Assembly (NCBI GenBank): GCA_910589415.1
Contig: OU342637.1
Coordinates: 29,046,162 to 29,110,161, forward strand
From: Malachius bipustulatus
Taxonomy: Eukaryota > Arthropoda > Insecta > Coleoptera > Melyridae
Reading direction: 5' to 3'
Length of the DNA stretch: 64,000 nt
The notes below the pieces were generated by a model. The model searched no databases and was not told where the DNA came from. It worked only from the letters and a program-made list of their open reading frames with translations. The position numbers and the translations under genes were made by a program. Each line of letters opens with the position of its first letter. The stretch's first letter is position 1. Positions 1-64,000 of the stretch are shown here, one piece after another.

Positions 1-75
1 TCAATTACAGCCATCCGATTGTTGAAAAACAATAATGCTTTCTGAACGACACACTTACTCCAACGGTATGGTGAA

Positions 76-124
76 GACAGAGACATCGATGTTTCAATGG
101 TTATTTCCATCTCATCAGTCTGTC
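76..124 (-). ncRNA. Hammerhead ribozyme, type I, left arm copy
   Basis: Read on the minus strand: stem I GACAGA (124-119), core CTGATGA (118-112), stem II GATGG with loop AAATAA and CCATT (111-96), core GAAA (95-92), stem III CATCGATG (91-84), then TC (83-82) and the closing stem I strand TCTGTC (81-76). Cleavage is predicted between 82 and 81. Stem III is only three pairs with a UCGA loop, as in retrozyme and Penelope-type hammerheads. The pair next to the core in stem II is G.U instead of the usual G-C, which may lower activity. Confidence 0.75.
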
Positions 125-455
125 ACATCACCACCACTAGAGAAGTGTGCCGATCAGAAAGAAAATCAAAAGCTTTAAGCAAAATGATTTGTCGGAAACA
201 TAGTGACTTGCATGGCAAATGCCATCTGATGACTGAAAAGTACAACTTTCAATGTGTCAATCAGAGAACTGTCAGCGTTGGTAGTGAAAAATTGCAGATT
301 TCTCTGGGAGAATCTCTGATTGACACATTGAAAGTTGTACTTTTCAGTCATCAGATGACATTTGCCATGCAAGTCACTATGTTTCCGACAAATCATTTTG
401 CTTAAAGCTTTTGATTTTCTTTCTGATCGGCACACTTCTCTAGTGGTGGTGATGT

Positions 456-504
456 GACAGACTGATGAGATGGAAATAACCATTGAAACATCGATGTCTC
501 TGTC
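456..504 (+). ncRNA. Hammerhead ribozyme, type I, right arm copy
   Basis: Stem I GACAGA (456-461), core CTGATGA (462-468), stem II GATGG/CCATT with loop AAATAA (469-484), core GAAA (485-488), stem III CATCGATG (489-496), TC (497-498), then TCTGTC (499-504). Stem I can extend through a small internal loop to GGTGA (448-452) pairing with TCACC (506-510), the usual site for loop-loop contacts in natural hammerheads. Cleavage is expected after 498. Confidence 0.8.
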
Positions 505-893
505 TTCACCATACCGTTGGAGTAAGTGTGTCGTTCAGAAAGCATTATTGTTTTTCAACAATCGGATGGCTGTAATTGATATAATAATTTATTATTATTC
601 AATTTGTTTCATAGAAACTACTTCCTTTCTAGGAACACAGCTTTGTGGCTAGCTCCATCTCTGATTGGTTTACTGAGATTCGCAAGGTAATTGGTTTTTC
701 AGTGAACTGTCAGCGTTGGTAGTGAAAAATTGCAGATTTCTCTGGGAGAATCTCTGATTGACACATTGAAAGTTGTACTTTTCAGTCATCAGATGGCATT
801 TGCCATGCAAGTCACTATGTTTCCGACAAATCATTTTGCTTAAAGCTTTTGATTTTCTTTCTGATCGGCACACTTCTCTAGTGGTGGTGATGT

Positions 894-942
894 GACAGAC
901 TGATGAGATGGAAATAACCATTGAAACATCGATGTCTCTGTC
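894..942 (+). ncRNA. Hammerhead ribozyme, type I, tandem copy
   Basis: This is identical to the 456-504 motif and sits exactly 438 bases downstream: stem I 894-899, CTGATGA 900-906, stem II 907-922, GAAA 923-926, stem III 927-934, TC 935-936, stem I 937-942. Predicted cleavage is after 936. The flanking GGTGA/TCACC extension of stem I is also conserved. Confidence 0.8.
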
Positions 943-1046
943 TTCACCATACCGTTGGAGTAAGTGTGTCGTTCAGAAAGCATTATTGTTTTTCAACAAT
1001 CGGATGGCTGTAATTGATATAATAATTTATTATTATTCAATTTGTT

Positions 1047-2215
1047 ACATTATTTATAATTAAAAATAGGTAAAGAGGTAGGTAGTTACTTCATATCACT
1101 TCATAGCCGCCACTGCGGCAGGGATTGTTTTTTTTTTATTTAAATAATTGTTATGGAATATTCATTTGATTTATCAGACACTTCTGTGGCAATGAGCAAT
1201 AAACGCGGGAAAATAGGAATAAGAAAAACAAGATTCAATAGTGTATTGATTTTCAACCCCAACCCCAGTTCGGTTAGAGCTGATGGATGAGCCGACGAGT
1301 TACTTTTCTATTATAGTATTATTAGCCCAGTCGGTAAAGTAAAAAATGTACCAAAAGTTCATAAAAAATATTATCTAAGATTTTCCTTCAATAACTGTTA
1401 GTGAAGAGGTTATAGAACATAAGTCCACAAAAATCAGTTCTGAGAGTGCAGCCCGTCCCTCCCCCCCCCCTCAAAAAAAGCTTTAGTAAAAAAATATTTT
1501 TTGCTAATAACTGGTTATCCGTAGAGTCCCTCGAGTTATCCGTAGGTATATCATAAAATATATATCATATTATCATAAATGGATTAGTAGTTTAATTTCG
1601 ACTGTCCAGTTATGTATAATGATATTAGGAATTATTTGGGATTGCAGTCAATTAAATTAAAGAAAACTCTTTTTTCTCTGTCAAGCTTTCGAATTAATTG
1701 TTAGCGCCCAGCCTCTATAGAAAAAATTAAATTACTCGAAAACCAAACAACCTACGAAGAAAAATCAAAATAGGTTTTGAATTGTGCAACATTTTTTTGC
1801 CAAACTCACTGATTATGAATAATTTATAGTAGGTATTTATTTATATAGATATTACAATATTAGTATAAATATAGTACAATAATAATTATTGTCTGTTGGT
1901 TTCTATTTTAAGTACTTGCAGGCCTGATAAAAATAATTTACCTCAATGCTGAAAAAGTTAAAAATAAAAAAATAAGAAAAAGCAATTTTACCACCATATT
2001 AAAGTTATAAAAATTTGGTAATTTTTTATTATTTCCTAAAAATAAAAAAAATAAATAAATAATAAGTAGCCAAATTTTATTTTAATATTACAAAATATTG
2101 CTATACGATAAGATGTACCTACGTAAAAAAATATTAGCTGTATTTTATAGGAAATATGAAAAAAAAATTGCCAAAATTTTGCTAAATTTTATAATATTAC
2201 TAGTCAAAAAGTATT
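1047..2215. other. AT-rich non-coding stretch with a dispersed repeat
   Basis: No gene is seen. The part from 1,327 to about 1,400 matches 12,951-13,027. The part from 1,383 to 1,500 matches 26,727-26,843, where both contain a TTATAGAACATAA word and a pyrimidine tract, so this is a moderately old interspersed repeat. A run of C lies near 1,459. Confidence 0.4.
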
Positions 2216-2445
2216 TTTTTTTTAAAGGAGGGAGCTTCGGTCTTAACTATGTAGGTAAAACAAAGTCGCTCCACTCCAGTAATTATGGGATTCGAGAACA
2301 AGCTCATTCCACCCAGACACAAGTTTGCCAATTAACAATAGACGACACAGACAACCAGGAGCGCGACTGAGAATCGAACTGAGTCCGAGGGAGTCCAACG
2401 GTTTAGCCGTTTGCACGCTAAACCCCCAGGCCACCGCCAGCTCAA
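2216..2445 (-). repeat. tRNA-derived SINE
   Basis: On the minus strand the head (about 2,440 to 2,350) has a box A-like GGCCTGGGGGTTTAGCG, an anticodon-arm-like hairpin ACGGCTAAACCGT, and a box B-like GTTCGATTC. About 110 bases of unrelated body follow, ending in an A-rich tail (TTTAAAAAAAAAA on the minus strand). This order is that of a tRNA-derived SINE with internal Pol III promoter boxes. I could not define target-site duplications. Confidence 0.6.
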
Positions 2446-2931
2446 GTAATTTTTTTTTTCCACATTGCGGTCATGCCTTGACCTAAAAGATAATCTATAA
2501 CATTTATGTATATGTGAACACCAGTTTGGCAAAAAAGTTGTATTTTATGTTCCCCTTCAAAACCTTAGACTATATTAATAAATATATGGACCAAGACATA
2601 AACACTGTAAAAGTGTTCCGACATCCCTCTCTCTCCAAACAAGACTGTTCAAAACAATGAATGCCAGATCAATAATGAAACTGGCACTTACAATAAAAGA
2701 GCGCAACCTCTCCAGTGTAATAAACATCGATAGATCCCTTATACCCGTTTTACTTTGCTACATCTGGCAACATGAATGTTTACATCCTGTCAGACCGTTT
2801 GTTTACATAAAACCATAATAAGAGTTCGTGTTTTTCAAACAGTGCTGAGTTCCTTGTTGTTTATATTTTCAGCTCTAGCTTTCACTCGTTTTAAGCTTTA
2901 ATAATTAATTTTTCAATTAAGTTAAAAAAAA

Positions 2932-2974
2932 ATGGCGAAAACGTGTTCTGTTTTTGAGAAAACTTCGAAAGAAG
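2932..2974 (+). CDS. Possible first coding exon, 14 codons, before a consensus splice donor
   Basis: An ATG after an A-rich leader (AAAAAAATGGCG) opens a frame reading MAKTCSVFEKTSKE. It runs straight into GAAG/GTAAGT, a full-consensus 5' splice site at 2,975. The 250 bases upstream are less AT-rich and contain TTGTTTACAT-like words, which would fit a 5' UTR and promoter. A phase-compatible acceptor-like site lies far away near 10,720 (TTTTAG before ATGAAGAAAAAAC), but the frame there soon stops. The product is unknown. This could be a host gene start or chance, because the exon is short. Confidence 0.3.
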
Positions 2975-3326
2975 GTAAGTCTATCAGTTTCCTACGTAAG
3001 CAACGCAAAGCCGTCAATCAAAACAAAGCATACATGGTCATGGGCGTAGCGTAGTGTAAGTGTTTTATCTTTTAATTTGTGAAAACAATTATTGTTTGAC
3101 AGTTTTTTTTTTCATTTTCGAAAGCATACTGAATACCTACTGAATACTTTGAAAAATGCAACTTGGAAAAATTATTCCATTTAAATAAATAAAAAATACT
3201 GACTTTTTGAAAGTACATTACCTGCTATTATTATTGTCAACCTCTAATTTAAGATAATCAGAATATGTAGAGGGGGAATAATATTCAAACAATATCATCA
3301 AAGAATATGAAATAGAAGACTTTGAC
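2975..3326. other. AT-rich, intron-like
   Basis: Nothing recognisable is seen apart from the start of the MITE that follows. Confidence 0.3.
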
Positions 3327-3545
3327 CCGGTTGCACGAACGTTAAAAAAATTCCAGATTATTACTAATTTTAAGTTGCAAATTTTTAAAATGTGGTGAAC
3401 TTTTTCCATGATCTTTCATTTTTTATCGGCAATTAATTCTTCTAAAATTGAGACGAATTCACTCCCAGCAATATCAGAACAAAACTTTAGTAATACAGGG
3501 CATTTTAAAATTACTAAAATTAGTGATTAGGTATCTGACATAATT
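3327..3545. mobile_element. Degenerate MITE (family also at 16.2 and 45.1 kb)
   Basis: It begins CCGGTTGCACGAACGTTAA and shares internal words with the copies at 16,201 and 45,098: GATCTTTCATT, a TTAATTCTTCTAAAA block and AATACAGGGCATTTTAAAA. The right terminal repeat is decayed. There is no coding capacity. Confidence 0.6.
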
Positions 3546-4337
3546 TTCAATTAGGTTCGTTTAATTTATTTTTAGAATAAAATCAACTAAATATGTAAGA
3601 AATTGAAAAAATATTTTAGGTACCTACTGATGTATATTGCTTTCCGACTTTCCTATCGATTTTTTATTTGCTAAATATTGTTATTACCTTTTTGTACCTT
3701 TTATTTTGTATAGGTAGGTATAAGTATATATTTTCTTAATTTAATATCTATAAGTATTCCCATAATTTATATTTTTTGTAACAAAAACTGCAAATAAAAT
3801 AATAATACTATGAATATTGTGATCATTATTATAATTTATGTAATTATTACATTTACATTGCCCTAATAACTGAACTCGAGCACGCCCCTGTCCTTGAATT
3901 CCGTTTGTTTACATTTTACGTCGTTCCCCTTACCCCACCACAAGCAGCATATGAGTGCGAGAGAGAATATCAACAAACCAAAACTGACTTCAAGCTAAGA
4001 TAGGGACGGCGCAGTCCATATTCATTAAGATAGTCTAAGTTCAAAACCTATTTTCGCTTTTGAAAGCAAACGAGTTTTGGACAAATATGTATAAGGTATT
4101 TTCAAAACAGTTCAAGGATTTGGAGGATCTTAAAAAAAGGACCTTATTAAGACTATGGCTGTCGAGTCAAGGGACTCAAGGGACACCCTGCATATTTAAC
4201 TTTTTTGATGTAATAAAACTTCTGGTTAGTCAAATATTGTCTCTAAATTATGAACCATAAAGGAGATAATATCGTAATTTTTGTAGCCAAGTAAAAAGTA
4301 AAAAAAAAGTAAAAAAGAAGTAAAATAGATGAAAAGA
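3546..4337. other. AT-rich non-coding stretch
   Basis: No gene is seen. A lone GGGACACCCTG word at 4,182-4,192 matches the ends of the foldback family, but I found no partner nearby. Confidence 0.3.
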
Positions 4338-5141
4338 AAGGCTCTTACAAAAGGACTCCGCAGAATCCTTATGGGAACTGGCTCCCGGTTAAATTTGTTG
4401 CAACTTTGGTGATCGGTAGTATTCAATGAGTTGATCAGAAGTCTCCATGGGCTTAGCCCCCCCAAAAAGTTCTGTTTTCGAGATATTCACCCTTGAAGAT
4501 GGATTTTTTCCTATCATGACAGTCACGGATATATTTTAAAGTGTTAGCCGTCCTACTTGTTGTAGAGAGAAAATTAGAGAGATCATTTGTTACGATTAAA
4601 AAGCTGTCTATGTTTCAGTAGTTACATTTTCGGTATGTTAAGTCATTTTCGAGAAAAACAGAAAAGTTTTCATTTTGTCTTATCATTTTCGTAATTTTAA
4701 CAATAAAAACTACAACAAACAAAAGCGCAAAAAAATCCAGTTTGAAAGTCACAGCCAAGGCTATTGGTAAGGCTATGATAACATAAAATGAAAACTCTTT
4801 CCCGTTATTCTCGAAAATTACTCATCAGACCTCAAATGTAACCACTGATACAGAAGCAGCTTTTCAATCTTAACAAATTATTTATCTAAGATATCTAAGA
4901 TTTCTCGCGTTTAAACCTTTAATACGGCTGTTTACAAGTTTATTTCATTAAACGCAATTTTTCATCCCTAGTCATAGAAAAAATTAATTTTTAGACTTTT
5001 ATCTCGAGAACAAGACTTTTTGGGAAGCTACGCTCATGGAGACATCTGAGCTACTCATTGAATACTACCGATCATCATAGTTACATCAAATTTAACCGGG
5101 AGCCAATTCCCATAAGGATTATGCGGGGTCCTTTGGGCTGT
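4338..5141. mobile_element. Foldback palindrome, about 800 bp
   Basis: The outer arm 4,338-4,500 (ACTCCGCAGAATCCTTATGG onward) is inverted at about 4,990-5,141. The pairing continues inward through the TGTCTATGTTTCAGTAGTTA and TTTTCGAGAAAAACAG blocks to a centre near 4,730. The arms are visibly diverged, so this is an older copy. No transposase is present. Confidence 0.7.
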
Positions 5142-5957
5142 ATGTAGCAAAAATCTCAAAAAACGCAAATAATATTTTACCATGCCATTTAAAAATAAGC
5201 GCAAGTTGATGTCTGCAAAAGATCAACGAAACGAAATACAATAAAAAGACTCAGCCTTACAACAACACTACTTTACAAAAGTTGTTTTGTATCCTTTTAA
5301 ATCATCGCTTTAAAAAAGTTGTATTCAAAGTCCTAAACAATTTGTGACTTTTTGCGAAATTTGGAAATGACTAATATCATAAATCTTTCTAAGTCTTCAT
5401 TTTTCGTATTTTATTTTTATTATCCGTATAACGGAAAGTTTCCTGTTTCTCAAAATGTTTAAAATTATAAAAAGAATTATTAGACTGATTCATTGGTGGG
5501 AATGTTCTACTGTAATAATTGTAATCAAAAACATTAACGTTTTACCAAGAAATTTCATCTCGGTAATGTTTCAATTTGATAAAAAAAATATATAGCACAC
5601 GTCATATTTTGTTTTTATGTTGTCATTATATTATGCTAAAATTTTTGCAATTTTTTTTATGTGGTTAAAAAGTGAGAAAAAGTGAAATAATTCCGAAAAA
5701 TACCTCAAATCGTCTTGCTAATACCTAAGGAGATAACAATAGGTAGGTAGGTAAAAGTACATTATTTTGATTAAAAAACGAACAACAATCTTAGATGAAC
5801 AGGACAACAAATGAAACCATAATCTTAAGTATCATGGCATCTCGCTGAAATCTGACACCATTCCATTCAATTCGTGAACAAAAGAGTTTTATACAGGGAA
5901 CGCTTAGCTTAGACTATTAAATAAAATTAATAGTCTAATAAGAGGGAACGGGTTTGG
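5142..5957. other. AT-rich non-coding stretch
   Basis: I see no gene, repeat boundary or structured element here. Confidence 0.3.
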
Positions 5958-5959
5958 CC

Positions 5960-6282
5960 ATCCTGAGCCATGCGGCGAAGACTCGAGCCGAGCTGTCGCC
6001 CTGGCACTCTCGCATGGTTCAGGATTGTCCCCCATACGCAAACATATACATGTATATATGAACGACGCGATTGCAGCGCCATCATCACAAAATGCGGAAA
6101 TAGGCTGAACTAAAGTTTGGAGTTTCATACCATCCTGAACCATTTTCATATTCATACCACGCTATCTAGAGGTCACTCTAAGTCGTTTAACAAGGGTCTG
6201 CAATCCTGAACCACATATATGGTTCAGGTTTGTTCGACTGGTTCAGGATTAACCGTACGGACGCATACATTTGGTTCAGGAT
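5960..6282. repeat. Cluster of seven TGGTTCAGGAT words in both orientations
   Basis: Copies, allowing one mismatch, start at 5,960 (minus), 6,015 (plus), 6,132 (minus), 6,203 (minus), 6,220 (plus), 6,239 (plus) and 6,272 (plus). The pair at 6,203 and 6,220 forms a hairpin around ACATATAT. The host sequence is more GC-rich than its surroundings. A short ORF on the minus strand (5,904-6,155) runs through part of it but resembles no family I know. Confidence 0.6.
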
Positions 6283-6290
6283 GGTACTAT

Positions 6291-6320
6291 AGCGCTATAT
6301 ATATATATATATATATATAG
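6291..6320. repeat. (TA)n microsatellite
   Basis: An uninterrupted TA tract directly follows the TGGTTCAGGAT cluster. Confidence 0.9.
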
Positions 6321-6660
6321 ACATATTAAGAGCCCATACGAAGCCTAAAATGCTATGTTCAGTTGAGTATTCGAAGCCTGGACCTACCATGTGAAGCCCG
6401 ACTTCGGGCTTCGAAAATTTTAACGTGTATAAACGTCGTACAGCATGGCCATCTATCGGTGGAAACGTTGGATAAATTTTGCCCAGGGCATCACTTTGAC
6501 ACCGGGGTACCCTAAAACATACGCGACATAGTTCAACGAAACGTTCTACAGAGGGAGCGGCGCACGTTAGTATATAATTGTGTATATGTCGAGCATTTTT
6601 CGAAGCCTGTAGACGCACAGCCGATTATTCGAGTCCCGGTAAAATTGGCAACGGTGCATT
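6321..6660. other. GC-richer segment with CGAAGCC words and a hairpin
   Basis: CGAAGCC or GAAGCCC recurs near 6,339, 6,373, 6,393 and 6,602. A perfect hairpin GAAGCCCGACTTCGGGCTTC lies at about 6,393-6,412. A 107-codon minus-strand open frame covers the region but contains the TA tract as Tyr-Ile repeats and shows no domain, so it is not called. Confidence 0.4.
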
Positions 6661-7276
6661 GAGTGATGATATGTTTACATCAATTCATAAGCATCACGAG
6701 CTCTTCAATCTCCTCTCCAGTAAAATAATTTAACCCGAGAGCAACTGTGTTTACTACAGTCGCCAGCGCAAGCATTGCGAGCTGCGTTTCGTATAATAAC
6801 CGCATAATAGCCAATCAACCATTCTTGGATCACCTCATAAATTCTTGGTATTTTAACAATTTTAGCACAGAACTTTTAAACTAAAATTCCTACGTATGCA
6901 TAAGCCAACATTATTTTCAGCTATAGGTATAGGTACAGGTGTCCCATTTTTACCCGGTTAATTTTTTGAAATAGAACAACGTATTTTTTTACATTATCAT
7001 GTTCAGATTTTCTGACTGTATTTTTGCATTATAGCAATTTATTTAAAAGAAATATACCTTGCGACCTTGCTTTTTAAAACTAAAAGATGAAACTTGCGAT
7101 GGTGGTAGTCAATCAAAGACCATCTTAATGTTTGAAAGTTGCGATTTTATGTTCACAAAAAAAACTTGGTAACTTTTAAAGTAGAGTTTATACAAAGTCA
7201 ATAGAAACGACAAAAAACTAAGAAGCGCGGCTGATAATTCATAGTTCATTGATGAAACATATGCGGCGGTAAAACA
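6661..7276. other. Non-coding stretch
   Basis: No feature is recognised. Confidence 0.3.
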
Positions 7277-8597
7277 AATTTAATAGCTATTTATGATATT
7301 AATGTTAGAAGTGAAGTTTTATTTTGTTAGTGAAAAGGTTTGTGAAATGAGCGAAGCGTAGCGGAGCGAATTTTACAAATTCACGAATAAAATAAAATCA
7401 CTTTTAAGACGAATATCATACAATGGTTTTTGTAAAACTGCTCTATTTTGATAATAAAATTGATGAATTTAGAATGACACTCAACTTCAAATTGCATTTT
7501 AAAATATTACAGACAAGTAAGTACAAGTAGTGTACTATGACTATGCAATAGCAACCGTTGCTGACGCTATGGTTACTAACAAATGCGTGCATACAAATAA
7601 AAGAGATGTCATAATAATTATTATTATTTGCAATTTCTGAACAATTATTATTGTCTTGAATTCTTGACTAGGTACTTATTTTTTATTAATATGTTTGCCA
7701 GTAATAAAAAGAATATGAAAAAATCTTATTACTTATTACCTATAATTTTGTCTGATTTCGTCATGAGAAAATGTAGTTTAAAAAGAGAATGTAAGTAAGT
7801 ACAGATAAAGTAGATAGAATTACTTTTAACACGAGTGTTGTAATGTATTTTTAACACTGTTACAAATTTTTTTAACCCGCTTCCATGGGCTTCAATGGCA
7901 CAAAAAAATGTTTTTGTGCAACTGCCATTAAAAGACACATACATCACTTTTAACGACAGCTGACAGTGTTAAAAGTGATTGTTTAAATGGAAGCGTGTTA
8001 AAAGTACTTTTAACACTAGTGTTAAAAGTACATTACAACACTGGTGTTAAAAGTAATTCTATCTACTTTTTCTGTACTTACATTCTCTTTTTAAACTACA
8101 TTTTCTCATGATGAAATCAGACAAAATTATATAGGTACATAGTAAGATTTTTTCATATTCTTTTTATTACTGGAAAACATATTAATAAAAAAATAAGTAC
8201 CTAGTCAAGAATTCAAGACAATAATAATTGTTCAGAAATTGCAATCAATAATAATTATTATTATGGCATCTCTTTTATTTGTATGCACGCATTTTTTTGT
8301 TAGTAACCATAGCGTCGGCAACGGTTTCTATGCATAGTACACTACTTGTACTTATCTGTAATATTTTAAAATGCAATTTGAAGTTGTGTCATTCTAAATT
8401 CATCTATTTTATTATCAAAATAGAGCAGTTTTACAAAAACCATTGTATGATATTCGTCTTAAAAGTGATTTTATTATATGTTCGTGAATTTGTAAAATTC
8501 GCTCCGCTACGCTTCGCTCATTTCACAAACCTTTTCACTCACAAAATAAAACTTCACTTTTAACACCAATATCATAAATAGCTATTTTAATAAATTT
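7277..8597. mobile_element. Foldback palindrome, 1.3 kb, long arms
   Basis: The left arm is about 7,277-7,865 and the right arm about 8,010-8,597. They are about 590 bases each and highly similar; the GAGCGAAGCGTAGCGGAGCG block at about 7,350 is inverted at about 8,502. The centre is packed with TTTTAACACT and its complement. The only open frame in it (about 8,279-8,563) is arm sequence. It may be non-autonomous, as no transposase is visible. Confidence 0.8.
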
Positions 8598-10131
8598 CCT
8601 ACCTGATATTAAAGTTTATTGGGAAATAACGCGCCAAACGAAAAATTTCAATTCGTGGTCACTTTTTTATTATCCATTTTTGGAAAAAAAGTTATTCTCC
8701 ATAAAAAGGTGTGCTTGGTCTGAAACTTAAAATGGAATAGTCTGACATAAAATTTTTGCAATCGTATACGAGCTTTGTCCTAAAACACGAATAGTACCAA
8801 AGAGTAAAATAGTTATTTTATTATTTATTTATATTTATTGTTATAAGTAAAATGTTTTATTTTCAAAGTCAACTTTTGTTTTTCTTATGGCCGCCATATT
8901 GTTTTTCATGCCATTCGCTATAGAAAAAATCCCGGAACCCAAAAATTGATCACATTGCAAATAAATTCGAAAAAATGTAATCTTCTTTATTAAAAATAAC
9001 GTAATAAAATTTTACCGAATGTCAAAAAGTGCATTTTTTAAGTATTTCCATAGGTAATAATATGTAAAAAATTACACCCTATATTAACTTATGTTGTACC
9101 TACCCATTGTAACTTAGAAGTCGTTTCAAATTTTCAATACCTACATGCATGTCATGTACTTTACGATACAACATGTCAAAAAAACGGTCCTCTTTAAATT
9201 TTAATATTTCGTTCTCATTTGAATTAATAAACTTTAATAAAGGAGTCAGAATAAACAAAGTGAGTTAAAATTATTAAATTTTTTTGTTTATTAATTTGTG
9301 GTTTCTTACTTTGTGCATGGTACCTACCTTATTAAAAAGATTTAGCTGAAATAAGATCTCGATTTTTGTTTTTTTATCACGATATTTCATCAGCATCCTA
9401 TTATTATCCTATTTTTTTTTCAGATTCTCAATACTTCTCAATATTTAAAATTGTCCACATTTTTTGAAATTTAACAGACCTTGTTTTTTTTACTATTTCC
9501 GATGTCCACCTCGTATAATTAAATTGAATAAAGTCCGGTTTTTCCAACTAGTGGAGCGAAATGGGAAAGAAAATGTGTTGTTTTATTTTTGCATAAAACC
9601 AGCTACCACTATGTATCATGTTTAGACTACTCCTAACATGAAATGTACATTTACGACTTTTTTTGCAGGACAGGACTTTTAGAATTACGAAAAATTCAAA
9701 AATTGATGATTCAGAAAAATTGCATTTTAAAAGTTTTAAATATTTGAAACTACTCAACTAGTTCGACGAAATCGACAAAATTTTTCATTTAAATTAAAGC
9801 GCTTCTGTTGGCGGTAAACTTGTAGTTAGGATTTTTATATTTGATTGTGAAATCAAAAGGTAATTGAAAATTTCCACAAAATTGTATCGATATTTTTTGA
9901 GTAAGTTAAAAAAAATAAAAGTTCAGCCCTGTGAAAAATCAATCCAACTAAACTGATTTCAATCAACAATCAGAGAAAAACAGTTCCAATACAAAAGGTT
10001 ACCTAGGAAACAAAATCAAAATAACAGGAAATAAACGAAAATAACTCAAGTAATGTTTAGGTAGGTACTCGTAAGTTAAATCAAAAAACAAAGTTACAAA
10101 ATACATAGTTACTATTAAATAGGTGCATGCA
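8598..10131. other. AT-rich non-coding stretch with one dispersed repeat fragment
   Basis: The part from about 8,865 to 8,915 contains TTTTTCTTATGGCCGCCATA on the plus strand. This is the inverted form of a word in the repeat family at 11,140, 13,640 and 13,940. Nothing else is recognised. Confidence 0.4.
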
Positions 10132-10268
10132 GTATAGTTGGACCAGAGATATAACGAAACGACTTCTGTCATTTTATCAATTTTTTGATTATTTAAATAT
10201 TGTTGAAGTCATAAAATATGACAGTTTAACAATTAGATCATTTCGTTATATCTCTTGGTCGACTATAC
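10132..10268. mobile_element. MITE, 137 bp
   Basis: The terminal inverted repeats are GTATAGTT(G)GACCA then GAGATATAACGAAA on the left, and the reverse complement with small changes on the right. The element is short, non-coding and AT-rich inside. Confidence 0.75.
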
Positions 10269-10805
10269 CATACCTACCTTACTGACTGCAGTCTTTAAAC
10301 GATCACAAATTAATAATTATAATTTGGTGATAACCAGTTAGGTACTTATGTACCTATATTTTCATTGATCATGATTTTAAAACTTATAATATTGTAGTTA
10401 GGTACTGTGATTTATAAGTTTGGTGGGTGGGTAGGTGAATATAAAAAAAACCTATGAAACTTTCAAAAATTTTAAAAATACATGATAAAATTCTATAATA
10501 TTATGCATGCACAAACCCTTTCTAAACTATTTATGTACCTATTGTTTTTATAAGTTACTTTTCTAAGCGCGCTATAAACCTAGACGAACAAATTTAGCTC
10601 CAAAATGAAATTAGATTTTTTTGGTCTGATATTTCAGATAATTTATACTTTTGATTACATACTCGTATTAAGTATTATTACTTCTGATTACAGATATTCA
10701 TTGATTTTATTTGATTTTAGATGAAGAAAAAACATTTGTAAAAAATTTTATAAACTTTTCTTTTATAAGAAAATGTATAAATGATTTAATGATGGCATTT
10801 CAATA
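10269..10805. other. AT-rich non-coding stretch
   Basis: I saw no gene. An acceptor-like TTTTAG at about 10,720 is followed by a short open stretch. Confidence 0.25.
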
Positions 10806-13290
10806 GCACTAAATAATAATCGTGCTACTGTTAATTTCGAAGATATTCCTTGCCCTGAAAGTGAAGAAAAAAATAGCAATGCGACCGTAGTGCCACAGAT
10901 GCCTTAGTTAGTGACCTTAATATTAGATTGCAATAACTGTTTTTAGCTTCTTACCCACCCAGCACCCCTATTTCGCTCCTTGATCCAGAAAAAATTGATG
11001 GAACTTAGGATACGTGGATGTAAATATTTACAAAAGTTTTTTTTCGAAAAAAGAATATAATTAAAAATAATAATAATTATTAATATAAAAATTATTTTGA
11101 ATGTTATTCATTTTTGTTTAATTGATTTTTATCTTATACCGAACGACATGAAAAATTCAATATGGCGGCCATAAGAAAAACAAAAGTAGGCTATGAAAAC
11201 TCTGGAATTTAGTCGGCTTTGAAAATTTTTATAATGTGAAAGGGATAGCTTTTGACGATGTAAGTCTACAAAAAATAATTAATTAATCTCCAATAATAAA
11301 AAAGATATGGCTAAAAAAAGAAATTTTGATTGTTCAGGTTTTTCAGGATATTTCAGCAACGACTGGAAATATTCAAAGAAAAAATTCAAATTAAAAAAAA
11401 AATTAAGCATTAAATTGTGCAGCTTTTCTCTAATTTAACCGAGTCTGTATCTCTTGCCGTTTCCAAGATCCCCATGTAGTACTGTCACTTACAACTGGAC
11501 ACATTATTGTATAGGTTTAGGTAGGTCCTATAATAATAGGTAACATGCTAACATGCAATGATCAAAATATAGGTAAATACTTTTAATGGCTTGAATTTTA
11601 TTTTGATCAGAGCATAATAACGTACGTTGATTGTTTAAAATAAATGTTTTGTTTTTACAATAATTTCATAACACGGAATAAGTACCTACCGTGGGCTGCT
11701 TGCTATATTGACATTTTTTGCCCTCTTAGACCAGCATGCCAGCTGGTTAGTTCTCCAGCAGACCAACAGTTTTGTGATACTAGTAAAAGAATACACATAC
11801 TTTACCTACCAGTCCTACCACCTAGAAATTGAAGAGTGAACTGGAAGACTGGAACTGACTGATTCTTTTGTTTGCTACTTACTCGTTTGTTCCTAAATTA
11901 TGATTTCAGAACATAAATCCCTATCTGGTCGGCAGTAAAATAAACGCAAGTAAAACCGTTGCTGAATAAAATCTTATGTCTTCACACCCGTCTCATTTTA
12001 TGGTACTTAACCACTGAATCATCTTGTTTTATAATGCAGGGTGTCCCAGCTCATTCGAAGCGGTCTCTGTAGGCCAAACGATGGACTTTTTAAAAAAACT
12101 TTTTGAAAATTCAAGTACAGGATCACAATGGCCATAATTTAAAATTATTTTGGGTTATACAGAGTGTCCCATATGAGAGTGGCATATCAAAGTTATGTTT
12201 TTTTAAATGGAATGCTCCTATGTTATTGCATTTTTACATTGTCTGAAAAGAGAAAATAGGATTGGCTTTTACAGTTGGTGTTTAAATTCAGAAGTTTTTG
12301 AGTTATAATCAAGTGAAAATCGTAATTTTTCAAGTTCAAGGCCCTGTACAACGAAAACGGTTCAAGATAGAGAAAAACGGCTTACATGTCCCTATTTTCA
12401 CTTTTTATGTACTATCCTATGGTGTAGATAAAATGTTTATACAGGGTTATAAAAAATTTGAAAAATTCTGAGATTTCTCCACGCGTCACCAAATAAAAAA
12501 ATCAAAGAAAGTACAAATCTTTCTATACCATAGGATAGTACCTAAAAAGTTAAAATAGGGACATGTAAGCCGTTTTTCCCTATCTTCAGCCGTTTTCGTT
12601 GTACAGGGCCTTGAACTTGAAAAATGACGATTTTCAGTTGTTTATAACTCAAAAACTTCTGAATTTAAACACCAACTGTAAAAGCCAATCTTATTTCCTC
12701 TTCTCAGACAATCTAAAAATGCAATAACATAGGAGCATTCCATTTTAAAAAACATAACTTTGATATGCCACTCTCATATGGGACACTCTGTATACTCCAA
12801 AATATTTTTAAATTATGGCCATTGTGATCCTCTACTTGAATTCGCAAATTTTTTTTTGAAAAAATCCATCGTTTGGCCTACAGAGACCGCTTCGAATAAG
12901 CTGGGACACCCTGTATATTAAAATCTTTTTGTGAAATACACAATATGTAGTCCAGTCAGTAAAGTAAAAAATGTACCATCATAAAAAATTAAAAAATCTT
13001 ATTATATGAGATTTTTCTCCAATAAAATAAATATATAAATAAATATCGTATGGCTGTGGTAAAGCCCAAGTGTTGTTAGTGAATTAAATTGGGTAAATAT
13101 ATACATCTACGTATCCTAAGTTCCATCAATTTTTTCGGGACCGAGGAGCGAAATAGGGGTGCTGGGTGGGTAAGAGCTAAAAACAGCCATTGCAAACTAA
13201 TATTAAGGTCACAACTATGGCCTCTTTGACACTACGGTCGCATTGCTATTTTTTTCTTCATTTCATTTTTCTTCAACAGTAGCACGATTA
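10806..13290. mobile_element. Inverted-repeat pair 2 kb apart, enclosing another palindrome
   Basis: The segment 10,806-11,035 (TAATAATCGTGCTACTGTTA through ACTTAGGATACGTGGATGTA) is repeated in reverse orientation at about 13,085-13,290. The left arm has a short open run reading RATVNFEDIPCPESEEK, which looks like degraded coding sequence. It is only partly kept in the right arm. The 12,037-12,913 foldback lies between the arms, so it probably inserted into this older element. A dispersed repeat related to 13.6-14.2 kb fills 11,140-11,450. Confidence 0.55.
12037..12913. mobile_element. CAGGGTGTCC-type foldback with shell and core
   Basis: The ends are CAGGGTGTCCCAGCT and AGCTGGGACACCCTG. The outer shell of about 135 bp (CATTCGAAGCGGTCTCTGTA on the left) is inverted on the right. 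Inside it a second boundary, CAGAGTGTCCCATATGA, opens an inner palindrome that contains CCTGTACAACGAAAACGG and its reverse complement. The same two-layer structure recurs at 50,817, and the same inner core with another shell at 30,475. No transposase is encoded. Confidence 0.85.
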
Positions 13291-13566
13291 TTATTTTGAA
13301 TTTAATTTATTTTGCATTTTCGTTCCAAAAAGCGTAACATCAGTCCCTATAATCTGGATACGATATGAGAAAGCTTATATCCGGCTTGACGTATTCATCA
13401 CCTCTCTGGTCTGGTGCATGTTTATATGTGTTTATACGCCGGCTAACCAGGACCGGACTCCCTACTGCGATTTTTAGTGCCATTTTTTGCTAATCATGAA
13501 TCTGCAAAGCAAATGAATACCTTCCTAGTGTTACTATAGGTATAGATACGTCCTCTACCCCTATAT

Positions 13567-14307
13567 AGGGTGCACCATATATCCTTCTCTATATTGCTAT
13601 TTCCTAACGCTAACAGATACAGGGTCGGTTAAACAAGTCCAAAGGAGCGCAATTTTGTGGCCATCTCGATTCCGTCGAGACATACAAGATATCTGTGACC
13701 GTTCCTGAAATATCCTGAAAAAACTGAAAAATCGAGGTTTCTTATTTTTTCCATATCTTTTTTATTATTGGAGATTAATGAATAATTTTTTGTGGGCTTA
13801 CATAAGTCGGCAAGAGCTACCCATCTGACATTTAAAAAATTTTCAAAGTCGACTAGATCTCAGAATTTTCAGTCTTCATAGAATTTTTTTTTATGTTTAT
13901 TAATTTGTTGTTTCCATTATCTTTTTTATATCGAATGACATAAAAAAATAATATGGCGACCATAAGAAAAACGAAAGTTGACTGTGAAAACTCTTGGATC
14001 TAGTCGGCCTTGAACATTTTTATACTGACAGATGGGTATTATAGCTCTTGACGACTTCTGTAAGCCTACAAAAAATTATTTAGTAATTTCCAATTATCAG
14101 AAAGATATGGCAAATAATATAAGAAATCTCGATTTTTCAGTTTTTTCAGGATATTTCAGGAGCAGTCGCAGATATTTTGTATGTCTTGACGGATTCGAGA
14201 TGGCCACAAAATTGCGCATCTTTTCTCTAATTTAACCGACGCTATATGCTATATCTCTTAGCATTCAGGAGATAGCAATATAGAGAATAGGATATATGGT
14301 GCACCCT
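13567..14307. mobile_element. Foldback palindrome with AGGGTGCACC ends
   Basis: The arms, about 13,567-13,880 and 13,985-14,307, are inverted copies around a spacer that contains ATGGCGACCATAAGAAAAAC. The ends AGGGTGCACCATATATCC and GGATATATGGTGCACCCT match well. The inner arm (CGGTTAAA through TTTCAGGATATTTCAGGA) is a dispersed family seen also at about 11,140-11,450 and 16,680-16,940. Confidence 0.75.
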
Positions 14308-15096
14308 GTATTATAGGTGCCATAGTGAAACTGTAAGATACCCAGATGTAAATATTGACCGATTTTTTCATAATTAATTTATTAAAGGTCATTATTTATT
14401 TACCTTTTATTTATTAGTATTTTTGTTATTTTTTTTAATATTATGTATTTATAAAATGATAAATGATATAGGTAGGTACTTAGGTACGCGGTGTCTCTAG
14501 GCAAGTGCCAATCAGTTGTTATTTTTTTTTAATAATAAAAAAAATCATTAATTTAAGTAATTTTAAAATGAGGGATGACTTCACTTTAGTAATTAGCACA
14601 TTATTTGTGTCTTACATTTATACACAAATTGTAGATTTTCATTATCAAAATATGTATGAAATATCCACTGTTAATGTCGCCATTCTGTAGAAATTCTCGA
14701 TTAAGCAGTAGGTAAGTAGCTGGTAGTCTATTTTTGCCGTACACCGAAGCGACATAATATTTTGCTGTTTAAAGTTCCGATGATGGTATTAGCAATGCTT
14801 TTCGGAAACAGTTTTGATGTTTTTCTAACTTAACTATCACAGATACCATTTTGAAAAATTGGAACAACAAAGTTTCATTTATAAACTACCACATTTTGCA
14901 AAAAAAATTGACAATTTTGAATAGTGCCTTTTTGCACAGCACGATTTTTTGACGAGAATTAGGTATTTAGCCCATTCCTGAAAATTTCAGCCATGTACCT
15001 ACTCTAAAGGCCCACAGGGCGACAACTTATTGCTAGATTGGCACTCTAACCATAGAATACCCTGTAGGTATATGTAATTAATATAGAATGGATCTC
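14308..15096. other. AT-rich non-coding stretch
   Basis: No feature is recognised. Confidence 0.3.
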
Positions 15097-16113
15097 TTAC
15101 TACCGGTTAACCGTTTTAGGTATAGTCCTCTCCTCTATCTATTTTCTAACTTAAAAAAAAATCGGCAGACTGCTGGTATAATAATCTTAAACGCGTATAA
15201 AATCCAATGAAAGGTTCCCGCAGTCGGATAGTCTGTAACACTGGATGCAATCTTTAGACCCCTGAACTGAAATTTTGAGAAGTGGAAGTAGAAAAGGGTA
15301 GAAGATGGATGATTCTACTTTCAGAAAAAGAGGAAAAAAGAGAGAAATACAAGAGACACTAATCGCTGGCCCGGGATGTTGTGAGGAACCTTCACAGAGT
15401 AATGGATCATAAATCAGATAATGCAGCTTTTTATTGACTGCAAAAAATAATAATTGGGATTGTAAGGGATAATAAGGGATTGCTTAAAATTCAAATATGT
15501 GTACAGTATATACCTAAGTAGGTATCTTAATATTACAGGACTCACTGTCTGGTATATTTATTTACACTTCAGAGAGGAATTTGAAACATTTTCTCAATAA
15601 TTTCTTCACTTTCCGACGGTGGCCATCAGATGCGGTTGTCGGATTATTTTTTCCGGTTTGTTTGAGTTTGAATGAAGTACCTACTTCCTTAGTTTTTGTT
15701 TTTATTATTTAGAAAACAGGTTTCTGGAAGCTGCTTATGACTTTTTGTAGCGTAATGTGAGTAATGTGACATCATCCTGCTCCTGCATGTTGCATATCAA
15801 TAAATCTTGATTTATAAGGCAGATTATGATAGGGCACTTATTCTGGTTCCTTTCATTTTAATGAATTGATTTTGTTTTATTTTTATAATACAAAGTATTT
15901 GTTATTTAGTTAAAATTAGCAAACAGTTCAACTTGAACATAATTACTTCAAATATGTTTGTTAATTTGGCATTAGAAGTAGATATGTACATAATTTTGTG
16001 CTAATATTAAGTGAATAAAATAATTTTATCTATTAAATTTTTATTACCGATAGCTTTTTATTTTTTACTGATGAAGGGGATAACCGGTTAATCGTCGGTT
16101 AACCGGTTAGTAA
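15097..16113. mobile_element. Possible TIR element with CCGGTTAACCG ends
   Basis: TTACTACCGGTTAACCG at 15,097-15,113 is matched in reverse by CGGTTAACCGGTTAGTAA at 16,096-16,113, about 1 kb apart. The right end has a second ACCGGTTAATCG just inside. The interior (15,200-15,440 is less AT-rich) encodes nothing I recognise. The words are partly self-palindromic, so chance pairing is possible. Confidence 0.35.
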
Positions 16114-16200
16114 TATTTCATAAAACTAAAACACACATGCAGCCCGAAAATAAGTAGGTATCGGGAAATAAAAAATCTTTATCTTTATATAGTTTTTAAG

Positions 16201-16435
16201 GGCCAGTTGCACAAAAGTTAATTAAAGATTTGTCAGATAATTACTGATTTTAAATTGCCAATTTTGAAAGTATGGGTGAATATTTTGAATGATCTTTTAT
16301 TGTTATTTACCCGTGATTTAACTCTTCTAAAGGGGAGTAGAATTTATTTCCTGACCTGACCAACATTTTGATAATACAGGGCATTTTAAAATCAGTAATT
16401 ATCTGGCAGATCTTTAACGTTTGTGCAACCGGACC
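16201..16435. mobile_element. MITE, 235 bp (same family as 3.3 and 45.1 kb)
   Basis: The left end GGCCAGTTGCACAAAAGTTA and the right end AACGTTTGTGCAACCGGACC are inverted repeats. The next 25 bases inward also pair (GATTTGTCAGATAATTACTG). The internal blocks match the copy at 45,098. It is non-coding. Confidence 0.85.
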
Positions 16436-16677
16436 TAAGATTATTAGACTTATGAAAGTAAATAGAACTTACACTTACGTTTAACAGTAGTAATAACCCA
16501 AGGACATTGATAATTTAGGCGTCGGTCTGTTGCCAAGCAACAAGCTTGAGAAAGTTGTTATAAAATTTTTGAGCATTTATCAAAGTTCGAGGGTTATCGG
16601 ATACAAATTTTTTTGCTAATTATAATATGAAAAAATCAGAGCAAAAACAATTATTTATTTAAAGGTGCAATTAACTT

Positions 16678-16940
16678 TTGTGGCCATAAGACAAACAAAA
16701 GTTGACTTCGAAAATCCCAAGATCTAGTCGGCTTTGGACATTTTTGAAACGTCAAATGAGTAGCTCATTATTTGAGTAGCTCATCATACAAAAAATAATA
16801 AATCTTTTTTCAATAATAAAGAAGATATGGCTAAAATAATAAATCTGCATGCTTCAAGTTTGATCAGGATATTTCAGGAAATTCTGGGATTATTGAGAAA
16901 AAGAATTGCCAAATACTTCGTCTCAAAACAGCGCAACTTT
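16678..16940 (+). repeat. Single arm of the ATGGCnACCATAAG dispersed repeat
   Basis: It runs from GTGGCCATAAGACAAACAAA through AGATCTAGTCGGCTTTGGAC and AGATATGGCTAAAATAATAA to TTTAACCGAC. It is colinear with the arms at 13,940-14,240 and with 11,140-11,450, and it lacks an inverted partner here. Confidence 0.6.
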
Positions 16941-16999
16941 TTTATAATTATTTAACCGACTGCATGAAAAAAACTGAAAAAACCGAAAAAAAACTGCAT

Positions 17000-17031
17000 G
17001 AAACGGTAAGAGATATGACTCTTACCGTTTC
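17000..17031. repeat. Perfect 13-bp hairpin
   Basis: GAAACGGTAAGAG, a six-base loop, then CTCTTACCGTTTC. It is flanked by A-rich sequence on the left and T-rich on the right, so the stem can extend as A-T pairs with mismatches. The function is unknown. Confidence 0.6.
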
Positions 17032-17046
17032 ATTCAGTTTTTTTTT

Positions 17047-17937
17047 ACCTCAGCCTGTATCATAAAATTAAACAACGACCGACTTTTCTGAAAGGTCGTA
17101 TTGTATTTATGGCTTATACAATTTATGGTAGTCATCTTATTAGCCTATTAAATAAAAATTTAATATTTAACTATTAAAAAAGTTAAAAACGCTACATTTG
17201 AATTTTTATCGAAAAATCCTATCGAAATTGTATAAGTAGGTACCTATATATGTCTTTTTTGCAGTACAATTTACAATGGCATACCGAAAATGTAATAAAA
17301 ATAGTTTACCTTTTTGTACGAGACAAAAGATGTCACGTGACCCGGACTCTGGGTGCAACTTTTTTTAAGTAAAAGCTTAATGAACGGAAATAAAATGAAA
17401 TTAATAAATGTAATATACCTTTAATACTATTCAAACATTAATAGTTTCTACAATGTTTTTTTTTTTAGTAGTAAGTAAGTATCCATTAGCGTAAGGATGA
17501 TAATAATTGCGCTAGGACGAACCAGCCTGTACAAAGAGACAATTATTCGTCTATCCGGATCCGGGGACACTTAGATGTTCTGTACTGTATATCCACAGAA
17601 TAGACATATTATTCTGTGCTAATACTGCTTATCCGAGGCCCTGAGAAGTGGCAACAAAGCAGGGTTTCCGGTAATCGGATGGGTATATACTTTTAGTGCA
17701 GTGGGCTATGTATTGACATAAGAACGTTCAGGGATTCTAAAATTCTTAAGGATATAACCAGATTTGTATGTTGTGAAATGTTTACCCCTCGCAGGTTGCT
17801 TCGATTAATATGATGTTTCTCTTCACTTTCAGTTATAATACACACCATCAAGTCTATTATTAAGGGCGGGACTCCGGTTACCTGTGCAACGTACCGGGCT
17901 TCGTGAAATAAGCTTAATGTGTATATATATATATATG
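17047..17937. other. Non-coding stretch before the Penelope-like element
   Basis: No gene is recognised. The stretch ends with a TA tract at about 17,920-17,935, which directly abuts the truncated retroelement. Confidence 0.3.
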
Positions 17938-18774
17938 CATAATAATTCAGTACCTTTCCTAGACACTAAAATTATTAGAAATAACAACTCTCTGATAACA
18001 GAATGGTACACTAAACCTACATACTCTGGCAGGTACATAAATTATTATTCACACCATCCTTACAAAACTAAAATAAATTTAATAATGAATATGAAAAATA
18101 AAATTTTAGAAGTCACACATGAATCATTAAAACAAATTAATCTACATAAATTTTATAATATTATGATTCAAAATTCATATCCAAAAAAACTATTAGATAA
18201 ATTAATTTTCTCAACTACAAATTCATTACAGTTAGTACAAAACTTGAATAATTCTAACGATAGACAAGAAACTGAACAAACAAAATATATTTCTCTTCCA
18301 TACATCAAACCTATTTCAATACAACTAGCTTCAATCCTTAAAACCTCTGAAAGAGATAAAGTTGCTTTTAAAACTGAAAAAACCGTCAAACAATTGTTTT
18401 CAAAATTAAAAGACAAAACACCTACACTACAACAATCAAATGTTGTTTACTCTATACCATGCCTAAACTGTGATCTAAATTATGTAGGACAAACTTCAAG
18501 AAATCTTAAGGACCGCATAACATCTCACAAAAGTGATATAAAAAGAAAGACAGGCGCTTGTGCTTTAACAAAACATATTACTTCCACTGGTCACGAAGCA
18601 GACTATAACAACTCCATAGTTTTAGATTCTGAAGTTAACACTTTTAAACGCACATTTTTGGAAATGGTTAGGATTTCACAAAGACCAAATTTGATAAATT
18701 CTAAGAAAGACATAGACAACTTAAGTAATATTTATAGTCTTTTATTAGAAATAGATAAAAATAAGAATAAATAA
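17938..18774 (+). pseudogene. Penelope-like retroelement polyprotein, C-terminal part with GIY-YIG endonuclease
   Basis: An open frame of 278 codons from the TA tract to TAA encodes the end of a Penelope-like protein. It starts with the last part of the reverse transcriptase and thumb (VPFLDTKI, WYTKPTYSGRYINYYSHHP), then a linker, then a GIY-YIG nuclease. The nuclease has VVY and the CxxC pair in IPCLNCDLNYVGQTSR, followed by R211, H215, ALTKH...TGH (H231, H237), LEMVRI (E260) and PNLIN. Residue numbers count from the in-frame ATG at 17,884, which lies in unrelated DNA and is not a real start. The usual protein is about 700-900 residues, so most of the RT is missing: a 5' truncation typical of these elements. 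The endonuclease frame itself is uninterrupted. Confidence 0.9.
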
Positions 18775-19390
18775 TTTCCAAATATTTAGTGTCTTTCAAA
18801 AATTATTTTTATTTTTACTCTGTTAAATATTTTTTCGATTATTTTTCAGTAAATATCTAGGTATTTTGTGTTACAATAACTTCACTTTCTTAAACAATAA
18901 ATTAATACCTGCTTCCTTCCTTACAATGAAATCAAAAATGATCAAATTGACATCTTTCAAAAAAATTTAAATAAAAATTATTCATATGTAATTCAAATGT
19001 AAAAAAACTTCTAAATTATTTTAAACCCTTTTTTGGAATTAACTTTCCTATGTTATTCGTTCTTGTTATTAGTTATTAGTTTATTAATTCATATTTGTAT
19101 GTTTTTATCCACTACACTTGTCCATGAAAATGATTAACTTTTTAACATCTTCAATTTTTACTCAATTTCTGTAAGTATTATGTAATTTTTTAGTTCCTAA
19201 TTTTTCATTTATACTTACAATTATTTATGTTAATCTTTTCAGTACCCCTGAAGAAGAGCTAAAGAAAAGCTCGAAAGCTTGGGTTAATTAAAAAGAAAAA
19301 AGAGAAATCCAACGTTTTTAATTGGCTGCTATCCCAACATAATTATCAATATTTTATAATTACCTACAGCCAAAACAAATCTAATATTTC
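18775..19390 (+). mobile_element. 3' part of the Penelope-like element
   Basis: This is AT-rich 3' untranslated sequence. It contains CCCCTGAAGAAGAGC followed by AAGAAAAGCTCGAAAGCTTG at about 19,249-19,285, which forms a GAGCT/AGCTC hairpin of the kind found near the 3' end of Penelope-like elements. The element seems to end before the TA tract at 19,391-19,414. TA tracts at both ends suggest insertion into a TA microsatellite. I see no hammerhead here. Confidence 0.6.
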
Positions 19391-20351
19391 TATATATATA
19401 TATATATATATATTTATTTATTTCTCCAAAATCACGATTTTTCGATTTTAAAAACGCTCCTGTAGCTTTATCTTTCAAGATTAGTGAACGAAATTTTGGA
19501 TTCTTGTAAAGCTTGGGAATGACTTTAGATTTTCGTTGAAAAAAAATCCAAAAGTCACGTTACTTCTACAGGGTGTCCTTTCAAAGTTCCCCAAATCCGG
19601 TCCTTGAGGCACGGTTTCTGGCCGCAGTTTTCAATCTAGGGGGCTGAAATTTTTGTGAGAGTAAGATGTCCACAAGGAGTGGTCTGGTATTGCACTTGAG
19701 CAAAATCGGCCGAGCCGTTTCAAAATGGCGTCCATTTGAATTTTTTGAACATTAACGGAAAATTGACAATTTTTTGAACCATTGTATGAGCAAGATGGCA
19801 AAAAAAATTTGAAATCAAATTTACAGGATTTGAAGAAAATTATTGGAAATTTGAGTTAATGCAATAAAATTAGCATATTTTCCATTAATAAGCCAGTGTC
19901 GTGGGTAGGAAAAAGGGTGAAAATGTGTCAATTCTATAACCGTTTATGAGTCCATTTTTGAAGAAGTTGAACCGAAATTTTCCATTTTTTTTTGCTTTAA
20001 CATATAATTTGATGTCTTAGCTTCAATTCGCCTCGATTAATGTAGCACTTTAAACGAAAGATAAAAAAGTTTTTCGCTTGTGCAAAATTAGCTTACACTT
20101 ATATAAAATTATTAAATCGATGAAATGGTTCGCAATTTCTTTTTTATTTTTTTTCACATTCAATTATGAATGGTTCTGAAAATTAGAAGAGCAATCGCAA
20201 CGACAATTAAATCACCTACATGCAGGTGAAAAAAGTATTCAAATTGGTTTTTTAATAACTAAGATATGACCAGTTTAAAAAATAAAATGAGTAGATGTAG
20301 GTACCTGACGTACTACATTATATCTACCCCATCATCACTACAAATTCGAAA

Positions 20352-20442
20352 CGCACCGTGTGGCTCAGTTTGTTACATCCTTGACTAGCTAACTGTTGGA
20401 GTGGGTTCGCATCCACGAGAGGATCATTCTTTTTTTTTTGTA
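20352..20442 (+). repeat. tRNA-like Pol III unit (SINE head or tRNA pseudogene)
   Basis: Box A-like TGGCTCAGTTTGTTA is followed about 30 bases on by box B-like GGTTCGCATCC. A run of ten T, a good Pol III terminator, comes just after. The acceptor and anticodon stems do not close, so this is not an intact tRNA. Confidence 0.45.
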
Positions 20443-21714
20443 GGTAGGTGGAGTTTTCCCAAAAAAAAATCGGATTATTTTTCATTAAATTCATTTTGCG
20501 GAAAATTTACTATTTTTTGAATCCCTGTATGAGCAAGATGGCAAAAAAACTTTCACATCAAGTTAACAGGATTGAAAGAAAATTAATTGAAATTTGAGTT
20601 AATGCAAAAAAATTTGAATTTTTTCCATTAATAAGCCAGTGGCGTGGGTAGGAAAAGAGTGAAAATGGCTTAATTTCTATAACAGTTTTTGAGCACATTT
20701 TTGAAGGAATTGAACTAAAATTTTTACAGTAGACAACTATACTAATACTCTTTAATCTTAAAAAATTTCAAGGATCAAATAAAAAAAATGGCGGAGATAT
20801 TTAAATTTATTTTACATGATGTAAATTTCTCTAAAATTTTAAAAACGCTCTAGTAGCTTCATCTTTCAAGATTAGTGGGAGAAATTTTTTACTCTTGTGA
20901 AACTTTGGGATGACGTTAAATTTTCGTTGAAAAATTTTTCAAAAGTCGCGTTACTTCTACAGGGTGTCCTTTAAAATTTCGAAACATCCGGTCCTATGGC
21001 ACGGTTTTCTGGTAGCAGTTTTCAATCTAGGAGGCTGAAATTTTTATGGGAGGAAGATATTATCCACAAGTAGTGGTCTGGTATTGCATTTTTGAGCAAA
21101 ATCGATCGAGCCGTTTCAAAATGGCGGCTTTTTGAATTTTAGGGAAAAAGGCTATTTTTTAGTCCCTGTATAAGCAATATAGAAAGAAAACTTTTCACAA
21201 CAAAATAATGAGGATGACAATTAAAGGCTTGTTTAATAACTTAGCGATTGAATGTAATATTCAGACCCGGGACTGCTTGATTTAAAACCAGCACCAGCAC
21301 CAGACCAGCGCACCGTTTTCATCGCGCTCGGCTCGGGTGGGACCACCCATGCAGATATGACTGCTCCTGCCAACCCCAATTGCAGAAAATAAAAACTCCT
21401 ACAAACCTGTATTAACAAGATTGGATTAAAATGATTTGAAATTTGAATTAATGCAATAAAATTTTTATTATTTTCATCAGCAAGCTAGTGGCGTGGGTAA
21501 GAAAATGGTAAAAATGGCTAAATTTCTTTAATTGATTATGAGCACATTTTTGAGGGAATTTACCTGAAATTTTCGGAGTAGACAACTACACTAATAGCTT
21601 GTAACTCTGAAACAAATTGAATAATAATAAATTATTATATCAATTACAGCAATCCGATTGTTGAAAAACAATAATGCTTTCTGAACGACACATTTACTCC
21701 AACGGTATGGTGAA

Positions 21715-21763
21715 GACAGAGACATCGATGTTTCAATGGTTATTTCCATCTCATCAGTCTATC
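21715..21763 (-). ncRNA. Hammerhead ribozyme, left arm of second foldback
   Basis: The motif is the same as at 76-124, with intact CTGATGA and GAAA. Stem I reads GATAGA instead of GACAGA and still pairs with TCTGTC through a U.G wobble. Confidence 0.7.
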
Positions 21764-21925
21764 ATATCACCACCACTAGAGAAGTGTGCCGATCAGAAAG
21801 AAAATCAAAAGCTTTAAGCAAAATGATTTGTCGGAAACAAATTTGTTAATGTTTCCGACAAATCATTTTGCTTAAAGTTTTTGATTTTCTTTCTGATCGG
21901 CACACTTCTCTAGTGGTGGTGATAT

Positions 21926-21974
21926 GATAGACTGATGAGATGGAAATAACCATTGAAACATCGATGTCTCTGTC
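21926..21974 (+). ncRNA. Hammerhead ribozyme, right arm of second foldback
   Basis: GATAGA (21,926-21,931), CTGATGA, stem II, GAAA, CATCGATG, TC and TCTGTC (to 21,974) are all present. It carries the same C-to-T change in stem I as the opposite arm. Predicted cleavage is after 21,968. Confidence 0.7.
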
Positions 21975-22025
21975 TTCACCATACCGTTGGAGTAAATGTG
22001 TCGTTCAGAAAGCATTATTGTTTTT

Positions 22026-22821
22026 TATTAGCTTGTAACTCTCCAAAATTTAAAGAAGCAAATAAGAGAAATGGCGGAGTTTTTCGAATTTTTTTACATG
22101 ATGTTTATTTCTCTAAAATTTCAAATGTTCGGTTTTCAGAACTCGCCTCTGTAACTTTTTAAAGTTAGTCAGTGGCGGGTATATAGGACAAGAGACGAAA
22201 TTGTTAAATTTTGTCAATTTTTTTTTTGGTTTATTATGTATAAAAATCTATTTTATGGCACGCTTTCAAACGAAATGAAATGAAATTTTCACAGTAAACA
22301 ACTACGTAAATTCGACCTGACTATTGAAAAATTCAGAAAGCCAATTTAAAAGGCGGCAAAAATTTTCATAGTTGAATCGCATAAAAATACACTGTTTCTG
22401 CGATTGATGCGCAAGAAGGTTTTTATTAGCTTGTAACTCTCCAAAATTTAAAGAAGCAAATAAGAGAAATGGCGGAGTTTTTCGAATTTTTTTACATGAT
22501 GTTTATTTCTCTAAAATTTCAAATGTTCGGTTTTCAGAACTCGCCTCTGTAACTTTTTAAAGTTAGTCAGTGGCGGGTATATAGGACAAGAGACGAAATT
22601 GTTAAATTTTGTCAATTTTTTTTTTGGTTTATTATGTATAAAAATCTATTTTATGGCACGCTTTCAAACGAAATGAAATGAAATTTTCACAGTAAACAAC
22701 TACGTAAATTCGACCTGACTATTGAAAAATTCAGAAAGCCAATTTAAAAGGCGGCAAAAATTTTCATAGTTGAATCGCATAAAAATACACTGTTTCTGCG
22801 ATTGATGCGCAAGAAGGTTTT
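22026..22821 (+). repeat. Perfect tandem duplication, 398-bp unit
   Basis: The unit from TAGCTTGTAACTCTCC to GATGCGCAAGAAGGT occurs at 22,026-22,423 and again at 22,424-22,821. I found no differences by eye. This is either very recent or an assembly artefact. The unit is block C of the preceding array. Confidence 0.85.
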
Positions 22822-22879
22822 TTCATTTTTTGGCCTATATCTCGAAAAGAAGCGTTTTTTGACAATCCTGTACAAAATA

Positions 22880-24375
22880 GACAAAACTCCTTACATTTCT
22901 CATAAATAAGGTTTTTTTTTGGAAGACTAACCGTTCCCTAACTGTTCCGCCGCTAAAGCGCGGGTTCTCCTAGTGAACGTGTACAGCTACACCGGAGACC
23001 TTATCAAAAATAGCTGCAAAATAGCTGCACTACCACCATCTGCAGACATTAGGCACAGTTTAGTGGTGTATCACCAGATGCAGCAATGGCTGGGGGTTGA
23101 GAAAAATACCGAAGATTGGGATTAGAAATGAGACTTAAATTCCCTGAACCGATCACCTCTCCATAAGCCTTGGCTACTCCTGAACTGCTCTGTCTGTTAT
23201 CATGCAGATGCGCCAAGGCCTGCGCAAAAAATGTAAGTAGCTGCAAAAAGCAAGCCACAATAGCACAAATCTGTGCAGCAACTGCGAGGGCTTGTGCAAC
23301 AACGTGACAATCAAGACAGATCTCACAAATACCCCTGAAGACGGACTATGCTACGTCGAAGTTACAGGACGAATTGAGCTTCACCTTCTACTCTCCCCGG
23401 TTGTTGAGACCATCTAAGAATGTGACAGTTCCTTGAAAATCGAAAATCTTCAAGAGTAAAGATGTGCCGGTTACTACATATTCACCTTCTATGAATAAAT
23501 CCAAGTATTTAGGTACATATTTCCCTATTTATTATTCAGTACCTATTCATTATTCATTAAAAGCTCGATCCAGACTTAGTAACATTGTTATAGAAGGTGT
23601 CAATTTGAAAACTTGCCACCCTCGAATTCTCCCTTGAAAAATATTTTTCAAAGTTTTTTTTTTAATGAGACATCCTGTATGTTAATACACTTTCAGATTG
23701 CCTGAGAAAATCCAGTAAGAATGGTTTTCATCGTTGGAGTTTTGAGAAAGGCTCAAGATATCGAAAAACGACTTACATGTCCCTTAAATGTCCCATCTTA
23801 ACTTTTAAAGCGTTATCCTATTGTGTGGATGAAATTTTTATACAGGGAGACGAAAAATCTCTTAATCACCCTGAATAAAAATTTAATCTACACAATAATA
23901 GGAGAACGCTTCATATAAGCGGTTTTCCCATATCTTGAGCCGTTTTCAAAACAAGCTGCTTTAAAAATGAAAAACTACGATTTTCATTTGTTTATAACTC
24001 ATAAGCTACTCAGTTTAAACTCCAACCGTGAGAATCATTCTTACAGGTTTTTCTCAGACAATCTGAAAATGTATTAATATAGAGGTTGTCCCAATAAAAA
24101 AATAGACAATGTCGTTACTGGGTCAAAAAAAGCACCTATGAAAAAATTATACGTTAATAGAACATTAATTAAATATAAAAATTTACCTGTTTCGCGATTT
24201 CGTTGGGAAACATTTTTTTAAGGGAGAATTCGAGGGTGGCAAGTTTTCAAATTGACACCCTGTATAACTCGCAATGTTTTTAGACGTGCTCTAGCGGCGA
24301 AAAGGTTAGTCTTTCAAAAAAAAAAAGCTATATCTGAGAAATGTATGAAATTTTGTCGATTTTCATTTCATATGA
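22880..24375. mobile_element. Nested foldback with an insertion in its left arm
   Basis: The outer arms pair 22,880-22,965 (TTACATTTCTCATAAATAAG, GAAGACTAACC, CGCCGCTAAAGCGCG) with about 24,285-24,375. The next layer pairs 23,588-23,650 with about 24,215-24,269 (GGTGTCAATTTGAAAACTTG; right end CACCCTGTATAAC). The core, 23,690-24,090, is a diverged version of the inner core at 12.2, 30.6 and 51.0 kb (GGAGTTTTGAG, TTACATGTCCC). About 600 bp at 22,966-23,568 have no counterpart on the right and appear inserted. They are GC-richer and contain CCCCTGAAGACGGACTATG, reminiscent of a Penelope 3' end. Confidence 0.6.
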
Positions 24376-24409
24376 GGTGGGCTGGTAAAAAAGTTTATTT
24401 TCTGATATA

Positions 24410-25760
24410 CAGGGTGTCCCGTAATTAGCGTGCAATACTGAAACAGCAGATTCTATTTTCAAAAATATGAAAAAAAGTTCTATAAAAATAGGTCGAGAAA
24501 TGCTTCCTAAGGGGGCTACAGCCCCCGAAAGGGGAGCCCGTGAAGATGGTTTTTATGTAATACCTCCGAACCGGTTCAAGATAGAAAAGTGAAATTTTGG
24601 GAATTTATCAAACTTTTTATGACCGATAAGATGCAATTACAAAAATTAAAAAATTTCCTTCAGGGGGGGGGGGTCAGATAGGTGAAGAGTGAGGTTAAAA
24701 TCACCCTAACTTTTTTTGTATGTACCTCGTGCCAGAATTTGAGATCAGATTATGAAATGTTGAAGTTTTTTACACAAAAAAGGTCGTCTTGCTGAATTTC
24801 GATAACATGCACCGTTTTCGCTTAAAATCGATTTGAAAATTACCTTACATGGCATAAAAATTCACATTGAAACACAACTAGAGAAAAATATTCAACGTAG
24901 GCCATGGATCACGGGATGTAATAAGTAACAGTTTGTTTGAAAATTGTGTTTCACGCTAATTAAGTAGAACAAAAAGAAAATTATATGGATTCTGCAATGG
25001 TCGTGATCTGGCGGCTGAGTATGAATACCGACGACGATTTTCGAACCGAAGAGCTTCTACAAATGCGGGTCAAATTTTCACCGGCATTAGTCAACGTTTA
25101 CCGGAAAATGGCAATTTTTGACTTGCTCGCGGTCAGGGGTGACCCCATCATAGGAATCGTGGTGTTGAAAATTTTTGCCATTTTTTTGCTCTATAAATTT
25201 TCTTTTTCTTCTATACTTAATTAGCGTGAAACACAATTTTCAAACAAATTGTCACATCCCGTGATCCATCGCCTACGTTGAATATTTTTCTCTAGTTGTG
25301 TTTCAATATGAATTTTTATGCCATGTAAGGTAATTTTCAAATCGATTTTAAGCGCCAACGGTGCATGTTATCGAAATTCAGCAAGACGACCTTTTTTGTG
25401 TAAAAAACTTCAACATTTCATAATCTGATCTCAAATTCTGGCACGAGGTACATACAAAAAAAGTTAGGGTGATTTTAACCTCACTCTTCACCTATCTGAC
25501 CCCCCCTGATGTAAATTTTTAAATTTTTGTAATTGCATCTTATTGGTCATCAAAAGTTTGATAAATTCCCAAACTTTCACTTTTCTATCTTGAACGGGTT
25601 CGGAGGTAATAAATAAAAACCATCTTCATGGGCTCCCCTTTCGGGGGCTGTAGCCCCCTTAGGAAGCATTTCTCGACCTATTTTTATAGAAACTTTTTTT
25701 CATATTTTTGAAAATAGAATCTGCTGTTTCAGTATTGCACGCTAATTACGGGACACCCTG
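24410..25760. mobile_element. CAGGGTGTCC-type foldback, 1.35 kb, with a GC-rich loop
   Basis: The ends are CAGGGTGTCCCGTAATTAGC and its inverse. The arms are about 570 bp and very similar, and they include a CTACAGCCCCCGAAAGGGG block. The central 24,984-25,192 is unpaired, more GC-rich, and holds an open frame of 79 codons on the plus strand (24,985-25,224; MDSAMVVIWRLSMNTDDDF at its start) with no known domain. Confidence 0.85.
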
Positions 25761-27795
25761 TATAGGCAAAAACATGGAGTTTAAACTGTCATCTCAATGA
25801 CGGTGCAAAAAATAAACAGGGATGTCTAAATAGATCTAAACTAGATACGAAAACGACTAATTTTTCTATTTTTTTTATTTATTATTTGAATTAATTTTAT
25901 GAATTCAATATTACACTTCAGCTGCATAAAATTTCCATGCTGATAATTTTTAATTTTACATTATATTAAAATCTGCGTGCATATCTCACAGGCATAATTA
26001 ATTCCAGTGCCATACTTTTTCTACCCTTGGCGCTGATACTGAATAGAAATAACAAGCCCCACGGTCACTGAGTATTATTCTTATGCAAATTCTCCATTTT
26101 CATCGTTTTGTCTTATAGAGAAGAATGCAGTACGACTATATTCCTTAGAAATATGATACGGTACTGGAAAGTGAGCGTAGTAATGAAATGATAATATTAT
26201 ATAAAGAAGATCCTTTAGCAAACATAAAGTTCATCTCAGATTAATTAAAACTGCTGTTCAAGTTGAATTAGCGCTTCATAAAATGTTTTACCTTATTCAC
26301 AATGCAACTTTTTTGCAATGGAATTCGCTTCACTATTATAAATACCTACTATACATTTTGCTGCTAGATTTACTATGTTTTAAATGGGTGTATATTTCGC
26401 GGAAACATTTAAAACGCTCTCTTTCTGATTTTTATGTCCGCAAGAAACTTCTAGACTTGACCAAACTTCCCGTTAGAAAATAGATCAAAACCGAGACGAG
26501 TTTTTAATTACATTTTTATATCTAGCTGTAAAAGTTAATCATATAGAAGCAATTTTTAAACGCTTAGATGAAACGCTTAGATAATCTACAAAGTTACAAA
26601 AAACGATGTTTTTACCAGATTTTTTGGAAACTATACATTTTTCTTATATTTTCGAAATTCATCCCTAATTTTCTCAAAAATAAACTGTGTTTTTCATACA
26701 AGTTGCTATGTAGTTCTATTTAGTTCAGTAAGATTTCAATAATTGATAATTAAGAGCTTATAGAACATAAATCCACAAAAATCGTTTCTATAGGGGTGCA
26801 GCGCGTTCCCCTCAAAAAAACACTTCTTTGTTTTTGGAAATTCAAGTAAAATGTCGAAAAATTTTACATCGGCATACTCCAGACATTCCTGTCAATTGTG
26901 AAACCCAACAGATTCACAGACCGACAGACTGAGATTTTCTAAGCAACAAATTCTTCTAAACAACAACAAAGCTCCCACTTCAAAAAATTTAGAGATAGGC
27001 GCTAATAAATAATAATACAAATCATAATAATAACCTGAAAGGCTACATTATTGAATCCATGAGTTACCTATTCCTCAGTACGTAAATGGAATCTCATAAT
27101 GAGGCCCAACCATTCATCCGAGTATTTATTATGAAGCGTGTTAACCACCTCTTTGTCTTAGAACGCGCAATAAATATGGCTCGTGTAAGCAGCCTAGTTT
27201 AAACCCAACATAAAATATATAACGCTCTTCCATGTACAGTCGCTTCATCCATCCAAGACTACGTCTACCCAAGGTTACAGAAGTCCCTCAGAGAAAAGTT
27301 ATTCCCTCTTTTAGAAATTCGAGCTTAATTACACAGATTATTTAGGGACACTACTATGGACAATTAAATTACATTCGGACAACCTCACGCTTACCCTCAT
27401 CAAATCTGGTGAATGGTGCGTCCAAATATAATATGTAGTTGAAAATATCATTGTACCTAAACGTCCATGGATCCAACAGGATCAAACGATGATGAGTGCA
27501 GAAAAAATAATTATAAAATAATTTTTGAAGTTAAGCACATACAATGGAGTTATTAGCCTTCTTTCAGATAATTTAATTCTTGAAGAATTTTTTTCAAATT
27601 CACAAAAATACACACTTAAGTAATACTAAAGGTCGCCGAAGCACAACATCAAATCAATCATCCAGAGGATTCACTCTGTTTTATTATTATTATTATTATA
27701 AAGAAGGGGTATCTATAGTTTAATTATAGAATAGCCTCTTTCGTGATAAAAAAATTGTATAATTTAATTAATAACAGTGTGATGTCAAGAAGCAG
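25761..27795. other. Non-coding stretch
   Basis: A dispersed repeat at 26,727-26,843 matches 1,383-1,500. A (TTA)n tract lies at about 27,680-27,700. No gene is recognised. A 66-codon ORF at 26,283 has no features I know. Confidence 0.3.
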
Positions 27796-28053
27796 TCAAG
27801 ATGCAACTAAAAAGCTGCTAATTTCAATAACCTTACTCACAAGAAACAAGCCATTTTCATTACTCATCAGTTTTGTATTATAGCCAGAGCTCGGAGCCGC
27901 GAGAACTATCGCTGTTGTAAAATAATAATTCATTTCCCCATTAAAAAAGGAGGAAAACTTGTGGGAAACCAGCACTAGGTCTCGTAAAAGTAACTTGCCG
28001 TAACCCGTGAGATCAGCACAAGTTAGACAGGCATTCGTCACTAAAATCGCCAT
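27796..28053 (-). CDS. Possible exon, unknown product
   Basis: An 85-codon open frame begins MAILVTNACLTCADLTGYGK. Amino-acid use looks protein-like (FFNGEMNYYFTTAIVLAAPS). A consensus donor GTGAGTAAG lies inside, after SNENGLFL, so an initial exon ending there is possible. No domain is recognised and chance is a real alternative at this length. Confidence 0.2.
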   Translation of the reverse strand: MAILVTNACLTCADLTGYGKLLLRDLVLVSHKFSSFFNGEMNYYFTTAIVLAAPSSGYNTKLMSNENGLFLVSKVIEISSFLVAS

Positions 28054-28448
28054 GTAATGACGATTACTCTGACGATGACCTCTAACCCACTATACTCAGC
28101 GGCCAGTTAAGAGTTAACTGTTTCAGTATTTGGGATGATAGTCCAGTGCATTTAGAATTATTGGATAGGTGTGACTCAGCAATTTCAGATAGGTATGCTT
28201 TTTTTTCTTTTCTTGCTACGCTTCAATTGAGTCAGGTTAAAAAGGTAACAGTTTTTGTCAAAATGTTCTTCCGCCCAGTCTCCTCGCGTTTATCTCTTTT
28301 CCTGAGACCCTCATCGCCATTTTACTAATTTAAACTATAGACTTAATTTCTGGTATTTTGAAAAAAAATCATCCCGATTTGTTGAGTCGTCGTTCGCCAA
28401 TCTACAATCGCAGTTGCGCTGTCTCTAATAATACTTCCGCGTCGAGCT

Positions 28449-28575
28449 TTGGAGCGTTCGCGTTTCGCACTACATTTTTCGCTTTTGTAACTAATAATAT
28501 AACTCTTGAACACAAAATCGTAAACACAAACTCTCAAACACAAATCGATTAAGATCAACGATATATTCCTTGAAT
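28449..28575 (+). repeat. Dispersed repeat (TTTTGTAACTAATAA / AAGATCAACGA family)
   Basis: CGTTCGCGTTTCGC, then CGCTTTTGTAACTAATAA, then ATTAAGATCAACGATATATT. Related copies are at 46,905-46,990 (plus) and 31,537-31,640 (minus). Open frames across it on both strands are by-products. Confidence 0.55.
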
Positions 28576-28634
28576 TATGCTAAGAAAACCCGTTTTACTT
28601 TAATTTTAAGAAGGTTATCTGGTATATTTTAAAG

Positions 28635-28814
28635 ATGTTTTTGGGTTTTCTCGCCTTGAAGCGCTTGAACAATTATGGATTTGCAGTGAGACAAGCTTGG
28701 GAGGATGCGGACTTGGACATCGTTAGAATGGCAATTAAAGCAGCTCCAAAACTTTACGTCATAATCACAGATGAGGACACGCATCTGCTCGTGTTCGAAT
28801 GTGCGAACGTGTAA
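28635..28814 (+). pseudogene. Fragment resembling a PIN/FEN-like nuclease ORF of transposable elements
   Basis: A 59-codon open frame starts with ATG and ends with TAA. Residues 20-30 (QAWEDADLDIV) and 41-53 (YVIITDEDTHLLV) resemble the acidic motifs (DAD..IV and GED.DLLVL) I recall from FEN/XPG-like PIN-type domains. Such domains occur in many insect transposon-borne ORFs. The Asp expected in the second motif is His at position 50, and only about 60 residues remain. This looks like a decayed internal piece. The family assignment is from memory and needs a profile search. Confidence 0.4.
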
Positions 28815-29246
28815 AAAATCTCAAAAACATCTATTTTCGTACGTAAAGTTGAAATAGTGTGACGGTACAGAATTCAGCCCATATTTTATATTGGAAATAA
28901 AACATACACAATTTCCAAGTAGCGGAGCATCTGTAAGAAAGAAGCGACCGTGATAGACGGATGTAATAAAAATTAAAATTCCAAAACACAGGATGTGTAG
29001 TTCCGACTAAAATAAAATTTCTTTAGAAGCAGAATGCGTAGGAACTCTCATGAGTCGTTCATTCTCCAGCCAACGTACCCTTATACGCGACTCAAGAATA
29101 AAATACAACCTACCGGCTCTATGGATGACGATACAATCTAGAATATGTCGTGCCCGTGGGGATAGGGCCCGAATATTGCCAGAAGGTCCTATGAGCATAA
29201 GGTGAGAAAAGCGTAGTTTTCCGGTGACCATTGATCATTATTTCCA
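28815..29246. other. No feature recognised
   Basis: Mixed-composition sequence between the nuclease-like fragment and the minisatellite. Confidence 0.3.
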
Positions 29247-29480
29247 ATTGTCAGAAAGTTGACAGGAGTTTGGGATTTTCCCTTGTCAGAAAGTGGGAAG
29301 ACGTTTGGTTTTGGGAATTTCCATTGCCAGAATGTTGGCAGGAAGTTGTTTGGTTTGGGTTTTTCAATTGCCAGAATGTTGGCAGGAAGTTGTTTGGTTT
29401 GGGTTTTTCTATTGCCGGAATGTTAGCAGGAAGTTTGGTTTGGGTTTCTCCATTGCCAGAATGTTGGCAGGAAATTTTTT
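29247..29480 (+). repeat. Minisatellite, 35-44-bp unit, about six copies
   Basis: ATTGCCAGAATGTTGGCAGG recurs with variants starting at 29,247, 29,282, 29,323, 29,367, 29,411 and 29,452. Each unit contains a TTGCCA/TGGCAG hairpin and a TTTGGTTTGGGTTTTTC spacer. Long open frames run through it on both strands (29,231-29,638 plus; 29,251-29,721 minus). The unit length is not a multiple of three, so these frames probably reflect composition and not a protein. Confidence 0.8.
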
Positions 29481-29830
29481 GGGAATTAGGAGAGTGTTTC
29501 AGCTTCAGTGGAGGTGGAAGTCGCCACTGCAGAAAACCTTGTTTCCCTTTGAGGAAGGAGGCGGACACTGATTTTCTCGATGTCGGAGAGAAAACCACCA
29601 AACTACGAAGAATTGCGCTGAAGGTTTTATGGATTTGAGAGTACCAAGTCTGTTTGCGTGCCCACTCGCGGATTTGTTGTTTATTTTGCCAAATCGTGAG
29701 TTTAGGATGCCAGATACTCATTGCTGTTGTGGAAAAAGAGATTAATAGTTTACAAGATCAAATAAATGTATGAGCTGTTTCGTGGACACTTTTTGTAGTA
29801 AAAAGTCTTCCCAACCAAACCCATCGATCT

Positions 29831-29919
29831 GGAACCAGAACCAGGTAAAACGAACCGGAACCAGGTAAAACGAACCAGAAACGGGTAAGTAAATCGAACC
29901 AGTACCAGGTAACTAAATC
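29831..29919 (+). repeat. Short tandem repeat of GAACCAGGTAAA-type units
   Basis: There are four units of about 20-24 bp, each with CCAGGTAAA or CGGGTAAG. The repeat therefore lines up four near-consensus 5' splice sites. Confidence 0.7.
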
Positions 29920-30191
29920 TACCATATAAGTACTCTAAGAGACGCTAGAGCGTGTCTTATCCTGAAGTTAAGGTGGAAAACCGTCTCAGTTATACGAAAC
30001 CAGAGAGCGGGGAATAAAAATCGTCTCAATGGGAGCAACAGAGCTCAGCTCAGCACGACAGATTTCCCTCCGGACATATTGTCAAGTTCAAAAATGGGCT
30101 GGAGAAAAGAAAAATGCGCTTGACTTGAGCTAAAAAAAAATACCGGGGTTTGGAGCCAGCGAGCAGGAGCCGATTCCACGTGTTTTATTGA

Positions 30192-30377
30192 ACATCATAT
30201 CCTGTGGATACACAACAAAATGTGGTAACGCTTTGGCTGTCTAAATCTTCAATTCTATGCGAGATTTTCCGTGGGGATACCTGCATGAACGCGAACGAAG
30301 ACGCAGAAGACTCGAATGATGACGGCGAAGAGGATTATGATGACCTCCCAACGATGCTAGCTTATCCAGAGCGATGA
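30192..30377 (+). pseudogene. Coding-like acidic segment, unknown
   Basis: This is a 62-codon open run bounded by stops. After FRGDTCMNANED it reads AEDSNDDGEEDYDD, an acidic low-complexity tail, and then a TGA. In the next frame a further coding-like run (SDEIFEKKSEGVDYDN) follows at once, which suggests a frameshift in an old ORF. The foldback at 30,475 begins 100 bp downstream. The family is not identified. It might belong to a transposable element together with the nuclease-like fragment at 28.6 kb, but that is a guess. Confidence 0.3.
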
Positions 30378-30474
30378 AATCTTCGAAAAGAAAAGCGAGG
30401 GAGTTGACTACGACAACCGACGACGATGACATTGACAACGACCACAATTAGGTATATATCAAGAAAAACATATA

Positions 30475-31352
30475 CAGGGTTATTCACGGTATACGCCACG
30501 GAAGTTTATGGCCGTGTCTCTGGATTTAAGGATCTTTTTATTTTTGGAGTGGATAGAGACCCGGCAGAGGTACGTTTTAAAATTATATTCATAATGTACA
30601 GGCTGTCCCAAAAGCATGAAACATATCAAAGTTATGTTTTTTTAAATGACATGCTCCTATGTTATTGCATTTTTAGATTGTCTGAGAAGAGAAAATAAGA
30701 TTGGCTTTTACAGTTGGTGTTGAAATTCAGAAGTTTTTGAGTTATAAGCAAGTGAAAATCGTCATTTTTCAAGTTCATGGCCCTGTACAACGAAAACGGC
30801 TGAAGATAGAGAAAAACGGCTTACATGTCCCTATTTTAACTTTTCATGTACTATCCTACGATGTAGATGAAATGTTTATACAGGGTGATAAAAAATTTGA
30901 AAAATTCTGAGATTTCTCCACGCGTCGCCAAATAAAAAATCAAAGAAAGCACAAATGTTTCTAAACCATAGGATAGTACATGAAAAGTTAAAATAGGGAC
31001 ATGTATGCCGTTTTTCTCTATCTTGAACCGTTTTCGTTGTACAGGGCCTTGAACTTGAAAAAAGACGATTTTCACTTGTTTATAACTCACAAACTTCTGA
31101 ATTTAAACACCAACTGTGAAAGTCAATTTTATTTTCTCTTCTCAGACAATCTAAAAATGCAATAACATAGGAGCATGCCATTTAAAAAAACATAACTTTG
31201 ATATGTTTCATACTTTTAGGACACCCTGTACATTATGAATATAATTTTAAAACGTACCTCTGCCGGGTCTCTATCCACTCCAAAAATAAAAAGATCCTAA
31301 AATCCAGAGACACGGCCATAAACTTCCGTGGCGTATACCGTGAATAACCCTG
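30475..31352. mobile_element. Two-layer foldback: CAGGGTTATTCAC shell around a CAGGCTGTCC core
   Basis: The outer arms 30,475-30,598 (CAGGGTTATTCACGGTATAC) pair with 31,229-31,352. The inner element, 30,599-31,228, has ends CAGGCTGTCCCA and GGACACCCTG and contains the same core as the foldbacks at 12,037 and 50,817. The shell is unrelated to theirs. The layers are exactly concentric, with ATAATGTA on one side and TACATTAT on the other side of the core. Confidence 0.85.
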
Positions 31353-31536
31353 TATTATGACGAAAGAAAAACTCTCGGAAAAATAATTTTGAAAAAACGC
31401 GCCATCAACTCTACCTTAAAGTGGTGTAAAAAAATTGGTAAAAAGTTGGGGAAAATCAAAAATCTTGCCGTGAAATTTCTTAAATCGGTTTTTTCTATTA
31501 CAAGAGACCTTGTTACCCAAAAATGTGTCTTTAGCA

Positions 31537-32045
31537 TTTATCGTTGATCTTAATTAATTTGCGTTATATTAGTTACAAAAGCGTGTAATGCAGCGCGAAC
31601 CGCGAACGCGTCAACGCTCGACCCGCGAAATTCGAACGTGGATAGGAATGATTTTTTTTACTGGGAATCGAGTCCATCTTAAATTATTAAACCGTCAATG
31701 AGGGTCTCAGATGCATTGAAAAAGAGCGACGCGCGGAAAAACCAGGCGCAAAAACCTTTGGCTAAGCCCTTAGGATGCTAATAATTTTTACCAGTACACT
31801 GGGCCGTTTAACTTGATATAAACTCAATTCAAGAGTGATTGAGTAAATCCTGATGAGTCCAATAACTCCCGATCGATTGCTGTGGGATGATTAGAGTGCG
31901 AGATATGAGTAGTTGAAAAAAAAAAACAGAAATGGACAATGCGCAAATTTAGGTTTAAAGTCTCTACTGAAATCCATTTCCAATAAGTAACAAAAAAAGA
32001 AATGTATCTGAAATTTTTGGGTCAACTCCTGAATGCACTGGACTA
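31537..32045 (-). repeat. Dispersed repeat, inverted relative to 46.4-47.0 kb
   Basis: Blocks in reverse order match 46,395-46,990: GTTGATCTTAATTAATTTGC, GTTACAAAAGCG, TTTTTACCAGTACACTG, AACTTGATATAAACTC and TCAACTCCTGAAT. It is diverged, and no coding sequence is recognised. Confidence 0.5.
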
Positions 32046-33685
32046 TGGGACGTTCTTACGCGAAGGACCACTGATGTCGCTTTCTAGCGTCTTTTCATTA
32101 CTTGATTCCCTGATTGATTGCAACTTATCAAGAGGTTTTAAAATTACTTCTGTATCATGAACAACTCGTATTTCTGTATTTACACAACTCGTACTTAAAG
32201 TATTTTTTGAGAAGACGTTCTCGATTACGTTAGAATATCTTATTCCTTATGCAGTTGGAAAAGTGTCAGTAAGCATACCAATGCACTCGCTGCTTTGGAC
32301 ATACAAAAGAAAAAGGCGACACGTTCAATAGATGAAATCCAACAGATAAAGTCCAGAATAGGAGCGTGTTCTGTAACATTCAAACATAATTCTCAGAGGG
32401 GAAGGAGAAACTCTCTATCTATCTAGTGACTTTGACAACCACTTCTTTGTGAATAGTCTATCCTGCAGGCGCGACCACAGGAGATTTCACTGCGAGGTTC
32501 TTGCTGGGAAATCCGGAAAATCCCAGAGAGATTGGTACGAGAGGGAACGCGTAACTACAACCTCATGGAGATAATTCAATCTTTTTTAAATGAAAATTTA
32601 CTTTTTTAAGTTTATATATCCGGTCTTTTACCCATATGGTCTACACTACTTATTGATTATAATGTCCCCTTACATGGTGCATACCTATATTGTCCCATTT
32701 TCATGAAATTAAAATCTTAATGGGAAGGGGTAGTTATATGAAATATTGGAGATCAAATCGTTATTTAGGAAACCATAAAACTGACGAATCCAATCCTAAA
32801 ATCGAATCACCTCACATTTCAGAATCACCCTTATATTTGAAATTAACCATGTAAGAATAAAAAATAGCGCATAACTCCTGCTCGAAGTGCTGATCTAGCT
32901 GTGCTTGTAACGGCAGACCCACTTGACGTTCCCCGGAGAATTGCCGTCTTGTAAAAAGTCATTCTGCTGAGCTACGGGGCTAAGAAGTAGCCTCTGGGCT
33001 TAATTGCGCCGGACCCCGATCACATAAATTATGTCAGCGATCGTGTCGGGGATGTTTACATCGACAGCGTCTTCTTGAGTGCGGGATTGACGGCTCCCGA
33101 ATCCCCGGATTACCTTTCCAAGCGCGTTTAATTGAAATTCAACACGGATGCGGGAGTTCTTGAAACGATATCGAACCTCGCAATTGTTGGATTTGATTAG
33201 AAGTATTAAAATGCATTGCGTGCTATGTCTGGCAATAAATGCTTGGACAAATGTGCCACAAGGCAGACGCTTCTACCTGGAATGTTGCTCTATATGCGCG
33301 CGCTGTTACTGACAAAGAGAGTGTTTTTGTATCTAGAAAATTGGTGTTTTACGATTCACTGGGAAATATTTTTTAAACGTAGGTATGACACAAATTTTTA
33401 AGAAACAGGCAGTAGAGAAGGTTTTCTGGTAATATTAGATTTGAGAAAAGGGTCTTCGGATAAACCCCATTGGTTTTAACTGATTTCCGAAGGTTTATAT
33501 CTCCTGAATAAGTAAAGCAATTTCAATAGAGTTTGCCGTGGGATAACTGACGTCACAGTGAAGATGTTCTGTTCGTATAATAAAATTGAATCCAAGAAAT
33601 TCATCTCTGAAAATGAGACAGGGGATCGAAGATACATTTTTTATTTTTTCTCTTTTGACATGTTAAACATTAATATAAATTCTTA
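32046..33685. other. Non-coding stretch
   Basis: The composition is more balanced than in the left half of the window. I see no gene or repeat. A small ORF at 33,216 has no features. Confidence 0.3.
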
Positions 33686-34018
33686 TTAATTGCATTTCTT
33701 ATATGTTGTCCTTATGATATGTAAATGAGAGGTTTCTTCGTGAGTATACTGATTCAAATTAATCCTCGCTGTTCCATAAGATTCCGGTTCATGGTATTCG
33801 TAGACGAAGCTATTGTCCTTATTAAGGATATTAAATTCCAAGGATATCAGAATCCTATTTGAAGTTCGCCCCAAGTTCCATTTAAGCCTTTGTAAAGAGA
33901 ATGCTGTGTCATCAGACGGACGATGGCCAATATTGTCTTTAGAGATACAGAGACCTAATCTGTCCATTAATTCTATCGCTATATCAATACCCGCAAGCTC
34001 CGATTTAATCTCAACGAC
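33686..34018 (-). CDS. Possible terminal exon, unknown product
   Basis: A 111-codon open run begins right after an AG (ATTATTAG/GTCGTTGAG) and starts VVEIKSELAGIDIAIELMDR, which is protein-like in composition. It ends with TAA at 33,686, and AATAAA lies about 45 bases further on. Acceptor, stop and polyadenylation word fit a last exon on the minus strand. The polypyrimidine tract is weak, no domain is recognised, and ORFs this long are expected by chance a few times in a window this size. Confidence 0.22.
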   Translation of the reverse strand, partial: VVEIKSELAGIDIAIELMDRLGLCISKDNIGHRPSDDTAFSLQRLKWNLGRTSNRILISLEFNILNKDNSFVYEYHEPESYGTARINLNQYTHEETSHLHIIRTTYKKCN

Positions 34019-37000
34019 CTAATAATATCAGGTTAAATTAAAAATTAAATCTCAACAATTTATCGCTGTAAAAACGCCCTCTTGGAAGGAGTGAAAATCT
34101 TCCACCGCACTAATGTAAAATAAAAACTAGAACCTGAATACCAAGCACTAATTGCTCTAGCAATTTTGTTAGTGGCTTTTAGAGCTCTTTCAGTTTAAAT
34201 CTTAAAACATGTTTAATTTTGTGGAAAACATAATAAATTTTTATTATGAAATGCGCAATTTCCCGACTTTAATCACATCCGCTGTAAAGGCATGCGACTA
34301 CTTGTTCTAACCAGGATTAAACAAACACGACTAACAAGCACCAAGCAATGCTTTGTACACGATTTTAGATTGTCTTCATAATCGCTAAAAGCCTAAAAAG
34401 CGAGCAAAATGGCAACAAAAACCACACGAGCTCCAGATCCCGGCTCCTGCATTGCTGGTTTATATTAGCAATAAATAAGGGCTGACGAGCCATTATGCGA
34501 TGACGTGTGGAAGGAGAAGTTTAATGTCTCGTGTGAGTTTGCCACGGGGGGTTAACACCCCTCAAAGGGAACTCAGGTATGACGAGCTATCATGTTCAAA
34601 GACGCCACTTATCACAGCGCTCCTCGCAGTCGCCTTGAAAAGGTCCTGAAATTATATGCTGAACGTAAATAAGTCGCTCTCGCAGGATTATACTCGTACG
34701 TTGTTCTAACTCAAGCTTAAACTATATTAAAATTCTGCTTCTAGTCATGTTTGCCTTATATATTATTAGAGGGGAAGTACCTATACGTCGTTCATCGTTC
34801 ACAAACAAAGATCAAAAGATATTACCTACATACTAAATACTGTCAACTGCTGCGTAGAGTTTTTGAAAATAAATTCATCCTAAGTGGTTATAAATAAATA
34901 ATATTCAAGACAAGAAATACAATAAAGGTTCGTTATATCAGTTTTAGGCCGTGAAAGTTGTTTTTCATCAGCGACATGGGAATCGAAATAAATTTAGCCT
35001 TACGGGCCAGATAATAATCAATTTCCTGAAAACTTAGAGCGAAGTGTGAGGGTAGAGAATTGCTTTGTGTCTGCGGACAGTAAGCTAATTTAGAAACTCT
35101 CTTTTACAACTTTCCGTAGAATATTGCTTCGTATTTCAATCGAAAAATATTGGTTTCAAGTCACGAATTCTGTTGGAGATTCGAGATGACAGAGTTTGCG
35201 GGCTTATAGCGCTCTTACTTCAGACCAAATTGGGGCAAAGAAATACTAGGCATGACTTTCTTACAGATACGAAGTCTCTATCCACCTTTCGAGAACTTAT
35301 GTAACTAGACGGGTGATATGAAATAATTCCATTGTCGTTTGTCGTCTAGACAGTGCATGGTGTTTGGTGGTCCCTTAAGTCATCAATTTTAAAACTGGCA
35401 TGTATCAAGATAAAGGATACGTTGCCGTGATACAACGAGATCAATTCACTGACAAACTGCGGTTCACCATATTCAGCGCTCTTAGAAGTTTTTCCTTCAA
35501 TAAGCTCATATTGGAAGCTGTAAAATTTGACCCATATTTACTTTCAAGTTATTTTTATGTTTTTGAAAATCCAACTTTGAACGGAAACTATATTTAGACA
35601 GCATAAGTTATTCTAGGTAAGCTTAAAAGACAAGAAATATGTTTTCATTTGTTGACAAGTTTATATCAAAGGATGTTTTGTGTTTCTAGGATACTTGAAC
35701 AAGTATCGTGAGAGTCATCATCGTCGCCAATATTATGTCTGCCAAAATTGATAAAGAACGGAAACTACCCTGTTACTTTACTCTATGCCGTTCGGATGGT
35801 ACAACTGATTGCCGATAGCTGGTCATCCCTCTGGCTATTCCTGACGTAACACGTCTTGATCGTTTTGTTGACTCGTTCGCAGATGCTGGCCCGGGGAAAG
35901 TAGAGTGCGGGGTGTACGAAATCTTTACATGGTACCTGTTGCACAACGATCAAAATCCCCTACTCTTCATCGGCACACCATTATCCTAAATAATAAACAA
36001 GGATAACGCCGCTTTGCCATTTCGTCAAAACACCTCAGCGGTCGCTTCTTGCACGGGGAAGAAAACAACATATTTGGAAAAAAAGTCTTTGCTACATCTG
36101 CCTGCATTTTGGATCAAAAAAATGTTTCATGGAGCCTTCAATAAACTTTGGTTATTCCTAGATGACCCGCGCTGTGACGTAATCACGATGCTGAGCGATG
36201 CAGAGGTCTCCTATGCGGTTTAAGCACTTCTATCTCCTAGCAGCGCTCAGAAGGACTCATCAAATCCTGTTGCAAAAATTTCGTGTACTTATAAAGTACG
36301 ATACCCTGTTGGACACAAAACCGAGTATACTTGTGATGATTGGTCGCTAGCTTTTACCTCAGCTTCTGGTACCATTGATCTTAGGCGTTGGGAAAGGTTT
36401 CAAAAGTAGTGTCGATCAGGTCGATATGAGGAAGACTCCTGTACAGGTAATCAGGGACTATGTGATCCCTGATTGTTCCCTTTCAGCGAACAATCTTAGA
36501 CCTGCAGTTGAATAGCTCAGCATGCTAACCGTTCTGCGGGATCCTCGTACTGTGGTAGTGTAGCGTTGCTCCTGCTTTGTCAACGATCTCGAGAGATAAC
36601 ACATTACCTTTTCCGCATCTTCGAACATCTTGCACCTGTTTGCAAAATAAACGTTCGTTCAAAGTCCGGGCAGGTCAATATAGAAGCCAAAACTAATCAG
36701 TCCTTCAGTGCCTTAAAGACCGCTTGGTGTTGTTTTGTCAGTCTCCCTTAGATGTTTGATTATCTAAGGTATTTCAGGCATATTTATAGTCGTAGAAGAG
36801 GTTTCTGTCCAGTTCACTGCTCTATAGCAGACTGACAACGTTGCGTCTGATAAGATTCGGCGGGAAAATAACTTTGACCGGGGAAAACCGACCGATAGAA
36901 CAGAATTTCTTCTCTCCATATTGCAAACTAATTGCAATTTTCAAATAAATTCAGGGTTGCCATTGTTGCCAGATGGCAGCAATCACTCTGGCGGTGGCAT

Positions 37001-37040
37001 GAAAGACTATACTTTCACAAGAAAATTATCTAAATAATTT
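34019..37040. other. Non-coding stretch
   Basis: Several ORFs of 60-70 codons (35,400; 36,014; 36,566, all plus) show no motif or splice context that I can defend. No repeat is recognised. Confidence 0.3.
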
Positions 37041-37044
37041 GCCT

Positions 37045-37165
37045 CTACCCCTGTTCGGCACACTCTTGATGAATATGATACAATGATGAGCTGAAATAAC
37101 ACCGAAACGTCGATGTCTTTATTAATTACATTTCTTTTTTCGTTCAGATTTCATTGCTGCAGATT
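37045..37165 (+). repeat. Decayed hammerhead copy
   Basis: It aligns with the hammerhead unit: TTCGGCACACT, then ATGATGA in place of CTGATGA (37,083-37,089), loop AAATAA, CACC, GAAAC (37,104-37,108), GTCGATGTC and later CGTTCAGA. The first core base is changed and stem I no longer pairs, so it should be inactive. Stem II keeps the standard G-C closing pair that the intact copies have lost. Confidence 0.65.
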
Positions 37166-38183
37166 TTTGAAATATTATCTGCAGTGAAATGTTTCATTAG
37201 AGCCGAATTGAAACTATTCACCAGATTTTCACAAAACCACAGTGTTCCATGTGGCGATTCTATTTCGGTTCGCTACTCCGATGTCATGAAATCCCATTGG
37301 ACTCTCCATCTAGTACACGGATTAAACATGCCAAAGAGCCATAGAGAGTTCTGGCTATGCCGGTAACGATTATAGATGTATTTATCGGCAGCTTAGTGGC
37401 GACCGGCTGCCATGTTCACCACTTAACGGCTGGTTACGCGCCCCATTACCGACGCTTTATTCTGACACGCTAATGGCATCTGATAGGAGTTAAATGCATT
37501 CTGCAGCTAGAACGTATGGGTGTTTTTATTGCGAATATCAGGCAGGCGGTGTCACAGCTCCAATCTGCCTATATTGTATACGCTTATATGTAATATGGAT
37601 TGGCTATTTATTGCACGAGGCCTTATCTTGAGAGAATCATTATAAATGAGGCGAGTTAACACATAGGGTAAAACGCCTTTAGTAAACGTCAATTTTCCGC
37701 ATATTATTGTTGAACAAATTAGTAAATTGCTTTATTTCTTCATTTCTATTTGCCTGACAGTTTGAGAACATTCACCGAGGTCGATTTCTTAGATTTATTA
37801 GACTGTTTATAGTTAGCGGAGATAATGTTATAACGTTACATCCTGGGAAAAGAACTAGATCAACTAGCGATAAAAAGTAGAGAGGGTAGTAAGTAGTAAC
37901 AAATAGGAATACGGTCGGGTTAGCTTAGCGCCACGTTGCAACACTTACAATACTAAGTCCAATCAAAAGTTGATTTTTCTCATCGTTGTAATGACCTCAT
38001 AGGGACGTCATAAACATCACATGCGAGAAATGACGACAAAAATTATGTGATTTTTTGGTATTGTGACGTCGGGGACCAAAAATTACAAAAAAATACGTTA
38101 TTATTACTTACGGGACTTTGCTGCCTGGGAAGTTAAAAAAAAATTATCGTAAATTGTATTATAGAAGATGAATACGTCGCATA
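37166..38183. other. Non-coding stretch
   Basis: Nothing is recognised. A 70-codon ORF at 37,154-37,366 is next to the decayed hammerhead and has no known motif. Confidence 0.3.
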
Positions 38184-39370
38184 CAGGGTGTCCCAAAATT
38201 CCATGGACATGGAGCAACCACAGATTACTGAAGTAAAAAAAAGTCGCTCGGACCAAACTTATCTCTATTCCAAAATGCTTCGTTTGTCCGTTAGAGGGCT
38301 TCAAAGTCTTTTGAAAATTTTAGTTTTTTTGAAATAGCTCAAAGTCGGCTGATTCCAATTCGATGAAATTTGGTAGGTAAATTTCTTATTAAAAGTACTA
38401 ATTTCTGATGTACATGATAATTTGACGGAAACCCGGGAAGGGGTGAAACTACCCCTACCCTCCATTAAAATCGTCGTAATTGTTGATAGGGCAGCAGGAA
38501 CACTGTTAATGTTTTTTTGTTTGAAAGATACATCGTTTTAGCCCATTTTTGGTCTCTTACAAAAATTTGTATCTCTCCGAGGTGCTATGTGACAAAATAA
38601 ATTAGTCGATGGTACCTAATCAAAATTTTATTTCATTCTTTTAATTTGAAACCAAATTTTCAATTGTCAGGTGATTATTTGATTTAATCTCATAGAAGAT
38701 GTTTAGTATGGTGCGGTTTTTTTTCAGGTGTTTGCAAACGGTTTTTTTCAAACGCAGTAAACAGTTTGCAAAACGACGAGGTTCCAAGAAAAGTTAAAAT
38801 CATTTTTTTGCGCAGGATGGAACTTTCTAGGGTCCAAACCGACGCCCACATCGAGCATCTTTTATGAAATTAGATCAAATAATCACCTGACAATTGAAAA
38901 TTTGATTCCAAATTAAAAGAATGAAATAAAAATTTAGTTATCATCGACTAATTTATTTTATCACATAGCACCTCGGAAAGATACAGATTTTTGTAGGAGA
39001 CCAAAAATGGGCTAAAACTAGGTATCTTTCAAACAAAAAAACATGTACAGCGTTCCTGCTACCCTATCAACAATTACGATCGATTTTAATGGAGGGTAGG
39101 GGTAGTTTCACCCCTTCCCGGGTTTCCGTCAAATTATCATGTACATCAGAAATTAGTACTTTTAATAAGAAATTTACCTACCAAATTTTATCGAATTGGA
39201 ATCAGCCGATCTTGAGCTATTTCAAAAAAACTAAAATTTTCAAAAGACTTTGAAGCCCTCTAGCGGACAAACGAAGCATTTTGGTATAGAGATAAGTTTG
39301 GTCCGAGCGACTTTTTTTTACCTCAGTAATCTGTGGTTGCTCCATGTCCATGGAATATTGGGACACCCTG
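38184..39370. mobile_element. CAGGGTGTCC-type foldback, 1.19 kb
   Basis: The ends CAGGGTGTCCCAAAATTCCA and the inverse (TGGAATATTGGGACACCCTG) bound arms of about 520 bp that match closely (CACAGATTACTG, TAGTCGATGGTACC, CAATTGTCAGGTGATTATTT). The unpaired centre is at about 38,712-38,850. Small ORFs in each arm are the same sequence read twice. Confidence 0.85.
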
Positions 39371-41041
39371 TATATAGCTTATACCAATATAAACATATGT
39401 TACCTTTAGCAATACATGCGGTGTTTAATCACATCCCAATACATCACAGGTTGGCGGCGGTTTGCAGGTTGCATATCCCCGTCGATCGCCGGTTAACTCG
39501 GGGGATGAATGGGGATATTGACAGCTACTAGTCCCTGGATAGTCGTGCACATCGCTCACATGCAAACACGGATAACTGCATCGCTCAATGGGGTGAGACT
39601 GATAAGGGATGGTGTACAAATCGCCGAGCACCAGAGGGTGACAGCTGGGTAGTGATTGAGCGGGGAAAAACGTGAAAGAGTCGGTCTAGATGGGGTAGTT
39701 TGCCTGATTATTCGTTAGTGCCGTCAATGAAATGTCGCCATGATGGGATTATAGAGAAGTGTTATTTTGGTTTTATTACCGCTCAGTAAAGAGACGTTTT
39801 TGTAATATAAATTGGATTGCGAATGTTGCATTTTCACGTTTTTTGACATGCCGAATAACGCTTTGTAATGGAATTATTGGAGGGCTCTAGTGTTCCCAGT
39901 GTAAAGCGAGGCTGACCGAAACTGATTTACCTCGTTATTATGCCAGAATTTTTTTAGCATAGACCATGGAATTCTATTACAAGATAAATTGCATTTACAT
40001 TCACCACTAATAGAATCAATTTTGACTGAAAAATCAATTTCTGTTGAAGTTACGTCAACTTCATCATCTTCTTTTTCTTTTATTTTCATATTAGTGAAAA
40101 ATTTGTACGAGAAAACCTCACTATAGTCCGTGAATAAATTTTCTGTAGTTGTCAGTGGCTCTCAAACTGACGTAAGCGGTTCAATTCATTATTTGAATGA
40201 TTCCTTCAATAATTTACGCTCGTTCACAACTTGACATTTATCTGTTTGATATTTTCTGGTGAAATTAAAAATATTAATTCGGACGGCTAGTGTGACGTCA
40301 CATCTGATTTTTTAAACTTAACCGTACCATAGCTGGCCTGGACTAGGAATTGGGAAACGTTCATGAGAATACTGGAAAATTTGGCTGATTCTAGAGATTT
40401 GCCTAAAAATTCATGTTTCAAGACACCGAGGAAATTGGTTTTAAAAACTGCTTAATTTGTGTCAGAGATTCAGTTACAGATTCGCAAAGCAGAGGTGCAT
40501 AATATTTTCAGACAAGGAAACTAAAAGTTAAGGACTGTAAATAATAACTAAAGATAATAACTCCAAAGAATGAACGAATGTTTATGGTTTGTAATCATGT
40601 TCAAATCTGGATACCTTGACTGGGCGTGAGTTATTGATAGAGCTCTTCTTGATTGTATTGACAATGAGAGGTAGTTCTTTCGTCACTCAACACCCAAGAC
40701 ACGGTGGTGCTGGAAAACTCAATTTGAAAAATCGCACCCTGATGCTTTCCAGTTTGTGCTAGTATGTGCTAATATTTCGATATTAGCCAGAATCTAACCG
40801 GAGGCATTCTGTATGCATCTGATTGCTCGAATACTACCCCTCCAAGCAATTATTATTGTGAATAACTCCAGGGTATGAAATTCAAGCGGTTAATACCGAA
40901 TGTCGGCGTGTAAACACTGTAAAATCCAATGCATGTTCTACATTTACATCTTCATAGCAGCTACTACATTTGTCTCTCCACTACGTCAATAGTGAGAATA
41001 TAGTCTACACTTAGACAGCAGAGGATGCGGTTTTCTTGGTT
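39371..41041. other. Mixed-composition non-coding stretch
   Basis: 39,400-39,700 is GC-richer, with no recognised gene. A minus-strand open frame at 39,874-40,089 (71 codons, MKIKEKEDDEVDVTSTEIDF at its start, a CKCNLSC run in the middle, GAG/GTAAAT donor-like site after WHNNE) is coding-like but unidentified. Confidence 0.3.
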
Positions 41042-41367
41042 ACGCTATGTACGAGGGCTGTCTTTTACAGAGTTTGACAGTGTCTGGATAAACTTCGTTG
41101 TTTTTCAAAATATTCTCCACGAAGATCAATGCACTTTTGCATGGGGTCGAACCAATTCTGGAAGCAATTGTTTTATTGTACTCTGAAAATGACGTTTATA
41201 AGGCGTCTACGCTTCTTCCAGCAACTGAAACTTTTGACCAGGCAGTCCGTTATTGATTTTAGGAAAGATAAAGAAATGATTGGTACTTGGTCGGGACTGT
41301 ACTGAGGATGACCAAATAATTCGACGTTTCCTTGCGGTAAACATTCAATCGTTGTGAAACGAACTAT
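41042..41367 (-). pseudogene. Mariner transposase, C-terminal half and terminal repeat
   Basis: On the minus strand the frame reads IECLPQGNVELFGHPQYSPD (compare the mariner GHPPYSPDLAPND block). After a stop codon it continues NNCFQNWFDPMQKCIDLRG and EYFEKQ, the conserved C terminus. The element ends with TACGAGGGCTGTC at 41,050 on the plus strand, which resembles mariner terminal repeats. The third catalytic Asp of the DD34D triad is lost because VPIIS stands where APND is expected. Stops and that loss make it inactive. The rest of the protein lies beyond an insertion at 41,368. Confidence 0.85.
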
Positions 41368-42338
41368 TTAACCCTTAGAGGGGAAAAATAGTCGCTGAGA
41401 GCATGAGACAAGAAAAACAAGGGTCGTAGGTTGAGTCGCTAGTCTAAGAGGGTCAACAATAACAAGTAGGTCAGCGGAACAACAGGTACTCTTTATTAAA
41501 ATATAAAATATATCACAGTGATTAATATTACACTCTTGAGCACGGTTAACAGATAAAAAGAACAGAGCGTGCGGTTGAGCAGAATGAATTGGTCGGATGT
41601 TCACAAGGCACTTAGCTTCGTATGGCTCTTCAGAAGTCTAGCTGGAAGTGGCCTGGATCTTCATGCTTGGCTCCGGACAATCTGCCTGGCACGGAAAAGG
41701 CAGGTGCCTCAGGGAATAAGGTGGCCTCCAGGAAACAGATTGCCTCCAAGAAAAAAATTAACTCCAGGGAAAAAATGCCTCCAGGGAAAAGAATGTCTCC
41801 AGGGAAAAAGCTGTAATTTCATGGATATCAGAAACACTCTTGCATTAATGAACGGTCCGATCGAGTCTGCTTGCCGGGGGTACATAAAATGATGTCCCGT
41901 CCTCAAGATATGTTGAGATCAACATGTGATCGGCAAAATTTTACATGCGAACGAAACTCGATCGGGTTTAAAAGCTGTAATTAAAATTAGCATACGGTAT
42001 TATGAAAATATGATCTGTATAATTCTAGCACAATTAAGAAAATCATTTTACGACACTCACCAAGCCAAAAACGTAGTTGATTCTTATAATAATTAACGTG
42101 AAAGTTCACGACGCCATTTCAGGAAACTTGAGGTGTTTGCGGACCCTTCATCCGCGAATTTCCAGGAGAGAAAGAGAGTGAAAACGCAGGTATGGTGATG
42201 AAACGCACCTGATTGCAACCTGACAGTCGATGTTACGAAACTCGAGGCCTCCAGTCGGCCGATGCACTAAAACCCACCATCACTCACTCACTGCGCGCGC
42301 CCGCCGTTGTCTCTGCGTCGCTGGCCTTAGCCGGTACG
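41368..42338. other. Insertion of about 970 bp inside the mariner pseudogene, with a minisatellite
   Basis: This DNA separates two parts of a mariner coding sequence that should be adjacent, so it inserted later. It contains five units of an 18-bp minisatellite (CCTCCAGGGAAAAGAATG type, 41,724-41,813) and a GC-rich right end (ACTGCGCGCGCCCGCCG). The overlapping ORFs at 41,368-41,906 on both strands result from the minisatellite and lack known motifs. I could not find terminal repeats. Confidence 0.6.
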
Positions 42339-42840
42339 TACAAAATGTACAGTTGTGCTCCAACTTGCATTGTCTTGGTGAGAGATGATTCGACATTCGG
42401 GATTTTTTTTCTAAGCTCAGCGATGACTTCCGGAAAAAAGGGTTGTGTACCAAATAACAGTAACAGTTCTTCGATATTGCAGAGGAATTTTCGCCACCAT
42501 ATTTTTGGGCACAAATTACTTTTGTTGGTTTTTCTTTATCTTTGAACACCAGAACATCGGACTGACGTTTATTTTCTGGTTCAAAAGTGTAATTTATTGA
42601 CGATACTGTACACAATTTTTGGAGTTTCCTTCGTTGAAGCCGTCTTGACCTTCTTACACCAATTGGTGCTAGCTTTTTTCTGTTCTTCAGTCAACAGTAG
42701 CGGTGTCTATAACGAGATTTGTTTTATCGTGCCACAATCTCGTATATGTCATAATATGTCGATCTTTCTTTATGAGCTTGCGTACAGAATCAACGTTTCC
42801 CTGCATGGGTGCCGTTTTTGGTGCACCTGTCCTCGTAGAT
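42339..42840 (-). pseudogene. Mariner transposase, N-terminal and central part
   Basis: Read from about 42,840 downward in changing frames: APKTAPMQGNVDSVRKLIKK (helix-turn-helix region), LLLTEEQKKASTNWCKKV, YTFEPENKRQSDVLVF then KDKEKPTKV, PEVIAELRKK and RIISHQDNASWSTTV. These follow the order of mariner transposases. The second catalytic Asp is present (HQDNA, codon 42,372-42,374). The GDE block with the first Asp is deleted after IVYSIV. At least three frameshifts occur. I could not see the second terminal repeat. Plus-strand ORFs at 42,213 and 42,597 are antisense shadows. Confidence 0.85.
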
Positions 42841-45097
42841 ACTTCTTAATTTCTATACCTACTTGATTTTCTGAAAGAATGTTTATATTTTTTAATTGTT
42901 TAGGAATTATTTGAAATAACATAATATGAAAAGGTCTCAAACGTTTTCCATTATAATATGAAAAATCAATTATTAATAGAATGAGCTAACCAGTAAAGAA
43001 TTTACTTTAAGATCGAGGTCCAGGGAAAATGATAAACCACCCTCCATAACAGCTAGTAATTAAACTGACAATTCATTACAATATTAACAGGTGACAGTGA
43101 CATTTGACAGCGTAATTATGAAAGCATCTATCTCTGACGTGTGCACCTACGCTTCAGCAGCTAGGGAACTGTGCCGAGTTGCGGGATCTGTTAATGTCCA
43201 ATGAATGAGCAGCTATTCACTGTGGTGAAACTGCGATTATATGGCGATTTGTAGGTAAACCGTAACCGTCATGTATTGTGTTTGTTTGTTAGCCTGTAAG
43301 AGATTTTTAGTGATATGGTTTATTTCACAACACAGGTTTATAACAAGCAAGAACGAAAACCTGCGAAATCAATACATTAAATGATAATATATACCTAGTA
43401 GATAAACTTCGAGAGCCCACGGTGCTCAGTTTAGTTTAGTTTATTTTCTGCTCAACAAAATCCTCGCTCTGATACTGCCGTATTCCTGGATAATGAGAAA
43501 TTAAAATAGTCTTCTTATTTTAATTTAACTTAACGAAGCTTTATTTCATAATTTTAGAACTCTCCAGAAATCTAGATAAATAGAAATGTTTATTAATGAA
43601 GTAAAAATATTCATTCCTTTATAAAGTCTCTGGGGGAAATTGAAAAAAAAAACTGAAAAAGCTATCCTGTTTTGTTCAGATGAATTTTATAGCTGAAGCA
43701 AAATAATTGCGAGTAGAGCTCCAAGATTTCAAATAACTGGATATTGTCATGGTGGAGCCATCAGTCGAATGCATCCGTTACAAGGATATTACTTTTTAGT
43801 TTTGAACCTGGTCAAGAGAAAATCGATTTCTCCTAAGTGAAAAGATCTAGGAAGCCCTTTTTGTCAAACATTAAAAAATTAGGATTAAGATCATTTTTAA
43901 AACCATTACGTGCCTACAATTGGTTGTGGTAAGGAGTGAGTCAATTTTAAGAACGAATCTGATGATCAAAACTCGACTTGACTCCTAAATTCTGCACCAA
44001 CCAGTAACCTTAATATAAAAAGGAACAAGTCATTGTAATGACCAATAAACCTAACTCTACTATATTCATAATACTCAGCGCTGTATGCCCTACAAGTCCA
44101 ATCGAAGTTTGAAGTTTGAAATGAAATGAAGTTTGGTATTACAACTCAACAAAGATACAACTTCCAAAGATACCACAATTTGCTTTACTTATTGCTTCTC
44201 GGTTTATTTGTAGTTTCTCTACGTGTCGGAATATTATTTTAAAAACACCCCCGGAGGCATGAATTTCACAATCTGCACCGGCTTGACGACTCCTCCAACA
44301 AGAAGACCAACCTCCCTTGAACTGTTATTGCTCTGACATAACCCCAGGCTGCCATCCAGAACGTGCCCTGTGTAGAACTATCTCATATTGTAAAGATTCA
44401 CCACGAAATAAGAGATACAACCCTCGAGATGGCGCTCGTCGTCGTGTAATTGAGTCTACCTACTCCCCCAATGCACTACTACCCTCTACGTGATACCGTC
44501 CTTTATGCGTGCGTAACATGTGTTACATTAGATGTAGGAGATAGGCCAAGTTATACGATGTGAATCGAGCTTAAATGAAGTTATCTTTTTATGGAACATA
44601 CGTCTTCTCTTTGGTCTGTAGAATTATCCATTGTATGAGATGCTGACAGAATGCTAAGTTTGAGATCTAAAATTGGGCAAAGCCATGATTCTACAGTGGA
44701 ATATGTTGAAGTTAGATGAAAATGTGATTGTAGAAGCTGTTTACGAAGCTGGTTATATCTTGGAGTAGTAATATTGGTTAATTTACTCGCTAGGCTACCT
44801 CCAATCCTATTATTGTTCGAAATTATCATGAGTAAATTCTATATGAATCTCGAGTCCGGCTTATCATGGAATATCGTCAACTAACAAGGATGTTGTCTAG
44901 AAAATACCTCTTGAATATATCTGAACAAGTCTTTTCAAATGCAATATATTGTATATTATTTTCGTAATGATAAAAATAAGAAAATAATACCCAGATGGAT
45001 TGACAGTTCAGCTTCAAATCCAGAAAGCGGCAATGTAAGCGATCTAAGATTTATCCCATAGGAGTCAACTTACGTAAGAGCTTGCTTTTACACAGTG
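42841..45097. other. Non-coding stretch
   Basis: No gene or repeat is recognised. An 82-codon minus-strand ORF (44,581-44,829) has no known motif. Confidence 0.3.
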
Positions 45098-45334
45098 GGT
45101 GGAGTGCTAGAACGCTAATTAAAGATTTGTCAGATAATTATTGATTTTAAATTGCAAATTCTGAAAAGAGGGTGAATATTTTGAATGGTCTTTCATATTT
45201 TATCAGTAATTAACTCTCCTAAAAGGGGGTACAGTTTATTTCCAGCAATATCAGACCAACATTTTGACAATACAGGGCATTTTAAAATCAGTAATTATCT
45301 GGCAAATCTGTAATTAACGTTCTAGCACTCCACC
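45098..45334. mobile_element. MITE, 237 bp (same family as 16.2 kb)
   Basis: The terminal repeats GGTGGAGTGCTAGAACG and CGTTCTAGCACTCCACC are followed by TTAATTA and GATTTGTCAGATAATTA, which pair with the right side. The interior matches 16,201-16,435, while the outermost 15 bases differ between the two copies. Confidence 0.85.
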
Positions 45335-45899
45335 GAGTGAGTCCCAGATTTATTTTCCACGGATCGGTTAATAGGAATCATGAAGATTTACCAAAATTTG
45401 ATACAAATTGAAAATTTTCCAAATTTACTCAAATTGGAATAAATAATTCTACAGAGTGATCAGTAACACGCGCAATCGGAGCATGCTGTGATAAACTTCA
45501 CTTTTTAAGAGTAGTAAATCTTCTTACCGCAGTGCTATAAATTCTTATTTTCCAAAGATTTTTGTAAAAATAAAAGTGGAAAAACTGCACTAGTTATGTG
45601 AATAAGTTCAATTTAAATATCACTTCCATGGCAATGAAGGCATTTCTAATTTCTATATTTTATACGCCAAGGCGAGTTTAAGTATGTTATCAATTTTCAA
45701 AATTTTCAATCTCTCTGTAAAGATATTTTGTGAAAAAATATTGACTTATCAAATGTGACTTATTAATTCCAGAGACTATTCCAGAGGAACTATTCCAAAA
45801 TAATTGGCTTCAAGCTTGGATGAGGGAAACTCGGTAGCCCGAAAACTTTCTTTTCTTAGAAAATTTAGGATTTTTTTTAATCTTTAATTTGAGCTCCAC
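45335..45899. other. AT-rich non-coding stretch
   Basis: Nothing is recognised. Confidence 0.3.
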
Positions 45900-46300
45900 T
45901 TGAACCCGATCCGACCATAATTAAGGGCACAACGAACCGGCAAAGTCCAGGCTTTATTGCGGGCGAACGGAGAGGGGTGGGGGGTTCTTGTTAGGCTCAT
46001 TGGAATGAGAAAACATTTATTTATCTATTTATTTATTTGTTTTTTCATTCCCGATCGTTCAGCGATCAAAAGCAAGCAAGAATTTTCAAAATCGATCCAT
46101 AATTGAGCGAGGTACGAGCGAACAAACACTCGAAAATAAATTACGAGCGCCCGGCCGATCGTGACTGTGCGTGCCCGGAGTATAGACAAGCGGAGAGCGT
46201 AAGCTCCGCCCGCGGCTGCTCGGGTATCTTTCTCGCCCGGTTTAAAAAGAGATCTTCATGTATAACTCGCGCGCGTGGGCAAGATACGCACGAAAAAAAA
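45900..46300. promoter_or_regulatory. GC- and CpG-rich patch, possible promoter region
   Basis: The segment stands out from AT-rich flanks: GCGCCCGGCCGATCGTG, CTCCGCCCGCGGCTGCTCGG, CTCGCGCGCGTGG. A TTTAAAAAG word at about 46,232 could act as a TATA box. A (TTTA)n tract lies at 46,015-46,040. The 74-codon ORF at 46,103 is Arg/Ala-rich, as expected from CpG-rich DNA, and is not called. The promoter role is only suggested by composition. Confidence 0.2.
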
Positions 46301-46394
46301 CAGGAATTATTTAACTATTTAATTTAACTAATTAAATAACTTAAATTAATTAAATTTAACCATTTAATAAAACAGGACAAACCAGTTTTGCGAA

Positions 46395-46990
46395 ATTTCC
46401 AGTGTATTTAGGACCTGACTCAAAAATTTAAGATTCATTAGGTCTTCGATGATGAGGATCCCAAATTGCGCATTGTCAAAATTGAACCGACCGCCGCCAT
46501 CTTGGAATTTTTTATAATTATCCCACAGAAATCCTTTTGGGATCGTTGCACTCGTCAGAATTTACTCTTAAATCGAGTCTATATCAAGTAAAGCTCCTCA
46601 ATGTACTGGTAAAAAGTTTAAGCATCCAAAGTGGGCTTTGCCAAAAGTAACTATTTTCCAGTACATCTAAGACCCTTCATCGACAAGTTACTATTTAAAC
46701 TCTCAATTTCCAGTCTTTTGAAGAAAAAAAATCTCCACTGGTTGATTCAACCCCCCCCCCCCAACCAAATCAAAGGCGATCGGTAGGTATCTGTAACTAA
46801 ATCACAGTTTCATAAATATTTCCCATCACTCGCGAGCAACTATTGCCTTGTATAAATTTTCTTATTGGTGAACGACGGGCTTTATACTCTCGCGTCGCGA
46901 TTTGACGTGTTCGCGGTTCGCGCTGCATTTCTCGCTTTTGTAACTAATAAAACGTAAAATAATTAAGATCAACGACATATTCGTTACATC
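46395..46990 (+). repeat. Dispersed repeat matching 31.5-32.0 kb in inverse
   Basis: It shares TGTACTGGTAAAAAGTTT, TCTATATCAAGTAAAG, CGCTTTTGTAACTAATAA and AATTAAGATCAACGACATAT with the copy at 31,537-32,045. Its right end also matches 28,449-28,575. A run of C is at about 46,750. Confidence 0.5.
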
Positions 46991-47135
46991 GATGCCAGGA
47001 ACATGCTTTTGACTTTTTACTTAAAATTATGGATCAATTCTATTGAATCAACAGTGATGGTTTGAGATATTCATGCAGTAAAATATACGTGTGAGGGCTT
47101 GTCTGTGTGAGTGTGTATGTTGAGGCACTGCTCAC

Positions 47136-47687
47136 TTGGTCCTGGAGAGGGGGGTGATCAATATACTCTAACAATCCTGAAGAACCCTGACATGCTTGGT
47201 CAGATAATGGAGAATTCTTCAGGCTCCTGCTGCCTAAGCCCAGGTAATCAGTGACTCAGTGCTTCCGAAACCAGGGATGACCATGGTTTGGCGGCAGCCT
47301 TGGAGATAGGGGAGATAGATTGGAGGATCCAAACATGATGTCCGAAGTTAGGGGGAGAGAAATACTAATAAGTTAGGGGTGGGGAAGAAATTCTCATTGT
47401 TTAGGGGGAGAGAAGCCCTCAGACAGATACAGGGCTAGGTAAGGATGGTTACTCGGGTGATTAATAATAAAGGGAGGTTAGTAATATGCACGATCCATGC
47501 TACAAACCAGCAAGGTTCGCAACCGGGTAGAAATGCGCACGTCCAAACCACAACAGCTGGGGAGTTTCGGTTTATGTTCTAATTCTTTTGCTTCGTCTCA
47601 TACTAAAATTTCTCCATCGTGCGTCGAACCAAGACAGGGTTCTTCAGGAATGTTAGAGTATTTTGATCACCTCCTGTCTAGGTCCAG
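47136..47687. mobile_element. Inverted-repeat element, about 550 bp
   Basis: GGTCCTGGAGAGGGGGGTGA and the following 45 bases (TACTCTAACAATCCTGAAGA) pair with 47,628-47,687. The arms are about 60 bp, the interior is unpaired and less AT-rich, and no transposase is found. An ORF at 47,497-47,691 is partly the right arm. Confidence 0.55.
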
Positions 47688-50600
47688 CTAGGCAGCGGAC
47701 CAGTGTGTGTATGTTTAAAAAAAAAAAGAAAAAAAATTCTTTCTTATGTGCAAAGCTTGTCTCTTGAGGCCATTACTTTCTTTCTAGCATCCTTCTTCAA
47801 TACATTGCGTTCAGTCGTTCGCCTAAAATATTTTTTGAATATTTAGAACAGCCGGGAGCTCAGAGGGGAGTACCCATCGTTCTTTTGAACGCTTGATCAA
47901 CCATCGAGAGACTGCGCGCTTAAAAAAAATAATTCAAGGTGGAGGCGGACAGGGTAATTTTTTTTTTTTTTTAATCAGACAAAATGTAACTGTAATTTTT
48001 AGGTGGAAACGGAAAACATAGTCTTTTAAAATCAGGCAACAATATCAATTTGTCTATATTTATGTCATTATGTCCTGGCTACTTTACAAAGAAGCCTTTT
48101 TTGTATAGGTGTGTAAAAAATAAATATTGATGTCATTGGTTAAAATTTTTTTTCTGCTCGGTAAGGTTTCTGCTTTGGATTTTTAAAATGTTTACCAACA
48201 GATTAATTTGGATTGACTATGTTACGGTCTCCGGCGTAGGAGTAACGTTCGGCCTGATGTAATTTTGAAAAAGACTTCACGCGGTGGAAGATCCAGGTAA
48301 TGAAAGTTTGTAGAGCATTTTGCTTGGAAATCGAAGTTAGTCTAAGAAGGAAATGATAACCTAATTAGATTCACGTGCATTGTTATGTAAATTTTAACTT
48401 ATCAGTGAGTTATTGTATTTTATTTAATAATGATTAATGTATGCCGACGATGACGGCATCGGTTTGCACACTCAGGTGCAGTAGACAAACTCTAAAGCAA
48501 TACTTGACACATAATGTCCAACATCTATTATTGATTTCCCCTGGTCTAATTTATTCCCCAAATGCCCTCAGTGTAATATGTAGATACTGCTTTGTTTTAG
48601 AGAATACATCAACTAATAAGCTTGATTGAACCGGGCCTAGCTACCGATGGGATTGTTATGTATGTCACCCTCATAGGCCGTAGAAGGTTTATATTCTTCA
48701 GGGATTCGGCATGCTATACGTCTCACTTTCACACCTCAAACAAAGGTTATACTTACTTATATAAACATACATCGATTGTACGTGACATACTAGTAAACTT
48801 CAGTCAATTCAATACGTTATATTATTGAGGGGTTATTATCTGAAAATTGTCGTAATAACAGTCTTGGTGTAATGTAGAAGCTTCACAGGCAATCCAAAGA
48901 CTTAGGAAGTGTGGGTGGTGTGGGTGGATAGCAAAAAAAATAGAAGTCTGATCATCTATTATTGATTACATCCAAGTAATCCATTTTTTAAGTTTTAAGT
49001 GGGAGTAGACTGTCTAGACTTTTATAATTACTGCAGGTAACTAGCCATAATTATAGTGGATATCTAGCTTGTAATCGCTTGTAACGAGTAGTTTTTATAC
49101 AGTCTTATTTATTATATAACTAGTCTATTAAGGTAAAATTTTACATCAGAAATGCGCCTTAGAAAAGAGTTACCTATTCTATGATGAGTCACCAGGAAGT
49201 TCTCTAAAAGTTGAGATTTTCAAATTCAAAAAAGTTCAGCTTTTATCCAGAATAGCATAGCAAGCTATTGCTTACATGATCGATTTAAACTAGCACTTTT
49301 CATGAAATAAAATGAATAAAAATACTCTTTAACTGATGAACACCTGACAGACGGTTCGTCCCACGCCTGGATTCTTAGTCATTAATGAAACTTTCAAGCG
49401 CCCTTTACGACACGATCCACATGTCTTTGTAATTACTCACCGCCCACTCGGTGTTCCAATACAACAATGCCCCTGATGCTGTGATAAGCTAAAAAGGACT
49501 AGAGACAAAGATCGAGCAAACTCCGCACTTTCACACAATATACGCGGGAATTTTTAATTAAAAGCTCTAGAGAGCCAGCTTGGCGATAATTGCGTCAGAT
49601 AACCACACTAGGATTATCGGTTTATCTTATTCGAGAGACCCTTTACACGATACCTTTATTACAAGATTAAAAACTAAGCCACTGTATTAGAAGATTCTAG
49701 ATAAGCTCGGCAACACGCTTTGCTAATCAAGAAATATAACTTGTCCTTTGTGAAGCTTTTTAGTTCGATGAGAGAAGCTCAGGTGTTAGCGTTAGTTTAC
49801 TGGATGAATAGTATCGAATTCTTAAGAAGGTCTACTAAGCTGATTAAAGATTAACTTTTCTCGTTAAGAAACAATAAGAACTCCATAATAATTACCCCCA
49901 CCTTAAAAAAAATATATTTCTGCTTAAGGCTATCAAGTATATTCCAAAGACCAAGTCAGGTGTCGCCTTGAATATATAAAAAAATATTTTTCAAGCAGGA
50001 TTTATTAGAACGGAAATATCAACCAATAAGAAATGATTATTCTCAGGATATAACCTTGATTGACGAGGATAATCTTGAGATGTGCAGGCGGGCTTCTCCA
50101 CTGTCAGAATACGAGACGAATCAATAATGTTGGAATTGTAGGTCGAAGTGTAGCTTATACAAAGAACAACTTGTTTGTCGGCCTCTGAAGCCAATGACAG
50201 CTCTTCGACTTGTACAAGGGTCGAATCGAATCCTGCTCTAACTGCATCGCCGGGAAATTTTTCATGGATTTTCCTATCTTGTTCTCCCATAAGAAAAAGT
50301 GGAAGCGAAATAAAACTCCTCAGACATGAAGTTTCCCTTGCGAATTTTCATATTGTTAGCTACGTCACTTCTGAGTGATAATATGCTTTATTGACACGAG
50401 ATCGGACATTTCTATTAGAGAGGATATTTGTATTTATTTAAGTTTGAGAGTCTCAATAATTTAGCTAGTTAAATTATCGGGAGTGATACCTACCATTAAT
50501 AAATCTCAGATTCGGCTAGATATTTTCTTGCAGTTGTATCAGAAAAGAACTGCACGAAAATTTCCCGCTTAAAATCTCAGCAAGATTGGTATTTGGTGAG

Positions 50601-50717
50601 ACAATTCCTTAAATTATCCAAAATGCCTTTTAAAAAGACAAATATTATTGTTGACAACATAAGTTTTGTATTTTATGTTGATATTTCTAATAAAAATCTT
50701 ACTTTATTAAGAGGTGT
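47688..50717. other. Non-coding stretch
   Basis: No repeat is recognised. A minus-strand open frame at 49,991-50,290 (99 codons, MGEQDRKIHEKFPGDAVRAG at its start) is protein-like in its first half but has no known domain and overlaps a plus-strand ORF. Confidence 0.3.
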
Positions 50718-50800
50718 AATCGACCATAGTCGAGTGGATAAGGTCATAGACTCTTGATACAAAGAACCCGGATTCAAACCCAGGTATGGCGATGATAAGC
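50718..50800 (+). repeat. tRNA-derived sequence
   Basis: Box A-like TAGTCGAGTGGATAAGG is followed 35 bases later by box B-like GGATTCAAACC. The spacing is tRNA-like, but the acceptor and T stems do not close. It lies directly before the foldback at 50,817 and may be a SINE head or a tRNA relic. Confidence 0.4.
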
Positions 50801-50816
50801 TTTTTTTCTTCTACAG

Positions 50817-51684
50817 CAGGGTGTCCCAGCTTATTCGAAGCAGTCTCTGTAGGCCAAACGAAGGATTTTTTCCAAAAAATTTTTGCAAATTCAAGTACAG
50901 AATCACAATGGCAATAATTTAAAATTATTTTGGAGTATACAGGGTGTCCCATATGACAGTGGCATATCAAAGTTATGTTTTTTTAAATGAAATGCTAATA
51001 TGTTATCGCATTTTTGAGAAGTGTAAATAAGATTGGCTTTTACAGTTGGTGTTTAAATTCAGAAGTTTTTGAGTTATAAACAAGTGAAAATCGTCATTTT
51101 TCAAGTTCAAGGCCCTGTACAACGAAAACGGCTGAAGATAGGGAAAAACGGCTTACATGTCCCTATTTTAACTTTTCATGTACTATCCTATGATGTAGAG
51201 GACATGTTTATACAGGGTGATAAAAAATTTGAAAAATTCTAAGATTTCTCCACGTGTCACCAAATAAAAAAATCAAAGAAAGTACAAATGTTTCTACACC
51301 ATAGGATAGTACATAAAAAGTTAAAATAGGGACATGTAAACCGTTTTTCCCTATCTTCAGCCGTTTTCGTTATACAGGGCCTTGAACTTGGAAAATGACG
51401 ATTTTCACTTGTTTATAACTCAAAAACTTCTGAATTCAAACACCAACTGTGAAAGCCAATCTTATTTTCTCTTTTCAGACATTCTAAAATTGCAATAACG
51501 TAGGAGCATTCCATTTAAAAAAACATAACTTTGATATGCCACTGTCATATGGGACACTCTGTATACTCCAAAATAATTTTACATTATGGCCATTGTGATT
51601 CTGTACTTGAATTTTCAAAAAGTTTTTTTGAAAAGTCCATCGTTTGGCCTACAGAGACCGCTTCGAATAAGCTGGGACACCCTG
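50817..51684. mobile_element. CAGGGTGTCC-type foldback, sister of the 12.0-kb element
   Basis: Ends, shell (CTTATTCGAAGCAGTCTCTG) and inner core match 12,037-12,913 over the whole length, with small differences (868 against 877 bp). The inner boundary CAGGGTGTCCCATATGACAG is again present. ORFs in the arms occur as near-identical pairs and are arm sequence. Confidence 0.85.
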
Positions 51685-51728
51685 TATACATTATATTTCC
51701 AAATAATAATTGTCACATTTGATAATAG

Positions 51729-51876
51729 GGCCAAGACACAAGATATTGCCATAGCAATATATGAACAAGCAGAATTATCGATAATTTTATCCACTTGCAG
51801 TCTCTCTTCCTTCCTTGATTCAAACGAAGAAATTCAAAACATTAAAGATGCTTTTGGATGTAAAAAAAAAGATTAA
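51729..51876 (+). CDS. Possible terminal exon, unknown product
   Basis: After an acceptor-like TTTGATAATAG the frame reads AKTQDIAIAIYEQAELSIIL and onward for 48 codons to TAA. AATAAA follows at 51,883. Codon use and residue mix look coding. It is short, lies next to a foldback end, and resembles no family I recognise, so it could equally be a transposon remnant or chance. Confidence 0.2.
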
Positions 51877-52465
51877 TGAATAATAAAAAATCGACCTAAA
51901 TATGCAATTTCTTGATTGTAACAGTAGCTATTTTCGTCTTTCATGATATTTTAATGGATAAGTAATGGAAAGGTGCTATCTCCACCTACTACTGAGAAAT
52001 TTAAATGAATAGTAGGTGTGTTAAATGGATTAAATCAAAAGACCAATTACCTGGTTACCAAAGCTGACGACGTTGCTAATTAAAGGCTGCAATCAGCTGA
52101 AAATCTACCTACTTCTGGCTGGATAGTGTTCTTCATTTACTCTGCAGGTGAATTTAACACATCGTGGCTTCACTTTTATTTTAAATTTACAATTCGCTTT
52201 AATGTTAACATCGTGAAAAGCTAAGATTACTTATGCATTGTTGAATATTGCTCGATTACTGTAAAGCACAGAAAGTGGGTCTTCTTGAGTTTTTCCAATA
52301 AAACCAGTGATGAGAACTATCTAGCAGTTCTCATTTTTTCTTAATTGTTTTTTTTTTATTTTCACTTTATTAACATTTTTTAACAAATTTTGTTTCTTTT
52401 TTCATTTATATTGCATTTATATATTATTTCACTAATCTGGGATCGTTCCTTTCTACAAAATTAAG

Positions 52466-52695
52466 GTCTTCAATTTAATGATGCGTATTCCTTGTCTGTA
52501 ATTAGGGAACTTGTTTCTTGTGATTTGATTAAAAACAATATAAACCGAGACTGCTGGCAAGGAAATGCTTTCTATCCCGGAACGCGCAACGCAGAATCAT
52601 TTAGCAGACCGCTCTCCCATCGATCAATCAAAGGCTTCCGAGTGTTTAATTCTCAGAAGAAGAGAAACGTTTTCAAACCTGTAACGTGGCAATGA
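52466..52695 (+). CDS. Possible exon, unknown product
   Basis: After an acceptor-like TTCTACAAAATTAAG a frame runs about 76 codons to TGA (LQFNDAYSLSVIRELVSCDL at its start, FNSQKKRNVFKPVTWQ at its end). No ATG is needed if it is an internal or last exon. No domain is recognised. Confidence 0.18.
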
Positions 52696-54553
52696 AATTA
52701 TTTGGATGATGATCAAATAATATTAAAAAAGCGTCAAGCTGATTAAATTAATCCGTTTTCTTTAGTTTTCTTTAATGAGTCACAATGAAACTATACTTGA
52801 GATACGCCTGATAAAATATTCTAATCTAATATAAATCTAATTAATTGTCAAATTAAAATCTAATTGAGCGATATAGGTATTAATATTGGATATGCTTAAA
52901 AAATAAATTAATAAATTGATATTCATTCATATTGTTTAATAAAGCAACCGATTTCGTGAAATAGATTTGTGAAGATCGACTTATCTGTCGTAATATACGG
53001 ATAACCTAGCCAACCAAATTTTTGCAGGCTTGGATGTGATTTCCTTCTATGCATTTACATTGAGCTTTCGATATTTTGTGTGAGACTGTTAACGAAGTCA
53101 AGTCAAGTAATCGTCAAATTCGTCGAGATAAACGATACACCCGGACAGCAGTTACAGAGTGCCTTTAGTAAAGTGAGAAACCGTGTATTAAAATGTGTCC
53201 AGTAGAATTCTTAAATGAATTAATTGTTGATTTTATTTATGTTTTAGAAAAATGTCGAGAAAGTGAGTGCCTATTTTACTCCAAAACGGATTTATTTTCG
53301 GATACCCCTTACTTCAATGGCACGGACCTAGAGATTCTCATTGTATTGATTCACTTTTGGATGTAAACAAAGAAAAAATTTGATGACAAAAGCAACGTCC
53401 AGTATTTTATATGTGAAACAAAGAAATATAATTCTACTGGACAAAGCAATATGCAGTATCTTTTGCATAAAGTCTACATTATTTATGGTTTCAGATTTGG
53501 ATTGTAGGTACCAGCGTCTAGAATTTATTACCAAGAGTCAGCGCGATTGTTCTTCTGGAATCAGACCAGGTGAATAATAGTCTTCTCTCCACAGGAATAT
53601 CCTGTTGAATATTATTTGAGTGGGTTAAAATACAAGAGGAAATGAGGGTCAAGAGGAATAAACAGAATTAATATAAAAAAAAAATAATTTGACACTAAAA
53701 TGGTTGAATTTTTTATTGTTCGATAGAAGTTCTTAATGAAAACTTCTGCTATTTTATCATCGCCTTATAGGAATTCACTAGTACGAGAGATATCAGTTCG
53801 CTAACCGCTTTACCTAGAAAATCCGCAAGATCCTGTTGACTAATAGAAATGAAATGAACTCCAACTCCAAAGAACTCAGAAGGAAAGCTTTCAGGTACGA
53901 GTAGAGAAATCTTGTTCCAGATCTTTATATTATCTCCACGAATGTATATGCATCCCATACAGCAAAGCATATTATTCGTATTTTATTTATTTAATGATCC
54001 TGGTTCTTCCATCTCCTCCGGTTTCAACAATAGGAAGTGTCTGGGATTGTATTTATTTATCAGCAGGTATAAAGAAAAGCTTTTAACTGTATTGGAGTTG
54101 TGAATGTTGGTGGAGCTTCGCAATTCGTATAAACAAACTACTTCAAACGCTTCATTTATCATTCTGATTTATTTTAGCTATCAATCCTGGTGGTTTGAAA
54201 AGGGAGTTTCTTCAGACGGTTCTGAATCAGCGTTTTTCTGAATGGGAAACATCAACTCGTGATGTCAATGAACAAAATCTAATGGGTCATTTCACTCTAT
54301 TTTTCGCTTGCTTTTTCAGTTTTTCGATTTAAAAAATGTGCCGGTTCTTGACAAGGAAATATTCAGACAGAATAGGTTTCGTCATATAAAAATTGAGGGA
54401 AAGCGCAGATTTATGCTTATGATTTGGTAATATTTATGAATTGTGATTCAAGAAGAGTTTTCTACAATATAAAATACATTTTTTTGAATCGATGGTTTCG
54501 TATCTTTTTCAAAAAAGGTTCTGAAAACCATAATTTTTTACGGCTGTTACCTA
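52696..54553. other. Non-coding stretch
   Basis: No repeat is recognised. A minus-strand 73-codon ORF at 53,749-53,970 (IWNKISLLVPESFPSEFFGV within it) is protein-like but unidentified. Confidence 0.3.
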
Positions 54554-55001
54554 CAGGGTGTTCGGCAACTCGAAAGTTTGAAATCGAACGTCATTCTTGT
54601 ATAAAATCGAATTTCAAGCATGAAAGAGAAAATATCTTTTTTCAGGATGAGGCCTCGTTTAGGGAATATATTCCAAAATGTAAAAGTAAGGCTGCTGCTA
54701 ACAAATATATTTTTCTGGTAACTGGCAAGTCAAAATCGAACGCCATGTATAAAATCGTATTTTGAGTATAACAGGAAGAACAACTTTTTTCAAGATCAGG
54801 CCAAGTTTAGGAAATATTTCTAAAATTTTTGTTCAAAGATAAATAAAGCCTACCTATTTTTATTGCGGCCTTAGTTTTACACTTTCGGAGATATTTGCTA
54901 AACGAGGCCTGATCTTGAAATAAGTTATTCTCTCTTTTATGCTTGGAATACGATTTTATACATGACGTTGGATTTTGTCTGCCCAGTTACCAGGCACCCT
55001 G
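54554..55001. mobile_element. Foldback with CAGGGTGTTCGGCAACT ends
   Basis: The left arm (CAGGGTGTTCGGCAACTCG, ATAAAATCGAATTTCAAGCA, AGGCCTCGTTTAG) is inverted as AAACGAGGCCTGATC, ACGATTTTATACATGACG and TTACCAGGCACCCTG. The left side contains an extra partial copy (about 54,680-54,800), so the arms are not simple mirrors. The 113-codon ORF at 54,424-54,765 is arm sequence. Confidence 0.65.
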
Positions 55002-55189
55002 TATAGGAAATTACTTTTCACCTAAAATAAAAAAAAATATATATATAAAAGGCCATATACTATTCAACCATTTTCTAGATACGCTCGTGGGAATGCCAGA
55101 AAACTTTATGTTATCTTAAGTTGGTGACGCACAGGATGTAGTACCTGATAATACGCAGAATTTTGTCATCTTCCACTTGGGGTCACTAC

Positions 55190-56105
55190 CTCAGCTCAAA
55201 ATTTAGGCTAACTTCGGTCGTTGCTCAAATGTCCTGAAAAGCTGATCGTTGCACGTTGCACGCGTCAAAATTTATGCTAACTTCTTCAATCGTTGCTGAA
55301 ATATCCTGAAAATGTGGTGTCATTTTCACACCTGAAAGTTTAGGTTAATTTTAGTCTTTGCTGGGGATATCCTGAAAAAATGGTGTCACTTTCACAACTC
55401 AAATTTTAGGCTAACTTAAGTCGTTGCTAAAAATATCCCGAAAAAAAAATGATCATTGCCGAAATATTGTGAAAAGCGCGGGTCCGTTCCAGTCCTCCAA
55501 ATTTAGGGTAATTTTAGTCGTTGCAGAAATATCCCAAAAAACTGATCGTTGCTGAAATATTCTGAAGGACTGATCGTTACTTATCCTGTTAAATATCCTG
55601 AAAAACTGCTCTTTCAGACCTCAATACTTAGGCTAACTTCAGTCGTTGCTGAAATATCCTGAAAAACTGATCATTTCTGAAATATCCTCAAAAACTGATC
55701 GTTTCAGGTCTCAAAGTTATGGCTAACTTCGGTCGTTGCCGAGGTATCCTGAAAAACTTATCGTTGCTGAAATATCCTGGTGACACTTCCACACACCTTA
55801 AAATTTCTTCAGTCGTTGCTGAAATATTCTGAAAAACTGATCGTTGCAGGTTTCAAAATTTAGACTAACTTCAGTCGTTGCTGAAGTATATCCTGAAAAA
55901 CTAATCAATGCCGAAATATCCTGAAAAACTGATCGTTGCAGGCCTCAAAATTTATGCTAACTTCTTCAATCGTTGCAGAAATATCTTGAAAAAATGGTGT
56001 CATTTTCACATCTCAAAATTTAGGCTAATTTCAGTCGTTGCTGGGGATATCCTGAAAAAATGGTGTCACTTTCACAATTCAAAATTCAGGCTATATTAAG
56101 TCGTT
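55190..56105 (+). repeat. Satellite-like array, about 0.9 kb
   Basis: Many imperfect copies of GCTGAAATATCCTGAAAAAC, CTGATCGTTGCAGG, CTCAAAATTTAGGCTAACTT and CAGTCGTTGCTGAAATATCC occur. Units combine in variable order with higher-order variants that carry GGTGTCATTTTCACA. The array lies between two direct copies of the right arm of the preceding foldback. Confidence 0.8.
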
Positions 56106-56527
56106 ATTTTTTTAGCAGCCTTAGTTTTACATTTTTGAAAATATTCCTTAAACGAGGCGTCATCTTGAAAAGTGTTATTCTCTTATTTATCCTTAAAATA
56201 CGATTTTATACATGACGTTGGATTTTGTCTGCCCAGTTACCAGGCACCCTGTATAAGAAATTACTTTCCACTTAAAATTAGCAGTGTTTCGCCGTTTTTT
56301 TTAAGGTAATTTGCTTTTTGAGGCCTGTTTCTACCCCTTGGAATTTGACTTTTCTAAACGGCTTCCTAATTTTTGGAACTGCCTACTATAAAATGAATCC
56401 GTATGCCACAATTTAGCTTTCTATGTCAAGGGAATTTAGATGGAGTTGAACTGAGAGTCAGTTTTGTATTAATATTAGGTAATTTGAATTTTTTATTAAG
56501 TGGCTATTATAAAAGGCCATATACTAT
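56106..56527 (+). repeat. Second copy of the foldback right arm and flank
   Basis: GCAGCCTTAGTTTTACA through TTACCAGGCACCCTGTATAA repeats 54,860-55,005 in direct orientation. The flank word TAAAAGGCCATATACTATT also occurs after both copies (about 55,046 and 56,509). Confidence 0.7.
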
Positions 56528-57270
56528 TTTGAGACACTGACCTAGCTTCGAATAGTTGGATTGATACTTTTTGTTCCGTCATCTCGATGCCCGAATTTTC
56601 AATTTCATCTCTTCCTTATGCAATTTATCCTTTACTTGCGAGTGGTGAAAACGAATTTTCCAACACACCACCAACACCAGATTAGAGTCAAGGACGCTGT
56701 GCGAGCAAGAGGATCAAGCAATCTTCCGTCAGGTGCGGTGGAAATCGCCGGGTCTCCCGCCTTCGTCAAATTCGTCATTATCGTGTCTGAATAAAAGGGC
56801 CGATCGCATTATTCGTGGCTGTGGTACACGCAGTATCCTGCTCCCCTTCGCAAAACCGCATATTATTTGAGGATTTCTGCATCTCCCGCGCGGCTCACAG
56901 TGGTACAAAATTAAACAATGAGAAAAATAATTAAAAATCATAATAAATGTTATCCTGTCTATTATCTCCCGGTGTATCCAGCACCCTGGTCCTTCGTCTA
57001 GATTTCGAACAAGCTTTAACTTAATCAAGAGAACCATTCACCGTTCTTGGGATATTTTTTATTTTTTGGACGTGCTAATCTGAACTGAAGGCTACGTAAA
57101 CAATGGCGGTTTTTCACAATTCTGGTTTCAGTCGATAAACTCTTTGACTGTCTATTGTTACCAAACTACCACAATTTTGTTGAATCGAGCAAAGTAAATC
57201 ACAAGAAAAATATTTTTTTCGTTATTTCACGACATTTTAAGTAAATTAATGTAACTTGCCTCAAATGATC
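56528..57270. other. Non-coding stretch
   Basis: 56,690-56,900 is GC-richer, with overlapping ORFs on both strands and no recognisable product. Confidence 0.3.
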
Positions 57271-57325
57271 AGTGAAGACATAGACATCGATGTTTCACAT
57301 CACTATGAGATTAATGTGCCGAATA
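57271..57325 (-). repeat. Decayed hammerhead copy, core deleted
   Basis: On the minus strand CGGCACATTAATCTCATAG and GTGATGTGAAACATCGATGT then CTATGTCTTCACT align with the hammerhead unit. A deletion of about 30 bases removes CTGATGA and stem II, so it cannot be a ribozyme. Confidence 0.65.
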
Positions 57326-59239
57326 AAAAAAGCCTGATTCTATTGAAACATATAGCCCCTGGGGCAGGCAAATTTTCGACAAAAACTCCGTAAAGTTCGA
57401 ATATGAGTATCATCGGTAGGCAACCAGAAATACAGCCCCTTAAATTTTCAAAATCAACTTATTCAGAACATAAGAAAACTCGGGAAGATACCGATCAGCA
57501 TCCAATTAAGACATCATTATCATGTCATCAGTATTTCCAGACATAATACGCCTAGATAGAGAAAATGCCGAGAAATAGGAAACCTTTGATAAGTTACATG
57601 CCCAGAAAGTAATAAAGCAAATACCTACCAACACCATATGAATTACAAATCATTTAAATAACTACGTCTGATCCATATCACGAAGAAAAGCTCAGGAAAA
57701 TATTGAATTTAGCTCATTATTATAGTTACTGCTCTCGTTGGTATTTCTTTCTTTTGTCACAGGAACCAGATCTACGAATCTGCCAGGACCTGTCTGTATG
57801 GTTGCAACGTTTCTCAAATTAATATTCAAAATACTTTTTCAAATCAAATCAGAAAGAATCACAGGAGTAAAAAGATCACAAAAAATGTAAGGGAGGTAAA
57901 ATTTCAAAAGATAGGAAAACAAAAGAATTCAAGGGGCAAGGGAAAGCAACATGGATAAGATCACTTTTCAGACCAAAATCGAAACCAAAATCAAAGAATT
58001 CAGAATTTAATTTAATTGCATAAATTCGGTAATCTGATTGGGAATTTTTCTTATGTTTTGTATAATAAATTGTTAGGGAAGAGAGAACAGGACTGAGTCA
58101 AAGATGATCAGATCCATACTAACATTCCATCGAGACACTACTTCTGTACCTGATAACAAATTAGTTCAGTACAAGGGGGTGCATCTATTCTCTTAAACAC
58201 ACACAATCTGATAGGGCAAAAGACTCATTGGAGACCATCGACTGCTGTGGCCAGCAACGTAAGTCGGAATGTGGCACAATGAATGTTTGTGAATGGCACT
58301 AATTGACAGGGAAGAGAATGGTCTGTGTATTTTCTGGTGAGCCATTTTGTTATTCCAGTACAAAATAAGTTCGGAAGCTCGCGGTTCTCCTTCTGTAATG
58401 AGTTATTCCGCAATCATGAGACTAGCCACCAACCCTAAAACACAGCGGCTAGAAAGTATCATATTTAGAGTAGGTATCGTAATTAGAGTAAATTAGAGTA
58501 TATAGAAGTAGAGCCGTCAGTCTGTGTTTCCAATCCTGTCTTAAGGATTTCCACCACAAAAATCAAATCTACAAGGGTTAAAGATCAGTGCACTTGGCCC
58601 CACGCGACCAAGTTGCAACTTAATTTATGTAATTAAAATAAAATCACTGAACTTCAGACAACACCCCATTTGGCAACTCTGCCATCTGAAAGTAAGAGTC
58701 GAAATCTATCCGGGGCAGCTGCAACAAACAACAGTGGTTGTAAAAGTGGAATGTGAATGGTTTAGAAAGCGAAAGCGAAACAGGTACCCTCTACTCCAGT
58801 GAATAGGGCCCATAAATCAGCCCAACAAAAGGGATCTCCTGGAGTAAAATGTCAATAAACATAATATTTGAGAAGCGTTACGTAATTCCATATCACCCTA
58901 AAATTAAATTATATAAATTACACAAATAGGAGCAGTAATATAGGTGTTATATGAATTTGTTTGTTTTATTTCTCTGTTTAATTAATCTCTGCAACCCCAT
59001 CTTACGAACTGAGGGTAAACTACGAAGAACGACGAGACAACGAAGGGTTCCAAATTCCTAGACATCACAGGCCAGGGGGGTGGGCGATTACACTATTTTA
59101 TTATTATATCAATTTGTTTTCTTTCAATTTTTTATTCAGGGATATTATGTTGATATAAATTGAGCAAAAAAAACTGTTTAAGTTTTATAAACTTAGAACT
59201 ACATAAACAGGGAGAGAAAACATAATATAAGACTAAAAC
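57326..59239. other. Non-coding stretch
   Basis: No gene or repeat is recognised apart from short A-rich runs and TTAGAGTA words near 58,470-58,500. Confidence 0.3.
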
Positions 59240-59385
59240 GCCCGTATTCACAAACGATAATTTCCTAAATAATTACGTAATCAATTATCCCCATCTCATT
59301 CTATTGCCAAAAAACTGCATATCTCCATCTCACTCATTTAATTAATTACGTAATTATTTAGGAAATTATCGTTTGTGAATACGGG
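59240..59385. mobile_element. MITE, 146 bp
   Basis: The terminal inverted repeats are about 45 bp and essentially perfect: GCCCGTATTCACAAACGATA, then ATTTCCTAAATAATTACG, and the inverse on the right. The central 50 bp is unpaired. The high arm identity suggests a young copy. Confidence 0.9.
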
Positions 59386-61350
59386 CATAAGGCAGCATTT
59401 TTCATTGCTGCCATTGAAATAAATATGTACACAAAACTCTATCTTTGATCCTTGCTATAGATTAAAAGACGAAATCGATGTATTTTCATCCCATTTTGCA
59501 TAGTATCTACAGTAAACAAGATTGGAACTTATTGAGTATTCTACCATATTCTCGAACCTAAGTTGATTTATTTTGACGTTCACTGTACGAACGAACGATA
59601 TTGCATTTTCTTAATTTAAAAACTAAAACCAACTTCCAAACATCCAATGTTGTCTGTTTACACAATATCTTTACCTATCAACTCCATCAAGTCGATATGA
59701 GGATACGATCCTTATACGGTCTTTTCATTACGGTATTGGGGCTCAACAAAGTCGGGGCTGCATAGATGGTGCATTGAAGGAAGAAAAATAAAATAGTAGC
59801 AAAGCAAACACCAGTTCTTATCTTTTGAAAGCACGTACTAGTTTCAACTGTTTTTATTTAGTTTGAAAAAAAAGTGACGCTTTGAATCACATGACTAGAC
59901 TGAAGTCTCTCTTGTTTTAGCGATAATATTCACCCGTCCGCATGTCTCACTCCTCTCGAGTAGAATCACTTCGATTGATTGAACTTCGTCGACTAAGAAG
60001 AACTGTTTTGTTTGATCTATTAATTTACACGTTGGCAATTAACGTGAATATCTTTCTTTCAACCCCTAAGATGGGAATTCGCTCTTTTAATTATTTTTAA
60101 CCCTATGAGACATAATTAAATAATTACTTAATTCAGACTATGTCAGATTATTCGTTCAGTTTGCATCATACATTTGATAGAATTAAGTTGGTAGAAGAAA
60201 ATAAGGGCTCTGAGACTTTATACAATGAAATTGGGGAACATTTAGGTAAATTTAGTCTCCATCTGTCATCGCAATATTCCTTCTGAAGCTATACAATTCT
60301 GGAAGTCGAAATTAAAGTTAGATACAAGTTCTGGACAACTATAACAATAACAACTTTAGAATATGGACGAAATATTTTAACGAGTTTTACCTACTTGGAA
60401 GTTCTGTGCTCAAAAACAGAGAAATAATCGCTGGCTATTATTCACGAGTTGATACACGTAAACGTACCTTCTGCAACAAAAACGCATCAAACGGAGGAGT
60501 TGTAAAAAGTACTTTGGTCAAGCTCTAGGTCACAGATTGTTTGGCCAAAAATAAAGTGACTACCCCCATGCCATTTTCCAAATAAGACCCCCTCTTTCAA
60601 GATGGTGCTGCATCCCAGGTATATGACTTCGTCCACTGTTCCTGGAGTTGTTTTATTTCCTGTAAATCCATCTTGCGATTTTTTTCCGTTTTTTTTTTCG
60701 CTATCAGGAAATCTCCTGCGAGTTAACTGCGATACGATTCATTTCGGATGCGGATGATTAAAAATGCGAATGTGAAACGTTACGGAACGTCTCTAATTTC
60801 GGCTCTGAAGTCTGAAAGTAAACTGCGTTCTGCTGATGCAGATACTGTAACGCAGAGGACCCGGGTCCCCCCGTCTTTCGCGAAAAGCCACTGTGATCGT
60901 CTATTTACCTCTGGGTTTCCCCTAATAGGACCACTGTGTTTTCCTACGTTGTGTTTACCGTTGTCATTACCGTAGTCACCCCTGCTCTTTGATTGAGGTA
61001 TGCCAGGATTACTATGGCCGAAACGGATGCGCAAAAGAACCTACTATGGCTCATTGTATCTCGGTTGATTGGGATTTCCCACAGAAAAGCGGGGAAATTA
61101 ACTGCGACTTGTTGTTAACTGTTGGCTTCCTATCAGATGTCTAAAAGCGAATGATGAGCGAGAGAATTCGTTTGCAAGAGCGTAAATTGGTGAAGGGCGA
61201 GAGGTGCTGTGATTTTGCATAGAGAGTACAAAACAATGGAAAGCGAATGATGAATCCCTTTCATGCATTTTTCAAACTCCAATCCATTTCGGATTCCACT
61301 CTTTTGCACACCTGTGCCTTCTCATTATTTCGTTTTGATTTTGTTTCGTT
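59386..61350. other. Non-coding stretch
   Basis: No gene is recognised. ORFs at 60,748-61,034 on both strands overlap each other and show no motif. Confidence 0.3.
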
Positions 61351-61660
61351 TACAGACTACCCGGTATATTGCGGGAATGTCTGTCTGATTTCATTACAAG
61401 CATCAGCTTGAATTAATTGACGAGTACAACCACTTTGGTTACAGACTATCCGGTATATGACGGAAATGTCTGTCTGTTACCTATTCAACGATTTTCTTTA
61501 CCTAATTTCCTTTTTCTAGTTTCTTTGATTTCATTTCAAGCAACTGCTTGAATTAATTAAAGAATACAACCATGTTGGTTACAGACGACCCGGGCTATGG
61601 CGGGAATGTCTGTCTGTTACTTATTCGATGATTTTCCTTGCCTAATTTCCTTTTTCTGAG
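61351..61660 (+). repeat. Imperfect tandem repeat with a CAGAC/GTCTG hairpin, three copies
   Basis: TACAGACTACCCGGTATAT and GCGGGAATGTCTGTCTG recur from 61,351, 61,440 and 61,580. TTGAATTAATT and TACCTAATTTCCTTTTTCT are shared between some units. Confidence 0.65.
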
Positions 61661-62837
61661 CTGACGGGGATCGTTTACTTGATGTAACGGGGGGTGGCTG
61701 CGTTTTAATTACCTTTAGGTATTTACGTATCTATTCTCGCACTATTTGCTTTTTCGATTTGGGCTGATCTAACGAGGGAGATGGACATAATTTCCTTATC
61801 ATCCTACCTAGGTGCGATCCATTTCAATACTCTCCTTCTTCTCACTTCCTTCAGTCCTTTGATCATCCTGGTCCAGGTACAGATGAATAAAAGGAAAATT
61901 TGAAATGAAAAGTAGGACGCAACAGTGTGTATTCACCATTTTGTAGGGAATTTATAAACTTTAATTCTAGAAAGTTGAACTTAACCGTGCGAGGACAAAA
62001 ACTTAAGAAAGGGAACTGTGAACTCCCCACCCCCACGGAGACTGCCAGCCTAGTGGGCTAGTGGACATCACTATCCAGTGGGCGAATGTTCATTCTAACA
62101 TTGTTTAAGAATGTGCCTATATTATTTCCAACTAAAATCAGCAGAATAATGATTTTTTAATTAAATAGTCGTACCTCTAGGAAAAAATGTTTTCCTTTTA
62201 TTTTCACGCAAGGGGATTATTCTCCAAATTTCATAATAATTTTTCTGAATCCATTTTCATCCTGTTGTTTATTTCAATTTACTTGAAAATTACTCCATTT
62301 TATACGTGAGTGGCATGCAAGATCCGCGTCTAAAAAGCGAGATATTTCATATTAATAAAAAGCAATTTTTCATTTTTCCCTCGTGATGTATGCCTAAGTG
62401 AAAGGTTTCTGTTTCAAGCCCTTTTATCCTTGACTTTTTATTGCATATCCTTTCACAGGAACGTCAGGATCGATACAAGGGACGGCTGAATGATGAGAGA
62501 TACTGGAAATTAATCGAACGTGCAAAATCAGACAAGCTGAGAATTTGATGAGTTCGACATGCACGACAATCGAAAATCCTGTGGATTTTTAAAGCCTTTA
62601 TTGAAATTCCTTGCCGGCATAACATCTATACGCACACAGATTCACATTTTTACAGTGGCGTAGCAATAAAGCACTTTTCAGCTTATGAAGCAGAAATGCA
62701 AAGGATATGTGGGATGGAAAAGCTATTGATTTATTTATTTTGAACTGGCAGCTTTTAATATGGTAATTCGTTCTTTTAAAATGATGGCTATTCCATTACT
62801 TTACAATTATTATGAACATCTTTTCTTGTTCTAACGC
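61661..62837. other. Non-coding stretch
   Basis: Nothing is recognised. Confidence 0.3.
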
Positions 62838-62940
62838 CCGGTTTTATAAAACAAGATAACAGGGGGTTAAAGATAACACTCCCATAGTACCATATCAGGC
62901 TTTAGAACTAACAGCATGTTAACTTGTTTTATAAAACCGA
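62838..62940. mobile_element. MITE, about 103 bp
   Basis: The terminal inverted repeats CGGTTTTATAAAACAAG and CTTGTTTTATAAAACCG enclose about 65 bp that is partly pairable (GATAACAGGGGGTTAA with TTAGAACTAACAGCATGTTA). Confidence 0.75.
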
Positions 62941-64000
62941 ATCTAAGATCTAAGAAGAAAACTTTACATATTGGTAATGTAAAGTAATGTAATGTAATGT
63001 ATCTTTATTTTTTGTAATGAATCTGTAAGAGTGAGTAAAGGTGGCCCTGAAAATCTTTAAAAAATTATTGCTCGTCACTGGTGGCCTGTAGGTAATTTAC
63101 GTTCTGAAAACATTATAATTTGACCCTCTATGGGTGCAGATATCGGGAATCGGGACAGAAATTGTGGGCTCGGAGGACCCGATTTGATTCCTGGTCGGTA
63201 CGAAATTTCAACCCTTGTGATCTAGGTGTGTGCTCATTGATCATAACGTCAACCCCTTTCCTCACAAGTCACACCTTCTGGGATAAGAGAGACTGCCTGG
63301 TGTGTTAATTTCTCGTTCCTTCCTTAATGGATATTCACAACATGTACTATTTCAATAATTCTAAAGGGGAAATAATAAAATAACACTGTTAAAATTTATA
63401 TTAAAATTATTGTTATCTTTTTCAGATTCTTATTGAGAAAAAAAAAAGTTATGTTCATGAAGTTATAGTAACTTAAGGGAAGAATATCTAAATATTGAGC
63501 TTACTAGGGACCGCATAAATGTCAGATAAAAATATATTGAAGTAGTCATAGAAAAAAAAAGGTCAATCACCCGATGAAGATACGCGCAGTGACTGTGATA
63601 TAAACTCCAATTTTTGTCTCCTCCAATATTTCCGATGGTGGAAATAAATTATGTTGTTTGATTTGATAAATTTTGTCATGATGGTAACTTTGATTGAACC
63701 GCTAATCACCGTGAAGATGACTTTAGGGAACAAATTCTTAGTTTAATCTAACCGATCTCGTTACCATCTGATCTAGGGTGTAAGTAGATTCTTACATAAA
63801 ATTGGAATTCCTCCGCCAATGTATTGGATGTTTTCCAGACGTGACGTTAATCGAATTCAAGATTTAAAAGGGAGTTTCATATGGAATTTCTATCAATCAA
63901 CCATGTTGATGTGTGTCAGCGTAATGCCTCTGAACGGTTTACTGCTTCTCTCTCTCCCACGCTTGAGACAATCATCGACATCAATCTTGCAAATGGAAAC
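62941..64000. other. Non-coding stretch to the window edge
   Basis: AATGTAATGTAATGT words occur at about 62,985. No gene is recognised. A 62-codon ORF at 63,120 has a TTTGATTCC word but no box A. Confidence 0.3.

Follow-up and report, generated by a model that had tools for sequence, protein, structure and literature searches.

Two predicted hammerhead ribozymes in direct orientation near the start of the window (the whole 64-kb stretch of DNA analysed here) belong to one arm of a head-to-head insertion built from 438-nt tandem units. Insertions of this family have two arms in a fixed orientation, ends at a pair of start sites, target duplications, and variants shared between the arms, and their arrangement follows an insertion grammar resembling that of Penelope-like elements (PLEs). 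The best explanation, which we regard as probable taken as a whole, is that the window holds a member of a young family of non-LTR retrozymes, widely spread in the genome, and that its copies arise when the circular RNA of a metazoan retrozyme is reverse-transcribed from both nicked target strands by a PLE-type protein. Retrozymes are already known and a role of PLEs is already suspected; what is new is the paired-site, two-armed insertion.

Predicted hammerhead ribozymes in the window

A descriptor scan located type I hammerhead cores on the plus strand at 462–498 and 900–936, in direct orientation, exactly 438 bp apart and within flanking sequence that is 99% identical, as an earlier note on this DNA had described. 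From stem I to stem I, the two copies occupy positions 456–504 and 894–942. Each core comprises CUGAUGA, GAAA, and UC, with a stem I of 6 bp that is extendable via an internal loop, a stem II of 5 bp with a basal G-U pair, and a stem III of 3–4 bp, in agreement with the short stem III and extendable stem I that had been reported, and this core places the predicted cleavage after 498 and 936. While both of these copies had been listed correctly, three further cores from the same scan had not: one on the minus strand at 118–82 (the hammerhead copy of the left arm, 76–124), one on the plus strand at 21,932–21,968, and one on the minus strand at 21,757–21,721. In shuffled sequence, the strict type I descriptor finds 0.015 matches per 64 kb, both strands included.

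The Rfam covariance-model search that had been suggested as a check did not recover the ribozyme: nothing was reported at the gathering score in the whole window, and no hammerhead family appeared at E ≤ 10 in positions 1–1200. The identity of the ribozyme therefore rests on the descriptor and on conservation. With the unit numbered from the first base after the predicted cleavage (u1, window position 499), the 13 core positions show no change in 1269 bases relative to the majority (33 loci, 95–101 copies per position), and in the same loci 12 changes were counted in 5127 bases of u386–438 as a whole and 175 in 29,446 bases of u1–385. The minimum-free-energy (MFE) fold of an isolated 81-nt stretch kept stems I and II and paired part of the core elsewhere. 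The exact ribozyme pattern had no matches among viral contigs, a set that may omit records of the window's own genome.

Structure of the window insertion and its second copy

The whole object is an insertion of 1458 bp that extends from L009 3588, as revealed by the upstream DNA, 413 bp before the window, to window position 1045, with units in the order minus-minus-plus-plus. The left arm is on the minus strand, measures 681 nt, and runs from u57, at L009 3588, to u253; its part inside the window is 1–267. The right arm (261–1045, plus strand) starts from u201 and covers 790 nt as aligned, or 1.8 laps of the unit, with its end aligned at u114 and placed at about u109–114. The two arms overlap by 7 nt of microhomology. 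On the plus strand of the right arm, the predicted 438-nt RNA monomer, u1–u438, corresponds to 499–936, start site 1 (u50–57), where one arm of most insertions begins, to 548–555, and start site 2 (u111–116), where the other arm begins, to 609–614. A 14-bp target duplication, TACATTATTTATAA, lies at 1046–1059, its left copy at L009 3574–3587, outside the window. The host of the insertion is another repeat (1046–3000), the first bases of which matched at 40 places and seven fetched copies of which are approximately 95–98% identical; these seven copies have the target site once and uninterrupted, i.e., as an empty site.

The earlier note had read the two hammerheads as a candidate retrozyme, a reading that is well supported, and had not recognised the direct copies as the right arm of an insertion with head-to-head structure; with this context, the information on insertion that the structure holds was overlooked too.

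A second retrozyme copy lies at 21,609–22,028. Its minus arm (21,609–21,839) starts from u112–116, is 235 nt long, and contains the core at 21,757–21,721, and its plus arm (21,849–22,025) is 177 nt long, ends at u57, and contains the core at 21,932–21,968. The 14-bp duplication TAGCTTGTAACTCT at 21,595–21,608 (plus strand) recurs at 22,029–22,042; it is weaker evidence than the first because it lies among related repeats and beside an exact tandem duplication. The latter, of 398 bp (22,022–22,822), begins at the right end of the retrozyme locus and was perhaps set off at a T-tract.

Insertion pattern across the genome

The assembly of this one genome (544 Mb, 52 contigs) was searched with the unit as the query, which yielded 1373 first-look candidates. 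The strand order of the best 40, which were scored, was minus then plus at 38 loci, plus only at one, minus only at one, and the reverse order at none. Thirty-three of these 40 loci were read in sequence; the remaining seven, all minus-plus, were judged by table and stand outside the 46 insertions counted below. The second window locus was added, which brought the first sample to 34 loci read. L019 was left out because it is a truncated view of L029, a locus in which the plus arm is broken by about 640 nt of other sequence, and the row of L060 was entered by hand.

By BLAST, 32 of the 34 loci are two-armed, all with minus then plus, and 29 have one end at u50–64 and the other at u111–122 as aligned. 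L034 is a thirtieth locus that follows the rule, with a second arm of about 22 nt read by eye. Both ends at one site were found at none of the 34 loci. The exceptions comprise L020, which has one arm; L051, which is rearranged and has its left end at u383; L056, with a left end at neither site; and L053, with a right end at u284 and no duplication found. To counter a possible bias of the first query towards arms extending to site 2, a second, site-neutral search was made with a query ending before both sites. It gave 1230 candidates, the best 40 of which were scored; 26 loci were new, and the first 12 of these in listing order were read. The paired-site rule fits 8 of the 12 by BLAST and 9 when L083, with an arm of about 11 nt read by eye, is included. 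Of the others, L089 has its start at about u18; L084 is one-armed and lacks a duplication; and in L088, which also lacks one, the right end is damaged near u101, so that a same-site pair is possible there.

Across both samples, 39 of the 46 insertions have one end at about u49–64 and the other at about u111–123, and seven break the rule; a clear same-site pair of ends is absent from the 46, and every two-armed insertion among them is minus then plus. These 46 loci were picked by high score from a thousand or more first-look candidates and are therefore probably young. Arm length is variable, from about 11 nt to 3816 nt (8.7 laps) when arms read by eye are included; in the first sample, the arms ending at site 1 measure 56–1690 nt and those ending at site 2 measure 67–3816 nt.

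In the first sample, 30 of the 32 loci with two arms are flanked by target duplications of 9–15 bp, and those of 26 loci are 12–15 bp long (with a slack of 12 bases at each end). When the flanks of different loci were combined as a control, 201 of 300 draws had no duplication and the maximum, 10 bp, was reached once. In the second sample, duplications of 12–17 bp were found at 9 of the 12 loci, one with a mismatch, and that of L083 (12 bp) was read by eye. The duplicated targets are AT-rich, with a GC content of 0.264 over 39 duplications, some typed from readings by eye, among which no sharp target motif was found.

Classification of the element

Metazoan non-LTR retrozymes possess a type I hammerhead in units of 150–450 bp and are reported from insects among other phyla (PMC7229834, in part). 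The 438-bp tandem unit falls in this range, with up to 8.7 laps in one arm, and is slightly above the 170–400 nt stated for metazoan retrozyme circles in the accessible part of the same source. The GC content of the unit is 0.374, below the limit of 45–50% for this class, and the longest stop-free frame over three tandem units is 100 aa; the 119-aa frames present in the window span the arm junction. Folding of the monomer RNA yields a z-score of −7.5, and 74% of the bases are paired in the circular MFE structure. The claim of a retrozyme is thus upheld by the 438-nt tandem monomer, its GC content, self-pairing, the target duplications, and many near-identical copies. The element resembles metazoan non-LTR retrozymes in its tandem unit, low GC content, self-paired RNA, duplications longer than 4 bp, and lack of coding capacity (PMC7229834, in part). 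These retrozymes are described as tandem repeats, from dimers upward; head-to-head arms and two start sites do not occur in that description, as far as the accessible part of the text goes (PMC7229834).

With the LTR retrozymes of plants, the element has in common that it is non-autonomous, that it carries hammerheads, and that its movement is thought to proceed via circular RNA, whereas type III hammerheads, LTRs, a primer-binding site, and 4-bp duplications are features of the plant elements (PMC7229834, PMC7761336, both in part). The type I topology and the duplications of 9–17 bp found here differ from the type III topology and 4-bp duplications of that class. Judged by the features tested, the element is a metazoan non-LTR retrozyme, for which expression and self-cleavage are predicted. 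The open-access literature searched yielded no beetle retrozyme, no title of relevance on hammerheads in insects and aphids, and no retrozyme insertion with two arms that each have their own start site; the key PLE papers of 2014 and 2021 lie outside this literature.

Comparison with Penelope-like elements

The window itself contains a 5′-truncated PLE with a GIY-YIG domain (17,935–19,390, plus strand), which is situated between (TA)n stretches and serves as a comparison element, not as part of the retrozyme. The named relatives of its protein are mostly from beetles, which supports the insect part of the earlier reading indirectly. A minimal hammerhead-like motif of this PLE lies at 19,244–19,284 on the plus strand, with stem II following after one extra base and a predicted cut after 19,280, and its tail lies at 19,358–19,390 on the same strand. 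Copies of the family, for which the best 40 of 423 candidates were scored, end either at 19,358–19,362 or at 19,389/19,390, i.e., at two sites 31 bp apart. One end per site was observed in five independent two-armed loci, namely L062/L063 (whose left end is alignable only from 19,352), L073, L074, L076, and L077; L075 was counted together with L074, as both arms and one flank are common to the two. Fuller PLE copies encode a reverse transcriptase and a GIY-YIG domain, in an ORF that begins just past site 2. In a search widened to more PLEs, with the best 100 of 2069 candidates scored, neighbours within 6 kb are minus-plus in 22 cases, plus-minus in one, and on the same strand in 10, a count in which two equally spaced pairs on C17 may be one duplicated locus.

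In published work on the PLE of Anolis, both target strands are nicked and extended by the PLE protein, and reverse transcription begins at a pair of neighbouring internal sites by which the tail is defined (PMC11167929). In Adineta PLEs, one inverted repeat of the two bears the tail, and the head-to-head arrangement is the commonest (PMC3846280, in part). The retrozyme insertions correspond to this grammar in 39 of 46 cases, with head-to-head arms and two end sites, one of which bears the tail. Points of agreement are the target duplications, the presence of repeats both in tandem and inverted, the head-to-head order, and a hammerhead upstream of the start sites (PMC11167929, PMC3846280, in part). 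The extra tail on one inverted repeat of PLEs measures 30–40 bp in print, as far as the accessible text goes (PMC11167929, PMC3846280), and 31 bp in the PLEs of the present genome.

Unlike PLEs, the retrozyme encodes no protein, i.e., its unit lacks a reverse transcriptase or GIY-YIG frame, both of which are encoded by PLEs of the same genome; it further differs in its stem III of 3–4 bp, its long stem I, and a spacing between the sites, and thus a tail, of about 60 nt as opposed to 31 nt. Comparison with the window PLE and with eight further PLE 3′ regions detected no common sequence (best E values of 0.86 and 0.61), and neither start-site sequence nor spacing is common to the retrozyme and a PLE of the genome, one PLE family having been end-mapped. 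Start site 1 of the retrozyme lies within a predicted hairpin loop, and start site 2 lies in a hairpin loop only in the local fold, a difference to which no meaning is attached. Judged from these comparisons of DNA sequence, the retrozyme insertion follows a PLE-like grammar with a longer tail, without being a PLE.

A hammerhead-like motif was found in four of the eight further PLE 3′ regions (L093, L094, L095, and L098), which show, like the window PLE, a conserved CTGANGA...GAAA with stem II offset by one base. This motif may constitute an independent RNA element of PLEs.

Animal retrozyme repeats show no motif revealing an autonomous or mobilising partner, according to the accessible part of PMC7761336. 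PLEs are considered strong candidates for moving retrozymes because both have type I hammerheads, occur in tandem, and co-exist (PMC7229834, in part), and retrozymes may rely on PLEs or on LINEs (PMC8969392, PMC11722881, both in part). The family of the window PLE is probably not the partner, since this PLE sits in (TA)n and the retrozyme does not. A common insertion grammar of a retrozyme and PLEs in one genome makes the idea of mobilisation by PLEs testable, in other genomes and with purified PLE protein.

Proposed mechanism

We infer self-cleavage, a circular RNA, and a PLE-type protein as the machine behind these insertions. Transcripts of tandem units would cut themselves at the hammerhead, and the resulting 438-nt monomer, or sometimes a dimer, would circularise. 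This circle would then be inserted by a protein of the PLE type, equipped with a reverse transcriptase and a GIY-YIG endonuclease, which would nick both target strands at points about 12–14 bp apart. The 3′ end of each strand could then prime cDNA synthesis on one and the same RNA, with start site 1 used by one end and start site 2 by the other; these sites are separated by about 60 nt and lie downstream of the ribozyme. Synthesis of each cDNA would proceed around the template for less than one lap or for as many as nearly nine, and the two products would be joined in the middle of the insertion, often via a few bases of microhomology.

A more general proposal, for and against which we see about equal weight, is that retrotransposition of the PLE type is inherently two-primer: one RNP, probably a dimer, would hold a single circular RNA and assign one start site to each nicked strand, both cDNAs would be rolling-circle products of that molecule, and nearly every insertion would be born head-to-head. 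Retrozymes would then be circles bearing a PLE-style start-site module behind the ribozyme.

Nature of the template

Variants shared by the two arms of one locus bear on the template. Twenty-two such variants were found, in 17 of 27 loci, and 10 of the 22 are private to their own locus; shuffling of arms among loci gave a mean of 1.5 common variants and at most 5 in 2000 shuffles. Of the 68 variants covered in both arms, 46 are discordant, and copying errors or later mutations must therefore be common. Before arm ends were trimmed, agreement of all copies within a locus was low, at 24 of 179 variant sites, or 22 of the 165 covered in both arms; the trimmed, shuffled test is preferred because many of the untrimmed variant sites lie at arm ends or in one deletion.

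The template could instead be a long linear multimeric transcript, subject to the same two-strand priming. Transcribable tandem arrays exist, the Anolis PLE protein inserted RNA in vitro with or without a working hammerhead, i.e., also when the hammerhead was mutated (PMC11167929), and both L038 and L052 contain a variant that one unit has and its neighbour lacks, an order that recurs in both arms, as in a multimer. In the pooled unit-order comparison between arms, the counts stood at 24 to 35 for units of the same order and at 56 to 57 for units of different order, which lends no support, and the informative sites of this test were only L052 u6 and L038 u387. Two loci speak against the linear multimer, though not as proof. 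In L060, with 8.7 and 2.65 laps (11.4 in total), u82C and u174G occur in all ten full units of both arms, for which a linear template would need more than eight units all carrying both variants; among the best 40 of 1022 candidates, exact matches to this variant stretch were found only within L060, and the nearest others, two on C7, have one mismatch. Alternation at a third variable site of L060, u409, is not clean. In L054, two unit types alternate lap by lap, which is the expectation for a circular dimer. These patterns favour repeated reading of a circle over a long linear multimer as the template, and we consider the latter unlikely. L060 is a possible natural record of one RNA template. 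Provided that the template is a circle, the arms also preserve in DNA the number of rounds for which it was copied, nearly nine at most.

Priming of the two arms

In LINE-1 twin priming, one RNA is primed by the second nicked strand as well, which yields an inverted part together with junction microhomology and target duplications, in likeness to the retrozyme insertions. However, it is occasional in LINE-1 and begins at various internal positions, whereas nearly all retrozyme loci read have two arms with one defined site per strand. Twin priming on the retrozyme RNA by a LINE-type, non-PLE protein would be in keeping with the missing sequence link between the retrozyme and the PLEs compared. 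Nevertheless, the two fixed internal start sites behind the hammerhead, one per arm, are the pattern of PLEs both here and in Anolis (PMC11167929), and no poly(A) tail was seen at the 3′ end of the arms read; thus, a LINE-type protein appears rather improbable as the machine.

Hairpin self-priming, in which a single cDNA, or an antisense transcript, would form a hairpin from whose end its second half is extended, has been put forward for PLE palindromes in Adineta (PMC3846280, in part) and would account for head-to-head palindromes as such. It predicts the same unit position on both sides of the junction, a symmetry that was observed within 10 nt at 3 of 32 junctions, including the second window locus (u320/u319). 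The remaining 29 are asymmetric, which disfavours self-priming, and the start of the far end at the other of two fixed sites is left without an account, such that we judge it very unlikely. For head-to-head PLE structures, the asymmetric junctions of the retrozyme offer an alternative to self-priming.

A DNA element of the foldback or MITE-like type, or a satellite with an incidental hammerhead-like motif, would share the inverted structure with target duplications, and other foldback elements are present in the window; this explanation is scarcely credible given that the ends are not inverted copies of one another (u57 and about u114 in the window insertion, u50–64 versus u111–122 in the family), that arm lengths and lap numbers vary by locus, and that the ribozyme core is invariant. 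Although some libraries are known to produce inverted chimeras, the dispersal of the insertions over many contigs, most with their own target duplication, and the intact empty site of the window copy leave an assembly or library artefact a negligible chance.

Other repeats

Three related foldback elements of approximately 0.9 kb lie at 12,027–12,923, 30,472–31,355, and 50,797–51,687, with arms of about 400 nt on either side of some 92 nt of central sequence; ends of the CAGGGTGTCCCA type occur in some of them. Two more inverted-repeat structures of about 1.2 kb, at 24,470–25,699 and 38,181–39,373, have arms that are 92–98% complementary. A cluster of diverged tandem repeats of 66 to 90 bp with TCAGTCGTTGC-type motifs occupies 55,187–56,278. 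Outside the window, the flank of the retrozyme copy L084 (1–534) contains another CTGATGAGTCC motif, possibly of a different hammerhead family.
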